DNA of 64,000 nt, taken from positions 1,105,870 to 1,169,869 of the forward strand of contig NC_020055.1 in NCBI RefSeq assembly GCF_000331025.1, in the 5' to 3' direction. Of this stretch, positions 1-64,000 are shown piece by piece. The position numbers were made by a program, and so were the translations under genes. The notes beneath the pieces were generated by a model. It saw nothing but the letters and a program-made list of their open reading frames with translations. It was not told the DNA's origin and ran no database searches. Origin of the DNA: Maridesulfovibrio hydrothermalis AM13 = DSM 14728 (GTDB lineage: Bacteria > Desulfobacterota > Desulfovibrionia > Desulfovibrionales > Desulfovibrionaceae). The stretch's first letter is position 1. Every line of letters starts with the position of its first letter.

Positions 1-56
1 GCTGTAGATCCTGTAGGACCACCTCCTGCAATAATGACATCAAATTTACCGGACAC
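1..56 (-). CDS. FAD-dependent oxidoreductase, geranylgeranyl-reductase type (5' end only)
   Basis: Only the first 18 codons lie in the window; the gene runs off the left edge. Read on the minus strand from a GTG at 54-56, the peptide is VSGKFDVIIAGGGPTGSTA. It holds the GxGPxG dinucleotide-binding turn that opens FAD reductases of the geranylgeranyl-reductase/halogenase type. An AGGAG ribosome site sits 5 nt upstream of the GTG, which supports the start. It is divergent from the HAD gene at 169. The Rossmann motif is seen directly; the subfamily is a guess from the short GGGPTGS signature, and other FAD monooxygenases share it. Confidence 0.6.
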   Translation of the reverse strand, partial: MSGKFDVIIAGGGPTGST

Positions 57-168
57 TTGGACTCCTGAGAATATTTTAATAAGCGGAATATGTGCTTGAT
101 TTAAGTTAGATTTTAATAACGTGTGAAACACACTTGGGCAAGCAAGACCATACGAAAGATATCGGAAA

Positions 169-837
169 ATGAAAAAAATAGAAGCAATAGTATTTGATTT
201 TGATGGGACATTAGCTGAATTAACCATTGATTTCAGCGATATGAAAAGAAAACTTAAGGCTCTGGGCAGTGCTTTTATGGACCCGTTGCCGGATAAAGAT
301 GAGCTTCCGGCCCTTGAATGGGTTGATTATATGGCAGACTGCCTTTCAAATGATGATCCTGATCTGGGCAAAGAGTTTCATACCCGTTGCAGATTTTTGA
401 TTATCAGTATGGAGCTTGAAGCCGCGCGTACAGGTAACCTGTTTCCTTTTACCTGTGAGGTGTTGAACGGACTGGGTGAATCCGGTATTAAAACCGGTGT
501 TATCACCCGTAATACAGGTTCAGCTGTACGGGAGATGGTCCCTGATATTGATAAAATTTCCGGTTGCTTTCTTTCCCGCGAAGATGTGGAAAATGTGAAA
601 CCGCATCCGGATCATCTTTTCAAGGCTCTAGAGATGATTGGTGTTTCCGCTACCAGTTCACTTATGGTAGGAGATCATCACATTGATATAGAAACCGGAA
701 AACGTGCCGGAACTATGACCGCAGGTGTTGCAACCGGCAGAGTTTCAATTGATGAGCTTAACAAAGCAGATCCAGATTTTGTGGCAGCGGATTGTGCGGA
801 GCTGATAAAAATTTTGAAAAATAAAAATTTATTATAA
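169..837 (+). CDS. HAD-superfamily hydrolase (phosphoglycolate phosphatase-like)
   Basis: This 222-aa cytoplasmic phosphatase has all the HAD motifs. Motif I is DFDGTL near residue 11, with the nucleophile and acid aspartates. Motif II is the Thr in VITRNTG near residue 110. Motif III is the Lys in VKPHPD, and motif IV is MVGDHHID near residue 166. The alpha-helical cap between motifs I and II fits subfamily I, as in phosphoglycolate phosphatase and beta-phosphoglucomutase. The substrate cannot be read from the sequence. The gene stands alone, followed by a good hairpin terminator at 854-892. Only a weak ribosome site (CGG) precedes the ATG, but no better start is available. Confidence 0.85.
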   Translation: MKKIEAIVFDFDGTLAELTIDFSDMKRKLKALGSAFMDPLPDKDELPALEWVDYMADCLSNDDPDLGKEFHTRCRFLIISMELEAARTGNLFPFTCEVLNGLGESGIKTGVITRNTGSAVREMVPDIDKISGCFLSREDVENVKPHPDHLFKALEMIGVSATSSLMVGDHHIDIETGKRAGTMTAGVATGRVSIDELNKADPDFVAADCAELIKILKNKNLL

Positions 838-853
838 AAAAAATGTACTATTG

Positions 854-892
854 CACCCGCTGCCGGCATCAGCTGACAGCGGGTGTTTTTTT
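854..892 (+). terminator. Rho-independent terminator of the HAD gene
   Basis: A perfect 9-bp stem, CACCCGCTG (854-862) with CAGCGGGTG (877-885), encloses a 14-nt loop and is followed by seven Ts. The T run reaches the stop codon of the convergent DUF362 gene (891). An A-rich tract on the other side suggests it may also work for that gene. Confidence 0.85.
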
Positions 893-1994
893 AAATAGTA
901 ATCAGCTTGTAGTTACGTGATCCAAGTCCTATTTCTTCAGCATATTTAAGTCCGAAGCAGTCAGGACATTCAGGGGAGAGAGATTTGAATTTATCATCAC
1001 CTTGAGTAAGTCCGTCCGGAAGCCGGCTAGGGTACAGGGGCGGAGCTGCGTTAATCATATCAAGTGAAGCCTGATCAATGGCTACCGGATCAGAGGATAT
1101 CATGATTCCTAAATCAGGGCATACCGGAGCATCACTATAGCCGTGACAGTCACAGTCAGGGGTAATATTCATCAAAAAGTTGATGTGCATGGCAGGACGC
1201 TTAAGGTTATCCAGAATAGCTTTGTTGTATTCAACAAGACGTTTTGTGAATTCATCAACATCTTTTTTCCAGTCAATAATGATCGCGCCATATCTGCATG
1301 ATAAAAAACAGCGACCGCATCCACTGCAATTGCCATTCATTATTACACGTCCATCATCATCCAGATCCAAAGCACTTGCCGCGCACTCAGTGATACATAC
1401 GCCGCACCCGGTGCATTTTTCAGGTTTTAGCTTGGGGCCGGTGGAAAGGTGAATATGCATTTTACCTTTTTTGGAGGCGCAGCCCATACCTACGTTTTTT
1501 ATAGCTCCTCCGTAACCGGCAAGGCCATGCCCTTTAACATGGTTCAGTGTAACCAGCATGTCAGCTTCCATAAACATGCCGCCTACATATGCTTCAGAAA
1601 TATGATTTCCGGCATATGGAACAGTTATTTCATATTCTCCTCTAAGGCCGTCAGCGAACATAACCGGAGCACCGATGACATTAGGATCGTAGCCATGACG
1701 CGCTGCAAGCAACCCGTGCGAAACAGATTCACCACGATCACCAACGTATAATGTGCTGGTATCTGTAAAAAAAGGTTTGGCTCCGGCTTTTTTTAAAAAG
1801 TCCACAATAGGGCGCAAATTCAGAGCATTCAAATATGCTGTATTGCCGCTTTCGCCAAAGTGAACTTTCAAAGCAACCATATTTCCGGAGTCGATAATCG
1901 CATTCATGCCTGACTGTTTCAGCAGTTTTTTCATTTTGAGTGCATGAGGTGATTTCCGGCTGGTGCGTAAATTCCAAAAATATACTTTTGACAT
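891..1994 (-). CDS. DUF362 protein with two [4Fe-4S] ferredoxin motifs
   Basis: The 367-aa protein consists of a DUF362 domain interrupted near residues 190-240 by a bacterial ferredoxin insert with CTGCGVCITEC and CSGCGRCFLSC, enough to bind two [4Fe-4S] clusters. DUF362 proteins with ferredoxin inserts are common in anaerobes, and their reaction is not established, so the role is left open as probable electron transfer. The ATG at 1994 follows an AGAGGT ribosome site at a 7-nt distance. There is no signal peptide or membrane segment, so it is predicted to be cytoplasmic. It is transcribed alone: ilvD upstream ends behind its own large inverted repeat. Confidence 0.85.
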   Translation of the reverse strand: MSKVYFWNLRTSRKSPHALKMKKLLKQSGMNAIIDSGNMVALKVHFGESGNTAYLNALNLRPIVDFLKKAGAKPFFTDTSTLYVGDRGESVSHGLLAARHGYDPNVIGAPVMFADGLRGEYEITVPYAGNHISEAYVGGMFMEADMLVTLNHVKGHGLAGYGGAIKNVGMGCASKKGKMHIHLSTGPKLKPEKCTGCGVCITECAASALDLDDDGRVIMNGNCSGCGRCFLSCRYGAIIIDWKKDVDEFTKRLVEYNKAILDNLKRPAMHINFLMNITPDCDCHGYSDAPVCPDLGIMISSDPVAIDQASLDMINAAPPLYPSRLPDGLTQGDDKFKSLSPECPDCFGLKYAEEIGLGSRNYKLITI

Positions 1995-2024
1995 AAATTA
2001 TACCTCTTTAAATGGGAGCTTCCG

Positions 2025-2125
2025 ACGGTCTGGCATGGCGTTAGGCAGGATAGCGAAGAAGATGCATCCGGCGGCTTAAACCCTTTTTTTAAAGAAGGTT
2101 TAAGAATCCCAAAACTTTTAATAAG
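2025..2125. repeat. Degenerate intergenic repeat module
   Basis: This gene-free stretch carries CCGGCGG, then AAACC and GGTTT arms around T/A tracts, then AAGAATCCCAAAA. The last motif reappears at about 4091 in the ilvD upstream region, and CCGGCGGCCC-like cores appear near 27600 and 31196. It looks like a diverged dispersed non-coding repeat. No protein is supported here. Confidence 0.4.
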
Positions 2126-2208
2126 TTCAAAATATAGCTAGCTTGGAAGTTTGTCTATTTATAAAAAGTGGGAATAATTTTTCAAAGAGAAAAATTTTTA
2201 AAAAGCAG

Positions 2209-2282
2209 AATCTGGAGAGGAAAATATTTTACCGGCCTGTGCGGAAAAGCGGGCTTGGCAGAAAAGTTTTCCTCTCCAGATT
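2209..2282 (-). terminator. Large inverted repeat 3' of ilvD, probable terminator
   Basis: A perfect 16-bp inverted repeat, AATCTGGAGAGGAAAA (2209-2224) with its complement at 2267-2282, encloses 42 nt. In the ilvD direction the second arm is followed after a few bases by a T-rich stretch. It lies just behind the ilvD stop. The loop is unusually long for an intrinsic terminator, so it could instead be a mobile-repeat remnant. Confidence 0.55.
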
Positions 2283-2306
2283 TTAAAGAGTCTACTGGAT
2301 GGTATG

Positions 2307-3974
2307 CTATTTTTTATAAACAGCACCGGTAGATGCTGAAGTAACATTCTGGCTGTATCTTTTAAGGAATGCTGTGGGCATTTCTTTTTCTACAGGTTTG
2401 AATGCCGCTTTGCGGCTTGCGATTTCGTCAGCATCAAGGAGTACGTTGATAGAGCGTCCGGGGATATCAATTTCAATCTTATCTCCGGTCTGGACTATGC
2501 CTATGGTTCCGCCGGATGCAGCTTCAGGTGAAATGTGTCCTATTGCAGCTCCGCGTGTTCCGCCGCTGAATCGTCCGTCAGTGACGAGTGCAACGTCAGC
2601 TCCGAGTCCCATGCCTGCGATGGCCGATGTGGGGGTGAGCATTTCGCGCATACCGGGGCCGCCTTTTGGTCCTTCATAGAGGATAACAACCGCATCGCCT
2701 TTTACAATTTCGTTTCCAAGGATCGCTTCGACTGCCTCCTCTTCAGAATTGTATACTTTGGCGGTGGATGTACGTTTCATCATTTCCGGTGCAACTGCGG
2801 ACTGTTTAACTACACATCCGTCTTCAGCAATATTACCGAAAAGAACTGCAATACCGCCTTCCCTGCTGTAGGGATCGGATACCGGACGTACTATTTCGTG
2901 ATCTTTTACTGAAGCATTAAGTGCTTTAATATTTTCACCGACAGTTTTTCCGGTAACGGTAAGTGCATCCAATTCAATGCGGTCTTCTTTGGAGAGTTCA
3001 GCCATGACCGCCTGAATTCCGCCTGCATCATGCAGATCCTGAATATGATGCGGACCGGCCGGTGAGAGTTTGCACAGGTTAGGGGTGCTGCGGCTGATTT
3101 TATCAAAAATTGTGAGATCTAGTTTAAGCTCTGCTTCATTGAAAATAGCGGGCAGATGCAGCACGGTGTTAGTGGAGCATCCCAAAGCCATATCCATCGT
3201 TACTGCATTTTTAAGGCTTTTTTCGGTAACGATATCGCGTGGTCGGATATCTTTTTCAAGCAGGGTCATGATCTGAGTTCCCGCACTTTTTGCAAGGCGG
3301 ATACGGTCAGCCATGACAGCGGGGATGGTTCCGTTGCCGGGCAGAGCAAGCCCTATAGTTTCGGACAGACAGTTCATGGAGTTTGCTGTGAACATACCGG
3401 AACAGGAGCCGCAGGTGGGGCATGCGCTCTGTTCAAGTTCGGAAAGTTCATCTTCGTTCATATTGCCTGCTTTAACTTGACCTACTCCTTCGAAAACGGT
3501 GATCAGGTCGACCTTTTTGCCGTCTTTCTTTCCAGCCAGCATCGGACCGCCACTGATAACTATTGTGGGAATATTCAGGCGAAGTGCCGCCATGAGCATG
3601 CCGGGCACAATTTTATCACAGTTGGGGATCAGCACCAGTGCATCAAATGGATGAGCTGTAGCCATTATTTCAATGGAATCAGCAATTATTTCACGGCTGG
3701 GCAGAGAGTAGCGCATACCCGCATGGTTCATGGCCAGTCCGTCACAGACACCGATAGCTGGAAATTCCATAGGCACACCGCCGGCAAGACGCACTCCGTC
3801 TTTTACTGCGCGGGTGATAGTGTGCAGGTGCACGTGACCGGGAATGATTTCATTAGCTGAGTTACAGATACCGATAAGCGGCCTGCTTACTTCGTCAGGA
3901 GAAAGGCCCAGTGCGTAGAGTAAAGAGCGGTGTGGTGCTTTTTCCAGCCCGCTTGTCATTTTTTTACTTCTCAT
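2307..3974 (-). CDS. ilvD: Dihydroxy-acid dehydratase
   Basis: IlvD dehydrates 2,3-dihydroxy-isovalerate and 2,3-dihydroxy-3-methylvalerate to 2-oxo acids in valine, isoleucine and pantothenate synthesis. It is an Fe-S enzyme. The cluster-binding signatures NCDKIVPGM and [19 protein letters not shown] are present, as is the family C-terminal region with [20 protein letters not shown]. The frame is open 43 codons further upstream, but the ATG at 3974 has a GAGGA ribosome site 7 nt away and gives 555 aa, the usual family length. The upstream extension shows no homology-like sequence. The gene stands alone; its 3' flank holds a 16-bp inverted repeat. Confidence 0.97.
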
Positions 3975-4165
3975 TAGTAAGTCCTCATAATTTGGGATGG
4001 GTCCGCATGGGATAGCTGGATATGGCTTTTCGGCTGCGCTATCCTTTAAAGAGTTGCGGAATACGGAAAACCGCCTGTTCAGGGGATAATGCAAGAATCC
4101 CAAAATCTTTTAGTTAGGGTTATTGAACTGAGCCTTACAGGGCTGCCGGAGATAGGAATATAATA

Positions 4166-5047
4166 TTAATTCTTAACAGCTACAAAACTGCTTAGCATTC
4201 CGATTATGGTGACTGTTCCGACCAGAGCAGCACACTGTTCAACGGGCAGGAAATTCAGCTTCATAAACAGCGGCGGAAAATTCAAAATGTCAGAAAAGAA
4301 TTGCTGCGCAGCGTAGAGTGAACCAAGTGCGATTGAGCTTCCTGAGAAGCCAAGCAGTGCTCCTCCGGTCAAGAGCGGAAGTCTGATGAACCAGCGTTTT
4401 GCGCCAACCAGATATAATATTTCTATTTCATCATGACGGGTCATTAATGACAGACGCATGGTGTTGCCGACTACCAGCGCAACGACCAGTCCCAGAAATC
4501 CGATTATGGGCCAGACAATTGATTGAGTCAGGTTAATCCAGCCCCTTGCCAGATCAATCTGTAAAGGATTGTAATGAACCTTGTCCACAAAGGGAAGTCC
4601 CTTTAACTCGCGCAGAAGTTCAGTTGCCCATCTTTCATTTTTTACTCCGGGTTCAACGGAGAATGAGAGTAGAGCTGTCGGGGGTAATGGATTGCGGTTT
4701 TTGCCCAGCCATGAAAAATCATCCGAATCACTAAGTGCTTCAGAAAGTTGCTTGAGAGCCTCTTCGGGGGTGAAGGTGCGAATATCTTTCAGTCCTTCAA
4801 TATTTTTTAGGTCAGCCCATTGTTTTTCAACGTCAGTCAGCGGGGTTTCAGTTTTCCAGAATATCTGGATTTCCACCTGTCCACGGCTTTTGAGGAGTTC
4901 CTGATTGACGTTGTGTAAAGTTATCATAAAAAGACCGGCCATAAGCGAAACCATAGTCACAGCAATGAGCGTGAAAAGGTTAGCCCAAGGGTGCAAACCC
5001 AAATCGCGGATACCTCGCCCTGTAAGTCTGAAAAATAATGAAATCAT
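4166..5047 (-). CDS. ftsX: Cell-division permease-like protein FtsX
   Basis: FtsX is the membrane half of the FtsEX complex, which at the septum transmits ATP hydrolysis to periplasmic peptidoglycan hydrolases. The 293-aa protein shows the expected plan: a short cytoplasmic N terminus, TM1 near residues 20-44, an extracytoplasmic loop of about 130 residues, then three TM helices (near 175-195, 222-245 and 265-290). The motif TRHDEIEILYLVGA between TM2 and TM3 is typical. Its ATG overlaps the ftsE stop (ATGA), so the two are translationally coupled. Overall length and topology match the family. Confidence 0.93.
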   Translation of the reverse strand: MISLFFRLTGRGIRDLGLHPWANLFTLIAVTMVSLMAGLFMITLHNVNQELLKSRGQVEIQIFWKTETPLTDVEKQWADLKNIEGLKDIRTFTPEEALKQLSEALSDSDDFSWLGKNRNPLPPTALLSFSVEPGVKNERWATELLRELKGLPFVDKVHYNPLQIDLARGWINLTQSIVWPIIGFLGLVVALVVGNTMRLSLMTRHDEIEILYLVGAKRWFIRLPLLTGGALLGFSGSSIALGSLYAAQQFFSDILNFPPLFMKLNFLPVEQCAALVGTVTIIGMLSSFVAVKN

Positions 5048-5730
5048 GGGCGCAGCTCCGAAAGGATATGAGCAGGCGGCTCACAAAGTTTTCCATCTTC
5101 AAGGTGGATAATTTTTGCCTCCGGCACGCAGCGCAGAATTTCCCGGCTGTGGGTTGCCATTACCACCGTTGTGCCGTGAGTATTGAACTGTTTAAAAACA
5201 TCCATGAGATGCATGGATAGTTCAAAATCCAGATTGCCGGTAGGTTCATCGGCGAGAATCAGTTTAGGGTTGACCACCATTGCTCTTGCAATGGCTACCC
5301 TTTGCTGTTCACCACCGGAAAGTCTTTGGCATTTGGTGTAGCTTTTATTTTCAAGACCTAGTGCGCGGATGATTGCCCGTACTCTTTTATCAATAGTTGA
5401 TTTAGGCATGCTTCTGACCGTCAGGGCCAGAGATACATTTTCATACACAGACCGGTTGGGCAGAATTTTAAAATCCTGAAAAACAACTCCCAGATCGCGG
5501 CGCAGCATGGGAATATGCTTACGTTTGATGTTGTGAAGTTTATATCCGGCGACCGTAGCCTGTCCCCGGGAAACCGGTAGTGCGCCGTATAACAGACGCA
5601 TGAGAGTTGTCTTGCCTGCGCCGGAATGTCCGGTCAGGAAAACAAAATCTCCTTTCTCAATATGCAGGGAGATATCTTTCAATGCCCAGTTGGAGCCGAA
5701 ATTGTATGATAGGCGACTTAGCCGGATCAT
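5044..5730 (-). CDS. ftsE: Cell-division ATP-binding protein FtsE
   Basis: FtsE is the cytoplasmic ABC ATPase partner of FtsX. The 228-aa sequence has Walker [10 protein letters not shown] near residue 34, the Q-loop [16 protein letters not shown] (FtsE-specific spacing), the signature [14 protein letters not shown], Walker [12 protein letters not shown] and the H-loop Thr-His near residue 193. An AGGT ribosome site precedes the ATG at 5730. It is the second gene of a small operon: lipoprotein (20 nt upstream), ftsE, ftsX. Confidence 0.95.
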
Positions 5731-5750
5731 TTATTACCTATGAAAATTAT

Positions 5751-6104
5751 CTAAAATTTTACGTTAAGTTTCTGCCCGCCGGAAGTGGTGCAGGAACCGG
5801 TTCCGCCGGCAGTAAACTCTTTAACGGAGTCATTCATTTCAAAGTTGCAATTCATGCTCAGACCGTCATTGCTGTAAAGAGTGACGGTCTTTTCTTTGAA
5901 CTTCATTTCTCCTTTGAAAAGCGTCCCGTCAGGCATTTCAGCTTTAATGGCGAATGTTCTAAGTCCGCGATGTTCGAATGCAGACATCTGAGCCGGTCCC
6001 AGATTATTACCTTTACTGGAGATAAGATCTCCATTCATTGTGACAGGAGCACAGGCAGCAGCACTAAGAAGCAGTATGGTCAGAATCAGGAATCTATAGA
6101 TCAT
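5751..6104 (-). CDS. Small predicted lipoprotein upstream of ftsEX
   Basis: The function of this 117-aa protein is not recognised. The N terminus is a short signal peptide ending LLLSAAAC, which fits a type II (lipoprotein) cleavage site at Cys18 although the -3 residue is Ala rather than Leu. The remainder is a predicted beta-rich domain with a second conserved-looking Cys pair (near residues 86 and 105), and may form a disulfide in the periplasm. A strong GAGGAG site lies 8 nt before the ATG. It sits 20 nt upstream of ftsE in the same direction, so it is probably co-transcribed with the division genes. Whether it works with FtsEX is unknown. Confidence 0.7.
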   Translation of the reverse strand: MIYRFLILTILLLSAAACAPVTMNGDLISSKGNNLGPAQMSAFEHRGLRTFAIKAEMPDGTLFKGEMKFKEKTVTLYSNDGLSMNCNFEMNDSVKEFTAGGTGSCTTSGGQKLNVKF

Positions 6105-6432
6105 TATTAATCTCCTCGCTTGAGGTTGTAGCAGGGGTACGGCTCATTTGCAAAAACTTAAGCTGTTGAAACTCTAAATTAGGTTAACGGCTTAATAAAA
6201 GAGGTAGAAAGTATGATGGATAGCATAGAGTGATTTACCTCTTTCACGTTTTCTATTAGGTTCATGTGTAGAGCACGGACCGGAGTAACACTTCTGATAA
6301 AATTAATGGCAACAGAGTGCCGCAATTAAAATTCAGGTTATCAAGGGGTTGAACTCCCTTGCTTCGGGAAGAGTCTTAAGCAGCGTCGATGGCCGAGGGA
6401 GTAATGTTTAACTCAAGCAGCAGGAAAGAGAT
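6105..6432 (+). other. Gene-free leader upstream of the aminotransferase
   Basis: No ORF is supported in these 328 bases. They contain a 9-bp perfect inverted repeat, AAAGAGGTA (6198-6206) with TACCTCTTT (6236-6244), and a 7-bp pair ACTCCCT/AGGGAGT flanking about 35 nt just before the start of the next gene. The second pair could fold the leader near the ribosome site. No known riboswitch consensus was recognised. Confidence 0.4.
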
Positions 6433-7608
6433 ATGAAAATTTCTGAAAGACTTATGAGAGCAAAACCGTCCGCAACTCTGGCAGTAAATGCCAAAGCGCA
6501 GGAATTGCGCGCCCAGGGTAAGGAAATTGTAAGCCTTGCAGTCGGTGAACCTGATTTCCAGACCCCGCAGCATGTTTGTGATGCCATGAAAAAGGCTGTT
6601 GATGAAGGTTTCACCCGCTATACACCGGTTCCGGGTATTCCTGAACTGCGTAAAGCTGTGGCTGGTTATTACGGTAATTTTTACGGAGTAAATGCCGGCA
6701 TGGACAATACAATTGTCAGCAATGGTGGTAAACACTCCCTGTATAATCTTTTTATGGCTCTTATTGATCCGGGTGATGAAGTACTTATTCCAGCTCCTTA
6801 CTGGGTAAGCTACCCTGCAATGGTTGAGCTGGCAGAAGGTAAACCGGTTATCGTTCCCACAAGCCCTGAGTCCGGATTTCTTGCTGAGGTTAAAGATCTT
6901 GAAGCGGCTTGTACTGACAAGACCAAACTGCTTATTCTTAATACTCCTTCCAATCCGACCGGCGGTCATTATCCGCAGGCGCATCTGGATGAGATTGCCA
7001 ACTGGGCTAAGAGTAAAGGTATTTTCATTATATCTGATGAAGTGTATGACCGTCTTGTTTACACGCCTGCGGACTACTCAACTCTTTCTAATTTCTGGGA
7101 AAAGAATCCTGAAGATGTTGCAATTGTCGGCGCGCTTTCAAAAAGTTTCTGCATGACCGGATGGCGTATCGGAACCACTCTTGCTCATCCTGACCTTGTA
7201 AAGGCGATGGTCAAAATTCAGGGTCAGTCCACTTCCAATGTGAACTCTATGGCTCAGAAAGCGGCACTTGCAGCATTTGAGGGGCCTTGGACTCTTATTG
7301 ATGAAATGAAAGTGGCCTTCCAGAGACGCAGAGATCTGGCTTATGAAATAATTTCTTCATGGCCGGGCGTAATTTGTCCTAAACCTGACGGAGCCTTCTA
7401 TCTCTTTCCGGTTCTGGATACATTCTTCGATGAAGAAACACCTGATTCAGCTTCTATGTGTACCAAAATTCTGGAAGAAGCCGGGGTTGCCCTTGTGCCC
7501 GGTTCTGCTTTCGGAGATGACCGCTGCATCCGTTTTTCCTACGCACTTGATGATGAAATTCTCAAAAAGTCGTTGGAAAAAATTGGTAATGTGTTGATGA
7601 AAAAATAA
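6433..7608 (+). CDS. Class I aminotransferase (aspartate aminotransferase type)
   Basis: The 391-aa PLP enzyme of fold type I most resembles bacterial Ib aspartate/prephenate aminotransferases, which interconvert aspartate and oxaloacetate. Visible signatures are the N-terminal SLAVGEPDFQTP, the PLP-phosphate turn SNGGKHSLYNL, NTPSNPTGG, SDEVYDRLVY, and the Schiff-base lysine in ALSKSFCMTGWRIG near residue 236. The final Arg that binds the substrate carboxylate is in CIRFSYA. A GAAAGAGAT ribosome site precedes the ATG. The gene is followed by a weak hairpin and pgi. Exact substrate range cannot be fixed from the sequence. Confidence 0.92.
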   Translation: MKISERLMRAKPSATLAVNAKAQELRAQGKEIVSLAVGEPDFQTPQHVCDAMKKAVDEGFTRYTPVPGIPELRKAVAGYYGNFYGVNAGMDNTIVSNGGKHSLYNLFMALIDPGDEVLIPAPYWVSYPAMVELAEGKPVIVPTSPESGFLAEVKDLEAACTDKTKLLILNTPSNPTGGHYPQAHLDEIANWAKSKGIFIISDEVYDRLVYTPADYSTLSNFWEKNPEDVAIVGALSKSFCMTGWRIGTTLAHPDLVKAMVKIQGQSTSNVNSMAQKAALAAFEGPWTLIDEMKVAFQRRRDLAYEIISSWPGVICPKPDGAFYLFPVLDTFFDEETPDSASMCTKILEEAGVALVPGSAFGDDRCIRFSYALDDEILKKSLEKIGNVLMKK

Positions 7609-7650
7609 AAATTACGTAAATATAGTCATATTTGATACTGACACTATATT

Positions 7651-7687
7651 CCTCTCCCGGAAGTGTTAATATTTTCGGGAGAGGTTT
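7651..7687 (+). terminator. Hairpin between aminotransferase gene and pgi
   Basis: CCTCTCCCG (7651-7659) pairs with CGGGAGAGG (7676-7684) across a 16-nt loop, followed by only three Ts. It may be a weak terminator or processing site, so partial read-through into pgi is possible. Confidence 0.45.
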
Positions 7688-7714
7688 ATGAACCCATAAT
7701 ACTGGAGATCGAAT

Positions 7715-9058
7715 ATGGCTGCTAACATTCTGGACTGGACTGACAGTTGGTTTGAAAAGCTTGATTCTGAATCAAAAGCTGATTCAGCAGGCAGTATAGC
7801 CGCAAAATTCAGCGGAGAGGTGGCTGATGGTAAATTACCATTTTGCTCTATGCCTTTCATGGCTGAACTTATGCACGATCTGGATGGTCTTGAAGATTAT
7901 GTAAAAAGTTTTGACCATATGCTTCTGCTTGGGATCGGTGGGTCCGCCCTCGGGGCAAGAGCACTTCAAAAAGCATTTTTCCCGCAGCAGGATCAACCCT
8001 GCCACGATGGACCGTGGCTTTGGATAGCGGATAATGTCTGCTCCAAAACCCTTGATTCCTATCTCACAAAATTACCTCTTGAAAAAACTCTGGTTGCAGT
8101 TGTTTCCAAATCCGGCGGAACAATTGAAACCATCAGTCAGTATTTTCTGATCCGCGAAAAGCTTCAGCAGGAACTCGGAGATAACTGGAACCGGAATACT
8201 CTTTTCGTTACCGATAAAGAAAAAGGTTTTCTGCGTGAACAGGCAGATGAACTTTCTATCCGTACACTCGAAGTTCCTGACAACCTCGGCGGCAGATATT
8301 CTATTCTTTCCGCTGTGGGCCTCCTTCCGGCGATGTTCATGGGTATTGACTACCGGGCACTTGTGGAAGGGGCGGCAGAGGTCTTTTCACCTCTTGCAGC
8401 GCCAGATCTCAACGCAGACAGCCTTGTGAATCACCCCTCATTTAAGTTGGCCTGCTGGAGTGCTGCACTTATGGAGAAGGGTTTTAATGAATTGATTTTC
8501 TTTTCCTACATTCCGCAATGGGCTTGTTTCGGACAGTGGTTTGCTCAGCTTTGGGCTGAAAGTCTGGGCAAAGACGGCAAAGGAAGTCAGCCTCTACCGG
8601 CTACGGGGGCAACTGATCAGCACTCAGTCAATCAGATGTTTCTTGACGGGCCGCGTAACAAGGCATGCCTTTTCCTGACCTGCCCGTCTTTGCCTGAAGG
8701 GCAGCCTTTTCCGGAAAATATTCCAGATAATTTTTCCTACCTTAAAGGAAAGAGTTTCGGCGAGCTTATCCATGCCGAAGGACTTGGAACCAAGATGGCT
8801 CTTTCAGCCAATAATGTGCCGCTTGTAGAAATGCAGATGTCATCTGACAGCGAAGAGTCCGCCGGTCGACTGATGGGATTGCTCATGGCTGCAACAATCT
8901 TTACCGGCTGGCTTATCGATATTAATCCTGTTGATCAGCCTGCTGTGGAAATGGGCAAACTGCTCGCCAAAGCAAGACTTGGTGCATCTGGGTTGCAGGA
9001 TGAAAAAGACAATCTGAACGCGTTTTTAAATACCAGACGTGAAGAACAGGATTTTTAA
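7715..9058 (+). CDS. pgi: Glucose-6-phosphate isomerase
   Basis: Pgi interconverts glucose-6-phosphate and fructose-6-phosphate. At 447 aa it is of the shorter bacterial type. The first SIS domain begins at LLGIGGSALGAR near residue 70, and SKSGGTIET near 135 forms the sugar-phosphate loop. LGGRYSILSAVGLLP near 188 and the ATDQHS segment near 305 are typical active-site blocks. The ATG at 7715 has a GGAG site 7 nt upstream. A terminator hairpin follows at 9086. Confidence 0.93.
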   Translation: MAANILDWTDSWFEKLDSESKADSAGSIAAKFSGEVADGKLPFCSMPFMAELMHDLDGLEDYVKSFDHMLLLGIGGSALGARALQKAFFPQQDQPCHDGPWLWIADNVCSKTLDSYLTKLPLEKTLVAVVSKSGGTIETISQYFLIREKLQQELGDNWNRNTLFVTDKEKGFLREQADELSIRTLEVPDNLGGRYSILSAVGLLPAMFMGIDYRALVEGAAEVFSPLAAPDLNADSLVNHPSFKLACWSAALMEKGFNELIFFSYIPQWACFGQWFAQLWAESLGKDGKGSQPLPATGATDQHSVNQMFLDGPRNKACLFLTCPSLPEGQPFPENIPDNFSYLKGKSFGELIHAEGLGTKMALSANNVPLVEMQMSSDSEESAGRLMGLLMAATIFTGWLIDINPVDQPAVEMGKLLAKARLGASGLQDEKDNLNAFLNTRREEQDF

Positions 9059-9085
9059 TTCAGAAGCAGATTCTGTTTCTTAACG

Positions 9086-9124
9086 AATCGGTCATCTAAT
9101 ATTTAGATGGCCGATTTGCTTTTG
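9086..9124 (+). terminator. Terminator of pgi
   Basis: AATCGGTCATCTA (9086-9098) pairs with TAGATGGCCGATT (9104-9116) with one G-T wobble and a 5-nt loop, followed by the T-rich TGCTTTT. Confidence 0.65.
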
Positions 9125-9410
9125 TGAGAGAAGGCTTATAAGTTATGATGCCTCCGTCGGTCGAAGGGGAAACGCTTTAGCCCGGGGGATTAAGTTGAGT
9201 TGCAATCGGATTGCATTTTTTCACAAGAGATTAATCAGATCCATTTATAAATTTTGAGGGAATATTTAATTTTTTAATTATATATGGACGGTATCGGCTG
9301 CTGGTTTGTAATAAAAGTTCGCCGTAATATTTTTTTTGGCATACTCACTCAAAAAAAGGTTCCCCTCTCCGGTTTCTGAAAGGCAGCCGGAGGACAGCCG
9401 GAGGCATCAT
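9125..9410 (+). other. Gene-free region before the sensor kinase
   Basis: No ORF is supported in this AT-rich stretch. The only visible structure is a direct repeat of AGCCGGAGG (9385-9393 and 9396-9404); the second copy is the ribosome site of the kinase gene. No sigma54 -24/-12 pair was found, although the partner regulator is a sigma54 activator. Confidence 0.35.
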
Positions 9411-10844
9411 TTGGATCAAAATAATCAAGACGCACAAATAAAATCTTTTCAGCTTGTGAAGCTTCTTTCGTGGACTCTTTTGGTGGTTATTATTGCCAGC
9501 AGTCTGGGGCTTTCTGTCTTTCTGGCAAAGCATGCTGATGAGACGCTTCTGGAAAAGCAGAAAGAATTTGCCTTGTTACAGGCTGAAAACCTTAACCATC
9601 AGATTTACAGACGTTTTATTCTGCCTACTATTATTGGATATGGGAGTATTGGGCTTAAGAATAAAGAACAGATGGATCGTCTGGATCAGGTTGTACGTTC
9701 GACTGTGCATAGCTTTAAGGTCAATGAAGTCAGAATATATGACCCGAGTCTGATTATTTCGTATTCAACTGACGCAGAAATGATCGGCAGAGACAATCTT
9801 GGCGGCGAATTTATCAAGAAGGTTCTTGATAGTGGCGAACCTAAATATGAATTTATAAGTAAGAAATCCACGTTGGGGATGATTTTTGATTTCAATATGC
9901 GGCCGGGAACAATGCAGCTCAAGATTGTTTACCCGTTGCGTTCAGAAAAAAGTTTGAAAATTGAAGAAAATGTAATCATGGGCGTAATGGTACTTACTCA
10001 GGATATTACTGAGGATTACCAGTCAGTTATCAACTTTGAACGGCTTATTCTGTTTACTTCAAGTTTTGCTGCTTTGATTCTTTTTGCCACTATCATGGCG
10101 ATTATCAGACGCGCTGATATTATCAATGCTCAACGCATGAAGGAGCGGCAGGCTTTTGAGCGCGAGCTTAACCAGAGTGAAAAGCTGGCCAGTATAGGGC
10201 GTATGGTTTCAGGAGTTGCCCATGAAATCCGTAATCCTCTGGGTATTATCCAGTCAAGTTCGGAGCTGTTGCTTAAGCGCATGAATGATAATGATCCGGT
10301 AAATACAAAAATACTTGGAGCTATTTATGAGGAGTGCAAACGGCTGAGCCGTACGGTGAGTGATTTTCTTGATTACGCAAGACCTCGTAAAATATCCCTT
10401 GTTGCGATTGATCCAGCTGACCTTCTGGATAAAATTTATATGTTTCTGGAATCAAGCTGCAAGGGAGATAATATTGAACTGGTCCGCAATTATACCCGTG
10501 GACATAAGGTCTGCGGTGATGAGGATCTGCTTTATCGGGCATTTTACAATCTGATCGGTAATGCCATGCAGGCGGTGAAGAGTGAGGGAAAAATTTTTAT
10601 TTCTCTGGATGCAGTTGAAAATGGACTTAATGTGATTATCTCCGACACCGGAAAAGGTTTTTCCCCTGAAATTATTGATAAGGTCAAAGATCCTTTCTTT
10701 ACTACGAAAGATAGCGGAACCGGTCTGGGGCTTGCCATTGTGAGCAATATTGTGGAAAGCCATAACGGAAAGTTCACCATCGGCAATAATCCCGAAGGCG
10801 GGGCGCGTATAACAATTTTTTTACCTGAAAAGAAAGACTGCTAA
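9411..10844 (+). CDS. Membrane sensor histidine kinase (NtrB/ZraS type)
   Basis: The 477-aa kinase is predicted to sense a signal outside the membrane and phosphorylate the adjacent regulator. TM1 is near residues 18-39 and TM2 near 212-232, enclosing an extracytoplasmic sensor of about 170 residues. The H-box is VSGVAHEIRNPLG (His near 271), then the N-box LIGNAMQAV, G1 SDTGKGF, F-box PFFTT and G2 GTGLGLAI. The frame is open to a TTG at 9336, but the TTG at 9411 has a GGAGG site exactly 6 nt upstream and is preferred. The response-regulator gene starts 16 nt after the stop. The stimulus is unknown. Confidence 0.9.
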   Translation: MDQNNQDAQIKSFQLVKLLSWTLLVVIIASSLGLSVFLAKHADETLLEKQKEFALLQAENLNHQIYRRFILPTIIGYGSIGLKNKEQMDRLDQVVRSTVHSFKVNEVRIYDPSLIISYSTDAEMIGRDNLGGEFIKKVLDSGEPKYEFISKKSTLGMIFDFNMRPGTMQLKIVYPLRSEKSLKIEENVIMGVMVLTQDITEDYQSVINFERLILFTSSFAALILFATIMAIIRRADIINAQRMKERQAFERELNQSEKLASIGRMVSGVAHEIRNPLGIIQSSSELLLKRMNDNDPVNTKILGAIYEECKRLSRTVSDFLDYARPRKISLVAIDPADLLDKIYMFLESSCKGDNIELVRNYTRGHKVCGDEDLLYRAFYNLIGNAMQAVKSEGKIFISLDAVENGLNVIISDTGKGFSPEIIDKVKDPFFTTKDSGTGLGLAIVSNIVESHNGKFTIGNNPEGGARITIFLPEKKDC

Positions 10845-10860
10845 TTATCGGATATAAATT

Positions 10861-12234
10861 ATGGCTACAAATATTCTCATACTGGATGACGAACAGAACT
10901 ACCTGTTGATTCTGGAGGCTTTGCTTTCAGATGAGGGGTATACCATTACAGCTCTTTCCGACCCTGAAACCGGACTGGCATATCTTGATGAATCGGAAGT
11001 GGACCTTGTCATCACCGACATGAAGATGCCAAAGCTGACAGGGCAGGATGTGCTGGAACATGTGAAAAAGAATTTTTCGCATATTCCGGTCATCATTATG
11101 ACAGCTTTCGGATCTATTGAATCAGCCGTTGAGGCTATGAAAATAGGGGCTTTCGACTACATAACCAAACCTTTTGCCAATGAAGAGCTGCTCTTGTCTG
11201 TGACCAAAGCAGCCCAGTTTGCCAAGGCTCAGCAGGAAAACAGGCAGCTGCGCGAACAGATTAAGGATCGCTATTCTCCGAACAACATTATCGGCCGTTC
11301 AAAGCCTATGATGCAGGTTTTTGAGATGATTCATAAAGCTGCTCCGGGAAGTTCAACTGTGCTGGTCACTGGTGAATCCGGTACCGGCAAGGAGCTGGTT
11401 GCGCAGGCAATCCATCAGGCTTCACCGCGTTGTGACAAGCCTTTTGTTTCAGTTAACTGCATGGCGCTCAATCCCGGAGTTCTTGAAAGTGAACTTTTTG
11501 GGCATGAAAAAGGTTCGTTCACCGGAGCTGTGGCCCGCAGGCGCGGCCGTTTTGAAACTGCCGATGAGGGAACTTTATTTCTTGATGAGATAGGCGAACT
11601 CTCCAACGACATGCAGGTCAAACTTTTACGGGTATTGCAGGAAAAGACTATTGAACGGGTTGGCGGAGTTGATCCTGTTAAAGTTGATATCCGTATTGTT
11701 GCCGCTACCAATAAGAATTTGAAAAAAGCCGTAGAGGATGGCGAGTTTCGCGAGGATCTTTATTACCGGCTCAACGTGGTCAGCATTGAACTGCCGCCCC
11801 TTCGTGAGCGTCGTGAAGATATTCCTTTTCTCGTGGACCATTTTCTTGCCACTTATTCAGCAGACAATAATAAGGTTTTCGAGGGCTTTTCGCCCTCGGC
11901 GATGGATTATATGACCGCCTACGAGTGGCCCGGTAATGTACGTCAGCTTCAAAATGTAATTGAACGTTGCGTTGTTTTGACCTCTGCCAATGTTATTGCA
12001 ACCGAAGATCTGCCGGCAGAGATCAAGGACGAAGAGGCACAGTTTAAAAGTGCGGTTGACTTACTCCCTGCCAAACTGAATCTTGCTGATACACTGGATA
12101 AAATTGAAGCGACACTGGTTCGCCGTGCTTTGGTACACAGTAATTTTATCAAAGTTGATGCCGCTGATATGCTCGGTATTTCTAAAAGCCTGCTTCAGTA
12201 TAAGCTTAAGAAATATAAGATTACCGGTAAATAA
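10861..12234 (+). CDS. Sigma54-dependent response regulator (NtrC family)
   Basis: The 457-aa regulator has three domains. The receiver (1-120) carries phospho-acceptor Asp53 in ITDMKMP and Lys in YITKPF. The AAA+ domain has Walker A GESGTGKE near 172, the sigma54-contact loop GSFTGA (a common variant of GAFTGA) and Walker B GTLFLDEIGEL. The C-terminal Fis-type helix-turn-helix ends ADMLGISKSLLQYKLKKYKI. It is the cognate partner of the kinase just upstream. Target promoters cannot be named from the window. A strong bidirectional terminator follows. Confidence 0.95.
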   Translation: MATNILILDDEQNYLLILEALLSDEGYTITALSDPETGLAYLDESEVDLVITDMKMPKLTGQDVLEHVKKNFSHIPVIIMTAFGSIESAVEAMKIGAFDYITKPFANEELLLSVTKAAQFAKAQQENRQLREQIKDRYSPNNIIGRSKPMMQVFEMIHKAAPGSSTVLVTGESGTGKELVAQAIHQASPRCDKPFVSVNCMALNPGVLESELFGHEKGSFTGAVARRRGRFETADEGTLFLDEIGELSNDMQVKLLRVLQEKTIERVGGVDPVKVDIRIVAATNKNLKKAVEDGEFREDLYYRLNVVSIELPPLRERREDIPFLVDHFLATYSADNNKVFEGFSPSAMDYMTAYEWPGNVRQLQNVIERCVVLTSANVIATEDLPAEIKDEEAQFKSAVDLLPAKLNLADTLDKIEATLVRRALVHSNFIKVDAADMLGISKSLLQYKLKKYKITGK

Positions 12235-12317
12235 AAGTCGACCATGCCGTTCAGATTTAAATTATCAGGACGCTGAAAAAGTATTTTTGATTATGTGAAA
12301 TGAATTATTGGAAGCAC

Positions 12318-12361
12318 AAAAAAGGTGTTTTGACTGATGGTTAAGTCAAAACACCTTTTTT
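12318..12361. terminator. Bidirectional terminator
   Basis: A 12-bp stem, GGTGTTTTGACT (12324-12335) with AGTCAAAACACC (12344-12355), is flanked by six As and six Ts. It separates the regulator gene from the convergent small gene ending at 12432. Confidence 0.9.
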
Positions 12362-12431
12362 ATTACTATTAAAGAGGGCTTTTTCAGCGGGAAGTTTAAA
12401 GCTTTACCAGAGTATTTCAAGTCAGCTTTTT

Positions 12432-12701
12432 TTACGTATGGCAGGCACTGCTTCCAGTGCAGTATGCATCGATAAAGCCCATCAGCTGATTTCCGAAATG
12501 GACGCACCTTTCACCTTCGATACATTTTTTTGCATCATCTTTATCAATATGGGTGAACAGGGTTTCTCCGTCTTTTACCAATGTTACAACCCAGCTGTTT
12601 TTTTCCTCACTGAATTCAGTAACGATATCAAGATTATATTTTGTAATCTCGGGATAGAGATCAATAATCTTTCCTCTTATTTGTGAACTGCTGATACTCA
12701 T
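12432..12701 (-). CDS. Small conserved-looking protein of unknown function
   Basis: The function is not recognised. The 89-aa product looks like a small alpha/beta cytoplasmic domain, with a KKCIEGERC segment and a C-terminal tail CTGSSACHT that together give four Cys. The frame opens at an ATG at 12713, but its AGGA touches the start codon. The ATG at 12701 has GGAG 6 nt upstream and is preferred. A good sigma70-type promoter lies upstream (12781-12808), so it is expressed on its own. The clustered Cys could bind metal or form a disulfide, but nothing shows this. Confidence 0.7.
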   Translation of the reverse strand: MSISSSQIRGKIIDLYPEITKYNLDIVTEFSEEKNSWVVTLVKDGETLFTHIDKDDAKKCIEGERCVHFGNQLMGFIDAYCTGSSACHT

Positions 12702-12780
12702 AACCGTCTCCATTCCTGATTAAATATTGAATGTCGTTAACCGGCCTGATAGATGCCACATATTTTTCCCTTATACATAA

Positions 12781-12808
12781 ATAATATGACCTTGGAATGA
12801 CTCGTCAA
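12781..12808 (-). promoter_or_regulatory. Sigma70-type promoter of the 89-aa protein gene
   Basis: On the minus strand TTGACG (12808-12803) and TATTAT (12786-12781) are separated by 16 nt, about 80 bases upstream of the start codon. Confidence 0.6.
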
Positions 12809-13102
12809 GGATGTTTTGCGGGTTTTGTTGCCTGAACGCCTTTATTATGTCTGTTTTTGAAGAATAATATCTTTTATAAAGAATTGAATTGTTAATCTTT
12901 ACATGTGTTGTATATTGCAACTTATCAAATTTACAGCAAAGAGGGTAATGAATGTGATTTTTTATTGAGCAGGATTATGTTATAGATCAGTTTCATGTTT
13001 TTCCGATTATTTTACTGTTTACCTGATTTTGATGACAGATTTATTTAAAGAAGATATTTGTTTTGTGCTATTAATAATAAAATTAACAAGTTGGAGATGA
13101 TT
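12809..13102 (+). other. AT-rich gene-free region upstream of the ferredoxin-AOR pair
   Basis: No ORF is supported. The stretch must hold the promoter of the ferredoxin-AOR operon, but no convincing -35/-10 pair or palindrome stood out. Confidence 0.35.
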
Positions 13103-13525
13103 ATGAAAACTTTGACCGCTACCCGCATGGAGCGTTGCATCGGATGCCATTCCTGCTCCTTTGCCTGCGCCCGTCTGGTGCATAAGCTGTTGTCATGGAA
13201 TACAGCAGGCATCAGAATTGCGTCTTCCGGCGGCCTTTCAACAGGATTTGTGGCGAAAGTTTGTCTGGCCTGTTCTCCTGCACCCTGCGCTGAAGCCTGT
13301 CCGACCGGAGCCATGCGCGCCCGTAAAAGCGGCGGCGGGGTTCTTTATAAAAAAGATGTTTGTATACGATGCGGTAAATGTGCCGAAGCTTGTCCGGTGG
13401 ATGCCATCTATCTGGATCTTAAAGACAGACCTTATGTTTGTGTCCATTGTGGCAGATGTGTTCAGTTCTGTCCTCATGAATGCCTTGAGATGGTTGATAA
13501 CGGTAAGCCGTCAAAGGAGGACTCA
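13103..13525 (+). CDS. Four-cluster [4Fe-4S] ferredoxin partner of AOR
   Basis: This 140-aa electron carrier or small subunit has sixteen Cys in four motifs: CIGCHSCSFAC, CLACSPAPCAEACP, CIRCGKCAEACP and CVHCGRCVQFCP. It resembles HycB/AorB-type Fe-S subunits. An open frame extends upstream to 13058, but the ATG at 13103 has GGAG 6 nt upstream. The stop codon TAA (13526-13528) shares its last base with the AOR start (TAATG), so translation is coupled. The likely role is to accept electrons from aldehyde oxidation, or to deliver them for acid reduction. Confidence 0.88.
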
Positions 13526-13527
13526 TA

Positions 13528-15309
13528 ATGATACGTGATTATTTCAGAATCCTCGTGGTTGATCTCTGTACCGGAAAAGGCAGTGTTGCCAAGGTTGAAG
13601 GACGTAATGAATTTGCCGGCGGCAGCGGACTCGGCGCACTTTTGTTTGATATTTACGGGCATGCGGATCGTCCGTGGGATGATCCTGATCAGCCTCTGAT
13701 TTTTTCCATCGGGGCACTTACCGGACTTTTCCCGCTTATGAGTAAGACAGTCTGCTCTTTTAAGTCCCCCTACCATGACCAGTTTGCGGAAAGCCATGCC
13801 GGAGGCCGGTCAGCTCTGGCAATTCGTTTTGCAGATTATGATGCTATTGTTATCAAGGGACGGGCTGAGCGTTTATCCTGTCTTTCTATCGGTATGAAAC
13901 ATCTGGAAGTCAAAGACGTGCATTTTCTGGCGGGGAAGGATGTTTTTTCCACAGGTAAAATATTACGCCGTATGTATCCGGGAGAGGGACACAGATCTAT
14001 CCTGCGCATTGGTCCTGCCGGTGAGAATAAATCCGGTATGGCCTGCATCAATGCCGATACCTACCGTCATTTCGGGAGACTCGGTTCCGGCGGGGTTATG
14101 GGAGCCAAAAACCTTAAAGGTATTGTCATTCTGGGTGACGGATCTTTCGCACTTCCTGATAACAAAGAATACTCCAAAGTTTATAAGCAGGTGTATGAGA
14201 AGATGACCGCAACCGATATGATGAGTAAATATCATAACCTCGGTACTGCCGCTAATCTTAATGCTTTGAATGAACTCAAATCTCTGCCTTGGCGCAACCT
14301 TCAGTCCACCAGAGATGACGAGATAACCGGAATTACCGGTGAAAAATTCGCTGATGACACTTTGCTGCGCAATGCGGCCTGCGCCGGTTGTCCGGTAGGA
14401 TGTATTCATATCGGCTTTGTGCGTGAGAAATTCATGGAGCAGAACCAGTATCTCTACCGGCAGGTGGCCTACGACTATGAGCCTATTTTCGCCACTGGTT
14501 CAATGCTTGGGGTAACTGATGCTTTCCACGTGCTTGGCATCATGGATGAAGTGGAAAAGGCCGGGCTGGACGTAATGTCCGGCGGAGTTGCCCTTGCATG
14601 GGCGACTGAAGCCTTTGAAAAAGGGCTGATCACTGAAAAGGAAACAATAGTGCCGCTGGCTTTCGGTGACGCTGAAGGCTACAAAAAGGCTGTCTACTAT
14701 CTCGGGGAGGCGGAAAATGAATTCTATACCGCTCTGGGTAAAGGAAGTCTTGTGGCGGCTGCCGAATACGGCGGAGAAGATTTTGCCTGCGTACTTGGTC
14801 AGGAAATGGCCGGCTACGCAACAGGTGAAACTTTCTATGTTGCCGAAGGGCTTGGTTTCAGGCATTCGCATCTGGATTCCGGCGGATATTCATGGGATCA
14901 GAAGAATGACAGCAAGGATGTTGAAGCCATCAGCGATTTTCTCATTAAAGATGAAACCGGACGTGCTTTTATAACTTCAATGGTATCTTGTTTGTTCGGA
15001 CGCGGTGTTTATAATGATGAACAGCTTGCGCAGTGCCTTAATGCGGTAGGCTATTCTGAAATAGCAGATAGCATGGATACCATCGGTGAAAGAGTTCGGG
15101 CAATGCGCTGGAAGGTGCGTTTTGATACCGGATATGACCCTGATGCCATCTCAATTCCTAAAAGATATAATGAAGTGACCACCTGGAAAGGTAAAACCGA
15201 TCCTGATTTTATGGCCGCGTTGAAAGCTGAATATGGTCGTAGAATACGCAATTTAGTATCTGAAGAGGCCCTTGAGCGACTAGGATTAAAAAAAATAGAT
15301 AAAAATTAA
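13528..15309 (+). CDS. aor: Tungsten-containing aldehyde:ferredoxin oxidoreductase
   Basis: AOR oxidises aldehydes to carboxylic acids with a bis-pterin tungsten cofactor and one [4Fe-4S] cluster. The 593-aa protein shows the N-terminal cofactor-binding region (FAGGSGLGALLF, and GPAGENKSGMACINAD near residue 160 followed by RLGSGGVMGAKNLKGI). The cluster motif CAGCPVGC near 288 has the expected CX2CX3C spacing, and a downstream Cys in SMVSCLFGRG near 490 is the probable fourth ligand. Length is close to archaeal AORs (about 605). It lacks a signal peptide, so it is cytoplasmic. Substrate range and direction are not visible, and molybdenum instead of tungsten cannot be excluded. Confidence 0.93.
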   Translation: MIRDYFRILVVDLCTGKGSVAKVEGRNEFAGGSGLGALLFDIYGHADRPWDDPDQPLIFSIGALTGLFPLMSKTVCSFKSPYHDQFAESHAGGRSALAIRFADYDAIVIKGRAERLSCLSIGMKHLEVKDVHFLAGKDVFSTGKILRRMYPGEGHRSILRIGPAGENKSGMACINADTYRHFGRLGSGGVMGAKNLKGIVILGDGSFALPDNKEYSKVYKQVYEKMTATDMMSKYHNLGTAANLNALNELKSLPWRNLQSTRDDEITGITGEKFADDTLLRNAACAGCPVGCIHIGFVREKFMEQNQYLYRQVAYDYEPIFATGSMLGVTDAFHVLGIMDEVEKAGLDVMSGGVALAWATEAFEKGLITEKETIVPLAFGDAEGYKKAVYYLGEAENEFYTALGKGSLVAAAEYGGEDFACVLGQEMAGYATGETFYVAEGLGFRHSHLDSGGYSWDQKNDSKDVEAISDFLIKDETGRAFITSMVSCLFGRGVYNDEQLAQCLNAVGYSEIADSMDTIGERVRAMRWKVRFDTGYDPDAISIPKRYNEVTTWKGKTDPDFMAALKAEYGRRIRNLVSEEALERLGLKKIDKN

Positions 15310-15317
15310 AAAAGTTC

Positions 15318-15346
15318 TTGCCAAGAGGAGCAGGTTTAGATAGATA
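15318..15346 (+). promoter_or_regulatory. Promoter of the first tRNA-Phe gene
   Basis: TTGCCA (15318-15323) and TAGATA (15341-15346) are separated by 17 nt. The pair lies between the AOR stop and the tRNA, so the tRNA need not depend on AOR transcription. Confidence 0.5.
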
Positions 15347-15361
15347 TCTCTCCTCAGCGGC

Positions 15362-15437
15362 GCCGAGGTAGCTCAGTCGGTAGAGCAGGGGACTGAAAAT
15401 CCCCGTGTCGGCAGTTCAATTCTGTCCCTCGGCACCA
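15362..15437 (+). tRNA. tRNA-Phe (GAA), copy 1
   Basis: This 76-nt cloverleaf has acceptor stem GCCGAGG/CCTCGGC with discriminator A and encoded CCA. The D-arm AGCTCAGTCGGTAGAGCA, anticodon stem GGGGA/TCCCC with loop CTGAAAA (anticodon GAA) and T-arm with GTTCAATTC are all present. It has its own promoter-like sequence and a terminator at 15450. Confidence 0.97.
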
Positions 15438-15449
15438 TTTGATAAGAAT

Positions 15450-15479
15450 AGCCCTTATGATTCGTCATGAGGGCTTTTT
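15450..15479 (+). terminator. Terminator after tRNA-Phe copy 1
   Basis: AGCCCTTATGA (15450-15460) pairs with TCATGAGGGCT (15465-15475) across a TTCG tetraloop, followed by five Ts. Confidence 0.9.
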
Positions 15480-15589
15480 CTATTTATACATTTTGCGCTG
15501 CCTTTCAGGGGGCAGATTTATCTGATATATCTTTGGGGTGGGTTATAACTGTTTTAGTCTGAAAATTTTATTTATTTGTGTTTTTTTAG

Positions 15590-15617
15590 TTGACATAACC
15601 AGCCGATATGCTAGTTC
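15590..15617 (+). promoter_or_regulatory. Probable promoter of the second tRNA-Phe gene
   Basis: A consensus TTGACA (15590-15595) is followed after 16 nt by TAGTTC (15612-15617), preceded by TGC as in an extended -10. The -10 is poor, but it lies 13 nt before the mature tRNA end, similar to copy 1. Confidence 0.4.
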
Positions 15618-15629
15618 TTCCTTTCCGGC

Positions 15630-15705
15630 GCCGAGGTAGCTCAGTCGGTAGAGCAGGGGACTGAAAATCCCCGTGTCGGCAGTTCAATTCTGTCCCTCGG
15701 CACCA
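15630..15705 (+). tRNA. tRNA-Phe (GAA), copy 2
   Basis: This copy is identical over all 76 nt to the copy at 15362, including the encoded CCA. It has a different upstream region and its own terminator, so the two are separate transcription units rather than a polycistronic tRNA array. Confidence 0.97.
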
Positions 15706-15718
15706 GTTTGTTAAGAAT

Positions 15719-15747
15719 AACCCCCATGATTAATCATGGGGGTTTTT
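15719..15747 (+). terminator. Terminator after tRNA-Phe copy 2
   Basis: AACCCCCATGA and TCATGGGGGTT form an 11-bp stem around TTAA (the whole is a 26-nt perfect palindrome), followed by a T run. Confidence 0.9.
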
Positions 15748-15922
15748 TCGTGTTGTATTTATAAATGTTCCTGAGTTGATTTACTCTATTATAAAAAAGA
15801 TTCAATTTTTGTTTTCAACGGTGGTTTTTTTTGTGTATGCTGGGAGAACTGTTCTAGACTTTTATTATTGTTCACTGTGAATGATGTGTCTGGAGCGATT
15901 ACTTCTCAATGGGGGGGCCGGC

Positions 15923-17914
15923 ATGAAATTATCGTCTAAGTTGATGCTTGGATTCGGGTCTGTTCTAGGTTTGCTATTGATTTTAGCAGCGATCTCGTTA
16001 TGGGCACTTGAAAATTCAAGTGAAGGTTTTTCCCAGTACAGAGGGCTGGCGAAAGACAGCAACCTAAGCGGTCGTTTGCAGGCAAATATGCTCATGGTGC
16101 GCATGAATGTTAAAGACTTCATTATCACCGGCAGCGATAAAGATTTGAAGCAGTATGAAGACTACTTTAAAAGAATGAAAGGCTTCCTTGATGAAGTCAC
16201 TGTCGAGATTCAGAAGCCGGATCGGGCCAGACTTGTTGCTAAAGCAAGTGAACGGGTCAGTAGTTATGGTGAACACTTTGATGAAGTGAAGCAGTTCAGA
16301 GTTGAGCGTAACAGCTTATTAAATAATACCTTGAATATTGCCGGGCCTCAGATGGAGCATAAGCTCACTAAAATTTTTGAAACAGCTCAGCGCGATAATG
16401 ATCTTAATGCGGCGTTCAAGAGTGGGGCTGCATTACGGAATCTGCTGCTCGGGCGTCTTTATGTAATAAAATTTCTTGATGATAATTCCCAGTCCTCCGT
16501 GGATAGGGTTCACAGCGAAATGAGTGCTTTGACCGGCGGCCTGAAAGCTCTGGATAAGAAACTTCAGAATCCTGAAAGGCGTAAGCTTTTAGCAGAGGTG
16601 CTTGATCTCAAAGGTCAATACGAGGCTGCTTTTGATAGTCTGGTACAAGTTATTTTTAAAAGAAATGACGTTATCAGCAATCATCTCGACAAGCTTGGAT
16701 CTGAAATAGCCAAGGATGTGGAGGACGTAAAACTTTCGGTCATGGCTGATCAGGATACTCTCGGACCACAGCTTCAGGTTGCAAATAATCAAGCCGTTAT
16801 GATGGCAGTCATTGTAAGCCTTATTGCTCTTGCTGTAGGTGTTTTTACTGCCGGATTCATTATCAGAACCGTGAGCAGACAGCTTGGCGCCGATCCGGCT
16901 GAGATTGCAGATGTTGCTCAGAAAATTGCCGGTGGAGATCTTGATCTTAGGTTCAAGGAGCCGGCACTTGGCGTTTACGGGAATATGAAAAGTATGGCTC
17001 AGCAGCTTACGCAGGTTGTTTCAGATGTGCGTGAAGGATCAGCTAATGTCGCTTCCGGCAGCACTGAGCTTTCCGCTTCTGCACAGGGGCTTTCACAGGG
17101 CGCAACCGAGCAGGCTGCATCAATCGAAGAAGTTTCCGCTTCTATTGAAGAGATGGCCAGTAACATTCAGCAGAATACTCTTAATGCCCAGACAACTGAA
17201 AAAATTGCCGTCAAGTCCGCTTCCGAAGCACAGGAAAGCGGCGAGGCCGTAAATGAAGCTGTTGTAGCCATGAAGAATATTGCTGAAAAGATTTCTATCA
17301 TTGAAGAAATAGCCCGTCAGACTAATCTGCTGGCTCTTAACGCAGCTATCGAAGCGGCCCGTGCAGGTGAACACGGCAAGGGATTTGCTGTAGTTGCGGC
17401 AGAAGTACGCAAACTTGCAGAACGCAGCGGTAACGCCGCAGGTGAAATCAGTGAGCTTTCATCTACTACTGTAAATGTGGCTGAAAAAGCCGGGGATATG
17501 CTTGAAAGTCTGGTTCCGAATATTCAAAAAACGGCTGAGCTGGTTCAGGAGATAACCTCGGCAAGTACTGAGCAGAATTCCGGGGCGGATCAGATAAGCA
17601 AGGCTATTACCCAGCTTGATTCTGTAATCCAGCAGAATGCTTCAGCATCCGAAGAAATGGCTTCTACCAGTGAGGAGCTGTCTGCCCAGAGCTTGCACCT
17701 TGAAAATGCGATGTCTTTTTTTAAGGTAAGTGGTTACGGGGCCAATATGCGTCCATCTAAACCTGAAAAGTCTTATGCTCAGGAAGTACTGACGCAGAAT
17801 CCGGCTCCGTCTCAGGTTTCACCTCAAGTTCCAGTCAGGGCTGAACCGCAGGATTTCGGCAGTGGTCTATCACTTGATATGGGCGCTGATGATCAGGATT
17901 TTGAAAAGTTCTAA
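15923..17914 (+). CDS. Methyl-accepting chemotaxis protein with large periplasmic helical sensor
   Basis: The 663-aa chemoreceptor has TM1 near residues 9-29, a long helical periplasmic region (about 30-290, resembling helical bimodular sensors), TM2 near 293-318, HAMP, and a cytoplasmic signalling domain. The conserved hairpin tip is [20 protein letters not shown] and continues [20 protein letters not shown]. There is no C-terminal CheR-tether pentapeptide; the protein ends DQDFEKF after a Pro/Gln-rich linker. The frame is open upstream to 15881, but the ATG at 15923 follows a G-rich site and starts directly before the first TM segment. It is a single-gene unit with a terminator. The ligand is unknown. 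Confidence 0.92.
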
Positions 17915-17962
17915 AAAGATAGTTAAATAATACAATCACCCCCCTTTTTGTATTGTTTATGC

Positions 17963-17998
17963 AAAGCCCCTCCATAAGAAATTATGGAGGGGCTTTTT
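17963..17998. terminator. Strong hairpin between chemoreceptor and luxS
   Basis: AAAGCCCCTCCATAA (17963-17977) and TTATGGAGGGGCTTT (17982-17996) form a 15-bp stem with a GAAA tetraloop and flanking T/A runs. It can serve both the chemoreceptor and the convergent luxS. Confidence 0.9.
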
Positions 17999-18032
17999 CT
18001 GCGGATTTTAATTAGGGGGATTGATTTACAGC

Positions 18033-18512
18033 CTATTCTGGGTAGATGAGATTGTCCCGGGTTATTTTCGTGAGCACCTCAGTATAATATTTTTTTGCTT
18101 CTGATTTTGCTGCGGGCAGGTCCATTAATGTATGGTTTCCGCATTCAACCGCGCTTGCTCCGGGGACATCCCCTTCAAAATCTGCCGCAAATATGAACAG
18201 TTCTTGAATGAGAGGTACAATATCTTTTGAATTAAAGTCCCCTTTCAGCAGCAGGTAAAATCCTGTAAGGCAGCCCATAGGGCCGAAGTAGATTATTTTT
18301 TCACTGAACGCATTGTGATTGCGCAGAAAAGTGGCCCCGATATGCTCTAATGTGTGAGCTGCTGCGCAGTCCAAAGCAGGTTCTTTGTCTGGTTCTTTCA
18401 TGCGCAGGTCAAAGGTGGTTATGGTCTCGTTGCCAACCGAGTCTTTGCGGGAAACGTAAATACCCCGTTTGAGCTGAGTATGATCAATCTGAAAACTTTC
18501 AATTCTTTTCAT
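18033..18512 (-). CDS. luxS: S-ribosylhomocysteine lyase LuxS
   Basis: LuxS splits S-ribosylhomocysteine into homocysteine and DPD, the precursor of autoinducer-2. The 159-aa sequence has the metal-binding HTLEH motif near residue 53, the catalytic Cys in [10 protein letters not shown] near 83, and the third metal ligand Cys near 127 (SAVECGNH). It follows mtnN, whose product makes its substrate, with a 73-nt gap, so the two probably form an operon. An AGGA site precedes the ATG. The main role may be metabolic recycling of SAH, signalling, or both. Confidence 0.97.
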
Positions 18513-18585
18513 TTATTTTCCTGACTAAATTAAATTGTTAAGGGTGCATATTGGAGATAGATCTGCTAAAGCAAATTTACTGTTC

Positions 18586-19281
18586 TTAAATATTTTCCAG
18601 CATAGAGATGACCATACTGACTGAGTTGGCTGCGGCTTTTTCCATGCAGTTTTCGTAAACGGCGGTGCTGCCGTCCTCGCGTACCTTGTCAGAGATAGAC
18701 CTGATCAGGATAAAGGGGACTCCGAATAAAAATCCGGTCTGGGCGATAGCAGCACCTTCCATTTCGACTGCCATGACATCTGGAAACTTTTTTATGATCT
18801 GGTTGATCTGCTCTATGGTATGTACAAATGAATCGCCGGATAGGATCGGTCCCTGATGTATGCATATGTCGTCACTGTATGGGCGTGCTTTGCGGGCTAG
18901 ATCAAGTAATAGCTCATTTGCCACGTATGCTGCCGGCATTTTGGGAATCTGGCCTACTTCGTATTCAAAGGCGGTTGCATCTGCATCGTGGTGGCGAACT
19001 TCTGATGATATGACGATGTCGCCGATATTTATGTTGTCGGACAAACTGCCGGCTACTCCGGTATTGATCAGGTAATCCGGTTTGAATTTATCCAGCAGCA
19101 GTGTTGTACCTACCGCAGCATTTACTTTGCCGATTCCGCATAAAAAAAGGGCAACATCAACTTCGCATAACTTGCCGGTATGATATGTAAACTGTCCGAA
19201 ATTTTCTTTACTTGCACAGTCAAGTCTATCGACCAGCAGTGCCAGTTCTTCCTGCATTGCTGCAATTATTCCTATTTTCAA
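18586..19281 (-). CDS. mtnN: 5'-methylthioadenosine/S-adenosylhomocysteine nucleosidase
   Basis: MtnN (Pfs) hydrolyses SAH and MTA to adenine plus the thio-ribose, supplying LuxS. The sequence starts IGIIAAMQEE with the catalytic Glu, has VNTGVAGSL-like INTGVAGSLS near residue 72, GDSFV near 152, VEMEGAAIAQ near 172 and SISDK with the catalytic Asp near 197. A GTG-initiated frame is open to 19311, but the TTG at 19281 has AAGGA 7-8 nt upstream and gives 231-232 aa, the usual family length, so the TTG start is chosen. It is divergent from a LysR regulator gene. Confidence 0.93.
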   Translation of the reverse strand: MKIGIIAAMQEELALLVDRLDCASKENFGQFTYHTGKLCEVDVALFLCGIGKVNAAVGTTLLLDKFKPDYLINTGVAGSLSDNINIGDIVISSEVRHHDADATAFEYEVGQIPKMPAAYVANELLLDLARKARPYSDDICIHQGPILSGDSFVHTIEQINQIIKKFPDVMAVEMEGAAIAQTGFLFGVPFILIRSISDKVREDGSTAVYENCMEKAAANSVSMVISMLENI

Positions 19282-19344
19282 TTTGAAATCCTTGTTTGAT
19301 TTTAAAGACACTCGACACCTGCTAGATTATGGAGAAGTTATAAG

Positions 19345-19392
19345 TTAGTAAAATTAATACTTCTAATTAACCGAGTAATTAAAACTTACTAA
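19345..19392. promoter_or_regulatory. Candidate LysR operator between mtnN and lysR
   Basis: TTAGTAA (19345-19351) and its inverse TTACTAA (19386-19392) are separated by 34 nt in the AT-rich divergent intergenic region. This is compatible with a LysR-type binding region, but the match is only 7 bp per arm. Confidence 0.3.
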
Positions 19393-19411
19393 ATGCGTTG
19401 AGATATAACCC

Positions 19412-20353
19412 ATGTTACCAGATTTAAATAGATTGAAGGTTTTTTATCATATTTTTAATGAGCAAAGCAGTACCGGTGCGGCCAAATTGCTTCATATTAC
19501 CCAGTCCGGTGTGAGTCAGCATTTGAAAAAGCTTGAAGATGAGTTGCAGACAAAGCTGTTTACGAGGGTAAACCGAAGGCTGGTATCAACCTCGGCGGGG
19601 CTGAAGCTCTATGATATCGTAAAAAGCTTTATGGTTGAACTTGAGTCTGGAGTTCGCCATATCAATGAAACGACTGTAAAGCCGTCCGGAGTGTTGCGTA
19701 TCGGTGCTCCGTCCGAGTTTGGCAAGACATATCTGCCGAAGATTTTTGCCTCCTTTTACAGACAGTATCCTGATGTTTCTTTGCAACTGGAGCTGGGAGA
19801 CCCGAAGGTGCTGTTTTCCATGGTTTCAAATGGAGAGCTTGATTTTGCATATATCGATATACTGCCGATTCTTATGGATACACCGGGTGGAGTTTCATCT
19901 TATTCAATTGAGCCTGTAGTAAGTGAAGAGTTTGTGCTTGCCTGTTCAAGGGGCTATTATGAAAAGTATATGTCTGATGCAGAGTATGACGATTTAATCG
20001 GTCTGGATTTTATAGCCTATAAAACAGACATTGCTCTTTTCAGCAGTTGGTTCAAATTACATTTTGATAAATCACCGTCATCGTTGAACCTTGTTTTTAC
20101 AGCAGATAGTGCCGGAGCAATAATATCTGCCATTGAAGAGGATATGGGGCTGGGGATAACTGTAAGCCATTTGATGACAAAGCAGATCGCAGACGGATCA
20201 ATAATACCTATCAGAATTACCCAAAATAAATTGCAGAATACAATTGCCTGCGTGCAGTTTAAAGATAAGGAAAGGACGGTTACGGAGAACGCATTTCAGG
20301 AGCACTTACGTATAGAACTGGATCTTATTTCTGATTTATTTATTAAGTCATAG
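19412..20353 (+). CDS. LysR-family transcriptional regulator
   Basis: The 313-aa regulator has an N-terminal winged HTH (STGAAKLLHITQSGVSQHLKKLE, residues 19-41, split here as STGAAKLLHI and TQSGVSQHLKK) and a periplasmic-binding-protein-like effector domain from about residue 90 (GVLRIGAPSEFG). It is transcribed away from mtnN-luxS across a 130-bp gap, the usual geometry for a LysR regulator and its target, so control of the SAH-recycling genes is a reasonable inference. The effector is unknown. Only a weak ribosome site precedes the ATG. Confidence 0.9.
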   Translation: MLPDLNRLKVFYHIFNEQSSTGAAKLLHITQSGVSQHLKKLEDELQTKLFTRVNRRLVSTSAGLKLYDIVKSFMVELESGVRHINETTVKPSGVLRIGAPSEFGKTYLPKIFASFYRQYPDVSLQLELGDPKVLFSMVSNGELDFAYIDILPILMDTPGGVSSYSIEPVVSEEFVLACSRGYYEKYMSDAEYDDLIGLDFIAYKTDIALFSSWFKLHFDKSPSSLNLVFTADSAGAIISAIEEDMGLGITVSHLMTKQIADGSIIPIRITQNKLQNTIACVQFKDKERTVTENAFQEHLRIELDLISDLFIKS

Positions 20354-20820
20354 CCCGCTTTGTAGCGCGCGAAAATCTTGCTTTATGAAATTTAATTTAA
20401 CTCCTGCTTGCAGCAGGACTTAAAATAGTCCGCCAGTTTGGGTAATTGTGACCTGACTGTTACCTGCTGTATTTAATTCGTAAACCGGAAGTCTTTTTTT
20501 TCGGTTAAGCAGGCATAATGTTAAAGCTGTAAATGGATTCACGGTTCGAAAACACTTCTTGTCTGCAATTTCCATATAATCAAAATTACCCTGATTATAT
20601 GTTAAAAGCAGGCAACTTGTTTTCGAATTTGAAAAAACATGTATAAATAAACGTGTTTATGTGAAATTATGCTTTCGTTTATGAAAAACAGTTGAAATAA
20701 TGTTATACAGGTGTTACGTATTTGTAACATTCTAGAATCTAGATTGTTTTTTGGGGAGTGTACATTTTCAGCATGAATTTGTTTCATTACTATCGTAAGA
20801 AAAACATTCAGGAGTGAAAA
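20354..20820 (+). other. 467-base gene-free region before the phosphodiesterase gene
   Basis: No ORF is supported. Near the 3' end are a perfect inverted repeat TGTTAC-GTATTT-GTAACA (20712-20729) and an overlapping palindrome ATTCTAGAAT (20729-20738), about 90 bases before the start codon. This is a plausible operator for the next gene. The rest is AT-rich with no clear structure. Confidence 0.4.
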
Positions 20821-22077
20821 ATGAATTTTCGTAAAGTTACTAATTATGCGTTGATGGTCGGTATGGCCGGACTGATGTTGGTCGGGGCCGGATGTGCAGC
20901 TAAGAACAGTGGAATTCAGGTCGGACCCCGTCCGTATTATCTTGTTAATGACCTGAATGAGGGAAAGCTGAAAACTGAGCTGAAAAAGAATGAGAATGCA
21001 CCGCTTCAGCGTACTGATTTTTCTATAGGGCATCGCGGAGCCTGCATGCAATTCCCCGAACATACGAAAGAATCTTATGAGGCTGCGGCTCGTATGGGAG
21101 CAGGGATTTGTGAGTGTGATGTAATTTTTACCAAAGACCGCGAGCTGGTCTGCCGTCATTCCCAGTGTGATTTGGCAACCACCACCAATATTCTGCTTAT
21201 TCCGGAGCTGGCAGCTAAATGCACTCAGCCTTTTCAGCCTGCCGAGTATGATGAAAATGGAAAAATGATCAAGCCGGCTTCTGCAAAGTGCTGTACCAGT
21301 GATATCACTCTGGCTGAATTTAAGCAGTTGCAGGGCAAAATGGATGCCTCCAATCCCAGGGCCAGAACTGTTGAAGAATTCATTGATGCCACTCCCGGCT
21401 GGAGAACTGACCGTTATTCCGGCACAGGAACTCTCATGACTCATGCTGAAAGCATTGAGCTGTTCAAAAAACTGGGCATGAAAATGACTCCTGAATTAAA
21501 AACTCCCAGCGTATCCATGCCTTTTCAGGGTGATTACACTCAGCAGCAGTTCGCGCAGCAGATGATTGATGAATATAAGGCAGCTGGAGTTGATCCGGAA
21601 AATGTCTTTGCTCAGTCTTTTAATCTTGAAGATGTCAAATTCTGGCTCAAAAACGATCCCGCATTTGGTAAGCAGGCTGTTTTTCTTGATGATCGTTACG
21701 AGGACAAGAATTTTGATTTTCAAAATCCCGAAACATGGTCTCCCTCAATGGAAGAGCTGGTTGCCGATGGCGTGAAGATAATTGCTCCTCCGCTGTGGAT
21801 GCTGGTTACCGTTGACAACGGAAAGATCGTTCCTTCGGTTTACGCAAAAAAAGCAAAAGAAGCCGGTCTGGATATTATCGCATGGTCTCTTGAGCGTTCA
21901 GGTCTGCTCAAGAATGGTGGCGGCTGGTATTATCAGTCCGTAAAAGACGTGATAACCAAGGATGGAGACACTATGGTTTTGCTCAACGTTTTAGCTGATG
22001 ATGTTGGTGTCATCGGTGTTTTCTCCGACTGGCCCGGAACTGTGACCTACTTTGCCAATAAAAAAGGCTTGAAATAA
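20821..22077 (+). CDS. Glycerophosphodiester phosphodiesterase, predicted lipoprotein
   Basis: GDPD enzymes hydrolyse glycerophosphodiesters to glycerol-3-phosphate and an alcohol. The 418-aa protein has a signal peptide ending LVGAGC (lipobox; Cys25). The catalytic core includes [14 protein letters not shown] near residue 70 with the catalytic His/Arg, and [19 protein letters not shown] near 98 with the metal-binding Glu/Asp and second catalytic His. It matches periplasmic GlpQ-like enzymes with an extended insert. The ATG has AGGAG 6 nt upstream. A phosphorus-scavenging role is likely, and the palindrome upstream may link it to phosphate control, but that is inference. Confidence 0.9.
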
Positions 22078-22120
22078 AGATTTACCAATTATGCCGTTTG
22101 GAAAGTGATCATGTGCAGGT

Positions 22121-22173
22121 AACAAAGGCTGGAACGAAGCATACCTGCCTGTCTGCTCGTTTCAGCCTTTGTT
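22121..22173 (+). other. 17-bp hairpin downstream of the phosphodiesterase gene
   Basis: The arms at 22121-22137 and 22157-22173 pair over 17 bp with one G-T wobble around a 19-nt loop. No T run follows, so it is more like an mRNA-stabilising structure or Rho-assisted end than an intrinsic terminator. Confidence 0.6.
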
Positions 22174-22226
22174 AAGAACAAGTTTGTAATTGCGGTTTTT
22201 AGAAAACAGTCCCGGCAGGTGAAGTT

Positions 22227-22817
22227 TTATTTATAGAGTGCGTAGACAGTAGCACCAACCATAAGGATGACCATTGAAATGTTTACCGTATAACGCATGG
22301 TTGGAGTTCTTAGTAATTTTATGAATGATTCACCGGTAAGACACCATAAACTATGGAAAATGGATGCACCGGCAGTAAACGTTGCGACGAAAATAAATAT
22401 TTCCATGAAACGCGGCGCAGCAGGGTCGGCGAACTGGCTGAAAGCCGAAATGGTCATGGCATAATGTTTGGGATTGAGAGGATGAAGTATCAGCCCCTCA
22501 ACAAATTTAAATGACTGAGCTTTTTCAGGCTTTCTGGCATGCAGGCGCATGATTTTCCAGGCCAGATAAAGAATATAAATCATACCGCTGATTTTTAATA
22601 CTTCAGCAGTTTTAGGAGAAGCCAGAAACAGTTCTCCAAGGCCGATGACAATAAGAATATCCATAAATATTCCACCTGTAATCACGCCTGAAAGAAATGG
22701 AACAGATTTTTTGAAACCAACGGTCTGACCCAGTGCCATAAGTGATAGATTACCCGGGCCTGGAGTTCCGCACATTACTGTTACGAAAACCAGAAACGGC
22801 CAGAAATTTTCTTGCAT
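22227..22817 (-). CDS. LysE/RhtB-family amino acid exporter
   Basis: The 196-aa inner-membrane protein has about six hydrophobic segments and the family N-terminal signature TPGPGNLSLMALGQT near residues 17-31. LysE/RhtB proteins export amino acids. The open frame extends 88 codons upstream through the divergent promoter region, but the ATG at 22817 has AAGGAG 7 nt away and starts at the expected family N terminus. It is divergent from a MocR-type regulator, a common pairing in which the regulator senses an amine or PLP-linked ligand and controls the exporter. The substrate is unknown. Confidence 0.9.
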   Translation of the reverse strand: MQENFWPFLVFVTVMCGTPGPGNLSLMALGQTVGFKKSVPFLSGVITGGIFMDILIVIGLGELFLASPKTAEVLKISGMIYILYLAWKIMRLHARKPEKAQSFKFVEGLILHPLNPKHYAMTISAFSQFADPAAPRFMEIFIFVATFTAGASIFHSLWCLTGESFIKLLRTPTMRYTVNISMVILMVGATVYALYK

Positions 22818-22913
22818 TAATTCGCTCCTTGATATTTGCCTCCGGTGTCTTTCACTGGCCCCCGATGGCTGAAGTAGACAGCAATATTGTGTGCTTTCTT
22901 TTGCTAGTTTATA

Positions 22914-22954
22914 TTCATATTCTTGACATTGTGTGTAGTCAATGGGATTATTGT
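22914..22954. promoter_or_regulatory. Overlapping divergent promoters with an inverted repeat (lysE / mocR)
   Basis: On the minus strand TTGACT (22942-22937), 17 nt and TATGAA (22919-22914) drive the exporter. On the plus strand TTGACA (22923-22928), 17 nt and GATTAT (22946-22951) drive mocR. The two -35 boxes form the inverted repeat TTGAC-N10-GTCAA (22923-22942), a likely site for shared control. The mocR ATG at 22959 lies only 7 nt after its -10. Confidence 0.65.
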
Positions 22955-22958
22955 ATGC

Positions 22959-24317
22959 ATGACAAAATGGATACCTGAACTCATAGATGATAAAAGGGCT
23001 AAGTATAAGGCATTGGCAGATGCCATTGAGCGTGATGTATTTTCCGGTGTTCTTAATCCGGGAGATAAATTGCCGACCCATCGTGATCTGGCTGATGATC
23101 TTGCGATTAACGTCAGCACGGTGACCAGAGGCTATGCCGAAGCTGAGCGGCGCGGATTTATTTCCGGCACTGTGGGGCGGGGGACATTTGTAGCAGCTGA
23201 TGCGGCAGTTTCTTCATCAATGGTTTCGTTTGAACCGCATGCACCGGGCATGATTGAACTGGGCATGGTCAATACCTTCTATGATCTGGACCCGGACATT
23301 CAGGAGAATATGAAGAGGCTGACCCGCTGTCGTAATCTGGATGCTTTTTTGCGTTACACGGACCCGCGTGGGCTGCCGGAACATCGCGAAATAGGGGCGC
23401 AGTGGGTTAAGAGATATCGGCTGGATGTCAGTGCCGGAGATGTTCTGGTTTGTTCCGGTGCTCAGCATGGACTGGCTTGCTGTTTGACCGCTCTGTTTCG
23501 TTCCGGTGATCGTATTGCAACAGATTGTCTGACCTATCCGGGGATGAAAACTCTTGCAGCCATGTTCGGTGTGCGGCTTGTACCGGTGGAAATGGATCAC
23601 GAAGGCATGATTCCGGAAGCACTGGATACGATCTGCCGCAGGGAGAAAATCAGTGGCCTTTATCTGATGCCGGGGGTGCAGAATCCTACCACCGCCTGCA
23701 TGTCAGTTGACCGGCGGGAGAGAATAGCCATGATCGCCTCTAATCATCAACTGACAATTATTGAGGATGATGCCTACGATCTGACAATTGAAAGTGATCT
23801 GCCTCCAGTTTCTTTTTTTGCCAGAGAGAACAGTGTGCATATTGCGGGGGTTTCCAAGTCTCTTGCTGTTGGATTGCGGGTAGCCTTTATGTCGGCATCA
23901 AAGGAAATAGGTGAGCAGCTTGCTCATGCAATTTTAAATACAATCTGGATGACTCCTCCGCTTAATGTGGAATTGATCAGGCATTGGATTCGGGACGGCA
24001 CGGCTGACAGAGTTCTTGTGCGAAAGCGGGAAGCGGCCCGGAATCGTTTTGAAGCGGTAAAGGATGATCTTGATAAACTGAATTTTGCGGGCAACCCGTC
24101 CGGTTTTTTTATATGGCTTGAACTGCCGGACCCGTGGCGGGGATATATGATCGAATCGCGCGCCCGTGAAGCCGGTGTAAATATTTTCGGTGCTGAGAAA
24201 TTTGCGGTAGGCGACAGTGTTGTGCAGCCTATGGCAAGGCTTTCCTTAAGCGGACCTAAAAATATTGAGGAACTGCGCAAGGGGTTAAGTATTTTATACG
24301 ATATTTTAAACACCTGA
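22959..24317 (+). CDS. MocR/PdxR-type regulator (GntR HTH fused to aminotransferase domain)
   Basis: The 452-aa protein has an N-terminal GntR winged HTH (DKLPTHRDLADDLAINVSTV, residues about 38-57) and a fold-type-I PLP domain from about residue 90. The PLP lysine is in HIAGVSKSLAVG, and IEDDAYD carries the Asp that pairs with the pyridine nitrogen. Such proteins bind DNA and use PLP as effector sensor rather than as catalyst. The frame is open to a TTG at 22923, but that TTG is the -35 box. The ATG at 22959 matches the family start and appears leaderless. The Fe-S gene 41 nt downstream is probably co-transcribed. Confidence 0.92.
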   Translation: MTKWIPELIDDKRAKYKALADAIERDVFSGVLNPGDKLPTHRDLADDLAINVSTVTRGYAEAERRGFISGTVGRGTFVAADAAVSSSMVSFEPHAPGMIELGMVNTFYDLDPDIQENMKRLTRCRNLDAFLRYTDPRGLPEHREIGAQWVKRYRLDVSAGDVLVCSGAQHGLACCLTALFRSGDRIATDCLTYPGMKTLAAMFGVRLVPVEMDHEGMIPEALDTICRREKISGLYLMPGVQNPTTACMSVDRRERIAMIASNHQLTIIEDDAYDLTIESDLPPVSFFARENSVHIAGVSKSLAVGLRVAFMSASKEIGEQLAHAILNTIWMTPPLNVELIRHWIRDGTADRVLVRKREAARNRFEAVKDDLDKLNFAGNPSGFFIWLELPDPWRGYMIESRAREAGVNIFGAEKFAVGDSVVQPMARLSLSGPKNIEELRKGLSILYDILNT

Positions 24318-24358
24318 GGAGGCGGTATAAATATTGTGCAGATCCGGTTCTTGCCGGC

Positions 24359-25663
24359 ATGTACCCCGTGACTATGGGACATATTATTGGAAAAGATATA
24401 TATCGGAAACTTGGCGAAAAAGTAGACAATACTACAGTACGCATGCCGTGGTCAGACGCGATGCATGAGATGCTTGTAAATCTGTATACGCCTGCGGAAG
24501 CGGACCTTATTGTCCGCATGCCTTACCGCCCCTCCACGGTTGAGCGCATTTCCAGACTTACCGGAATGGATGCCGGAGTTTTGCAGCCTTTGCTGGAAGG
24601 GATGTGCTTTAAGGGGCTTGTTTGTGATCTCTGGGAGGATGGTCAGTATCAATATATGATCAGTCCTTTTGTTATCGGTTTTTTTGAGTTTACTATGATG
24701 CGCACTCAGGGACAGCTTGAATCCAAAAAATGGGCTGAACTGTTCCAGAGTTATATGTTCGGTGATAAATCTTTTTTTGAATCAAATTTCGGAGATGGTC
24801 AGCAGATTTCTATAATGCGGGCATTGCCGTATGAAGATGCTGTCCGGGATGTGGAGCACGTGGAGATTCTTGATTACGAGAAGGCTTCCGCTCTTGTGGC
24901 ACAGCATGACAAGTTTGCTGTTGGTATTTGTTCCTGCAGGCATGAAAAAATGCATCTGGGTGAGCAGGGCTGTGACGTAACTCTGGAAACCTGCACTTCT
25001 ATGGGCGACGCTGCTGAGTTTTTACTTCGCAACAAGTTTGCCCGTGAAATATGCCGCTCTGAGATGAATGATATTATGGCCCGTTCAAAAGAGATGGGTT
25101 TCACCTTAACGACTGATAACGTTAAAGAGAATTCAGGGTTTATCTGTCATTGCTGCGGGTGTTGCTGTAACCTTTTAAATGGAATTAAATTTTCCGGTTA
25201 TCCGGGGGTGCTGGTTTCATCATCTTTTATAGCTGCAGTTGATTTAAATGACTGCAACGGTTGCGGACTTTGTGTCAAAGCCTGCCCTGTGGATGCTATT
25301 TCTATTTATAAAAAAGAAAAAGATGACCCCGCGGGTAGGGCTGAGCGTTATGCCGTAGTTGACAAAAGTATATGTCTGGGCTGCGGAGTCTGCTCCCTGA
25401 AATGCAAGACCGAAGCACTCAAGATGGATAAACGGGAGCAGAAAGTTATTCATCCCGAAGACAGTTTTGAAAGGGTTATTCTGCAATCATTGGAACGCGG
25501 AACTTTGCAAAATCTTATTTTTGATAACCCCAACAGCCGCAGTGAGGATTTTATGCGTTCTCTGCTGGGCGGGTTTTTGAAACTTTCTCCGGTTAAAAAA
25601 GGGTTGATGAGCGATGTGCTACGTTCACGTTTTTTAAGTGTTCTTAAAAAAGGCAGCTCATAA
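24359..25663 (+). CDS. Cys-rich protein with two C-terminal [4Fe-4S] clusters, function unknown
   Basis: The 434-aa protein has a helical, partly winged-helix-like N-terminal half. A CSC pair (191/193) and C205/C212 follow, then an unusual CHCCGCCC block (263-270), then two ferredoxin motifs CNGCGLCVKACP (299-310) and CLGCGVCSLKC (339-349). It is probably a cytoplasmic redox protein. It may use the extra Cys block for a third cluster or a metal. It follows the MocR gene by 41 nt, suggesting shared transcription. The ATG at 24359 lacks a close ribosome site (GGAGG is about 37 nt upstream); ATG 24374 is an alternative start. No enzyme activity can be named. Confidence 0.75.
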   Translation: MYPVTMGHIIGKDIYRKLGEKVDNTTVRMPWSDAMHEMLVNLYTPAEADLIVRMPYRPSTVERISRLTGMDAGVLQPLLEGMCFKGLVCDLWEDGQYQYMISPFVIGFFEFTMMRTQGQLESKKWAELFQSYMFGDKSFFESNFGDGQQISIMRALPYEDAVRDVEHVEILDYEKASALVAQHDKFAVGICSCRHEKMHLGEQGCDVTLETCTSMGDAAEFLLRNKFAREICRSEMNDIMARSKEMGFTLTTDNVKENSGFICHCCGCCCNLLNGIKFSGYPGVLVSSSFIAAVDLNDCNGCGLCVKACPVDAISIYKKEKDDPAGRAERYAVVDKSICLGCGVCSLKCKTEALKMDKREQKVIHPEDSFERVILQSLERGTLQNLIFDNPNSRSEDFMRSLLGGFLKLSPVKKGLMSDVLRSRFLSVLKKGSS

Positions 25664-25940
25664 TGTAATTTTTTGTAAGATTATTTCGCACGGACACCGT
25701 TCCTGTTTTCGGCCATATAGAGTCATATGCGGCCGGTTGCATTAGAATTACAGGAGATCAAAGGCTTGTGAACTGTCCCTTGGAGGATTTTATTTGCTGG
25801 AAAAGCCATGAGTGGCTACTTTTTAGTATGCATAAACAAGTTTGATCTGTTAGATTAACAAGAAAGTTTTTTGGATAGAGTTGTTATTCAGAGCCGTTTT
25901 TTTAATGCGGTTCTTTCAATTAATCAGAAACAAGGCAGGT
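25664..25940 (+). other. Gene-free region before the GAF gene
   Basis: No ORF is supported. A short stem GCCA-TGAG-TGGC followed by ACTTTTT at 25804-25824 could end the Fe-S protein transcript. Otherwise no structure was seen. Confidence 0.3.
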
Positions 25941-25947
25941 ATGAGAA

Positions 25948-26505
25948 ATGGGTGCTACCAGACTCTACAAAGCAATTTATGAGATTACGAGGTCCGTAAA
26001 CTCTAGCTTGGAGCCGAAAAAGGTTCTTTCCACTATAGCTGAGAAAGTCGCTACGGTTATGGAACTGAAAGGATGTTTTATCCGCTTGCTTGACCGCACA
26101 GGTGAAACTTTGCTTGCAGATGCTTCTTACGGACTCAGCGAACGTTACGAGCAGAAAGGCCCTGTAGAGGTTGCTAAAAGTTTGCTTGATCAGGAAGTTT
26201 TACAGGGTAAAATTGTCAACATCCCTGATGTCCGCAGTGATAAGCGTTTCCAGTATCCTGAAGAAGCAGCTAAAGAAGGTCTTGTTTCTTTGGTTGTTTT
26301 ACCGCTTACTGCACGTGGCGAGAAAGTGACAGGTGTGCTTCGTGTTTATTCCGGTCAGCTCCGTGAATTTTCAGAAGAAGAATTGGATTTTCTAAAATGC
26401 GTTGCTGATCTTTCGGGTCTCGCACTTGAAAATGCGCGCATGTTCCACGCTCTTAAAAGAGCCAGCGAATTGGCAAATGATTACATCTACAGAATGGATG
26501 ATTAA
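25948..26505 (+). CDS. GAF-domain protein
   Basis: The 185-aa protein is essentially one GAF domain (residues about 25-165) with no output domain. The helix ALENARMFHALKRA near 157 is the usual C-terminal GAF helix, followed by a short tail. GAF domains bind small molecules or cyclic nucleotides, but no diagnostic ligand residues can be assigned. A CAGGT site lies 7 nt before the ATG. It sits 52 nt upstream of gap in the same direction and may be co-transcribed, hinting at a role in sensing metabolic state; this is inference only. Confidence 0.82.
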   Translation: MGATRLYKAIYEITRSVNSSLEPKKVLSTIAEKVATVMELKGCFIRLLDRTGETLLADASYGLSERYEQKGPVEVAKSLLDQEVLQGKIVNIPDVRSDKRFQYPEEAAKEGLVSLVVLPLTARGEKVTGVLRVYSGQLREFSEEELDFLKCVADLSGLALENARMFHALKRASELANDYIYRMDD

Positions 26506-26557
26506 ATTAAAGCATCTGTATTATTTATTGAGTTCACTTTTTGTGAGGATATAAAAT

Positions 26558-27577
26558 ATGAGTAAAGTAAGAGTAGGAATCAATGGATTTGGTCGCATTG
26601 GACGTCAGGTTCTCAAAACAATATGGGAAAGACATCGTGATACCATTGAAGTTGTCGCAGTTAATGACCTTTTCGATATTGAAACCAATGCCTTTCTCTG
26701 CGCCAGAGATACCAATTACGGAAAATTTCCCCCCGAAATAAGAGTCGAAGGCAATACCATGCATGTCGGTTCTGACTTCGTTGTTCAGAACTTTGCTGAA
26801 CGTGATCCGCGTCGCATCCCGTGGGGTGATTGCGGTGTAGATGTGGTTATTGAGTGCACCGGTATTTTCAGAACCGGCCCTAAAGCTGCCCAGCATCTTG
26901 AAGGCGGCGCAAAAAAAGTAATTATCTCCGCTCCTGCCAAGGAAGAGGATATTACCGTTGTTATGGGGGTAAACCACACCGATTATGACCCTGCAAAGCA
27001 TAACATTATTTCCAATGCCTCTTGTACCACCAACTGCCTTGCTCCTGTAGTAAAGGTCATGCATGATAAATTCGGCATTGCAAAAGGCGTTATGACCACT
27101 ATTCACGCCTACACTAATGACCAGCGTATCCTTGATCAGCCGCACAAAGACCTGCGTCGTGCGCGCGCTGCCGCCTGCAACATGATTCCCACCTCTACAG
27201 GCGCGGCAAAAGCCGTTGCTCTTGTTATTCCTGAAATGGCCGGGCGTTTTGAAGGTTATTCCGTTCGCGTGCCTACGCCTACCGTATCTCTCGTAGATTT
27301 CGTGGCAGTACTCGAAAAAGACACTACTTCTGAAGAACTCAAAGCAGTGCTCAAGGAAGCATCGCAAGGTGAGCTTAAAGGCATTCTCGGTTATTCCGAA
27401 GAACCGCTTGTTTCAACAGATTATCTCGCTGATCCGCATTCAGGTATTGTCGAAGCTGACTTTACTGTTGTTCAAGGTGGTAACCTTGCTAAAGTTTACG
27501 CATGGTATGATAACGAATGGGGTTATTCCTGCCGTCTTGCTGATTTGATCGACTACATGGCTAAATGCGGTCTGTAG
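26558..27577 (+). CDS. gap: Glyceraldehyde-3-phosphate dehydrogenase, type I
   Basis: GapA oxidises glyceraldehyde-3-phosphate to 1,3-bisphosphoglycerate with NAD. The 339-aa protein has the Rossmann start VGINGFGRIGRQV and the active-site ASCTTNCLAP with the catalytic Cys near residue 155. The catalytic His lies in TTIHAYTNDQ near 182. VPTPTVSLVD and AWYDNEWGYS are the usual C-terminal blocks. Asp-type NAD recognition (VAVNDLFD) suggests NAD rather than NADP. A GAGG ribosome site precedes the ATG, and a strong terminator follows at 27709. Confidence 0.97.
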   Translation: MSKVRVGINGFGRIGRQVLKTIWERHRDTIEVVAVNDLFDIETNAFLCARDTNYGKFPPEIRVEGNTMHVGSDFVVQNFAERDPRRIPWGDCGVDVVIECTGIFRTGPKAAQHLEGGAKKVIISAPAKEEDITVVMGVNHTDYDPAKHNIISNASCTTNCLAPVVKVMHDKFGIAKGVMTTIHAYTNDQRILDQPHKDLRRARAAACNMIPTSTGAAKAVALVIPEMAGRFEGYSVRVPTPTVSLVDFVAVLEKDTTSEELKAVLKEASQGELKGILGYSEEPLVSTDYLADPHSGIVEADFTVVQGGNLAKVYAWYDNEWGYSCRLADLIDYMAKCGL

Positions 27578-27589
27578 AGATTGTTATGA

Positions 27590-27655
27590 GCAGGCCATCG
27601 GCGGCCCTTCGAGTATCAGAGAATCTTTTTTGAAAAAGGGTTCTCCGGATTATTC
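27590..27655. repeat. Degenerate intergenic repeat module
   Basis: TCGGCGGCCC is followed by a near-complementary GAGAATC...GGGTTCTC hairpin around T and A tracts, then ATTCCCGAAGC. The order resembles the element at 2025-2125. It lies between the gap stop and the gap terminator. Confidence 0.35.
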
Positions 27656-27708
27656 CCGAAGCTGTTAATGGTTCAGGTATGGTCCTGACTTTATAATTTG
27701 TGTTTTTT

Positions 27709-27744
27709 AAATCCCTGCTGAAATTTTTCAGCGGGGATTTTTTT
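27709..27744 (+). terminator. Terminator of gap
   Basis: AAATCCCTGCTGAAA and TTTCAGCGGGGATTT form a stem of about 15 bp with one G-T pair, followed by a long T run. Confidence 0.9.
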
Positions 27745-27786
27745 GGTCCCCCGGACCTGAGTAGGGTTACTCAGGTCCGGGGGACC
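27745..27786. repeat. Perfect 19-bp hairpin directly behind the gap terminator
   Basis: GGTCCCCCGGACCTGAGTA (27745-27763) is exactly complementary to 27768-27786 around a GGGT tetraloop. It is GC-rich in an AT-rich setting and abuts the T run of the gap terminator. It could be a second terminator arm, a barrier hairpin, or a small repetitive extragenic element. Confidence 0.8.
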
Positions 27787-27849
27787 ATTTATTTTATGCT
27801 TCTTTTTTAGGTTGTTTATTAATTCAAAGTAAAATGGAGAAGAAGCACA

Positions 27850-29367
27850 TTGAAAATTTCAACGGGTGAAAATGGTAAATTTATGCAGCAAAGTCCAGAC
27901 GGGCTTTTTGCAGGGGATAAGACGAAAAGCATAAGTCCTGATCTGGAGAATCTTACGCGGAAAGAAGGGCTTGATGCTGATATTTTGCAGCGCGCCCATG
28001 ACCGTGAAGAGGAGGAGCGAGATTTACGGGTTCTGGATGCCTACAATCGTTTTGAAGCGGGGTTGCAGGATATTCTGACTACTCCTGAAACCGGCCTTAT
28101 GCAGCGTCAGGCCGGAGCGGCTCAGTCTGCGGTTTTTGAAGTTAATGATTATTTTACCGAGGCAGGCGGACGGCTGCGCGATGAGCTGCCTGATGATGAG
28201 TGTCGGGAGCGGTTTATGGATATTCTTGCTTCGCGCCGTAAGACAGCAATTAACGCCGTGGCCCGGCATCAGAGTCAGGAATACCAGAACTGGAAGGATC
28301 GTACAGCCGGTGAAACGATTGATTCCGTTTTGAAAGCTGTAAATATCTGCCCCGATGCAGCCTCGCTTATGCATGGTGAAAAACTGCTGGAAGGGGCCAT
28401 GTTGAGGCTGTATCGGGGTAGTAATCCAGAGCTGCTTGAACTTCGTCTGGTAAGTGCCAAGCAGGCCATGTACGCGGGGGCGCTTGAAACAATAGGACTT
28501 AAAGATCCGGTTACGGCTTTGATTGTTGCAGAAAGCTGGAAAGAACAGCTCGGCATGCATAATTATGAATTGCTTCGCGAAAAATATGCTCCTTCGGCCC
28601 GTAACCAGAGCCTTAAGATGGAGTTCAAAACTTTGCGCAACCTTACTGACGAGGAGGTTCAGGCCGAACTTGCTGATATAGCTGATCAGGATATGCGTGA
28701 AGAACTTGCGGACATGCTTCTGGCTGACCGTATGCGGAAAAGAACACTCGAAGAACGGAATGAGGAAGAGCGTTTAAACGCAATTAACCGTCATCTTTTC
28801 AAGCGGTTTACATCAGGAACGCTGACAGTTGAGGAAATACTTGATTCAGGTCTTTCATCCGGTCAGCGGGCTACGTGGCGAATAATTTTCAGTCGTAAAG
28901 GGGAGCTGGCTCAGGATAATGCTCTGCTCAGCGTTGTAGATGCCATTACTGCTAAAGAGATTGTTGAAGAGCATCAGATTTATGCTGCGGTTACGGAAGG
29001 TTTGGGAGAGATGGATGCTTTTATGCTTGCAGGCCTATTCAGGCTGAAAGATAACCCCGAAGCAAGGCTCATGGTTAATGGTTTATGTGAAATATCTGAG
29101 GCAAATGAGTCAATATCAGGTGATGAAGAAGGTCACGCTGCGGCCGTACGCGATTTTATGAATCGCATTGCATCCCGTATTAATAAGGGAGAGTCGTTCA
29201 GCATTACCAAGGTGCGTAACGATGTTATTAAAGATCATTTTGAAGGGAGGAAGGCAGGGCCGGTTCAGCAGGCTGTAGAAAAAGGTCCGGAAGAATCACA
29301 AGAAATGGTTCCGGCAGACAAAAAGTTTGATAATCCTGCTGCTGTAAAAGATAATGTTGTTGAATGA
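27850..29367 (+). CDS. 505-aa orphan, weakly phage virion-like
   Basis: No known enzyme domain is visible. The protein is almost entirely helical and charged. The segment from about residue 70 to 160 (LTTPETGLMQRQAG, then DILASRRKTAINAVARHQ and YQNWKDRTAGETIDSV) has the pattern seen in internal virion or DNA-ejection proteins of some podoviruses: a 'degraded-end' Gly-Leu turn, then repeated helices. This is pattern memory, not an alignment. No phage genes flank it. The start is a TTG with GGAG 10 nt upstream; ATG 27883 is an alternative. It lacks a signal peptide or TM helix. Confidence 0.6.
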   Translation: MKISTGENGKFMQQSPDGLFAGDKTKSISPDLENLTRKEGLDADILQRAHDREEEERDLRVLDAYNRFEAGLQDILTTPETGLMQRQAGAAQSAVFEVNDYFTEAGGRLRDELPDDECRERFMDILASRRKTAINAVARHQSQEYQNWKDRTAGETIDSVLKAVNICPDAASLMHGEKLLEGAMLRLYRGSNPELLELRLVSAKQAMYAGALETIGLKDPVTALIVAESWKEQLGMHNYELLREKYAPSARNQSLKMEFKTLRNLTDEEVQAELADIADQDMREELADMLLADRMRKRTLEERNEEERLNAINRHLFKRFTSGTLTVEEILDSGLSSGQRATWRIIFSRKGELAQDNALLSVVDAITAKEIVEEHQIYAAVTEGLGEMDAFMLAGLFRLKDNPEARLMVNGLCEISEANESISGDEEGHAAAVRDFMNRIASRINKGESFSITKVRNDVIKDHFEGRKAGPVQQAVEKGPEESQEMVPADKKFDNPAAVKDNVVE

Positions 29368-29437
29368 TCAGGATGTAACCTATAAGTATATAAAATCATC
29401 CATCAGAGAATAGGTGAATGTTGAAAAAGTAATAAAT

Positions 29438-29477
29438 GGGCGGGACTTTGATTAACAGAGTCCCGCCCTTTAAATTT
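29438..29477. terminator. Bidirectional terminator between convergent genes
   Basis: GGGCGGGACT (29438-29447) pairs with AGTCCCGCCC (29459-29468), followed by TTTAAATTTTT. It separates the 505-aa gene from the reductase gene ending at 29494. Confidence 0.85.
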
Positions 29478-29493
29478 TTACTATTTGCTGTAT

Positions 29494-31158
29494 CTACCAG
29501 ACATTCTTGGTGTTTTCACTGGAAGGGGAATATAGTCTGGTGAAATCATCAAAAGCAGTCAGTGCAGCTGCTGCGCCCTGTCCGGTTGCGGTGATGATCT
29601 GCCGGACTCCTCCGGTGACATCTCCGGCGGCGTATATTCTTTCAACACTGGTTCTCTGGGCCGGATCAACCTGAATAAAGCCGTCACTGCGCAACTTAAC
29701 GCCCAGTTTTTCAGCAAGAGCGGTGTTGGCGGTATGGCCGATGGCTACGAAAACCACGTCGGTCTTTTTGATGGTCTCAGTACCGTCTTTATTTAGCAGT
29801 CTGGTTGATTCCACCTGCTTATCGCCGAGGATTTCAGTTACCTGACTGTTCCATATAATTTCAATCCCTTCTTTTTTAACAGAATCCTGTAGAACCTGCT
29901 CTGCTCTCAATTTATCACCGCGATATACAATGGTGGTTTCAACACCGAGATGTTTCAGATGCAAGGCATCGGTAAGGGCGGTATTTCCTCCACCAACCAC
30001 GATTGCTTTGCCGCCGCGATAGAAATTTCCGTCACAGGTTGCGCAGTAACTTACCCCGTGTCCGTAGAACTTATCTTCACCGGGAACGCCGAGCATGCGG
30101 ACTTTAACACCGGTCGCCAGCAGCACGCCTTTGGCCCGGTAGTTTTTTTCGTCAGTGAGTATCTCGATTTTTTCCCCGTATTTCACATCCTGTACTTCAG
30201 TGAATTGATTAATATCAGTGTATTGGCGGGCATGTGTACCGAGGATTTCAACCAGTTCGAATCCCTGAATATTGGGGAATCCGGGGTAGTTTTCAACTTT
30301 GGGGGTTAACGCGATCTGTCCGCCAACTCCTTGTTTTTCGAGGATAATACAACTAAGACCGCTTCGTTTGGCGTAAATTCCGGCACTCATGCCGGCAGGT
30401 CCGCCTCCGATGATGACGAGGTCTATATCTTCAAATTCTTTTTCTTCGGGATGTTGCTTTTTTTCGCGTTGCTCAGCGAGAATGTCATCAAGCGGCTTGA
30501 GAAAACGGAGCTGAGCCATGAATTTTTCTTCAGGCTCAAGTCCAGTAAAAGTTACTGCATCATTAATATCTGTATGCGGCACAGAACCTACGTTGTATTT
30601 CTGGGCCATTTCAACGTTATCCAGAGTGGAAACGCACCATGCAGCAACTTTGTCCGCTCTGGCGATAGCGGCTTTAAAGGCATTAACAGCCTGTCCCGGG
30701 CAATACGGGCAGCTCGGGCTTGAGAAAATTTTGATCATCCGGTCTTCTTCAAGGTCGGAGAGAATTTCTTTGGTGCTTTCTGAAATTCCATCGATGCCTT
30801 TCGATGCCAGATTCAACGCTTCTACAAGAGCGCGTCCCTCTTCGCCGGCGGGTGCGCCGAGAAAGCGGATATCGTATTGATCAGGTTCAATCAGCACGGT
30901 AGGCGAAGCAATGATGTTGCGTCTGCTGCCCATCTCGCTTTCCACATCGAATTCTTTAAGTTCGATTTTGTCCGTCAGCACATTCATCGCCCGGCAGATA
31001 TTCATGGCAAAATCATTGTATTCATTGTGCATCCCTTTCTGGGTATAGACTTCTATGGTGACGTTTTTTTTGAATCCGGCAAACAATTTCAACAAGTATT
31101 TGCGGCTATCGTCAGGAAAAAAGTTCTGATATTTTTCTTCGGCTGTAAGTGAACTCAT
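29494..31158 (-). CDS. Thioredoxin-reductase-like flavoprotein fused to a glutaredoxin-like domain (AhpF-type architecture)
   Basis: The 554-aa protein has a tandem thioredoxin-fold N-terminal part (1-220); only the second fold has a redox CPYC (C150/C153). A class-II flavoprotein reductase follows with FAD motif GGGPAG (251-256), catalytic CATC (C372/C375), NAD(P) motif GGGNTA near 389 and C-terminal FAD motif GDVTGG. The layout equals AhpF, which passes electrons from NAD(P)H to a peroxiredoxin or disulfide partner. No ahpC lies nearby, so the partner is unknown. The ATG at 31158 is preceded by an AGGAG site. It is transcribed alone. Confidence 0.88.
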   Translation of the reverse strand: MSSLTAEEKYQNFFPDDSRKYLLKLFAGFKKNVTIEVYTQKGMHNEYNDFAMNICRAMNVLTDKIELKEFDVESEMGSRRNIIASPTVLIEPDQYDIRFLGAPAGEEGRALVEALNLASKGIDGISESTKEILSDLEEDRMIKIFSSPSCPYCPGQAVNAFKAAIARADKVAAWCVSTLDNVEMAQKYNVGSVPHTDINDAVTFTGLEPEEKFMAQLRFLKPLDDILAEQREKKQHPEEKEFEDIDLVIIGGGPAGMSAGIYAKRSGLSCIILEKQGVGGQIALTPKVENYPGFPNIQGFELVEILGTHARQYTDINQFTEVQDVKYGEKIEILTDEKNYRAKGVLLATGVKVRMLGVPGEDKFYGHGVSYCATCDGNFYRGGKAIVVGGGNTALTDALHLKHLGVETTIVYRGDKLRAEQVLQDSVKKEGIEIIWNSQVTEILGDKQVESTRLLNKDGTETIKKTDVVFVAIGHTANTALAEKLGVKLRSDGFIQVDPAQRTSVERIYAAGDVTGGVRQIITATGQGAAAALTAFDDFTRLYSPSSENTKNVW

Positions 31159-31435
31159 ATTAATGATCTCCTTTCGGCTACGGCAGATCGGCCTGCTTCC
31201 GGCGGCCCTGCTGGGAAGCAGATGGCTTTGACGGTTCTGGACCTTTCCGAAGCCTTTAACGGGGTGTGAAAGTTTATCTCTTTCTGAAGTCTGAGTGTGC
31301 TCAGGAACGTTACTTTATAAAGTTAACTTATTTTGAAGCTTCGGGAAAGGATAGTTTTATAAAAATACTTCCTGATGCTGAAGTTATATGCTTTTAACAT
31401 CAACAGTTATCAAAAGCTGTTATGGAACGACAAAT
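31159..31435 (-). other. Gene-free region upstream of the reductase fusion, with repeat core
   Basis: It contains CTGCTTCC...GGAAGCAG (31189-31217) around CCGGCGGCCC, a repeat core shared with the elements near 2068 and 27600. It also holds the AT-rich palindrome CTTTATAAAG (31312-31321) within GTTAC...GTTAAC, a possible operator or promoter region. No ORF is supported. Confidence 0.4.
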
Positions 31436-32479
31436 TTAAGAGGAAGGTCGGCAGGATATCTTAAAGGAAGGTTCATCGCTGAATCTGACTATCTCAGGGG
31501 TAATTCCGATAGTGGCGTAGGACTCCTTTAAAGATCCTTTGTGGCCCCATAGTTCTCCAGAGTATTTACGGGGAATACGGATCTGTTCCGGACCTGCTCC
31601 CAGTTCTTTGATGCGGGAAAACAGGTACAGATATAAAGCCCTTGAGCGGATTGACTGGCCTAATGCAGGGTGCACCGGTCCTGCTATGATGTTTTCATTC
31701 AAGCCTTCCTCAGAAGCTACGCCTATGCGGATGACATGAATATTGTTTTTCCAGAGATCAAGCAGGGCGGAGGACAACTCTTTTTCGGTTTTTGCCAATG
31801 ACCACGGCCTGTATTTTCCGGCTTTGTATAATTTCTCCAGAGCTGTACCTTTGACGGTCAGGCAGGGATAGATTCTTACTGCGTCAGGTTTTAGTCTGAT
31901 AGTCTCATTGATGTCGTGCTGGAAATCGCCGCTCTTTGAACCGGGCAGTCCCGGAAGGAGCTGGATACCCAGTGATAGCCCTGCATTACGAACGGCTGTG
32001 CAGGCTTGGACAGCTGTTTCAGGAGCGTAGTTACGTGCGGAGCGTTTCAGGGTGTATGCGGAAAAGCTTTGAATGCCCAGCTCAATCATATCAAGACCGT
32101 TTTCTTTAAGCAGTGCAATGTCTTTTTCATTGATGCAGTCCGGCCTTGTAGAGCATCTTACTTTTGTAATGTAGCCGTTTTTCTTATGCTGCGCGGTCAG
32201 ATCGATAAATTTACGCTGCCACTCAAAAGGTAATGCAGTGAACGTCCCACCGAAAAAGGCCAGCTCTAATGGATTGCGTTTTTTTATCGCAAAAAAAGCA
32301 GGAATTTCTTCTTTAATAGCTTGATATATTTCGCTTAATGTCTTAGCTCCTGTCCCTGTTTGCCTGTTCTGAGAGCAGTAGACACATCGCGAAGGGCAGC
32401 CCATAAAAGGCATGAATACAGGCCAGATGCGCGTCTTTTTGTGTTCCGGTTCCGGATGATTGAAAGTCGTGATGTTCAT
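31436..32479 (-). CDS. Elp3-like radical SAM protein
   Basis: The 347-aa product has a radical-SAM core with the cluster motif CPSRCVYC near residue 28 (CX3CX2C), the glycine motif FFGGTFTALP, and LGIQSFSAYTL. The spacing resembles the Elp3/YhcC type, whose members act on tRNA or other substrates, but this family member has no assigned reaction. A TTG-initiated frame reaches 32512; the ATG at 32479 gives a more typical start, although neither has a strong ribosome site. There is no N-acetyltransferase domain as in true Elp3. It is divergent from the HIT gene. Confidence 0.8.
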   Translation of the reverse strand: MNITTFNHPEPEHKKTRIWPVFMPFMGCPSRCVYCSQNRQTGTGAKTLSEIYQAIKEEIPAFFAIKKRNPLELAFFGGTFTALPFEWQRKFIDLTAQHKKNGYITKVRCSTRPDCINEKDIALLKENGLDMIELGIQSFSAYTLKRSARNYAPETAVQACTAVRNAGLSLGIQLLPGLPGSKSGDFQHDINETIRLKPDAVRIYPCLTVKGTALEKLYKAGKYRPWSLAKTEKELSSALLDLWKNNIHVIRIGVASEEGLNENIIAGPVHPALGQSIRSRALYLYLFSRIKELGAGPEQIRIPRKYSGELWGHKGSLKESYATIGITPEIVRFSDEPSFKISCRPSS

Positions 32480-32664
32480 TTTTTCATGGATTCCATGTAG
32501 AAAATAACTCAAACCAAGTCTTTATTTAATAAATTAGCTTGATTAAAAAAACATGGTCGGGTAAATATTATGTAAAACTGTCTTTTTAATCTCTTTAAGT
32601 GTTCTGAGAACGTTTAAGACTATTTAATGCAACATGCAACAAGAGTACATCAATACTGTTTACA

Positions 32665-33093
32665 ATGAATAATCAAGATTGCATTTTCTGTAAGATTGTG
32701 GCGGGGGAAATACCCTGTTTTAAAATCTGTGAAACAGATAATATACTGACTTTTCTTGACATCGGGCCTGTGAATAAAGGGCATGCCCTTGTTATTCCTA
32801 AGGTTCATTATGAAAATATCTGGGATCTTCCATCAGAGCTTGGACAAGAGATTCTTTCTACAGCCCAGACAGCCGGTGATGCCATAATGAAGGCAACCGG
32901 AGCTGATGGACTTAATGTTATTATGAATAACAATAAAGCTGCCGGACAGCTGGTTTTTCATGCCCACTTTCATCTGATTCCCCGTTTCAATGAAGATGGG
33001 TTTCAGCATTGGGATCAGAAAGAATACGACAATATGGATGAAGCACAAGTTCTTGCTCAAAAGATAGAAAAGATGATAACCGGAATAAATTAA
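32665..33093 (+). CDS. HIT-family nucleotide hydrolase
   Basis: The 142-aa protein matches bacterial HIT (Hint-like) proteins that cleave nucleoside phosphoramidates and related bonds. CIFCKIVAGEIP opens the protein with a CxxC zinc pair, and the catalytic histidine triad is HAHFHLIP near residue 98. Length is typical. No clear ribosome site precedes the ATG; the upstream 60 bases carry the short palindrome GTTCTGAGAAC (32601-32611). It is followed by a DNA-bending protein gene and probably transcribed separately. Confidence 0.9.
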   Translation: MNNQDCIFCKIVAGEIPCFKICETDNILTFLDIGPVNKGHALVIPKVHYENIWDLPSELGQEILSTAQTAGDAIMKATGADGLNVIMNNNKAAGQLVFHAHFHLIPRFNEDGFQHWDQKEYDNMDEAQVLAQKIEKMITGIN

Positions 33094-33216
33094 TAGCAAT
33101 TTATTCTTTACGATAACGCCTTACCTGATTTGCCGCCTGCCGGATTATCCAGCAGCGGATAAACTTTATAACCCGCCGCCCCTGACCTCAGGGCCGGGGA
33201 CAACGGAGGAAAGGAA

Positions 33217-33519
33217 ATGGCTAACGAGACTCTCACAAAAGCCAGCGTTGTTGATTACATCTATGAGAAAACCGATCGTAACAGAGCTGAAATCAAAGAA
33301 TTGGTTGAATCCATTCTTGATATTATGAAGCAGGCTGTGAAAAGAGATCACGCTATGCTGATCAGCGGTTTCGGTAAATTTGAAGCTTACGACAAAAATG
33401 CTCGTAAAGGACGCAACCCGCAGACAAATGAAGCAATTACTTTGCCGGCGCGCAAAGTTGTTGTTTTCAGACTTTCCCGCAAGTTCAGATCTGAGCTTAA
33501 CGATAGTTTGAACTCATAG
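33217..33519 (+). CDS. IHF/HU-family DNA-binding protein
   Basis: This 100-aa histone-like protein bends DNA as a dimer. It has the two-helix dimerisation body (residues 1-45) and the arm and family signature GFGKFEAYDKNARKGRNPQTNEAI near 50-70, which is closest to IHF-alpha. The beta-arm Pro that intercalates DNA appears as N-P-Q. A strong GGAGGAAAGG site lies close before the ATG. It may be the alpha subunit of IHF, which would match the abundance of sigma54 activators in the window. The exact subunit cannot be fixed. Confidence 0.92.
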   Translation: MANETLTKASVVDYIYEKTDRNRAEIKELVESILDIMKQAVKRDHAMLISGFGKFEAYDKNARKGRNPQTNEAITLPARKVVVFRLSRKFRSELNDSLNS

Positions 33520-33574
33520 AAATTGCTTGCCAGTCAGGCTGTCTATCTGAATTAGCTGTTATTTAGAAATAGTT

Positions 33575-33602
33575 AGGGATCTGAGCTTATACTCGGATCC
33601 CT
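33575..33602 (+). other. Hairpin 3' of the IHF/HU gene
   Basis: AGGGATCTGAG (33575-33585) pairs with CTCGGATCCCT (33592-33602) with one G-T pair and a 6-nt loop. No T run follows, so it is not a classic terminator; the true terminator is at 33667. Confidence 0.45.
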
Positions 33603-33666
33603 GAACCTGTTTGTTTTTAACATCTCTCATTCGTTTATGTGGATATGCCGGCTAGAGTGCGACAAC

Positions 33667-33707
33667 AAAAAAACGGTTCCAAAGCAGCAGGCTTGGAACC
33701 GTTTTTA
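33667..33707. terminator. Bidirectional terminator (IHF/HU gene and rlpA)
   Basis: AAAAACGGTTCCAA (33669-33682) and TTGGAACCGTTTTT (33693-33706) form a 14-bp stem with a 10-nt loop and A/T tails on both sides. Confidence 0.9.
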
Positions 33708-33739
33708 TTGAGATATTGTTTTTTGTAAATATTAATTAT

Positions 33740-34609
33740 TTACTGGGTAACAATAAACATCTCACCGAATTCGCTGGCAAGGCTGTTCATTGCATCTTCA
33801 GCTTCCGGGATGTTGTAAAAATATCCGGCTTGAACGCGCATGTATTTTTTGCCGTTTACACTTACCTCCACCATGCGGGATTCATTATATCCCTGAGCGC
33901 GCAGAGATTCCAGAATTGCTGTTGCCCGGTCATGCTCAGTGAATGATCCGACCTGAATAAAGTAGTGCTCCTGAGCTGTGGCAGCTTCAGTGATAATGAT
34001 TTCTTCAACTTCCGGCGCAGCTTCAACTGTTTTGGAGACAACCGTTTCTTCAGACGGTGCTGCTGTATCAGATACAATTTCAGTATCAGTGACGGGTTCT
34101 ACATTTACATCATCAATGGCCCGCAGTTCAACCGGGGTGAGACCTTTGTTGATGATTCCCAGCTTTGACGCTGCGGCATACGATAAATCAATGATGCGCA
34201 GATCTGGATCGGCAAAAGGTCCGCGGTCATTGACGCGAACAATTACTTTACGTCCGCTGTCGCGGTCGGTGACTTCAAGCATGCTGCCCATTGGCAGTGT
34301 ACGGTGAGCCGCGGTCATGGCGTACATATTATATGTTTCACCGTTGGCAGTGCTTTTTCCGTGAAAGTCGTCTCCGTACCATGATGCCAAACCTTGCGCT
34401 TTATATCCTTTTGAACTCAAGTGGGGAACATAACTTTGTCCGAGCACGGTGTATGGATCTGTTTTGAGTACAGGTTTGACCGTATCGGGAGAATCTTGCT
34501 TTTGAAATTTGTGGTGCTTAACAGGCGGAGTGGAGTAAACTCTTTTTTTTGCACAACCCGCTGAAAAAATAAGCAATAGAGCTGAAATCAGTATTACGAA
34601 TCTAGACAT
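33740..34609 (-). CDS. rlpA: RlpA-family septal lytic transglycosylase, lipoprotein with SPOR domain
   Basis: The 289-aa lipoprotein (signal peptide ending LIFSAGC) has a double-psi beta-barrel (about residues 75-160) with ASWYGDDFHGKSTANGE and VRVNDRGPFADPDLRIIDLS (catalytic Asp). It ends in a SPOR domain (about 215-289) starting HYFIQVGSF. RlpA cleaves glycan strands lacking stem peptides at division sites, and SPOR binds such denuded glycan. An acidic/Thr linker joins the two domains. GGAGG precedes the ATG by 6 nt. A LysM lipoprotein gene lies next to it on the same strand, though separated by 300 bases and a terminator. Confidence 0.93.
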   Translation of the reverse strand: MSRFVILISALLLIFSAGCAKKRVYSTPPVKHHKFQKQDSPDTVKPVLKTDPYTVLGQSYVPHLSSKGYKAQGLASWYGDDFHGKSTANGETYNMYAMTAAHRTLPMGSMLEVTDRDSGRKVIVRVNDRGPFADPDLRIIDLSYAAASKLGIINKGLTPVELRAIDDVNVEPVTDTEIVSDTAAPSEETVVSKTVEAAPEVEEIIITEAATAQEHYFIQVGSFTEHDRATAILESLRAQGYNESRMVEVSVNGKKYMRVQAGYFYNIPEAEDAMNSLASEFGEMFIVTQ

Positions 34610-34849
34610 GAAAACCTCCAGTATACCGAAAATATATTACTGCATATCTTAATTAAAAGACTATGATCACCCTTTCATAGTTGCTGGATTGTATAATGTC
34701 CAGTTGACAAGGCTGCAACTGGGCGCACATATCCGGCCGGCCCATGCAAGAGTTTTCGTTCGTGAAAAGCAGACCCGTCACCCTGTTTTTCGGGAGAGAT
34801 CTTGAAAGTGGCCAGATTTATGTGGATTTTCCAGGGATGATAACAAAAG

Positions 34850-34885
34850 AAATCCCGTCCTCCTTGGGCAAGGAGGACGGGATTT
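34850..34885 (-). terminator. Terminator of the LysM lipoprotein gene
   Basis: A 16-bp perfect stem (34850-34865 with 34870-34885) around GGGC is followed on the minus strand by a T-rich tract. The remaining bases 34610-34849 hold only the rlpA promoter region; TTGACA at 34703 on the plus strand has no gene to serve. Confidence 0.88.
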
Positions 34886-34908
34886 AATACTGATTTTTAC
34901 TTGTATTT

Positions 34909-35394
34909 CTACAGGTAACCGAGTGCAGCTTTCATTTCACCGGGAATAACTGCGTCCTGCTGAGGCTCAAGAGCCTTCCAGGATGCACCGGCCTGCTTGC
35001 GTGAATCTTTAAGTTCTTCAAGGCTGAAGCCGTCACGTGGAACTTCAAGGCTCTGACCTGCGTAGATGAGGTCAGGGTTTTTGATCTGATCTCTGTTTGC
35101 TTTGTAGATCAGGGGCCACATGAAGGGATCATTATAAATCTGCTGATATTCAGCAATCCACCAGAGGCATTCGCCTTTGGTTACTACGTGAGCAGTAGGA
35201 AGAGTCCTGTACTCGCTTTCGTAGATTTCCATAGGGGTTGGAGGAACAACTTCCTCTACTACCGGTTCTTCTTCAACAACTACAACTTCAGTTTCTTCAA
35301 CAACCACAACCTCATCCTGAGGAATAGGCTTTTTGGCACATCCCCATGCGAACATCAGGCTGAAGGCAACTGCGAGCCAGATAAGTTTTTTCAT
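34909..35394 (-). CDS. LysM-domain lipoprotein
   Basis: The 161-aa outer-envelope protein has a lipoprotein signal peptide (MFAWGC, Cys19), then a very acidic, valine-rich low-complexity linker (residues about 28-50: VVVVEETEVVVVEEE), then a LysM domain (about 68-117) with VVTKGECLWWIAEYQQIY and NPDLIYAGQSLEVP. LysM binds peptidoglycan glycan. The linker may span the periplasm from a lipid anchor. GAGGAGG precedes the ATG. It likely anchors envelope to cell wall; a specific partner is unknown. Confidence 0.88.
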   Translation of the reverse strand: MKKLIWLAVAFSLMFAWGCAKKPIPQDEVVVVEETEVVVVEEEPVVEEVVPPTPMEIYESEYRTLPTAHVVTKGECLWWIAEYQQIYNDPFMWPLIYKANRDQIKNPDLIYAGQSLEVPRDGFSLEELKDSRKQAGASWKALEPQQDAVIPGEMKAALGYL

Positions 35395-35448
35395 TTCAAG
35401 GCCTCCTCACATTAGAAAATTTTACTGGATACCCATTTTTTCAACAAG

Positions 35449-36219
35449 TTATACTTTAACTCTTTTTGACCAGTTATCAACTATTTCTTTTTCTTGCAAC
35501 ACTTTGGGGTTTTTAGGGTTCAATTTATATGCCTGTCTGGTTGCATGTACCGCATTATCCATCCATCCCCCCATTCTGAGGCTTCTGGAGGCAAGAACAT
35601 AAAGCATTTCAGGCTCATCGCCATAAATAGTGTCTACAAGGACTTCGTACTCTTCTCTGAAAACCTCCCGGATGAGCGGGCTTTGTGAGTAGAGCAGCCG
35701 TCCTACAAGTGAATTATCGCTGTGATTACTGAGGTATATGGGGAAAAGTTTACGGCATCTGGATATAATAAATCTGATGCGGCTGATTTCACGTTCCATA
35801 CTTTCTTCGGTCTGTTCAATTACCTGAACAAAATCCTGCCCGATCAAAGATTCGGGCAGAGTGGTGTCCCTGCCCCGTAAATTTGAAAATAAAGGGGCAT
35901 AGTTAAGATTCTGGTAAGCATCCTCGCGTAATTTGAAGGCTTCATGAAAAATATAGCCCATACCCCAGTCAAGAAATCGACCTGAAAGGGGGCCGTCCTC
36001 TTCATTGAGAAAAAGCAGATGTGCGGTATCTTTGAGTCGCCAGAGCAGTCCTTTGTTCATCTTGGTGCCGATAAGGTCATCAAGGGCTTCAAAGCTGACA
36101 CTGCGCTCCCGGTCAAAGGTCTCGAACTGCTCCTCAAGTGCACTTCCGGCAAGACAGAAATCTCTGAAAGTGTCCCGGATAAATTCCGGTATTTTTTCCT
36201 TTATCCATGAATTGGACAT
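35449..36219 (-). CDS. Uncharacterised 256-aa helical protein
   Basis: No domain is recognised. The sequence is helical and soluble, without signal peptide. Its C-terminal 60 residues (LYVLASRSLRMGGWMDNAVHAT, shown in part, then YKLNPKNPKVLQE) look like one tetratricopeptide-type helical hairpin. The gene follows the Lon-family protease gene by 27 nt in the same direction, so it is probably its operon partner and could be a substrate or adaptor; that is inference. An AGGA site lies 8 nt before the ATG. Confidence 0.75.
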   Translation of the reverse strand: MSNSWIKEKIPEFIRDTFRDFCLAGSALEEQFETFDRERSVSFEALDDLIGTKMNKGLLWRLKDTAHLLFLNEEDGPLSGRFLDWGMGYIFHEAFKLREDAYQNLNYAPLFSNLRGRDTTLPESLIGQDFVQVIEQTEESMEREISRIRFIISRCRKLFPIYLSNHSDNSLVGRLLYSQSPLIREVFREEYEVLVDTIYGDEPEMLYVLASRSLRMGGWMDNAVHATRQAYKLNPKNPKVLQEKEIVDNWSKRVKV

Positions 36220-36246
36220 AATCTGTTCCTGTATTTTTTTTGCCTC

Positions 36247-38658
36247 TTACTTTTTACATTCAGCAAGGGTGGCCAGTTTTGCCAGTTCGGCAAGTCTGTC
36301 ATCAGCTTTACGGTAGATGGACCCTGTAGGAAATTTTCCTTTCGAGTTTTTGGTGCCCGCCTTGACTCCGGTCAGAATGTACATGGCTTCTTCAATCGTT
36401 TTGATAGGATAAATATGGAATTTACCCTGCTCGACCGCTTCAATCACATCATTTCTAAGCATGAGGTTTACCACATTATCAGCCGGAATGAGAACACCCT
36501 GCTTACCATTAAAGCCACGGCGGCGGCATACTTCGAAAAAACCTTCGATTTTGCGGTTAACGCCGCCGACAGCCATGATAGATCCGGACTGACTGACTGC
36601 GCCGGTGAAAGCGTAGTCAAATTTGATAGGGACGCCGGATATGCCGGAAAGCAGCGCAGCAAGCTCTGCTCCTGAAGCAGAATCACCTTCAATACCGGCA
36701 TAGCTCTGTTCGAAACAAAGGCTTCCGGTAAGCACGATGGGTTTGTCCTGAGCAAAAAGGCCCACCAGATAGCTTTTGATGATCATCATGCCTTTGGTGT
36801 GGATAGGGCCGCCCATGCGGGCTTCACGTTCAAGGTCAAGAATACCGCCGTGTCCAACACCGATTGTGCAGGAAATCTGATGGGGCAGCCCGAATTCATA
36901 GTCCCCGAAAAGGGTGACTGAAAGTCCGTTGGCTCTCCCCACTCCTTCTCCGGAAGTTTCAACTTTTATGACTTCCCGGTCATATTCAGTCATATATTCA
37001 TCTTCATAAAGATTGGAGCGGAAATTGCGCATGTCGATCGATTCTTCCAGAGCAGCAAGATCGACATCTTTTTTGCCGTCCAGCTTTGCAAGGGCGGAAG
37101 CCTCAACCATCATTTCCTTAACCAGCGGAATTCGCAGGGAAAGCCTTTTCTGGTCTTCCGCGAGTCTGCTGGAAAAATCAACAATTCTTGCAAGAGACTC
37201 CCGTTTAAAAGGAAGCAGGTCAGAGTCCTGAATAATTTTGCCCAAGACCTTTACAAAACGTTTAACATTGGCAGCATTGCGTTCGGCTGCAATCTGCATA
37301 TGGGCTTTGAGTTTGAAATATTTTCCGAAACGTTCATCATTATAGAGCAGCAATTCATATGTATCCTCAGAGCCGATCAAAATAACCGTCAGTTCCAGAG
37401 GGAGCGGTTCCGGTTCAATGGTCTTGGTTCTGATCTGATCACTTTCGCCCGGATCTTCGATCTTGGCCTGACCGGTACGCAGGGCGCGCAGCAGTCCTTC
37501 CCATGATGAGGGGGTGGTCAGAATATCATCGGCATATACTATAAGATAGCCGTGGTTGGCTTTATGGATTGCGCCGGCACGGATAAGAGTGAAGTCTGTA
37601 TAAAGAGCGCCCATTTCAGATTCACGTTCAATTGAACCCAGCAGGTTGAATGCCGTAGGGTGATCCGCCATGACCACTGGAGCACCTTTTGTTTCGCTGT
37701 TATCAACCAGCAGGTTGACTTCAAAACGGGAAAAAAGTTCCTCGACCGGAGAGGATTCAGGCAGTTGCAGACCTGGAATTCCGGATGACTGCTGCGGTTC
37801 CTTGGCCATGAAAAGGTCAATGTTATCGACTAGTTCCTCTTCAAGATCCTCAAGATAATCTTTTATCTTTTCAAACTGGTCAAATTCTTTATGAAGTGGC
37901 GCAAGAAGATCTTTGAGAAGTTCTTTGGCTGAATCCTGATGCAGCTTTCGCTCATCTTTCCGGAACCCCTCCTCTGTTTTACTTATGCGGCGTAAAATAG
38001 TTGTCACTTCCGCCAGCAGATCGTCTGCTGAGTTGCGCAAGGTCTTGCGCAGCTCAGGATCAAGGCGTTCGAATTCTTCATCTGTCAGGATGCGGCCTTC
38101 GATAAGCGGAATTAGAGTCAGCCCGCCGTGGTCATCTATTTCAAGGCTGAATCCTCTCTCTTTTGCAAGTTTTTCCATATCCGCAAAAAGGTCTTCACGT
38201 TCATCCTGAAAAGTCCTTGAAATACGTTCATGGGCCTTTACGTGAGGTTCACGTTCGAACCATGCTGGAAGCTGCTCTCTGATCTGGGAGACAGCATCGG
38301 ACATGGCTGTCTTGAATGCTTTACCTCTTCCGGCGGTAACGCAGACTGAAATGGGGTGATCCTGATGAGCGAAGTTATATAGATAGAGCTGATCCGGGGG
38401 AGTAGGCTGGCTGGCGGCCCGCAGAGTAAAATATTCGCGGACAAAATAGCTCCGCCCGAGGTTTGCGTCCCCTGAAAGATATAAATTATGGCAGGTTCCT
38501 TTTATGGCAAGAGCCATGCGGAAAGCCTGTAATGCTCTGGGCTGGAAAGGGTCATAATCCCCGATGGATTCAGGGATATCAGAGCTGGTTTCGAACTGAA
38601 TTTTTGCAGGGTCTTGCTTTGAACTCAGTCTGGTGAGAGATAATTCTTTTGCTGTCAT
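36247..38658 (-). CDS. Lon-family ATP-dependent protease (AAA_32/YcbZ-type)
   Basis: The 803-aa protein combines an unusual AAA ATPase with a C-terminal Lon peptidase. The protease dyad is Ser in EGDSASGAEL near residue 680 and Lys in VGGVNRKIEGFF near 722. The N-terminal P-loop is SGDANLGRSYF near residue 62, with Arg where Walker A has Lys, a feature seen in YcbZ-type relatives. A long coiled-coil insert (about 140-300) separates the parts of the ATPase. It differs from housekeeping LonA (no LAN domain) and lacks the membrane anchor of LonB. Probably a stress or regulatory protease. The ribosome site is weak (AGGAAA, 14 nt upstream). Confidence 0.9.
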   Translation of the reverse strand: MTAKELSLTRLSSKQDPAKIQFETSSDIPESIGDYDPFQPRALQAFRMALAIKGTCHNLYLSGDANLGRSYFVREYFTLRAASQPTPPDQLYLYNFAHQDHPISVCVTAGRGKAFKTAMSDAVSQIREQLPAWFEREPHVKAHERISRTFQDEREDLFADMEKLAKERGFSLEIDDHGGLTLIPLIEGRILTDEEFERLDPELRKTLRNSADDLLAEVTTILRRISKTEEGFRKDERKLHQDSAKELLKDLLAPLHKEFDQFEKIKDYLEDLEEELVDNIDLFMAKEPQQSSGIPGLQLPESSPVEELFSRFEVNLLVDNSETKGAPVVMADHPTAFNLLGSIERESEMGALYTDFTLIRAGAIHKANHGYLIVYADDILTTPSSWEGLLRALRTGQAKIEDPGESDQIRTKTIEPEPLPLELTVILIGSEDTYELLLYNDERFGKYFKLKAHMQIAAERNAANVKRFVKVLGKIIQDSDLLPFKRESLARIVDFSSRLAEDQKRLSLRIPLVKEMMVEASALAKLDGKKDVDLAALEESIDMRNFRSNLYEDEYMTEYDREVIKVETSGEGVGRANGLSVTLFGDYEFGLPHQISCTIGVGHGGILDLEREARMGGPIHTKGMMIIKSYLVGLFAQDKPIVLTGSLCFEQSYAGIEGDSASGAELAALLSGISGVPIKFDYAFTGAVSQSGSIMAVGGVNRKIEGFFEVCRRRGFNGKQGVLIPADNVVNLMLRNDVIEAVEQGKFHIYPIKTIEEAMYILTGVKAGTKNSKGKFPTGSIYRKADDRLAELAKLATLAECKK

Positions 38659-39054
38659 GTGTGCTTAAAATTTCCTGTATTTGAAAAAATGATGCGATTT
38701 GTTTTTTATATACTTACTTGGTTAAGTTAAAATTGTCACTCTGCCTTGAGTCAGCTTTTTTTTAAAATAAAGGGTGAGGAACGGGGAAAAATGTGGCAAC
38801 TGGAAATCATGATTTTGCTACAGCCAAGATTGATTGTGAAAATTTTTACAAAATAAATTATCCTGTTATTAAGGGTGATTGTCAGATTAAAAAAAGAAAT
38901 TAAAGGCTGAATGCGCATTCAAAAAGAAATTTTGAGTTGCACAGATGGACGCTTAGGGATATGACTTTCATGTGTTTTTAAGTTGCGAGGTGTATTCATC
39001 GGCTGGACATTGAATAAATTTCAGTAAAATTAGAGGGTATGGATCAAGAATCCG
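38659..39054. other. Gene-free divergent region between the protease and the atp genes
   Basis: About 400 bases without a supported ORF. It holds a 12-bp palindrome, AAATCATGATTT (38804-38815), of unknown role and must contain the protease promoter. Confidence 0.4.
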
Positions 39055-39110
39055 TTGACTCTGGTTTGATGATTGTGCTAGACGAAACTCACTTGTGAAG
39101 GTTTGCGCAA
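39055..39110 (+). promoter_or_regulatory. atp promoter with Rex-like operator
   Basis: TTGACT (39055-39060) and an extended -10 TG-C-TAGACG (39076-39084) form a probable promoter. Directly downstream lies TTGTGAA-GGTT-TGCGCAA (39093-39110), which matches 12 of 14 arm positions of the Rex consensus TTGTGAA-N4-TTCACAA. The rex gene follows the atp cluster. Rex would block transcription from this site at low NADH/NAD. Confidence 0.5.
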
Positions 39111-39162
39111 AGTCTGCTTTGCGCACCAAGTCCATCCTGCATTTTATAGGACAAGTGGAAAA

Positions 39163-39432
39163 ATGCTCTTTTTTAAAGGGAACAAAGAGGCTCTAGATCT
39201 GCTCGGCAATGCTGCAACGATCGGGACTCACATGGTTGTCTCTACATTTGTAGGAATGGGTATCGGGTGGTATCTCGATAAGTGGCTGGGTACGAAGCCT
39301 TGGCTTCTGCTTGTTTTCTTGTGTTTCGGGATCGCTGCCGGCTTCAAGAATGTGTATGAAGAAGTGCAGCGTATTCAGAAAAAGGACCAGGGGAAAGGTT
39401 CGGTAAGCAATGAAGATAAATCAGAAGATTGA
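39163..39432 (+). CDS. AtpZ/AtpI-like membrane protein of the ATP synthase cluster
   Basis: The 90-aa protein has two TM helices (about residues 18-40 and 46-66) with the motif GMGIGWYLDKWLGTKPW, typical of AtpZ/AtpI-family proteins that precede F0 genes and assist c-ring assembly or cation supply. An apparent frame from a TTG at 39103 overlaps the Rex-like site and is rejected; the ATG at 39163 begins at the expected position. The next gene overlaps its 3' end by 23 nt. Confidence 0.88.
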   Translation: MLFFKGNKEALDLLGNAATIGTHMVVSTFVGMGIGWYLDKWLGTKPWLLLVFLCFGIAAGFKNVYEEVQRIQKKDQGKGSVSNEDKSED

Positions 39433-39829
39433 ATCATTCCTCCACAGGCGGGGCTTTACTCATCCGGACGTACGTAGTTTGGTACGCAATCAGTTGTATC
39501 TTACTGCCGGAACATGTCTTTTCGCTGCTGTAGCCTTCGGGTTTGCCCAATGGGCACTGGCTTTGGCAGCCGGGACCGTTCTGATTACGTTCAATTTCTG
39601 GTCGCTGGCTAAATTCGGTCAGCATCTGGCGTATATGCGCAAGGGTGCTTTGGTACCTTTGCTGATTCGCTTCTACGGCCGCCTTATTTTAACCGGGTTA
39701 GTTCTGTATGGGCTTATAGTCTGGGGACAATGCTCGATTTATGCTCTTCTGGCGGGGCTTAGCACAGTAGTTGTGAATGCGATATTTTGGGGCGTAGCCG
39801 GATTTCGGCAAAAAGTGAAGGAGGCATAG
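39410..39829 (+). CDS. ATP synthase subunit I (AtpI family)
   Basis: The 139-aa membrane protein has four predicted TM helices (about 30-48, 50-68, 84-104 and 108-128). It occupies the AtpI position just before atpB, and the family is thought to help c-ring assembly. Sequence conservation is low, so assignment rests mainly on topology and position. An AAGG-like ribosome site precedes the ATG inside the upstream gene, and atpB starts 4 nt after the stop. Confidence 0.8.
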
Positions 39830-39833
39830 GATC

Positions 39834-40520
39834 ATGGCTGGAGGATTACCACATCCATTAATTATAATGAATGAGTTGAACCATGCGCTGGGAACTCATA
39901 TTCCCATCCATGTATGGTATACATGGACAGCAATGCTCATTCTGTTTGTCTGCGGTGCCCTCATATCGAGGAAACTCAGTCTGGTTCCAGGGGGACTGCA
40001 AAATCTGGCCGAGATAATTATCGGCGGACTTGAAGATTTTGTAGTTACGAATATCGGTGAAGGTGGACGTAAAGTTTTTCCTTTCATGTGTACCCTCTTT
40101 GTTTTCATTCTGGTTATGAACCTTTTGGGCCTTGTCCCCGGTTGTGACGCTCCTACTGCGAACGTCAATACAAACGCGGCAATGGCTGTTTGTACTTTTC
40201 TTTACTACAACTACATCGGGATCAAGATTCACGGTGCCGGTTACATCAAACACTTTATGGGGCCTATTCCGGCACTCGCACCTTTGATGTTGATCATTGA
40301 ACTTGTTTCTCACATCTCCCGTCCGCTTTCGCTTACACTGCGTCTGTTCGGTAACATCCGGGGTGAGGAAATTGTTCTGGTACTTCTGTTCCTGCTTGCA
40401 CCTGTAGTTTCTACCTTGCCCATGTACTTCTTGTTCATGCTGGCTAAGATCATCCAGGCTTTCATCTTCTTCATGCTTACCATGATTTACCTGAAAGGAT
40501 CTCTGGAACACGCTCATTAA
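39834..40520 (+). CDS. atpB: ATP synthase F0 subunit a
   Basis: Subunit a forms the ion half-channels next to the c-ring. The 228-aa protein has five to six TM helices and the essential Arg in [14 protein letters not shown] near residue 160, with the terminal helix block [22 protein letters not shown] carrying Gln and the usual C-terminal motif. AGGAGG lies 9 nt before the ATG. It is preceded by two AtpI-like genes and followed 72 nt later by atpE. The b, delta and F1 genes are not in this window, consistent with the split atp clusters known in Desulfovibrio. Confidence 0.97.
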
Positions 40521-40565
40521 AAAATGGGCAACTAATCTTGGGGAAATGGTCGTACGACCGCTTAA

Positions 40566-40916
<351 letters not shown>

Positions 40917-40938
40917 TTTTCAGGGTTTGGAAATATTT

Positions 40939-40968
40939 AAAGGAGGTCCTCGGACCTCCTTTTTTTTT
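40939..40968 (+). terminator. Terminator of the atp cluster
   Basis: AAAGGAGGTCC and GGACCTCCTTT pair with a tiny loop, followed by a long T run. The stem contains an anti-Shine-Dalgarno-like GGAGG. Confidence 0.92.
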
Positions 40969-41149
40969 AAGAAACCGAAGATTTGTTAATTTTTTCACAT
41001 ACTTTCATATCTGTCGCGGGGGTGAGCGGATATAAAGGCTATAATGCCCTGCATAAATTAATTATTTTGTGTTTATGGGGTAGCCGAAAGTACGGGTTTT
41101 GGTGTATATAAGTTTTAGATGGAAGGTGGCGGAAACGGGCTAATCTGAC

Positions 41150-41170
41150 TATAATTTCCAGTTGCTGGAA
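41150..41170 (+). promoter_or_regulatory. rex promoter -10 with adjoining palindrome
   Basis: A perfect TATAAT (41150-41155) is followed at once by the inverted repeat TTCCAG-TTG-CTGGAA (41156-41170), which would cover the transcription start. No good -35 box is visible. Confidence 0.5.
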
Positions 41171-41178
41171 AGTTGGAT

Positions 41179-41215
41179 TTGCAAGATCTGGTAGTGGGCA
41201 CCATTTATCTTGCAA
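41179..41215 (+). promoter_or_regulatory. 9-bp inverted repeat in the rex leader
   Basis: TTGCAAGAT (41179-41187) and ATCTTGCAA (41207-41215) are exact inverted copies around a 19-nt centre that itself contains GGT...ACC. It lies 61 nt before the rex start and could be an operator or an mRNA hairpin. Confidence 0.5.
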
Positions 41216-41275
41216 CCTGAAACTACCAACCTTTACTTTTCATGCTGTTAGTAGCGTGAGGAATAGGGAACTAAA

Positions 41276-41905
41276 GTGAAAACCCAGAATATCCCCAAAG
41301 CGACCATTAAAAGGCTCGCAGTTTACATACAAGTACTGACTGGACTCAAACGCGACGGTGTGGAAGTTATTTCTTCGGAAAAGCTTGCCCGGGCTTGTTC
41401 AGTCAACCCCTCACAGATTCGTAAAGATCTGGCATATTTCGGTGAGTTCGGAGTGCGCGGTGTAGGTTATTACGTGCATGAACTTATCTCATCAATCAAG
41501 CAGTCTCTGGGAGTCGATAGAGTCTGGGGTTGCGCGCTTGTGGGCGTTGGTAACCTCGGGCGTGCGCTCTTAAGGCATAAGGAATTTGCCTTGCGCGGAT
41601 TTTCCATCCGGGCTGCTTTCGATTGTGATCCATACAAAATCGGTGAAATAGTTTCGGGACTTGAAGTCGTTTGCACTCGTCAACTAAAAGGACGGGTAGA
41701 CGAATTGGGACTTGAAATTGGAATTATTACCACGCCTCCCGAACGGGCGCAGCGCGCTGCAAACTATCTTGTTGAGGGCGGTATTAAAGGTATTGTCAAT
41801 TTTGCTCAGGCAAGAATTGAAGTGCCTAAAGAAGTGCCAGTTGAGTACGTTGATTTTACACATCATTTCTATTCAGTCGCATTTAATATTAGTTCCGCAG
41901 ACTAA
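41276..41905 (+). CDS. rex: Redox-sensing transcriptional repressor Rex
   Basis: Rex senses the NADH/NAD ratio; NADH releases it from DNA. The 209-aa protein has an N-terminal winged HTH (residues 1-80, with SEKLARACSVNPSQIRKDL) and a Rossmann domain with GVGNLGRAL near 93, followed by the C-terminal helix EYVDFTHHFYSVAF that swaps between subunits. The start is GTG with AGGGA 6-7 nt upstream. In Desulfovibrio rex follows atpE (established for D. vulgaris, from memory), as here, and a Rex-like site lies at the atp promoter. Its leader carries two inverted repeats. Confidence 0.96.
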   Translation: MKTQNIPKATIKRLAVYIQVLTGLKRDGVEVISSEKLARACSVNPSQIRKDLAYFGEFGVRGVGYYVHELISSIKQSLGVDRVWGCALVGVGNLGRALLRHKEFALRGFSIRAAFDCDPYKIGEIVSGLEVVCTRQLKGRVDELGLEIGIITTPPERAQRAANYLVEGGIKGIVNFAQARIEVPKEVPVEYVDFTHHFYSVAFNISSAD

Positions 41906-41925
41906 ATTCCAGCTTATTATAAAAT

Positions 41926-41965
41926 AAAAACAGGGCCGCAATTTAATGAATTGCGGCCTGTTTTT
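41926..41965. terminator. Bidirectional terminator (rex and the sigma54 activator gene)
   Basis: AAAAACAGGGCCGCAATT and AATTGCGGCCTGTTTTT pair with a single-base bulge, with A and T tails on either side. Confidence 0.85.
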
Positions 41966-41979
41966 ATTTGTAAACAATA

Positions 41980-43461
41980 CTACTTAAGAATGAATTCCTT
42001 TTTGATTTTATGCTTTTTGAGAAGTGCATATATCCTTGAAACAGAGAGTCCTGATAGCTTAGCGGCTTTTCCCATATTTGCTTTGCATTGCATGAGAAGA
42101 CTTTCTAAGTACAATTTTTCAGCTTGGATTAAAGCCTGCTCCCGATATTCTTTAAGAGGCGGAAATTTTTGTTCATCAGGCGTTTGATAGGTAGGAATGG
42201 CTATTTCCGTGGCACTGCCGGAGCTTTTGCCGCGTCTTAACTTGTTGCCCTGAATAACGGTTAGAGTATTTCTCGTTTCCTGTTTAGGTAGAACCGCTGC
42301 TTGAGCCGCTGCGACTCGTAATCTCAGCGGAAGGTGGATCGGCAGGAATTCACCCGCTTCCGGGTTGGATGTAAATACCTGTTCAAGCACGTTAAAAAGC
42401 TCACGTACATTGCCCGGCCATGAAAATGATTTTAAAGCATCAAGAAATTCATCGGAAACCGCAATAGGTGTGGTGTTAAAGTCGACAGCCAGTTTATTGA
42501 GATAGTAGCGGGAGAGTCTGCGGATATCATTTCCGCGCTGACGAAGCGGTGGAAGCTCAATAGTAAAGGCTTGTAGGCGGTAAAGCAGATCTTGTCTGAA
42601 CCGGCCGTTTTGCACAAGAGCATCAAGGTCCCGATTGGTTGCAGCGACCAGTCTGAAGTCGCTTTTCAGTTCTTCATGTCCACCTACAGGGCGATATGTA
42701 TGCTCCTGCAAAACTCTTAAAAAAGATTTTTGGATGTGCAGCGGCAGCTCTCCTACTTCATCCAGAAATAAGGTTCCACCGTCAGCCTTTGCTATTAAGC
42801 CCTGCTGGTTTTTATCCGCACTGGTAAAAGCTCCCCTTTCATGCCCGAAAAGCATAGATTCAACGAGATTTTCAGGGATAGAGGCGCAGTCGACAATGAT
42901 AAACGGACCGCCGCGGCGAGAACTGTTATCATGTACAGCTCTTGCGAAAAGTTCTTTGCCGGTCCCTGTTTCGCCTAGAATGAGAACACCTACGTGGCTT
43001 TCAGCAGCTTTTGCAGCCTGACTGAGGCAGCGAATGATAGGGTTAGAGCGTCCTACAATATTATGGTGACCAAGTTTAGGGCGGGAGGCTTGTTTTTCGC
43101 TTCGGTATTGCAGCACCCTTCGCATGTGCAGCATATACTCCTGCGGGCTGGCTGGTTTCGAAATATAATCCCATGCACCTGAATTGATGGCAAGTTCTGC
43201 TCCCTTGGAATCACCTTTTCCTGTAATAATTACAACTTCAGGCGGGTTACGGAGCTGTTGAAGTTCAGACAGAGCATCGAGTCCGTTTCCATCTGGAAGT
43301 ACAACATCAAGAAAAACGACATCAAACCGTTCTTCGCGCGCTAAATCCATGCCTTCCTTAAGGGTCAGTGCATTTTCGCTGCTGTGCTTAAGCTCCTTGG
43401 CAATGGTGATTAATAGTTCACCGATAAAAGGGTCATCATCAATTATTAAAACTTTGGCCAT
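41980..43461 (-). CDS. Sigma54-dependent response regulator with GAFTSA loop
   Basis: The 493-aa activator has a receiver (phospho-acceptor Asp52 in FLDVVLP; Lys in YISKPA), then AAA+ with Walker A LGETGTGKE and Walker B GTLFLDEVGEL, and a C-terminal HTH (MGKAAKLSGLSVSRIYALLK). The sigma54-contact loop reads GAFTSA instead of GAFTGA. A Pro/Gln-rich linker of about 70 residues separates AAA+ and HTH. The first codon of the open frame is TTG; the ATG at 43461 is taken as start. No kinase gene adjoins it, so it is an orphan regulator. Targets are unknown. Confidence 0.92.
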   Translation of the reverse strand: MAKVLIIDDDPFIGELLITIAKELKHSSENALTLKEGMDLAREERFDVVFLDVVLPDGNGLDALSELQQLRNPPEVVIITGKGDSKGAELAINSGAWDYISKPASPQEYMLHMRRVLQYRSEKQASRPKLGHHNIVGRSNPIIRCLSQAAKAAESHVGVLILGETGTGKELFARAVHDNSSRRGGPFIIVDCASIPENLVESMLFGHERGAFTSADKNQQGLIAKADGGTLFLDEVGELPLHIQKSFLRVLQEHTYRPVGGHEELKSDFRLVAATNRDLDALVQNGRFRQDLLYRLQAFTIELPPLRQRGNDIRRLSRYYLNKLAVDFNTTPIAVSDEFLDALKSFSWPGNVRELFNVLEQVFTSNPEAGEFLPIHLPLRLRVAAAQAAVLPKQETRNTLTVIQGNKLRRGKSSGSATEIAIPTYQTPDEQKFPPLKEYREQALIQAEKLYLESLLMQCKANMGKAAKLSGLSVSRIYALLKKHKIKKEFILK

Positions 43462-43536
43462 CAAATATACCGTATGTTCAAATTGTAAATAAAATATAGG
43501 TTCCTACTCATTCCTATAAGCAGTTGAGCATAGCTT

Positions 43537-44709
43537 TTATTCAGAGGCAACCTTTTTCCGTTCAGTTTTAAGTAGAAACGGTATGCCTGTAAGGCTGAAT
43601 AGGGTTATCCATATTCTTTGCATCAAATAAATAGATGCACCGGCTGAGACTGCACTGTTTGAAACAAGTGAAAGAAGTGTTTCAAATGCAGCCTCATTTA
43701 CTCCCAGACCGGCAGCAGGAGCAGGGATAATTCCAGCAAGAAATGTGAGCGGGGCAGCGAAAAATATTTCATTGAAATCAGGCAGTGCAGGCAGATTCAG
43801 GGATTGTGAAAAAAGATAAAGTGAAAGAATAAAACAAAGATGCTGCACACCGGTTATTAATACGGTCTTGAAAAGAACTGCCGGACATTTGCGATAAATA
43901 AGCAATGCTGAAGTGAATTCACCGATTTTGATGCCTGTTTTACTTTTGCTGAAAAATTTACGGTAAATCAAACCGTCTATCAATAGTTCCGGAGCGATAA
44001 AAGGGGCCAGTAAGGCGGCAGATGACACTCCGAAAAGTACAGGTCCTATCTGATTTGTAATGAAGGAAGAATAATCTCCAAAGCAGATCAGCGCGGCAAG
44101 AAACGGAAAAATAAGACCTGTAAATACAGCATTTTTCCTGCCTGAAATAAGGGCCATATATCCCAGAAAAAAGCATAACCACAAGCCGCAGAGCAGTGCC
44201 AGTAAAGGCGCAGCTATGACACGCAAAACAGCCGATGATTCAACCAGTTGCCAGTTAACAGCCATACCTGCGGCTGCGAGCATAAACAGTCCCATAGTGC
44301 CGATGAAGCGGTCAACCATAATTGCCGCGCCAACTTTGTTTCCATCTCCGGTTTTTCTGACTGTATAAACAAACCGGGCGACATCTCCACTGGCCGGTCC
44401 GAGTACGCATTGAGTAAAAAAATACATAACTGCGCTTATTTTAAGTCCGTCGATTAAGCTCAGATGCGCCCCGCATCCCCGTAGCAGCATAATGTAACGC
44501 ACAGCACTCAAACAAAGTCCGAATAGCAGAATCGATACGGCTCCGCAAAAGGATGGAAGCATTGCAGCAGGAACTGAAAGGTAGTCCAGCCTAATGCTGC
44601 CTGATCTGATCAGCCAGAAGATAAGGCCGGCTGCCAGTGAAAGTTTAAGTATATTGGATAATGCAGCAGAGCGTTTATCCTGCTTTGGGTCAGGGTAGTT
44701 CAAATTCAT
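43537..44709 (-). CDS. Flippase-like / lysylphosphatidylglycerol-synthase-TM family membrane protein
   Basis: The approximately 390-aa polytopic membrane protein (about 8 TM segments) carries the family-like motif ASGDVARFVYTVRKTG near residue 103 and AGIIPAPAAGLGVNEAAF near 340. The family includes putative lipid flippases and the membrane part of aminoacyl-phosphatidylglycerol synthases, and the exact role is not settled. The frame opens 44 codons earlier but without conserved sequence. At ATG 44709 the AGGAG touches the start; a TTG at 44703 has it 6 nt away, so the true start may be that TTG. It faces away from marR. Confidence 0.78.
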   Translation of the reverse strand: MNLNYPDPKQDKRSAALSNILKLSLAAGLIFWLIRSGSIRLDYLSVPAAMLPSFCGAVSILLFGLCLSAVRYIMLLRGCGAHLSLIDGLKISAVMYFFTQCVLGPASGDVARFVYTVRKTGDGNKVGAAIMVDRFIGTMGLFMLAAAGMAVNWQLVESSAVLRVIAAPLLALLCGLWLCFFLGYMALISGRKNAVFTGLIFPFLAALICFGDYSSFITNQIGPVLFGVSSAALLAPFIAPELLIDGLIYRKFFSKSKTGIKIGEFTSALLIYRKCPAVLFKTVLITGVQHLCFILSLYLFSQSLNLPALPDFNEIFFAAPLTFLAGIIPAPAAGLGVNEAAFETLLSLVSNSAVSAGASIYLMQRIWITLFSLTGIPFLLKTERKKVASE

Positions 44710-44834
44710 CTCCTGATGATATATTTGTTGCCTTCTCTTACAAACAATAGCTCTCAGACGCAAATTGAACTGCGAAGCGGTTTTATAGCTGCCTGTCTGG
44801 TTAACCCTGATTGCAGTTGTATCTTTTACCCTGC

Positions 44835-44904
44835 TTGACAATATGTCGCTTCCGATGATAGTTGCTTAGGCAACAGTTGTTGTGACAACAATTGCCTAAG
44901 CAAC
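44835..44904 (+). promoter_or_regulatory. marR promoter and triple palindromic operator
   Basis: TTGACA (44835-44840) lies upstream of GATAGT (44857-44862). Three palindromes follow in order: TTGCTTAGGCAA (44862-44873), TTGTTGTGACAACAA (44877-44891) and TTGCCTAAGCAA (44892-44903). The outer two are exact inverse copies, so the whole block is also one large inverted repeat (GTTGCTTAGGCAA with TTGCCTAAGCAAC). The ribosome site GGAG starts at 44905, directly after it. TTGC-N4-GCAA is typical of MarR operators. Confidence 0.8.
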
Positions 44905-44913
44905 GGAGAAGCC

Positions 44914-45369
44914 GTGGATAAAAAATTATTATTCGGATTCATGACCAGCCAGATGGTCAGGTTACATAAGTTTATCTTAGCAGAAAAATTGGATAAATTT
45001 GGAATTACTTACGGGCAGATCGGCTTTATCATGCAGGCGGTCAGACATCCGGGCAGAACGCAGGATGAACTTTCAATGGTTCTTAGTGTTGATAAAGGGG
45101 CTGCAGCCAGAGCAATTGCCAAACTTGAGAAAGCAGGTTTCCTTTACCGAAAAGAAAATATTGAGAATCGCAGGCAAAAATTGGTTTATGCCACTGATCT
45201 GGGTGAAAGTGTTAAGAAAGATCTCCGCACGGCATTAAACAGCTCGAATGAAGACATGCTTTCAGGTCTTGATAATGATGAACAGAGGCAGCTGTTTGAG
45301 TTAATGACAAAGGTCATTGATACAAGCAGAGAGAAACTCGGGATGCCTGAAGTCTGGGATCTTTTATAA
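44914..45369 (+). CDS. MarR-family repressor
   Basis: The 151-aa winged-helix protein has the MarR fold: N-terminal dimerisation helix, wHTH (residues about 52-90: TQDELSMVLSVDKGAAARAI), a beta-wing with R-N-R-R-Q-K (KENIENRRQKLVYAT), and a C-terminal dimerisation helix. GTG start with GGAG 5 nt upstream. It is the first gene of marR-MFS-rsmG on the plus strand, and operator palindromes cover its promoter, so auto-repression and control of the exporter are very likely. The inducing ligand is unknown, probably a toxic compound or phenolic. Confidence 0.93.
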   Translation: MDKKLLFGFMTSQMVRLHKFILAEKLDKFGITYGQIGFIMQAVRHPGRTQDELSMVLSVDKGAAARAIAKLEKAGFLYRKENIENRRQKLVYATDLGESVKKDLRTALNSSNEDMLSGLDNDEQRQLFELMTKVIDTSREKLGMPEVWDLL

Positions 45370-45409
45370 AAATTCAGCTCCGGATCAAATTTGATTTTTA
45401 GAGGCCGTT

Positions 45410-46834
45410 ATGAGTGAAGCTAAAAAACGTGCGGTAATATTTACCGTTTCAGTTACCCAGTTTACAATGCCGTTTATGTTTTCCGCAGTGGGGATCGCCC
45501 TGCCGGTTATCGGCAGAGAGTTCGGAGCCAGCGGGCTGGATTTAAGTCTGGTTGAGTCAATATATATAGGAAGTGTTGCTGCACTACTTATTCCGTTCGG
45601 GCGTCTTGCTGATATGCACGGAAGGCAGCCAATGTTCAGGCTCGGAGTATTGCTTTATGCAGTATTTACTTTTTTTCTCGGTTTTGCGCATAACATTGAA
45701 ACTGTGATCATCCTGCGTATGGCTCAAGGGATTGCAGGCGGTATGGCGATTGCCACCAACATGGCCTTGCTCACTGATGCTGTTCCCAAAAATGAACGAG
45801 GCCGGGCGATGGGGCTGGCTGTTGCTGCGGTATTTGTGGGCCTTTCAGCGGGGCCGTATATCGGCGGACTTGTTACCACTCATTTCGGATGGAGATGGCT
45901 TTTTTTTCTGGGTATGATTCCACTTGGTCTTTCCTACATAGTTGCTCATCTCAATCTTGAAAGTAAATTCCGGCCATCATCGGAAAAATTCGACTGGATT
46001 GGCAGCATTGTTGTGGCTCTGTCAGTCACAGCACTTGTTTTCGGTGGAACCGGCATTGGCGCAGGCTGGTCTGGCCCTGTTCTGCTTTTTGCCGGACTGG
46101 CAGGTTTTGTTCTGTTTATCAAAATTCAAAACAGCTTGGAATATCCTCTTGTGGAGCTGAGTCTTTTCAAAGAGCGGGGGGATTTTTTTGATGCATCTAT
46201 TGTACAATTTATCAACTATGCCGGGACGTTCGGTATAGTCTTCCTTTTCAGCCTTTATCTGCAAAGTGTAAAGGGTCTGTCTCCGCATCAGGCGGGACTT
46301 GTTCTTGTCATTCAGCCGATAGTTCAAGCTGTGCTGTCTCCGCTGTGCGGCAGGCTGGCGGATTCTTTTTCACCGCGAAAAATAGCTCTTGTCGGGATGC
46401 TGGGGTGTACCGTCGGAACGATTATGGGAGCGATGGTTACATTTGATACGACCCTTCCTTATCTCTACGTCATGTTTACGGTGCTGGGCGTTGGTTTGGC
46501 TCTTTTTTCTGCTCCTAATATGATTATTCTGATGAGCAGCGTACCGCCGTCCCGTTTCGGTTTTGCATCAGCTATCACAGGTGCTTTAAGAACAATCGGT
46601 ATGGTTGCGAGTATGGTTGTTATCGCAATATTTTTGTCCACTATCATGGGGGATGTGCCTGTCACTCCGGAGTCCGCAGACACTTATCTGTTAGCAATGC
46701 GTTTTTCGCTGATAACTCTTTCCGGTCTGTGCGTACTGGCAGTACTTGTTTCCATACGCGCAGTGATACGCAAGTCCGCGGTTGCCAAAAAGGGGCTTTG
46801 TGTGCAATCTGCCGGAGACAGCAAGGAGGGTTAA
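45410..46834 (+). CDS. MFS multidrug-type efflux transporter
   Basis: The 474-aa transporter has about 14 TM segments (DHA2-like). It has the MFS motif A region GRLADMHGRQPMF near residue 65 and motif C-like GLSAGPYIGGLV near 148. It follows marR by 40 nt with GAGG before its ATG. The pair is the standard MarR-controlled drug/proton antiporter arrangement. Substrates cannot be predicted. Its stop codon is immediately followed by the rsmG ATG (TAAATG), which implies co-transcription, an odd link between efflux and rRNA methylation. Confidence 0.92.
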   Translation: MSEAKKRAVIFTVSVTQFTMPFMFSAVGIALPVIGREFGASGLDLSLVESIYIGSVAALLIPFGRLADMHGRQPMFRLGVLLYAVFTFFLGFAHNIETVIILRMAQGIAGGMAIATNMALLTDAVPKNERGRAMGLAVAAVFVGLSAGPYIGGLVTTHFGWRWLFFLGMIPLGLSYIVAHLNLESKFRPSSEKFDWIGSIVVALSVTALVFGGTGIGAGWSGPVLLFAGLAGFVLFIKIQNSLEYPLVELSLFKERGDFFDASIVQFINYAGTFGIVFLFSLYLQSVKGLSPHQAGLVLVIQPIVQAVLSPLCGRLADSFSPRKIALVGMLGCTVGTIMGAMVTFDTTLPYLYVMFTVLGVGLALFSAPNMIILMSSVPPSRFGFASAITGALRTIGMVASMVVIAIFLSTIMGDVPVTPESADTYLLAMRFSLITLSGLCVLAVLVSIRAVIRKSAVAKKGLCVQSAGDSKEG

Positions 46835-47524
46835 ATGGCAGAAATTAATATTAGCGGAACCGATATAGTCGGGGCGGCACGAAAAGCCGGAAGAAGGCTT
46901 GAAGATGATCTTAGTCTCGATGAAGGGTTCAGATCTCTGGCCGATCAGGCGAGGATTCTGGCCTATTATATGACGCTGCTGTCCAAGTGGAATAAGTCTA
47001 TGAATCTGGTCGGTCCGCGCAAATGGACTGAGGTTTTTCACTCGCTTATCATAGACAGTCTGCACCTTGCTGATTTTTTAAACGCTCTTGATCTGCCCAA
47101 GGCTCCAGTCACTCTCGACCTCGGAGCCGGTGCAGGGCTTCCCGGAATACCTCTGCGAACGGTATGGCAGCAGGGCGATTATTATCTGGTGGAGTCACGC
47201 CAAAAGCGTTCTATTTTCATGCGTACAGCTCTGCGCATGATGCAGCTTCCCCGTACTGAGGTTATTCAGGGGCGGGCAGAAAAAATTCCGCAGGAAATAC
47301 TCCCTGCGGATTTAATCTTAAGCAAAGCTTTTATGCCTTGGAAAGAACTTCTGCCATTTGTTCAGCCCATGCTGGCAAAAAAAGGCAGGATCATAATTCT
47401 GTCTAATAACTGCGCGCCGGATGAGTCAGAAGTATTACCCCTCGGTTATAATCTTGAAATATCACGCGAGTACAAAGCAGGGGATAAAAAGCACTATTTC
47501 TGGTCGCTGCTGCCTGCTAGCTGA
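46835..47524 (+). CDS. rsmG: 16S rRNA m7G527 methyltransferase RsmG
   Basis: RsmG methylates G527 of 16S rRNA with SAM. The 229-aa sequence has the SAM-binding motif LDLGAGAGLPGIP near residue 91 and VESRQKRSIFMR near 125. The middle region with LSKAFMPWKELL corresponds to the usual catalytic and RNA-contact part. The N terminus is longer than in E. coli (207 aa). It starts right after the MFS stop codon. Its last 31 bases overlap the convergent 72-aa gene. Confidence 0.9.
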   Translation: MAEINISGTDIVGAARKAGRRLEDDLSLDEGFRSLADQARILAYYMTLLSKWNKSMNLVGPRKWTEVFHSLIIDSLHLADFLNALDLPKAPVTLDLGAGAGLPGIPLRTVWQQGDYYLVESRQKRSIFMRTALRMMQLPRTEVIQGRAEKIPQEILPADLILSKAFMPWKELLPFVQPMLAKKGRIIILSNNCAPDESEVLPLGYNLEISREYKAGDKKHYFWSLLPAS

Positions 47525-47712
47525 CCAAGCAGTCCACCTTTGAAAATAAGTTTGGTGGCATGCTCGTCCGCGATTTCAGCGACATCCATCAATTTTTCAA
47601 GGAAATCCAGAATTTCAAATCTTTTCTCTTCAGTGCCGTTGTCAAACTCAAACTGCATGTCACCAGAGGTCATGTAGTGCTCAAGTTTTTCCAGATATTC
47701 ATTATTGATCAT
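47494..47712 (-). CDS. 72-aa acidic protein overlapping rsmG
   Basis: The function is not recognised. The small helical protein is highly acidic in its N-terminal two thirds and ends with a short hydrophobic turn (KLIFKGGLLGQLAG). It has no signal peptide. It is judged real because GAGGA lies 4 nt before the ATG and because it stands on the minus strand ahead of the rlmH cluster in the same direction. Its 3' end overlaps the rsmG 3' end by 31 bases (convergent), so the two transcripts may interfere. Could be coded with rlmH as a small regulatory protein, but no evidence shows this. Confidence 0.65.
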   Translation of the reverse strand: MINNEYLEKLEHYMTSGDMQFEFDNGTEEKRFEILDFLEKLMDVAEIADEHATKLIFKGGLLGQLAGSSDQK

Positions 47713-47783
47713 AGCATCCTCAAATTGAGTTATTGTTAAGATGAGTTTTTGAAGGCATTACGGGGCCTTAAAGCACAATTTTT

Positions 47784-48254
47784 CTAAACATGATGATAAG
47801 GAGAGCCTCGCAAAATTGAGGCGGCGCGGTAAAGCTGTTCGAGCAGCATTGTGCGGGCCAGCTCATGGGGCAGAGTCATTTTGCTTAAGGAAAGTTTGAC
47901 TCTAGCCATATTCTTTACTTCTTCGGAAAGTCCAAAGGGGCCTCCGATGACGAAGCAGGGAGTTAAATTCGGGTCTTCGGTCCAGCGGCGCAGGTGTTTG
48001 GAAAGTTCTACAGAAGTCATTTCCTTGCCTTTTTCATCCATGCAGATGAGCATGTCTGAAGGGCGTATCTTCGTGATGATGGACTTGCCTTCACGTAGAA
48101 TCTTTTCTTCGGGCGGCAGCTTTCCCGGTGCATCTTTAAGAATGGTTTCATCCAGTTTGTGAAATCTGCCCAGCTTTTTGGTATAGTGCGCACAGGCATC
48201 ACGGAAAAAAGGCTCTTTAATCTTGCCGACCCATACAAATCTTAGTTTACTCAT
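47784..48254 (-). CDS. rlmH: 23S rRNA pseudouridine-1915 N3-methyltransferase RlmH
   Basis: The 156-aa SPOUT methyltransferase modifies pseudouridine 1915 in helix 69 of 23S rRNA. It has the trefoil-knot signatures FVIGGPFGLSEEV near residue 104 and LPHELARTMLLEQLYRA near 128, ending GSPYHHV, as in the E. coli enzyme (155 aa). It follows the phosphoesterase gene by 5 nt, and an AGGT site precedes the ATG. Its cofactor site is formed by the knot residues Gly-Gly-Pro-Phe-Gly. Confidence 0.95.
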   Translation of the reverse strand: MSKLRFVWVGKIKEPFFRDACAHYTKKLGRFHKLDETILKDAPGKLPPEEKILREGKSIITKIRPSDMLICMDEKGKEMTSVELSKHLRRWTEDPNLTPCFVIGGPFGLSEEVKNMARVKLSLSKMTLPHELARTMLLEQLYRAASILRGSPYHHV

Positions 48255-48259
48255 TAAAA

Positions 48260-48931
48260 TTATACCTGTTTAAGATCTGCTGAAAGTTTTCCGTCAGCAA
48301 GGGATATAAGTACATACCCGCCACCGGAAGCCATGCCGGGATTGATGATATGGGATTTCCCGATATTGTCTACGCCGCTTGATTCGTGGATATGTCCACA
48401 GATCACTAAATCAGGCTGAACCTTTTCGATGAAGGCGCGTACAGACTTGCTGCCCACGTGCATTCCGTTTGAGATAATATCAACGGCGGTGTTGTATGGT
48501 GAATCGTGCACTGCAAGGATCAGTTGATCGTACTCGCCTGTTTTGGCGTATGTCCGGTCCAGCATTTCAGACATTTCTTCTTCGCTTACCTCGCTCGGAG
48601 TCCCGAACGGGGTGGGGATTGAGCAGCCTACTCCCATGATTTTTATCCCCTCAGCCAGTTCATGAACTTCCATATGCAGGTTGGCATTTTTAGTTTTTAG
48701 AAAGTCGGTTACGTTGCTGCGATCCATGTTTCCGGCCTGAGCCAGAATCCGGGGATTTATTTTGTAAATGGAATCCCACACTTTTTCTACCGCGCCGTGT
48801 GGTGAATGATTGGTAAGGTCTCCGGTGACGATTACAGTGGCGGCTTTTTCAATATCGGGGATGAGGGAGGGAAGGTTCAGGCTTTGGTGAATGTCACCGA
48901 AGGCTATCCAGTTAATGGTATTTTCAGACAT
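48260..48931 (-). CDS. Metallophosphoesterase (calcineurin-like)
   Basis: The 223-aa cytoplasmic phosphoesterase has the metal-binding set GDIHQS (Asp/His) near residue 12, GDLTNHSP near 38, GNMDRSN near 66, HDSPY near 141 and GHIHESSG near 178. These define a dinuclear-metal calcineurin-like fold. Substrates range from phosphodiesters to nucleotides and are not readable here. A GGAG ribosome site lies 7 nt before the ATG. It probably shares a transcript with rlmH. Confidence 0.88.
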   Translation of the reverse strand: MSENTINWIAFGDIHQSLNLPSLIPDIEKAATVIVTGDLTNHSPHGAVEKVWDSIYKINPRILAQAGNMDRSNVTDFLKTKNANLHMEVHELAEGIKIMGVGCSIPTPFGTPSEVSEEEMSEMLDRTYAKTGEYDQLILAVHDSPYNTAVDIISNGMHVGSKSVRAFIEKVQPDLVICGHIHESSGVDNIGKSHIINPGMASGGGYVLISLADGKLSADLKQV

Positions 48932-49203
48932 GATATCTCCGTTGATGCATAGAAATTATATTTATCCGGACTTTGTAATGTACCTGTTTAGAAGGGGTTA
49001 ATACCATTATTGTTTTCAAAAACCAATGACCGGCAATGAGCTGAAATAAACGGGAAAGTATTTGATACCGCGGATATTGAAAGTGAAATTTTTTTGTTAT
49101 TGTTTCATTCTCTTGTTGATATACTGGGATAAGGCATGATTTTATTGTGCCGTCTTGTTTATAAAATGGTGAGATAGAGACTGTTAAAAAACAGGTGAAT
49201 GTT
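48932..49203. other. Divergent gene-free region before the 5-FTHF cyclo-ligase gene
   Basis: About 270 AT-rich bases with no supported ORF. A 6S RNA gene often precedes this ligase in other bacteria, but no large closed-bubble structure was recognised here. Confidence 0.35.
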
Positions 49204-49779
49204 ATGGATAAAGAAGTCATCAGGCAGAGATTGCTTAAAAAGCGTTCCGAAATGCCCGGGCCGGATGTTGATTTTATGAGCCGTAAAATAGTTAATGCAC
49301 TTAAGGAGCTTAAGCAATGGGAGCAGGCCGATGAGGTTTTGCTTTACTGGCCTATCAGAAATGAAGTTGATGTACGGCCGCTCCTGCAATCAGCATGGGA
49401 TAGCGGCAAAAAACTATTTATGCCCTGCTGTCGTCGCAACGAACCGGGGGTAATGGATTTCGGCGTGGTCCGTGCGGAGAAAGAGTTGCTGAGCGGTTCA
49501 TTCGGAATAAAAGAACCCTGTCGTATACAATGCGAATTTCCTGATGCAGTTTTGCCTGATATCATTGTTGTGCCGGGGGTGGGATTTGACCGTCGCGGTT
49601 ACCGCATTGGTTTCGGGGGCGGTTATTATGACCGGTTTCTGGCCCGTCCGCAAAAGGAGGGGTTTTTGTCTGTGGGAGTTTGTTACTCTTTTCAGCTTGT
49701 GGAAGGTTTTCCTGTTGAACCGTGGGATAAAGCAGTGCAGGTGGTATGCACTGATAAGGATATGATATGGAAAAGTTGA
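49204..49779 (+). CDS. 5-formyltetrahydrofolate cyclo-ligase
   Basis: The 191-aa enzyme converts 5-formyl-THF to 5,10-methenyl-THF with ATP, recycling folate. Signatures: N-terminal RQRLLKKRSEMP, VPGVGFDRRGYRIGFGGGYYDRFL near residue 125 (split here as VPGVGFDRRGYR and IGFGGGYYDRFL) with the substrate-binding loop, and WDKAVQ near the end. A GTG-initiated frame begins at 49195, but the ATG at 49204 has AGGTG about 6 nt upstream. It overlaps the pgeF gene by 13 nt, so the two form an operon. Confidence 0.92.
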   Translation: MDKEVIRQRLLKKRSEMPGPDVDFMSRKIVNALKELKQWEQADEVLLYWPIRNEVDVRPLLQSAWDSGKKLFMPCCRRNEPGVMDFGVVRAEKELLSGSFGIKEPCRIQCEFPDAVLPDIIVVPGVGFDRRGYRIGFGGGYYDRFLARPQKEGFLSVGVCYSFQLVEGFPVEPWDKAVQVVCTDKDMIWKS

Positions 49780-50513
49780 CTTATATACCTTTTGTTTTTC
49801 CGGGGCTGGAAAATGTTTCGGCAGTTTTCAGCACCAGAAAAGGCGGCAAATGTAAAGCTCCCTTTGATGAAGGTAATTTATCTTTTGACGTGGGTGATAA
49901 TCCTTTTGATGTCAGAGAGAATCGCACTGCCCTTGCGGCCTCGCTCAGCATTACGCATTGGCATGAATGCAAACAGGTTCATGGTGACATAATACATTTT
50001 GAGCCGGAATCAGGTTCTCCCGGTGATCAGGCAGATGTTGAGGGGGACGGTCTTGCTGTTTCAGAAAAAGGGCATGCACTGGTTATTAAAACCGCAGATT
50101 GTCAGCCTGTTTTGCTTGCTCATAAAAGTGGCGCGTTTGTGGCGGCTCTGCATAATGGATGGCGGGGCAATGCCATGAATTTTCCCGGAAAGGCTGTCAT
50201 GCGTCTTTGCAGACATTATGACTGCAACCCCGCAGATTTACTTGCTGTAAGAGGGCCGAGTCTAAGTCCGCCGGTTTCAGAATTTATTAACTTTGCCACC
50301 GATTTTGAGCCGGGTTTTGAATCATATTTTAACGAGGTCGACAGCACCGTGGATTTGTGGAGGTTGACACATGATCAGCTTGCGGAGGCAGGTCTTGAGT
50401 CTGGCAATATTTACAGTCTTGATATGTGCACCTTTTCCATGCCGGATACTTTTTTTTCATATCGGCGAGACAGGGAAACAGGACGGCAGTGTTCACTTAT
50501 ATGGATAAAGTAA
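49767..50513 (+). CDS. pgeF: PgeF/YfiH-family multicopper-type protein
   Basis: The 248-aa protein belongs to the YfiH/LACC1 family. It has the three conserved zinc- or copper-ligand motifs: KQVHG with His near residue 71, TADCQPV with Cys near 112 and HNGWRG with His near 130. Members have been described as purine nucleoside phosphorylases, adenosine deaminases or peptidoglycan-editing factors, so the exact reaction here is open. It starts inside the upstream ligase gene. A terminator for the convergent cheV follows. Confidence 0.88.
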   Translation: MEKLTYIPFVFPGLENVSAVFSTRKGGKCKAPFDEGNLSFDVGDNPFDVRENRTALAASLSITHWHECKQVHGDIIHFEPESGSPGDQADVEGDGLAVSEKGHALVIKTADCQPVLLAHKSGAFVAALHNGWRGNAMNFPGKAVMRLCRHYDCNPADLLAVRGPSLSPPVSEFINFATDFEPGFESYFNEVDSTVDLWRLTHDQLAEAGLESGNIYSLDMCTFSMPDTFFSYRRDRETGRQCSLIWIK

Positions 50514-50560
50514 TTTTTAATTTTATAAAGAGCGTGAGCGGCTCTATTTTAAAATACCAG

Positions 50561-50594
50561 AAAAAGCCCCTTTGGAAAGTTCCAAAGGGGCTTT
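50561..50594 (-). terminator. Terminator of cheV
   Basis: AAAGCCCCTTTGGA (50563-50576) and TCCAAAGGGGCTTT (50581-50594) form a 14-bp stem; on the minus strand it is followed by TTTTTCTGG. May also act for pgeF on the plus strand. Confidence 0.88.
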
Positions 50595-50616
50595 AAGTCA
50601 CTTTAATAAATATGTA

Positions 50617-51582
50617 TTATTCTTGCTGGGCTTCATTGATGAGTTTGAAAACTCTTTCTGCCAGCTGGTTGATTTCTGCTTTTGAAATCTGATCATCAGC
50701 ACCTACAGATTCACCTTTATGGAAGAGGGTATCAGTGATGATCGAGGAGCAGAGCAGAACCGGAAGGTGTCTAAGCTCCATATCATCTTTGATGCGTTTG
50801 GTCAGGTTATGACCATCCATGACAGGCATTTCAATATCGGTCACCACAATGTCCAGATAGTCGTCAATAGTTGTACCTTCAGCTTCCGCCTTGGCCCGCC
50901 ATTCTGTAATTTTATCCCATGCGGCTTTACCGTTGTGGGTTCTGGTTACCTTGAATCCGGCATCTTCGAGCATCTGCCCGATCATGCGGCGGATCATGGT
51001 GGAGTCATCGGCGATAAGAGCTTTGAGCTGTCTCTTTTCGATCTGATCAACCAGAGAAGCTTCAGGGGCTTCAGTCAGGTCCATTCCGGGGTTAAGGTCA
51101 GCTACGATCTTTTCAAGGTCGAGCAGGAAGACAATACGCCCTTCCAGTTTAACCACACCGGTGATGGAGTTTGCTGTAAGTGAAGAAACCTGCCTGCTGG
51201 GCGCTTCGACCTGTTCCCAGCTGATGCGGTGAATTCTTGTAACACCGGAAACAAGGAATGCGGTGGAAATTTTGTTGAACTGGGTGACGATTACTTTAGG
51301 GGCTTCGTCTTCAATTCTGTTTTTACCTACCCTGCGGCTAAGGTCGATCAGGGGAATAATTTCTGACCTGAGGTCAAATGCACCGAGGACGGCATCGTTA
51401 GCTGCATCAGGCATATCTGTAAGTTCAGGCAGCCTGATGATTTCAACTACTTTGGCTACGTTGATTCCGTAGTAGCTTCGTCTGGTAGCATCATCACGTA
51501 CATTGTCAATTTCGTCGATATAAAATTCAACTATTTCAAGCTCATTGGTGCCTGATTCAAGTAGAATATTCGTGTGGGACAT
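50617..51582 (-). CDS. cheV: Chemotaxis coupling protein CheV
   Basis: CheV couples chemoreceptors to CheA and tunes by phosphorylation. The 321-aa protein has a CheW-like domain (about residues 15-170, including YGINVAKVVEIIR) and a C-terminal receiver (about 185-318) with acidic DD pair (IADDST), phospho-acceptor Asp in VVTDIEMPVMDG and Lys in ISKAE. A GGGGGAGG site precedes the ATG. It is transcribed alone, next to sugar-transferase genes. It may serve the polar chemotaxis array of the cell rather than the cluster at 59-64 kb. Confidence 0.95.
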   Translation of the reverse strand: MSHTNILLESGTNELEIVEFYIDEIDNVRDDATRRSYYGINVAKVVEIIRLPELTDMPDAANDAVLGAFDLRSEIIPLIDLSRRVGKNRIEDEAPKVIVTQFNKISTAFLVSGVTRIHRISWEQVEAPSRQVSSLTANSITGVVKLEGRIVFLLDLEKIVADLNPGMDLTEAPEASLVDQIEKRQLKALIADDSTMIRRMIGQMLEDAGFKVTRTHNGKAAWDKITEWRAKAEAEGTTIDDYLDIVVTDIEMPVMDGHNLTKRIKDDMELRHLPVLLCSSIITDTLFHKGESVGADDQISKAEINQLAERVFKLINEAQQE

Positions 51583-51796
51583 TTATTCCTCCCCCTGAAA
51601 AAATAACGGGTAAGCCAGCATTAAACTAATTGAACGACTATTGCTCAGTCTAATATTAGCTCGAAATGATTGTTTATGAAAGATGTTTTTCAACTTTATA
51701 ATTAAGTTTGTCTCTTTATTTCCAGTGCAAACGTACAAAATGTCAACTGGCTTGGGGCCGGTATTTAAGAAATATATATAAAAATAACACAAAAAG

Positions 51797-52891
51797 TCAA
51801 AAATAAGCCAGATTGTCATAAATTTTTATATAATTATTGGTCATGCGGATGTTTTTATACTTTTTTCCGCCACCGTGAAACCCTTGTGACCCCATTTCTC
51901 TGGCCTGTCTTTGATTATTTAACAGATTTGATACTTTATCGGCAAATATTTCTTTTTCATAAGGGGGCACTAAAATTCCGTTTACACCACTGGCAATCTG
52001 TTCAACCACTCCGCCCACAGCGTAGCTTACCGGCGCAAGGCCGCAGGACATCGCTTCCAGTATCACCAGCGGGTGGTTGTCTGCCAGTGTAGGGTACGCA
52101 AATACATCCGCGGCAAGCATGAACTGTCTAAGCATTCTTCTATCTACATAAGGGATAGAAAGAAAGTCACCTTCCCGTGAATTTTTATCTCCGCCGATGG
52201 CAAATCCAACTGCTTCCGGGACTTTTGTTTTAATCATATTCCAATAATTTTTCCAGTCCGGACCGGATTTATAGCCGGCACTCTGTCCACCGTGGGCGAT
52301 AAAAAGGACAACTTTAGATGATGGATGCAGTCCGAGTTTTTTTCGGGCCTTTTTTTTATCGGCCATGTTTTCGGGCCAGGGGATGCCGTTGGGAATGATT
52401 TTAACTGAAATATGCTTATCAGCTTTGCGGGTGAGCCTTGCAAGCCAGCTTGAGGGAGAAATGATTACTGCTTCTGAATCAAGCAGTGCTGAAATATTTT
52501 TTTTGCGTACAGTTTCAGAGTCAGGGAATTTTCTGGGGCAGGGATCAAAGCATTTTTTATCAAAATGGGTGCAGCTTAATGGATAAGAGCAGCCTCCGGT
52601 AATCATCTGAGTATCGTGGAGGGTGATGATCACTTTCGTCTGCTTTGGCAGCGAGGACAGAAATGCTGCCGGATCAGCAGAGGAATGCAGGTGTACAATT
52701 GAGTTTTCAGGAACAGCGCGTGCTGCTTTTTCAGGAGAGATAAGTCTGTCACCGGGATTTTCAGATGCCTCAAATGAGTGGATGGTTTGGTATCGGGACT
52801 TTTTAAGCCCTTCATAAAGCAGCGAGGCAATCCTTGTGGCTCCGCCGCTTTTGGCTAGAGCGGTATGCTGGATTACGGTTTGTTTCAGCAT
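51797..52891 (-). CDS. GT4-type glycosyltransferase
   Basis: The 364-aa cytoplasmic retaining glycosyltransferase has a GT-B fold: N-terminal acceptor domain with ITLHDTQMITGGC near residue 90 and C-terminal donor domain with FAYPTLADNHPLVILEAMSCGL near 275, shown in part, with the EX7E pair near 275-284. Family 4 uses nucleotide-sugar donors. It overlaps the upstream glycosyltransferase by 7 nt, so they are translationally coupled. The N-terminal Cys-rich segment (CTHFDKKCFDPCPRKF) is similar to other GT4s acting in surface polysaccharide or O-antigen synthesis; the product is unknown. Confidence 0.85.
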   Translation of the reverse strand: MLKQTVIQHTALAKSGGATRIASLLYEGLKKSRYQTIHSFEASENPGDRLISPEKAARAVPENSIVHLHSSADPAAFLSSLPKQTKVIITLHDTQMITGGCSYPLSCTHFDKKCFDPCPRKFPDSETVRKKNISALLDSEAVIISPSSWLARLTRKADKHISVKIIPNGIPWPENMADKKKARKKLGLHPSSKVVLFIAHGGQSAGYKSGPDWKNYWNMIKTKVPEAVGFAIGGDKNSREGDFLSIPYVDRRMLRQFMLAADVFAYPTLADNHPLVILEAMSCGLAPVSYAVGGVVEQIASGVNGILVPPYEKEIFADKVSNLLNNQRQAREMGSQGFHGGGKKYKNIRMTNNYIKIYDNLAYF

Positions 52892-54543
52892 GTTTTTTCC
52901 AGAATGTCATGTTTGATGCACCACAGGATATGGAACTGGGCTTCACGGTCAGACAGCTCCGGAGCGAGAGACTTGATTTTTACAGTCAGCGTAGCAGAGC
53001 TGATCGGTTTACGGGCAAAAAAGGCCGTTTTGCGGATGATCTCCTTTTTTAAAATTCTCTCCAGTCCCGAGTAAATAAGCGGAAATTCCTTCCCCTGATA
53101 AATTGCCAGTCCGGTGATACTGGTAACCAAAATGGTTTCCTCATGTAACGATGATGTGGTGTAGTGGGAGAAAGTCTCACCGAAACGGACCTGAGCCGGA
53201 TGGCGGATATCGCGCAATTTTCCAATATCAACAGGGATGGTGTTAAGCTCTTCCCATAGTTTGATATGTTGCAGAATGACTTCTTTCCAGATGAAATTTT
53301 TATGCACCCGCGCGGTTCCGGCTTTGCCCATTGCTATTCTTATTTCAGGATTATTGATGAGCATTTTCAGTGCTGAAGCCAGTCTGGGAGTCAATACCGC
53401 AGTCTGCTGGGACATTAGCAGATGGTATTGATTGTCAAAGATAAGCGGGGCCATCACGTCAAGCTCCGGCGTTGCCTCTGCACCTATTGTTTCAATGAGC
53501 AGTCCGGTTTTGCCATCGATAATTAAATCACGGTATCCATCATATTCTGAAGCGATAACGGGCAGTCCCGTGGCTCCGGCCTCAAGAACGGTTAGACCGA
53601 ATGTCTCCTGCGGATTATCTGAAATGGAGACAAAAATATCCGCAGCCCGGTAAAGGTCGATTTTTCTGGCATCTGAGGGGCGGGTAAAAATTGAAAGTTC
53701 GAGTCCCATGTTTTTTGCCAGCTCAGCGAGAGTGTCTGGAAAGTCGTCTCCATCATCACTCCAGCCTGCCAGAATAACCCGTACGCTGCTGCGCTCCATG
53801 CCGGCAGCAAAGAGTCGCTGCATGGCTCGCAGGAGTGGCAGAATGTCCATTTTGGAGTAATGAGCAATACGTCCGAAGACCAGAATATTAACCCGTCCGT
53901 CAGCCGGGTTAATATCGAGATTGACCAGTGACTGAATTTTCTGCTGTTCGTCTGGAGGAGTCAGGGGGTCGGGGTTGATTCCTAAAGGAATTTTTCTTAT
54001 CTGCGGAACGGGAAAGTTCTCTGCATCCAGTTCAAAGCCTTCACGTAGATGCCGGAAGTATTTTTCAACAACTTCTGTACCGGGAGTGGAGGTAGCCACA
54101 ATGCAGTCCCGCAAGGTTGTGCCCTTCCATATATAATTGAGGAATGAAGAGCCGTAGTTGTTGTAACTCAGAGAGTGGGTAGTACCGGTAATGGGGAAAA
54201 TATTCTTGGCGAATTTGTTTCTGACCCGTGCCAGATGGGGGGGATACAGAATGCAGTCAGACTGATGAAAACAGAAATATTCCTGACTGCTGATGGCCGC
54301 AGGAAGTTCCCGCCTGTCCATTATTTTGACTTTTCCTCTTTCGGCAAGATCAGGAAAATTGTTTTTAACAAAGTTTGCAAGACCTTCGCGGATATTCGCG
54401 CCCGAAATAAAGAAGTGATACTCGTCAAACGGGTCCAGATTGAATAAGCCGCTGATGAATCCTATGTTGGCAACCTTTCTGCCCAGTATGGGGCCTGCTT
54501 CACAGAAGGGGTCCAAAGTTCCCCATATTCTTTGAGTTTTCAT
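52885..54543 (-). CDS. GT4-type glycosyltransferase, long form
   Basis: The 552-aa protein has a GT-B architecture with a donor-binding core around ILVFGRIAHYSKMDILPLL near residue 227 and DNPQETFGLTVLEAGATGLPV near 305 (EX7E; shown in part). The C-terminal 140 residues extend beyond the fold and may bind an acceptor or partner. It is the first gene of the two-gene glycosyltransferase operon. A TTGACA at 54580-54575 on the minus strand is the best -35, but its -10 is poor. The 5' region of 54544-54829 is otherwise shared with the GGDEF gene. Confidence 0.82.
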   Translation of the reverse strand: MKTQRIWGTLDPFCEAGPILGRKVANIGFISGLFNLDPFDEYHFFISGANIREGLANFVKNNFPDLAERGKVKIMDRRELPAAISSQEYFCFHQSDCILYPPHLARVRNKFAKNIFPITGTTHSLSYNNYGSSFLNYIWKGTTLRDCIVATSTPGTEVVEKYFRHLREGFELDAENFPVPQIRKIPLGINPDPLTPPDEQQKIQSLVNLDINPADGRVNILVFGRIAHYSKMDILPLLRAMQRLFAAGMERSSVRVILAGWSDDGDDFPDTLAELAKNMGLELSIFTRPSDARKIDLYRAADIFVSISDNPQETFGLTVLEAGATGLPVIASEYDGYRDLIIDGKTGLLIETIGAEATPELDVMAPLIFDNQYHLLMSQQTAVLTPRLASALKMLINNPEIRIAMGKAGTARVHKNFIWKEVILQHIKLWEELNTIPVDIGKLRDIRHPAQVRFGETFSHYTTSSLHEETILVTSITGLAIYQGKEFPLIYSGLERILKKEIIRKTAFFARKPISSATLTVKIKSLAPELSDREAQFHILWCIKHDILEKTC

Positions 54544-54889
54544 ACATTATTACAAGGCACATTTGAGACTGTCTTGTCAAAGGATTTATTTTCCAAGTAA
54601 ATAGATGCGGCTGCCAATATTATGGCATTCTTTTCCGCATCTCTTTTTTATTTAATTGATGAATGCCCGGATTTTAATAGAATGTCATTATTTATGATAT
54701 TTTGCATCGTGAAGGAAATTCTTTTTGTAACGGTTTAAAATGATGAGTTTTTATTATTTACAGTGATTTGGAAAAGTAATATTTAGCACTTGACAAGGCT
54801 CTTTTGCGGTCAAGTGGTCTTCTTTTTGCATGGTTTTGTACAGAAAACTATTTCTGACAGCTAAATTATGGCAAAGAAGGAGACCTGAA
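54544..54889. other. Divergent gene-free region with an 8-bp inverted repeat
   Basis: No ORF is supported. CACTTGAC (54787-54794) and GTCAAGTG (54809-54816) are exact inverse copies 14 nt apart, about 75 bases before the GGDEF start, with a T-rich tract behind. It could be an operator overlapping TTGACA (54790-54795) or an attenuator hairpin. Confidence 0.4.
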
Positions 54890-56365
54890 ATGAAGAGAGG
54901 AAGCAGACCCGAACTGCTTTGGGGGTTCGGTCTTAATAGTAACGAAGCCGGCAAGATTGAGGATTCTCTCGGTCCCGGGTTCTTTTTGAGAAATTTCTCA
55001 GAAAGATCACTTCCCGGTGAGGATGAACTGGAAAGTCAGGAAAAGCCTGCCGCTACGTGGATTCCGCAACGGGTATGGAAGGAGCTTCCTGAAGCGCGCC
55101 GTACAGCATACCGTAATCTGGAATCAACCCAGCGTATACTTATTCAAGATGAGACTCAGAAAAATGTTGATCTGGAAAGCGTTCTTGAGGACGGGTTTCT
55201 TGCAGTGGTAAGCGCACCGCTGACCAGCAGCAAGGTGCAGGACGCCCTGTTCAGAGCCAAGGAAATATCCGGCCTTTACGGTGATTTGTACCGTATGACT
55301 GAAGAGATCATTATGGAGCGTGAACTGCTCAGCCGCAAGACCGAGCAGCTGATGTTTCTTAATACAGTGCTTTCAAATGCAACTGAACGTCTTGAGGTGG
55401 CTGATATCCTTGGACAGGCCGTTGAAGATCTCAAGATGCTGCTTCCGGTGTATTCTGTACAGGGGGCATTCTGGGATGTTCTTGCGACCGGAAAGCATAT
55501 TGAAGCAGAAATTTTTCTAAACCCCGGCATGATGCCGGAAGTGCAGACCGAATGGACTGAGTTTATGATCGAAAACGTTGTCGCCCTCAGCGGCATGGAT
55601 GTTTCCGGTTATAAGGTTGCTGAAACCGTGAATGCGTCTGAAAGCCGGATGGTTTACGGTCCTGCAGCAGGTAAAGTGCTGGCTCTCCCTCTTATTTCAC
55701 GCGGAGATAAGTTCGGTTGTCTGGTAATGCTTTGCGAAAAGAACATCAGGCTGGCCAAAGATCAGGTTTCCACTCTCAATGCAGCGGTGAACCATCTTTC
55801 CCTCGCACTGAGCAATGCTCTCATGTTTAATAAGATCAGAACCCGCGCCGACCGTGACGGACTGACCAGAGTTTTCAACCGCCGCAGTTTTGATGAAAGG
55901 CTTGTGGAAGAGTTTAAGCGTCATCAGCGTCTTAATACTGATTTGTCACTGCTTATGGTTGATCTGGATCACTTCAAGCTTATCAATGATACCTACGGTC
56001 ATATGGCTGGAGATATGGTCCTTGAAAAGGTGGCCAGACTTTTTGAATCAACTTTTCGCTCGACAGATTTTATCGCCCGTTACGGAGGCGAAGAGTTTGT
56101 TATTCTGCTGCCTCATACCAATGAAAGGCATGCTCATATGCTGGCGAAAAGAGTTATAAAGAAGATCGCGGCAACGACAATGTCTTATCAGGACAAGAGT
56201 TTCAGCGTAACTGCGAGTATCGGCGTTTCGTCCGCGCGGCCCGGAAGTTTTGAAAAGAATAATGAAATTATCCGCAAGGCTGATGAAGCTCTCTACGAAG
56301 CAAAGGCGCAAGGCCGTAACAGAGTAGTCGTTTCGTCTGCGCGGCCTAAGCTTAGAATAATGTAA
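54890..56365 (+). CDS. Diguanylate cyclase (GGDEF) with GAF-like sensory region
   Basis: The 491-aa protein makes cyclic-di-GMP. A C-terminal GGDEF domain (about residues 320-485) has ARYGGEEFVILLP, with a GGEEF active site and an inhibitory I-site RSTD five residues before it. The middle (about 150-315) is GAF-like. The N-terminal 120 residues are not recognised. An AAGGAG site lies 7 nt before the ATG at 54890; an earlier ATG (54830) has no such site. It is soluble and probably feedback-inhibited. It is divergent from the glycosyltransferases and may tie cyclic-di-GMP to surface polysaccharide, by inference. Confidence 0.93.
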   Translation: MKRGSRPELLWGFGLNSNEAGKIEDSLGPGFFLRNFSERSLPGEDELESQEKPAATWIPQRVWKELPEARRTAYRNLESTQRILIQDETQKNVDLESVLEDGFLAVVSAPLTSSKVQDALFRAKEISGLYGDLYRMTEEIIMERELLSRKTEQLMFLNTVLSNATERLEVADILGQAVEDLKMLLPVYSVQGAFWDVLATGKHIEAEIFLNPGMMPEVQTEWTEFMIENVVALSGMDVSGYKVAETVNASESRMVYGPAAGKVLALPLISRGDKFGCLVMLCEKNIRLAKDQVSTLNAAVNHLSLALSNALMFNKIRTRADRDGLTRVFNRRSFDERLVEEFKRHQRLNTDLSLLMVDLDHFKLINDTYGHMAGDMVLEKVARLFESTFRSTDFIARYGGEEFVILLPHTNERHAHMLAKRVIKKIAATTMSYQDKSFSVTASIGVSSARPGSFEKNNEIIRKADEALYEAKAQGRNRVVVSSARPKLRIM

Positions 56366-56412
56366 AAGATAAGGTTTTCTCCATCAGTCTATCAGCTGTC
56401 AGATTGATTTGA

Positions 56413-56447
56413 AAAGTCCCCGTAACTTTGTGGTTACGGGGACTTTC
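56413..56447. terminator. Terminator of the GGDEF gene
   Basis: AAAGTCCCCGTAAC (56413-56426) pairs with GTTACGGGGACTTT (56433-56446) around a 6-nt loop. Only a few Ts follow on either side, so termination may be moderate. Confidence 0.75.
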
Positions 56448-56563
56448 ATGTTTAGAGCATCAAAAGTTATCTGGTCCGTAAGGGGCTGTTTTTTATGAGC
56501 GAGATGCATCAAGTTTTATCGGCTTCGATACGGATGCCTTTTCGCCGTCTATGCTTATTCCGG

Positions 56564-58351
56564 TTATGCAGATTTTTTTGCGAGAGGCAGGGTGAAAATA
56601 AAGGCTGCGCCCCGGGGGCATCCTTCGGGGGGGCTTTGAACTTCTATTTTACCGCCGTGATTAGATACAATATGGCGGGAAATGGCCAGCCCGAGACCTG
56701 TTGATCCGAATTCGTTGCGGCGGAATTTCTCCACAGAATAAAACCTTTCAAATATACGCGGCTGGTCTATTGCCGGTATACCTATCCCTTCATCCTGCAC
56801 GGTGAACTTCAGCCTGTCGCCTTCGACTAGATGATTTACAACGACAGGCTTGTTCTCGGGGCCATATTTGATGGCATTTTCAAGCAGGTTTCTAAAAAGC
56901 TGCATGAGTTGATCCGGGTCTGCTTGAACTTTGAATTGATTTTTATTTATGGCCGCCACCAGTTTAACATTGCGTTTTTCCGCTAGTGCACAGCATGCCT
57001 GCCATGCATTTGAAAGGGCTATCATCGGGTCTAGGGGGATGAAGTGTCCCTGCTCTTTTCCGCTTTCAAGTCTGGAGAGATTAAGCAGGTCATCCACGAT
57101 TTTGCACATGTGGTTGGCATTTTTTTCTATTGTCTCCAGAAAAGATTTTTGGATATTTTCCGGCGGGGCAGGCTCATTGAGCAGGGTTTCGGCGTAGCCT
57201 TTAATAGATGTGAGAGGAGTTCTAAGCTCATGAGAAACATTGGCTACAAAATCCTGACGCATGGTTTCAAGCCGTTTAATTTTACTGATATCATGAAAGA
57301 CTGCAATGGCCCCCGGTCCCTGTCCCGGTTCCACGGTGTGGGGGGAGCGGACAATATTTACGTCATATATATGACCGGTGGGTAATACCAGTTGAACTGT
57401 TTTTGCTTCCGGCCCTTCGGGTGAGACTACTTCTGCACAGGCATCCTGAAGCTCCGGACTGGGGATGATTTCCAGAGGGCTGCGGTCCAGACCTTTTTCT
57501 GCTCCGGGGAAAATATTAATGAGTTTCCGGTTCACGCTTTGGATGCGGCAGTTGCAATCCATAACCATGACTCCGTCCCACATGCCGTTAAGGACAGCCT
57601 GAATTTTATTTTTCTGACTGGTGATGATGGTTACGTGTTCATCAATTCTTTCAGCCATCCAGTTAATGGATTTGGCCAGTTGAATGAATTCTTTATCCGG
57701 AAAATTTCTGATTCTGCGCTTGTAGTTTCCTTGCCCTACAGCTTCTGCGGTTCGGACCATAGATTTTACGGAAGAGGAAAGATGCAGGGTTACAAAGCGT
57801 ATGACTCCGTAACAAAGCAGCGCAACAGCAGGTATGGCCCAGAAAAAAACTTTGCTGATCATACCTATTCTTTCGTTTAAGGTCGAAAGAGATTCCTTGA
57901 TGATGAGGTAGCCTTCAGGGGCATCCAGATGGTTGCTCACCTTGATGGCACAGTAGATGGAACTCAGGTTTTCATCAGGGCTTTGCTGAATATGAAAACC
58001 TGTGCCGTCAACCTTTGCGGCTCTTATTTCAGAGCGGCTCAGATTCCAGCTTTCATCTGCCCATAAAGTTGTGGCAAGCATTTTTCCGCTGCTTGAAATA
58101 AACCCGACTTCTTCGCCAAGCATATTTGAAACAGCTGCAATTCTGGCTTTAATACTTTTGCCATCACTTTTAAGGTAGAGGCGTTTGGTCAGTTCAAGTT
58201 TCTGGCGGGCAATACTTTGCGCATCAGCAGCCAGATCCGCTTTCAGGAGGTAATAGGCAAATCCAAGGGGAAGGCTGACGCAAATAGCAGCGGTTACACA
58301 TACCGCGATAAAGAGTTTGGTTTTGATTGAAAATTTCACATTGCTGCTCAT
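56564..58351 (-). CDS. phoR: Sensor histidine kinase, PhoR type
   Basis: The 595-aa membrane kinase has TM1 (about residues 10-36), an extracytoplasmic sensor of about 130 residues, TM2 (about 168-190), HAMP, a PAS domain (about 250-360) and the kinase core with His374 in VANVSHELRTPLTS. The N-box, G1 DEGIGIPA, F and G2 GLGLAIS follow. The PAS-HisKA order and adjacent phoB-like gene (about 320 nt upstream) match PhoR, which with PhoB controls phosphate-starvation genes. A hairpin separates the two, so transcription may be partly uncoupled. The phosphate role rests on architecture, not a specific residue. Confidence 0.85.
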   Translation of the reverse strand: MSSNVKFSIKTKLFIAVCVTAAICVSLPLGFAYYLLKADLAADAQSIARQKLELTKRLYLKSDGKSIKARIAAVSNMLGEEVGFISSSGKMLATTLWADESWNLSRSEIRAAKVDGTGFHIQQSPDENLSSIYCAIKVSNHLDAPEGYLIIKESLSTLNERIGMISKVFFWAIPAVALLCYGVIRFVTLHLSSSVKSMVRTAEAVGQGNYKRRIRNFPDKEFIQLAKSINWMAERIDEHVTIITSQKNKIQAVLNGMWDGVMVMDCNCRIQSVNRKLINIFPGAEKGLDRSPLEIIPSPELQDACAEVVSPEGPEAKTVQLVLPTGHIYDVNIVRSPHTVEPGQGPGAIAVFHDISKIKRLETMRQDFVANVSHELRTPLTSIKGYAETLLNEPAPPENIQKSFLETIEKNANHMCKIVDDLLNLSRLESGKEQGHFIPLDPMIALSNAWQACCALAEKRNVKLVAAINKNQFKVQADPDQLMQLFRNLLENAIKYGPENKPVVVNHLVEGDRLKFTVQDEGIGIPAIDQPRIFERFYSVEKFRRNEFGSTGLGLAISRHIVSNHGGKIEVQSPPEGCPRGAAFIFTLPLAKKSA

Positions 58352-58673
58352 AGTAAATGTTTTTTCAGGCTAAAGGCAGGGGGAGGGGGATAAGTATACT
58401 GGTAGCCAGTCTGCCGGAAAAGTTGGTGGCGCAGGTGTTACAAGTGTGTGTTTATCTGTTTACAGGTATACTGAAAATGCCGGTCCTGATTAATAACAAT
58501 TAATCAGGATCGGTATTACTCCACGTAAAAGGACGTTTATTAAAGTTCTATTTTACTCTTTGGATTGTAATGCAAATGCAGTTCAATATATTAACAGAGG
58601 TTGTAAGTTCTGAGTCCTGCAAGCTGTCTGCCGGAACTCTGGCGTATATACAGAGTCAGGGGTGCTGCCGGCT
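58352..58673 (-). other. Gene-free gap between phoB and phoR
   Basis: This 322-base stretch holds a strong hairpin (58480-58513). The remainder has no supported ORF or clear promoter. It is longer than the usual phoB-phoR spacing. Confidence 0.5.
58480..58513 (-). terminator. Hairpin between phoB and phoR
   Basis: CCGGTCCTGATTAAT (58480-58494) and ATTAATCAGGATCGG (58499-58513) form a 15-bp stem with one G-T pair around AACA. On the minus strand it is followed by CATTTTC, a modest T tract. Confidence 0.65.
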
Positions 58674-59363
58674 TTAAATATGTTTGAAGCGATAACCAAC
58701 GCCGCGCACTGTTTCGATATAGTCAGCGTAAGGGCCGAGTTTCTGGCGCAGCCTGCGGATGTGAGTGTCGACAGTGCGGGAATATCCTTCAAAGTGGGTA
58801 TCCCAGACCGTATCCAGCAGATGGTCACGGGTGCGTACTTTTCCTTCGTGCTGTAAAAGTTCTGAGAAAAGCTTGAATTCTGTGGCAGTCAAGGCCACAA
58901 GTTCGCCATCGCATTCAACTGTGTGGGCCTCAAAGTCTACGGTCAGACCTTCACGGTTCCATTTGCCGGGACGTTTTGGTTCCGGTTCATGGCTGCGGCG
59001 CAAAACAGCTTTTATTCTCAGCACCAGTTCGCGCGGGCTGAACGGTTTGACAATGTAATCATCAACTCCCAGTTCAAGCCCCACAACCCGGTCAACCTCC
59101 TCACCTTTGGCAGTGAGCATGATGACCGGAATATGCTGAATTCCCACTTCCTGTTTAAGTCTGCGGCATACCTCAAGCCCGTCAATGCCCGGAAGCATAA
59201 GATCCAGCAGGATGAGGTCAGGGTTTTCATTTCTGGCCTGCTCCAGAGCTTTATGGCCGTCCATTGCTGTTACAACATCATATCCAGAAGAGATGAGGTT
59301 GTACTTCAACAGTTCAATAGTATCGTGATGGTCTTCAACGACCAGTATTTTATCAGCTGACAA
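58674..59363 (-). CDS. phoB: Response regulator, PhoB type
   Basis: The 229-aa OmpR/PhoB-type regulator has a receiver with DD (VVEDHHDT), phospho-acceptor Asp in LLLDLMLPG near residue 52 and Lys in YIVKPFSP. A C-terminal winged helix ends RTVDTHIRRLRQKLG and VRGVGYRF. The frame opens at a TTG at 59399, but the TTG at 59363 has AAGGAG 6 nt upstream and starts LSADKILVVEDHH, so it is chosen. It starts 70 nt after the haem chemoreceptor gene, and may be read from the chemosensory transcript as well as its own promoter. Confidence 0.9.
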   Translation of the reverse strand: MSADKILVVEDHHDTIELLKYNLISSGYDVVTAMDGHKALEQARNENPDLILLDLMLPGIDGLEVCRRLKQEVGIQHIPVIMLTAKGEEVDRVVGLELGVDDYIVKPFSPRELVLRIKAVLRRSHEPEPKRPGKWNREGLTVDFEAHTVECDGELVALTATEFKLFSELLQHEGKVRTRDHLLDTVWDTHFEGYSRTVDTHIRRLRQKLGPYADYIETVRGVGYRFKHI

Positions 59364-59390
59364 AGCGTTCTCCTTTTGGGCGGACCTTAC

Positions 59391-59426
59391 CTGTAACAAT
59401 GCTACAAATTAAGACGAACCTGTTAC
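59391..59426 (-). promoter_or_regulatory. Candidate Pho-box-like repeats upstream of phoB
   Basis: On the minus strand TTGTAACAGG and TTGTTACAGG recur 29 nt apart in the 70-nt gap between the chemoreceptor and phoB. A similar TGTTAC/GTAACA repeat precedes the glycerophosphodiesterase gene (20712). Auto-regulation by PhoB is possible. Confidence 0.35.
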
Positions 59427-59433
59427 AACTTGG

Positions 59434-61287
59434 TTAATTGTCGGAGTTTGTCATCTCTGCTTCCTGTCCGTCATCAGTGCTATCGGCACGGGATGCTTTC
59501 TCCGTGACATAGAGTTCACTTACTTTCGCCGTTCTGAACCCGTCAACTGCTCCGGTTAAACTCTGTACTGTGTAGTTCAGGCTGGCCACGGTCTGTTTGA
59601 ACTCTTCGATGGAGCTTGTGGTTCCGGCAGCGGCGTCACTTAAGTCGGACATGGCTTCGCTGATCTGCCCCGCGCTGTCAGCCTGATCGCCCATAGAGAG
59701 GGATACTTCGGCAAAGCGGGGTTTCAAAACTCTGACCTGATCAATAATCTGTCCTAGATCGGAACTCATTTTTTCAACTTCATCCACGCTGGAGCGCACT
59801 TCATGGTTGAATTTTTCCATTTCGATGACTCCGGAGCTTACAGCGGACTGCATGTCTCTGACCATAAGTTCAATGTCTTCGGCAGCAATGACGGTCTGGT
59901 CGGCAAGCCTGCGTATCTCGCGGGCGACAACTGAGAATCCCTGTCCGAACTGGCCTGCTTTTTCAGCTTCAATGGCAGCGTTCAGTGAAAGCAGATTGGT
60001 CTGATCCGCAATACGTGCAATGGTGGTGACAATGTTATTGATCTTGGTGGCCTTTTCATTAATGGCCCCGAGCCGTGTGGACACATGGTCTGTTGAATCC
60101 ACAAGTTTTATCAGCGATTGTTCCCGCAGCGCAATGTTGGTTTGAAGTGCTTCTGCCATCTGTGCTGATTCATTGGCACTTTCAGAAACATCTTCCATGA
60201 CCTGTACAAGATCTTTGGACGTTTTGCTGATCAGCATGCTGGTGGCGGTCACCTCATTTGTAGAAGCGGCCTGCCGGTTGACAGCAGATTCAATCTGTAT
60301 TGCTGTTGCCCTGATTTTGCCTCCGGCAACAGAAACATTATCTCCGGAATCCCGCACCTCTCCGACCAGTTCTGAAAGGCCGGAGATCATTGTTTCAAAA
60401 GAAGAAACAAGATTTCCGATTTCATTGCCGGGTTTTAAGAACGTGCGGGCATAAAAATTATCCTCAGCAATATTTTTCATTTTACGCAGAGCAATATGAG
60501 CACTTTGCAGATCACCTTCTGCAATGAATTTGGCGATATCGGTGATTTTTGAAACAGGTTTAAAAATAAGGTTCAGGCCGAAAATAAGAAAGAACAGAGT
60601 CACAGCAATCAAAATGCAGCCAATGAAAACCACTGATCCCAGAGTTTGATTGGCAGCAGCATTCATGGACGCCAGCGGAATGGCAGCAATCTGAGCGCAC
60701 TCAATGCGACCCGGCTTGCGGAAGTAACCGGTATCTTTATCCACTGGATATGTATTTTTCATGGATTGGGGAGCATTTTTAGGATCACCGTGACAGGTCA
60801 TGCAGGACGGCTTATTCACTTCACCCTCAGCTGCGACAAAATAGTCTACCCCGTTGATTTTACGGATTTCTCCGATAAAAGGTCTTTGGCCTGCCGCGGC
60901 CATGCGGTCCAGCTCTTCTATGATGAGTGCTTCATCTCCTGTAGCCATATTTTTCGGGTTGCGAGGTTTGGTGGAGGCTGTTTTATAGCTCAGTTCATGC
61001 TTGTACTGGTCGGGAATGCGGCTGAACACGCCATTGGCAGTAAAGGATGTAGACTGGAGTTCAGCCACGAATTTATTTTTAGGCAAAAGCTCTGTTGCCT
61101 TGGGCCTTATAACTGCGCTGGTGTGTTTGCGCACTGCCTTCATGGTGTGGAGCATTATTTCAGCCTTGCCGCGATACTCGTTCATGAGAGTTTCGCGGGT
61201 ATAGTTTGAAATAAGCCACATAATTGACACGGTAAGGGCGATGCAAAAAATAACACACCCGATGATGAACTGCTTGCGGATACTCAT
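59434..61287 (-). CDS. Chemoreceptor with periplasmic c-type haem motif
   Basis: The 617-aa methyl-accepting protein has TM1 (about residues 8-26), a periplasmic DUF3365/Tll0287-like sensor (about 30-213) containing the haem-c motif CMTCH (C162, C165, H166), TM2 (about 216-240), HAMP (about 241-295) and a signalling domain with [20 protein letters not shown] at the hairpin tip. GAGG precedes the ATG. It is the last gene of the chemosensory cluster and starts 43 nt after the PP2C gene. A haem-c sensor suggests detection of redox potential or a gas. The haem is inferred from CxxCH and must be attached by Ccm proteins. Confidence 0.92.
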
Positions 61288-61330
61288 TGTTTATCCTCTT
61301 TACTCCCGAAAAATTGCAGGCTTGCTGCTT

Positions 61331-62524
61331 TTATTCAAAAACAAATTCCACCATAGAAAAATCATCTTCATACATCTCCTCACCCTGCAAGGCTCTGGTA
61401 TGCTTTATGAGCTGGTCAATGGGGGTTCCGAGCGGTCCGTCTGTTCCGGCCATAAATCTGGTATATTCATCAAATTCCCACATTTTTCCATCTGAAACTT
61501 TTTGCAGTTCATAAACACCGTCACTGTAGAGAAAGAATCGTGCTCCGGGGGCAATCGTAACAGAGTCGCTGGTGTAGGTCATGTCGGGCATGCCGCCCAC
61601 AATCATACCCGGTGTGCGCAGCTGGTGTGTTTCACTTCCGTTGAAGAGCAAAGCCGGAGGATGCCCGCCGCTGGAATAGGTCAGGGTGCGCTCAGATTTA
61701 CAGTACACTCCGTACCACATGGTAAAGTACAGGTTATTCTGCTGGTCCATCTGGAATGAATTGTTCAGAGACACCAGCACATTGTCCGGTTTAAGGAAAT
61801 CAGTATCCGGCAGTGTCTGAGAGCGGAGCACATTCATGGCGGAGACAGAAAGCAAAGCCGAACCTACCCCGTGATCACAGACATCAAGCAGATACATGGC
61901 AAAATGATCATCATCGAGCCAGTGGTAACCGAAAGAGTCTCCGCCGAGTGAGGCGGAAGGGATGAAACGCCAGTCGGCCTTGATTTCTCCTTCAAACATG
62001 GGATCAGGCAGCAGGGAGGTAACATAGTCAGCAGCTACAGCCAGCTCTTTGCGCATTTCATCTCTGCTTTCCAGAAGCTGTTTATATGCTTCGTTTCTTT
62101 GCAGTAGGTTGATGTAACCCTTTGAGTGATATCTGATGCGGGCCAGCAGTTCAATGCGGTCCGGCAGTTTGACCAGATAGTCATTGGCACCGAGGGCAAA
62201 CGCTTCAGCTTTGGTAGTTGCCTCTTCTTTGGTGGAAAGCACGATAAGCGGGATGTCTTTAAGCTTTGAATTGACCCTCATGAATTTCACCATAGTCATA
62301 CCGTCAATTTCAGGCATGACAAGATCCTGCAAAATGACTGTGGGCTGTAGACTTTCCGCAGTGGGAATAGCCTGAGTAGGGTCGCTTACAAAATGGAAAT
62401 CTATATCTTCCTCTCCCTCCAGCATTCTGCGCACCGCTTCGCCGACCATAGGCTGATCATCGATCAGTAAAACACTTATCTTGTGCTCGGTAAGGAGTTG
62501 TTCGTTAATCGCCGCATAGGTCAT
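61331..62524 (-). CDS. Receiver-PP2C phosphatase (RsbU/HsbR-like response regulator)
   Basis: The 397-aa protein joins an N-terminal receiver (about residues 15-135; phospho-acceptor Asp in LQDLVMPEIDG, Ser in VLSTKEE, Lys in YLVKLPD) to a coiled linker and a PP2C-like phosphatase (about 185-395) with SLGGDSFGYHWL, LLDVCDHGVGSALLSV and SDGVYELQ metal-binding aspartates. Such phosphatases act on anti-sigma antagonists in partner switching. It overlaps cheB by 4 nt (ATGA) and has AGGAG 8 nt upstream. The receiver is the likely output target of the CheA-type kinase. No antagonist or anti-sigma gene lies in the window. Confidence 0.92.
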   Translation of the reverse strand: MTYAAINEQLLTEHKISVLLIDDQPMVGEAVRRMLEGEEDIDFHFVSDPTQAIPTAESLQPTVILQDLVMPEIDGMTMVKFMRVNSKLKDIPLIVLSTKEEATTKAEAFALGANDYLVKLPDRIELLARIRYHSKGYINLLQRNEAYKQLLESRDEMRKELAVAADYVTSLLPDPMFEGEIKADWRFIPSASLGGDSFGYHWLDDDHFAMYLLDVCDHGVGSALLSVSAMNVLRSQTLPDTDFLKPDNVLVSLNNSFQMDQQNNLYFTMWYGVYCKSERTLTYSSGGHPPALLFNGSETHQLRTPGMIVGGMPDMTYTSDSVTIAPGARFFLYSDGVYELQKVSDGKMWEFDEYTRFMAGTDGPLGTPIDQLIKHTRALQGEEMYEDDFSMVEFVFE

Positions 62525-63549
62525 GTTACTTTCTCCTGAAATCTTTTATTAAAATGTCTGGTCAGGATTCTGGCCATATCATTAATAGAACATATTTCGC
62601 GAGCCGCATTAAGTTTGACCGCTGCTCCGGGCATGCCCCAGACAACACTGGATTTTTCATCCTGAGCAATGGTCAGCCAGCCTGAATTTTTAAGTTCAAG
62701 CAGTCCTTTTGCGCCGTCTGCTCCCATTCCGGTTAACAGCACAGCGGCTGAGTTGGCTGGAAATCCGGCGCAACACAGGCTGTCATAAAATAAATCCACG
62801 GAAGGAACATATAAATTACCGTCGGAATTGGGAGTGATCTGCACTGTTCCGCCCGGTCTCATCAACATATTGGTATCACCGGGGGCAATTACAGCCTGCC
62901 CCGCCTGTAACATCTCGCCGTTGCGGGCAAGAGACACTTTTATCTCAGTCTGGCTGTCCAGCCATTGGGCCAGATTTTCAGAAAACTGTCCGTCCACGTG
63001 CTGCACAATGGCAATTGCAGCCGGAAAATCCTCGGGCAGATCCCCGAGCAGTGTGGCAAGAGCCGATGGTCCTCCCGTGGAGCTGCCTATAGCCAGAAGC
63101 GGCGGCCTTGCTCTGGACCGTAAACGGGGTTTAGGATCTATGTGAGAGTGTTTGCCGTTGTTCTGTAATTTGCTGAGCACTGAAATTTTTGAAATTAAAT
63201 TGGAGTCTCCTTTTAAAGCTCCGTCAGTTCCAAGTTCCGGAGTGGCTACCACGTCCAGTGCTCCGGCCCCCATTGCTTCAAAAACTTTGGAAGCATTATT
63301 TTCTATGCTTGCGGTAACTACAAGTATGGAGCAGGGGCATTTTTTCATAATCCGGCGGGTGGCCTCGGCCCCGTCCATGACCGGCATGTTCAGGTCCATG
63401 AGCACAATGTCCGGCACATCAGCACAGCATTTTTCAATAGCGCGTTCGCCGTTACGGGCAATCCATGCTATTTCATATCCCGCAGAAGTGATGACCTTTT
63501 TGAGTACTTCCACGGCTATGCCCATATCATTGACAATTGCTATTCTCAC
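62521..63549 (-). CDS. cheB: Chemoreceptor methylesterase CheB
   Basis: CheB demethylates chemoreceptors for adaptation. The 342-aa protein has a receiver (about 1-120, phospho-acceptor Asp in LMDLNMPVMDG) and a C-terminal esterase (about 150-340) with the catalytic Ser in IGSSTGGPSAL, His in IVQHVDGQFS and Asp in LTGMGADGAKG. It starts at a GTG overlapping the CheA-type stop (GTGA) and overlaps the PP2C gene by 4 nt, so the three are tightly coupled. A CheR partner is not in the window. Confidence 0.95.
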   Translation of the reverse strand: MRIAIVNDMGIAVEVLKKVITSAGYEIAWIARNGERAIEKCCADVPDIVLMDLNMPVMDGAEATRRIMKKCPCSILVVTASIENNASKVFEAMGAGALDVVATPELGTDGALKGDSNLISKISVLSKLQNNGKHSHIDPKPRLRSRARPPLLAIGSSTGGPSALATLLGDLPEDFPAAIAIVQHVDGQFSENLAQWLDSQTEIKVSLARNGEMLQAGQAVIAPGDTNMLMRPGGTVQITPNSDGNLYVPSVDLFYDSLCCAGFPANSAAVLLTGMGADGAKGLLELKNSGWLTIAQDEKSSVVWGMPGAAVKLNAAREICSINDMARILTRHFNKRFQEKVT

Positions 63550-64000
63550 TTTGTAACCCCGCCGATAAGATCTTCAACTGCCGATAGCAGGGTTTCATCA
63601 TGAAAACTGCTTTTGGTAAGATAATAATCCGCTCCGGCCTCAAGGCCCCGCAGTTTATCTTCTTTACGGTCTTTGTAGGATACCATCATCACCGGTATAG
63701 ATTTCATATCGGGATCAGCTTTGATTCTGCGGGTCAGCTCCAGTCCGTTCATCCTTGGCATATCTACATCTGTGATCACCAGATCATAATCACCGGCAAG
63801 GACTGCGTTGAAACCATCCTGCCCGTCAACGGCTGTGTCTACGTCATAGCCGTAGTTGGCCAGCAGTTTACGTTCCACTTCTCTGACGGTAAGGGAATCA
63901 TCAACTACAAGAATCTTCTGGGCCTGAGCGGCCTCAGTTGCATCAACTCCCACTTTGTTCAACCTGCCTCCGGAAAGGAGGTTGTCGATGGAGCGCACAA
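63546..64000 (-). CDS. CheA-type hybrid kinase with C-terminal receiver (3' end only)
   Basis: The gene is cut by the right edge. The visible 150 residues begin inside a CheW-like regulatory domain (VRSIDNLLSGGRL, the usual C-terminal end of CheA). They continue through a short linker into a receiver (about 30-145) with DD in VVDDSL, phospho-acceptor Asp in VITDVDMPRMNG and Lys in YLTKSSF. The GTG at 63998 is an internal Val, not a start. The CheA-receiver-CheB order resembles Wsp-type alternative pathways. The kinase core and any CheW or CheR genes lie outside the window. Confidence 0.85.
   Translation of the reverse strand, partial: VRSIDNLLSGGRLNKVGVDATEAAQAQKILVVDDSLTVREVERKLLANYGYDVDTAVDGQDGFNAVLAGDYDLVITDVDMPRMNGLELTRRIKADPDMKSIPVMMVSYKDRKEDKLRGLEAGADYYLTKSSFHDETLLSAVEDLIGGVTK

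Follow-up and report, generated by a model that had tools for sequence, protein, structure and literature searches.

The window is a 64,000-nucleotide stretch of the Maridesulfovibrio hydrothermalis AM13 genome, and its right-hand end holds a run of minus-strand genes (Table 1). All four open reading frames that the sequence-only reading had named at this edge, encoding a CheA receiver, CheB, a receiver-PP2C phosphatase (REC-PP2C) and a haem-c chemoreceptor, were present with the corresponding Pfam matches. The same reading had described the run as joined by ATGA and GTGA overlaps, which holds for the CheA/CheB (GTGA) and CheB/PP2C (ATGA) junctions, but not for the PP2C and chemoreceptor genes, which are separated by 43 bases. 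The CheB protein shares 45% identity with its Wsp counterpart in Pseudomonas (locus L045), and its residues S156, H184 and D278 were invariant in a 5-row alignment. A PhoB/PhoR-type pair directly follows the chemoreceptor gene, with which the PhoB-type gene is possibly cotranscribed. The PhoB-type neighbour was also found at loci of the same genus (L076-L078) and at L079; the system described here does not call for it.

Table 1. Genes at the right-hand end of the window
Feature	Coordinates	Strand	Evidence and remarks
CheA, C-terminal receiver part	63546..64000	-	Pfam receiver 3.6e-27; runs off the window edge
CheB methylesterase with receiver (WspF-type)	62521..63549	-	Pfam CheB 1.1e-54, receiver 4.2e-18
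REC-PP2C response regulator	61331..62524	-	Pfam SpoIIE 3.2e-37, receiver 3e-20
Chemoreceptor with periplasmic Tll0287/DUF3365 haem-c domain	59434..61287	-	Pfam Tll0287-like 1.4e-26, MCPsignal 2.3e-32
PhoB-type response regulator	58674..59399	-	Pfam; 34 bases after the chemoreceptor gene

Beyond the window edge, the remainder of CheA was found, followed by CheW, CheR-TPR, a second CheW and a double-Cache chemoreceptor (MCP); the search to the right thus supplied the expected cheW, cheR and kinase core. The complete hybrid CheA is a WspE-type protein of 956 residues with two Hpt stretches, HATPase_c, CheW and receiver domains, and its gene extends to about 66416 in window numbering. The order MCP, CheW, CheR-TPR, second CheW, CheA with receiver and CheB is that of Wsp-type operons of the class "alternative cellular functions" (ACF), as is the WspR-type receiver regulator after CheB. 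No CheY or GGDEF gene was seen in the operon past the edge, which held only the genes just listed, so the absence of such an output was borne out. The contrast that had been drawn with Wsp systems applies to the output but not to the operon itself. The operon has the Wsp layout (WspA-B-C-D-E-F) with another output: in the place of WspR, the receiver is still of WspR type, but a SpoIIE-type PP2C replaces the GGDEF domain of a Wsp system in the strict sense. A search for a second WspR-type receiver in the genome gave none at 1e-25 among the best 11 of 61 first-look candidates.

The REC-PP2C protein (397 residues) consists of a WspR-type receiver, a helical linker and a SpoIIE-type PP2C phosphatase domain; Pfam detected no third domain, such as the kinase of CrsR or HsbR. 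The top PDB match of its family profile was WspR (3bre, 4e-68; 3i5a, 2e-67), over the receiver, which is 61-63% identical to the receiver of the Pseudomonas Wsp locus. When a structure model (pLDDT 89.8) was compared with known folds, the closest full-length matches were P. aeruginosa RssB (3f7a and 3eq2), followed by E. coli RssB, and the PP2C domain of SiaA (6k4e) was also among the matches. Residues D67, D196, D214, D335 and D388 were invariant in a 14-row alignment, and the invariant acidic residues of the PP2C domain are presumably those of the metal site. The PP2C fold with these residues places the protein in the SpoIIE/RsbU type.

The likeness to RssB raises the question of whether REC-PP2C might be an adaptor that hands a client to a protease, instead of or besides acting as a phosphatase. 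We regard this as highly improbable: the PP2C site has four acidic residues that did not vary across the 14 rows, 41 of 45 proteins passed a motif test for them and the other four retained them on reading, and relatives fuse the PP2C domain to an RsbW-like kinase. E. coli RssB, for its part, is described in the accessible text of PMC12143880 as truncated and inactive.

The gene order proved to be conserved among relatives, as the sequence-only reading had proposed to check. A search of named genomes with REC-PP2C gave four loci in which the Wsp layout was visible, and a wider survey, from which the spread is taken, found the Wsp-PP2C operon in Desulfovibrionaceae-like genera, in other families of the phylum and in a second phylum. 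PP2C was present in 30/30 of the best loci. The REC-PP2C gene came after cheB at 27 loci, with an intervening receiver-cyclase gene in family f54, and in 15/22 cases in the second phylum. Three of the searches scored the top candidates per genome (11 or 4 shown), and weaker copies were possibly missed; one of the three matched 34 genomes, with the matches in G971 and G773 left out of the loci examined. Trees were unrooted and sampled by PP2C, and the counts of STAS, kinase, Che and haem receptor genes given below come from six-frame searches.

This conservation bears on the suggestion that REC-PP2C is a mere neighbour of the che genes and is driven by another kinase, for example the adjoining PhoR-type protein. 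The position of the PhoB/PhoR-type pair would fit such an arrangement, as would the WspR-type receivers without Wsp genes that occur beside hybrid kinases or HATPase_c_2 alone. The ATGA overlap with cheB, the recurrence of the post-cheB position in both phyla and the receiver type common to WspR and REC-PP2C all argue against it, and we find it very doubtful.

The sequence-only reading had inferred that the array signals to a partner switch. The extension to the right gave no STAS or anti-sigma genes: a six-frame search of the locus (L002) found no STAS or HATPase_c_2 kinase gene in cis. Both components are present elsewhere in the genome. The genome has 14 STAS matches and six further SpoIIE matches, and because of this number the target of the PP2C is not fixed. 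Its HATP1 and STAS1 proteins (STAS1 at C2:133 kb) are only distantly like the in-cis pair of another genome, G236 (28% and 29%).

In relatives, the STAS/RsbW-like linkage to this PP2C subfamily supports the partner-switch idea. In G236, the Wsp-PP2C operon has STAS and HATPase_c_2 genes immediately upstream; in G890, they lie ~1 kb downstream of it. In the second phylum, 6/22 WspR-type REC-PP2C genes were without che genes in the stretch examined and had HATPase_c_2 adjoining. Two loci (L286 and L288) encode PP2C-HATPase fusions (PP2C 49% and 41% identical), and two others (L137 and L138) are STAS-HATPase-PP2C operons of the same subfamily. All eight generic REC-PP2C genes of the phylum (8/8) had STAS and HATPase genes within about 3.5 kb. 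The inference is therefore partly supported, by the linkage in relatives but not by genes in cis in this genome.

The linkage has its exceptions. STAS and kinase genes were found in cis at 1/27 Wsp-PP2C loci in one set and adjacent at 1/14 such loci in the second phylum; flanks differ between loci, and some stop at contig ends. We rejected the idea that each Wsp-PP2C operon includes the pair, since almost all lack it in cis. Four non-Wsp PP2C loci (L135, L136, L139 and L187) had no STAS or kinase gene in the stretch examined, and 3/9 in the second phylum (L284, L289 and L291) had none adjacent, the pair lying about 8 kb away at L284. An RsbW-like family was present in 17/17 genomes with a WspR-type REC-PP2C versus 0/7 with Wsp-GGDEF. 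We first took this co-occurrence as strong, but gave it less weight once it proved to be confounded by kinship, which accounts for some of it; the kinase was also found in 105/379 other genomes, and families f59 and f54 have it without Wsp-PP2C.

A related possibility is that the PP2C acts on a STAS-like protein controlling a diguanylate cyclase, as in the SiaABCD pathway known in P. aeruginosa (PMC7647112, PMC9239204, as far as their accessible text goes), with c-di-GMP still the end point. This overlaps with our preferred reading, the difference being the client. The usual end product of Wsp signalling is c-di-GMP, SiaA is among the fold matches, and a GGDEF gene lies near one generic REC-PP2C/STAS/HATPase locus (L193). 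On the other side, a search with one GGDEF reference found no cyclase next to the pairs that L174 and L268 have in cis, and no match to the SiaC family (PF09345) was found in this genome. SiaC as the target was therefore set aside for this genome, though the sensitivity of that search is unproven, 14 control genomes also giving none over the cut-off. We consider a SiaABCD-like end point unlikely.

The second receptor carries a CMTCH motif at residues 162-166, within the Tll0287 domain, as in the Tll0287/DUF3365 haem-c sensors. C162, C165 and H166 were invariant in an 8-row alignment, and the best Foldseek match was Tll0287 (5b82, 1.5e-5). By analogy, it probably senses NO or another gas, or redox state. 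The haem receptor was found at 9/50 loci checked, G236 among them; it is therefore a lineage-specific addition outside the conserved core.

Taken together, we think it likely that the operon encodes a Wsp-type array of the ACF class that drives REC-PP2C and, through it, a partner switch in trans. The two receptors (double-Cache and haem-c) would regulate the hybrid CheA via the two CheW proteins, with receptor methylation set by CheR-TPR and CheB. Phosphate would pass from CheA to the WspR-type receiver of REC-PP2C, which would act via the helical linker to turn the PP2C on, a mechanism proposed for phosphatases of the RsbU/RssB type. The PP2C domain would then take the phosphate off a STAS anti-antagonist, and the dephosphorylated STAS protein would bind an RsbW-like kinase, freeing its target, a sigma factor or other client. 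The best candidate for this pair lies at G000:C2:132.7-133.5 kb.

If so, a methylation-adapting array would control gene expression in sulfate reducers via protein dephosphorylation and partner switching, and the haem-c receptor could feed NO, other gases or redox state into it. A gene set that normally converts cues from surfaces or chemicals into a second messenger ends here in a phosphatase of a type that releases gene regulators. The parts are known and their combination is little studied; it is a natural output swap that recurs in many relatives. More broadly, we lean slightly towards seeing the Wsp array as an input chassis of general use: a receptor-CheA-CheB core with one receiver type would be coupled to different outputs by changing what comes after the linker helix of the receiver, be it a diguanylate cyclase, a PP2C partner switch, a class III cyclase or a histidine kinase. 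Partner switches under array control, of the PP2C form, would then be a widespread and uncharacterised class found in two phyla or more, with the GGDEF form as one branch. Linker-driven phosphatase dimers have been proposed, and so has a scheme in which coiled-coil linkers connect swappable sensor and output domains (PMC12143880, in the part available); homologues differing in output on one receiver would make the exchangeable-domain idea testable.

Several known systems resemble this one in part. The DUF3365/Tll0287 haem-c Cache receptors (Geobacter GSU0582 and GSU0935; preprint PMC12889525, accessible portion) likewise have a periplasmic CXXCH domain in an MCP; the receptor of the window differs in being joined to a Wsp-PP2C operon, and its covalent haem attachment and NO binding are predicted. 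In Shewanella oneidensis, chemosensory genes (Che1) adjoin a receiver-PP2C (CrsR) and a STAS anti-antagonist (CrsA), and a partner-switching link has been proposed (PMC9855816, PMC6482189). According to the available parts of these papers, Che1 is termed an F7 array and its locus has CheY and CheD, while CrsR has its own kinase/anti-sigma domain and the antagonist gene is in cis. Garcia-Fontana et al. (2012) listed protein phosphatase family 2C among the receiver outputs of CheR-TPR (ACF) clusters; the accessible text describes neither a mechanism nor partner genes nor an output swap, and the lineage studied here may already be in their Table S2 (PMC3447774). With PP2C outputs thus catalogued and the Shewanella link proposed, the earlier description of the system as little-described is apter than "new": the combination is little studied, but it is not without precedent.

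In the group of P. aeruginosa RssB and RsbU-type PP2C, which includes the best fold match, the succession of receiver, long helical linker and PP2C is the same; the receiver of REC-PP2C is nearer to that of WspR than to that of RssB. To our knowledge, RssB is not encoded in a chemosensory operon. Pseudomonas Wsp (WspA-B-C-D-E-F-R), compared at locus L045, has the same gene order and types with a WspR-type receiver last; the operon described here differs in having a PP2C rather than a GGDEF output, an extra haem-c receptor and a second Hpt in CheA.

The sequence-only reading had placed four genes at the right-hand end of the window, namely the receiver end of a CheA, CheB, a receiver–PP2C phosphatase (REC-PP2C) and a haem-c chemoreceptor (MCP), and all four were confirmed in place. 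The operon was completed by the next 14 kb past the window edge (L002), and neighbouring genes between the Cache MCP and the haem receptor are spaced by −4 to 43 bases. The claim that there is no CheY or GGDEF output also held, as neither gene was seen in the operon stretch beyond the edge. The genome comprises 3.7 Mb in two contigs, with the window at C2:1105870–1169869, and the closest named records for REC-PP2C were Desulfovibrio MAGs at 87% identity. At the expected phospho-accepting His position, the first Hpt of CheA has Asn (Gln, Thr or Gly in the L042 and G256 copies), and Hpt-like motifs number one to three per CheA across copies. Elsewhere in the window, a CheW domain (51097–51477, minus strand) lies within a 321-aa frame that is probably CheV.

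Features of the operon, which continues in window numbering past the edge, of a GGDEF gene outside it, and of partner-switch genes in two relatives
Feature	Position	Strand	Remarks
CheA	63546–66416 (L002 5416–8286)	−	956 aa: two Hpt stretches, HATPase, CheW, receiver
CheW-like	66455–67111	−	
CheR with TPR	67124–68368	−	
CheW	68372–68851	−	
MCP with Cache_3–Cache_2 domain	68854–71076	−	
GGDEF gene	54830–56365	opposite	beyond PhoB/PhoR-type pair; PF00990, 1.1e-49
G236 STAS	L174 2035–2379	same as MCP	directly upstream of MCP of Wsp-PP2C operon
G236 HATPase_c_2	L174 2454–2897	same as MCP	directly upstream of MCP of Wsp-PP2C operon
G236 MCP	L174 3036–5387		Wsp-PP2C operon
G890 PP2C frame	L268 9110–10534		
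G890 HATPase_c_2	L268 11499–11978	−	~1 kb after PP2C frame
G890 STAS	L268 12022–12438	+	~1 kb after PP2C frame

The operon follows the Wsp gene order (MCP, CheW, CheR-TPR, CheW, CheA-REC, CheB, response regulator). The Pseudomonas Wsp locus (L045) has the same gene order but ends in REC-GGDEF, while a Lentisphaerae locus (L044) ends in REC-PP2C, as in the window. The window receiver shares 61% identity with the Pseudomonas one over the whole stretch and 63% locally. When the family profile was compared with the PDB, WspR ranked first (3bre, 4e-68; 3i5a, 2e-67), followed by P. aeruginosa RssB (3eq2, 3.8e-41). The REC-PP2C model (pLDDT 89.8, pTM 0.69) consists of a receiver, a single helix (residues 123–171) and the PP2C domain; its best Foldseek match was P. 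aeruginosa RssB (5.9e-29), with further matches to E. coli RssB, WspR, SiaA, RsbX, the RsbU–RsbW protein Rv1364c and SpoIIE. Receiver residues D22, D23, D67 and K119 and PP2C residues D196, D214, D335 and D388 were invariant in a 14-row alignment; 41 of 45 proteins passed the motif test, and on reading the remaining four also kept the residues. Because these residues are conserved across relatives, the window PP2C is probably active as an enzyme, unlike E. coli RssB, which is reported to be truncated (PMC12143880).

The junction, measured from the last conserved motif of the receiver to the PP2C start, is 32 residues long in 32 distinct sequences; in seven it is 25, shorter by exactly one heptad. 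GGDEF forms have 36 residues (five sequences), and six more sequences fell outside the junction patterns. The 32/25 pattern is that expected of a coiled-coil linker with fixed register, which would apply here as well, and it agrees with the way the linker is proposed to act in RsbU and RssB (PMC12143880).

WspR-type receivers were found at 1e-25 in 50 of 348 genomes of the order, and the best 30 all carry PP2C and belong to the family of M. hydrothermalis, 17 of them to its genus. Seventeen receiver matches from another family were short frames (149–214 aa), with the receiver gene beside a hybrid kinase gene in five of six fetched and the sixth not showing the receiver in its gene list. In L087–L090 and L094, again outside the own family, such a short protein adjoins the hybrid kinase gene and no Wsp genes were seen. 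Of three weak receiver matches, the two fetched proved to be generic REC-PP2C, each close to a STAS gene.

Across the phylum, the full REC-PP2C profile matched 34 of 395 genomes, and Wsp-PP2C operons were found in families f36, f54 and f59; for G527 (f80) the contig stops short of the operon, and in G623 (f59) CheB alone is visible. REC-GGDEF follows CheB in seven loci (L140, L141, L143 and L189–L192), the L140 stretch reaching the contig end after CheB. All three f54 loci fetched (L132–L134) have two outputs in tandem on WspR-type receivers, first a receiver–class III cyclase fusion (PF00211) and then REC-PP2C. In genus g23, the Wsp-PP2C operon seems to encode a CheB without a receiver: in L085 it is a 197-aa protein with the methylesterase domain alone, and the CheB matches in L084, L086 and L095 are similarly short.

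The phylum to which the Lentisphaerae MAG belongs gave matches in 34 of 387 genomes, and 22 full-length WspR-type REC-PP2C were taken (E at most 1.2e-165). Fifteen follow CheB (L044 and 14 fetched loci, among them L261 with CheB alone). Six stand in stretches free of che genes and adjoin the RsbW-like kinase HATPase_c_2 (L266, L277–L279, L281 and L282; in L266 these genes are convergent, with an overlapping STAS frame), and for L271 neither was found in the stretch. Two further Wsp operons (L280 and L292) end in a WspR-type receiver–histidine kinase with additional receiver(s).

Both trees were quick, with one support measure each. A CheR+CheW+CheA+CheB tree (33 rows) needed two changes between PP2C and GGDEF, and a CheA+CheB tree including the second phylum (44 rows, four near-copies left out) three among PP2C, GGDEF and kinase; therefore, outputs are stably inherited with few swaps within this sample. 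GGDEF and kinase forms group together inside PP2C diversity at the midpoint root, sampling and root giving no direction.

The sensor domain of the haem receptor is Tll0287-like, with an invariant CXXCH; in a 2026 preprint the family is grouped with Cache domains that carry covalently bound haem c and have NO-sensor properties (PMC12889525). By six-frame search, the sensor with CXXCH was present in nine of 50 loci with WspR-type REC-PP2C (G000, the genome studied here, L042, L043, G261, G271, G256, G235, G236 and G075), none from the second phylum, and was not found in the other 41; two loci come from one genome, and stretch lengths differ. Because of this distribution, the haem receptor is a lineage-specific input.

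Partner-switch genes lie beside the Wsp-PP2C operon in two relatives, G236 and G890. G236 was the sole exception among 27 Wsp-PP2C loci scanned, the STAS–kinase pair being absent in cis from the other 26; among 14 in a second set, the pair was adjacent in L268 only and ~8.6 kb away in L273. The window PP2C domain is 52–55% identical to GAF-PAS-PP2C proteins of STAS–HATPase–PP2C operons (L137 and L138), and the L137 and G236 pairs share 44% (STAS) and 39% (kinase) identity. L286 and L288 encode HATPase_c_2 fusions of the same PP2C subfamily (49% and 41% identity). Generic REC-PP2C of the phylum (L193–L200; 27–34% identity where the window PP2C is among the matches) had STAS and HATPase within ~3.5 kb in all eight. 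No pair was found at the non-Wsp PP2C places L135, L136, L139, L187, L289 and L291, and that of L284 is ~8 kb off. In L285, a chemosensory cluster not of Wsp type, comprising CheR, CheB and three weak matches to MCP, is followed by REC-PP2C and a STAS-TCAD9 protein.

The M. hydrothermalis genome has seven SpoIIE, 14 STAS and five HATPase_c_2 matches over the cut-off, including a kinase–STAS pair at C2:132.7–133.5 kb, beside which no sigma factor was noticed. This kinase family (profile A6, four of six rows from own-family genomes) occurs in all 17 genomes with WspR-type REC-PP2C (CheA and CheB seen in 15; G623 has CheB alone and G527 is at a contig end), in none of seven Wsp-GGDEF genomes, which are mostly smaller than the others compared, and in 121 of 395 genomes of the phylum, assumed to be the same draw as in the REC-PP2C search. 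Co-occurrence was 16/16 versus 105/379 (Fisher p 2.9e-9, a statistic that ignores kinship). The kinase is also present without WspR-type REC-PP2C in f59 (G495, G519, G642 and G676) and f54 (G448, G526 and G666), and matched in 57 of 80 chosen own-family genomes, so it is not specific to Wsp-PP2C. A STAS gene adjoins the best kinase match in 14 of 14 genomes (13 with WspR-type REC-PP2C, plus G718); none was adjacent at the second kinase place in G726. Since co-occurrence is confounded by relatedness, the C2:132.7–133.5 kb pair is only a candidate target of the PP2C.

At two other places in this genome, neighbouring genes were named by eye. At C2:676931–677637 (L097), HATPase_c_2 and STAS genes stand just before DUF342-like and motA/motB-like genes, possibly a partner switch with a link to the flagellar motor. 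At C2:1032998–1033902 (L100), a PP2C gene directly precedes a STAS gene and a Mla-looking ABC transporter set.

In the open-access literature, judged from titles and abstract starts among the matches listed, we saw no experimental work on any Wsp-PP2C system. For D. vulgaris, three cheA loci are described and the roles of two are left open (PMC3944678). PP2C is named among the outputs of CheR-TPR clusters in Garcia-Fontana et al. 2012 (PMC3447774), and for Shewanella a chemosensory partner switch made up of Che1 with CrsR/CrsA has been proposed (PMC9855816).
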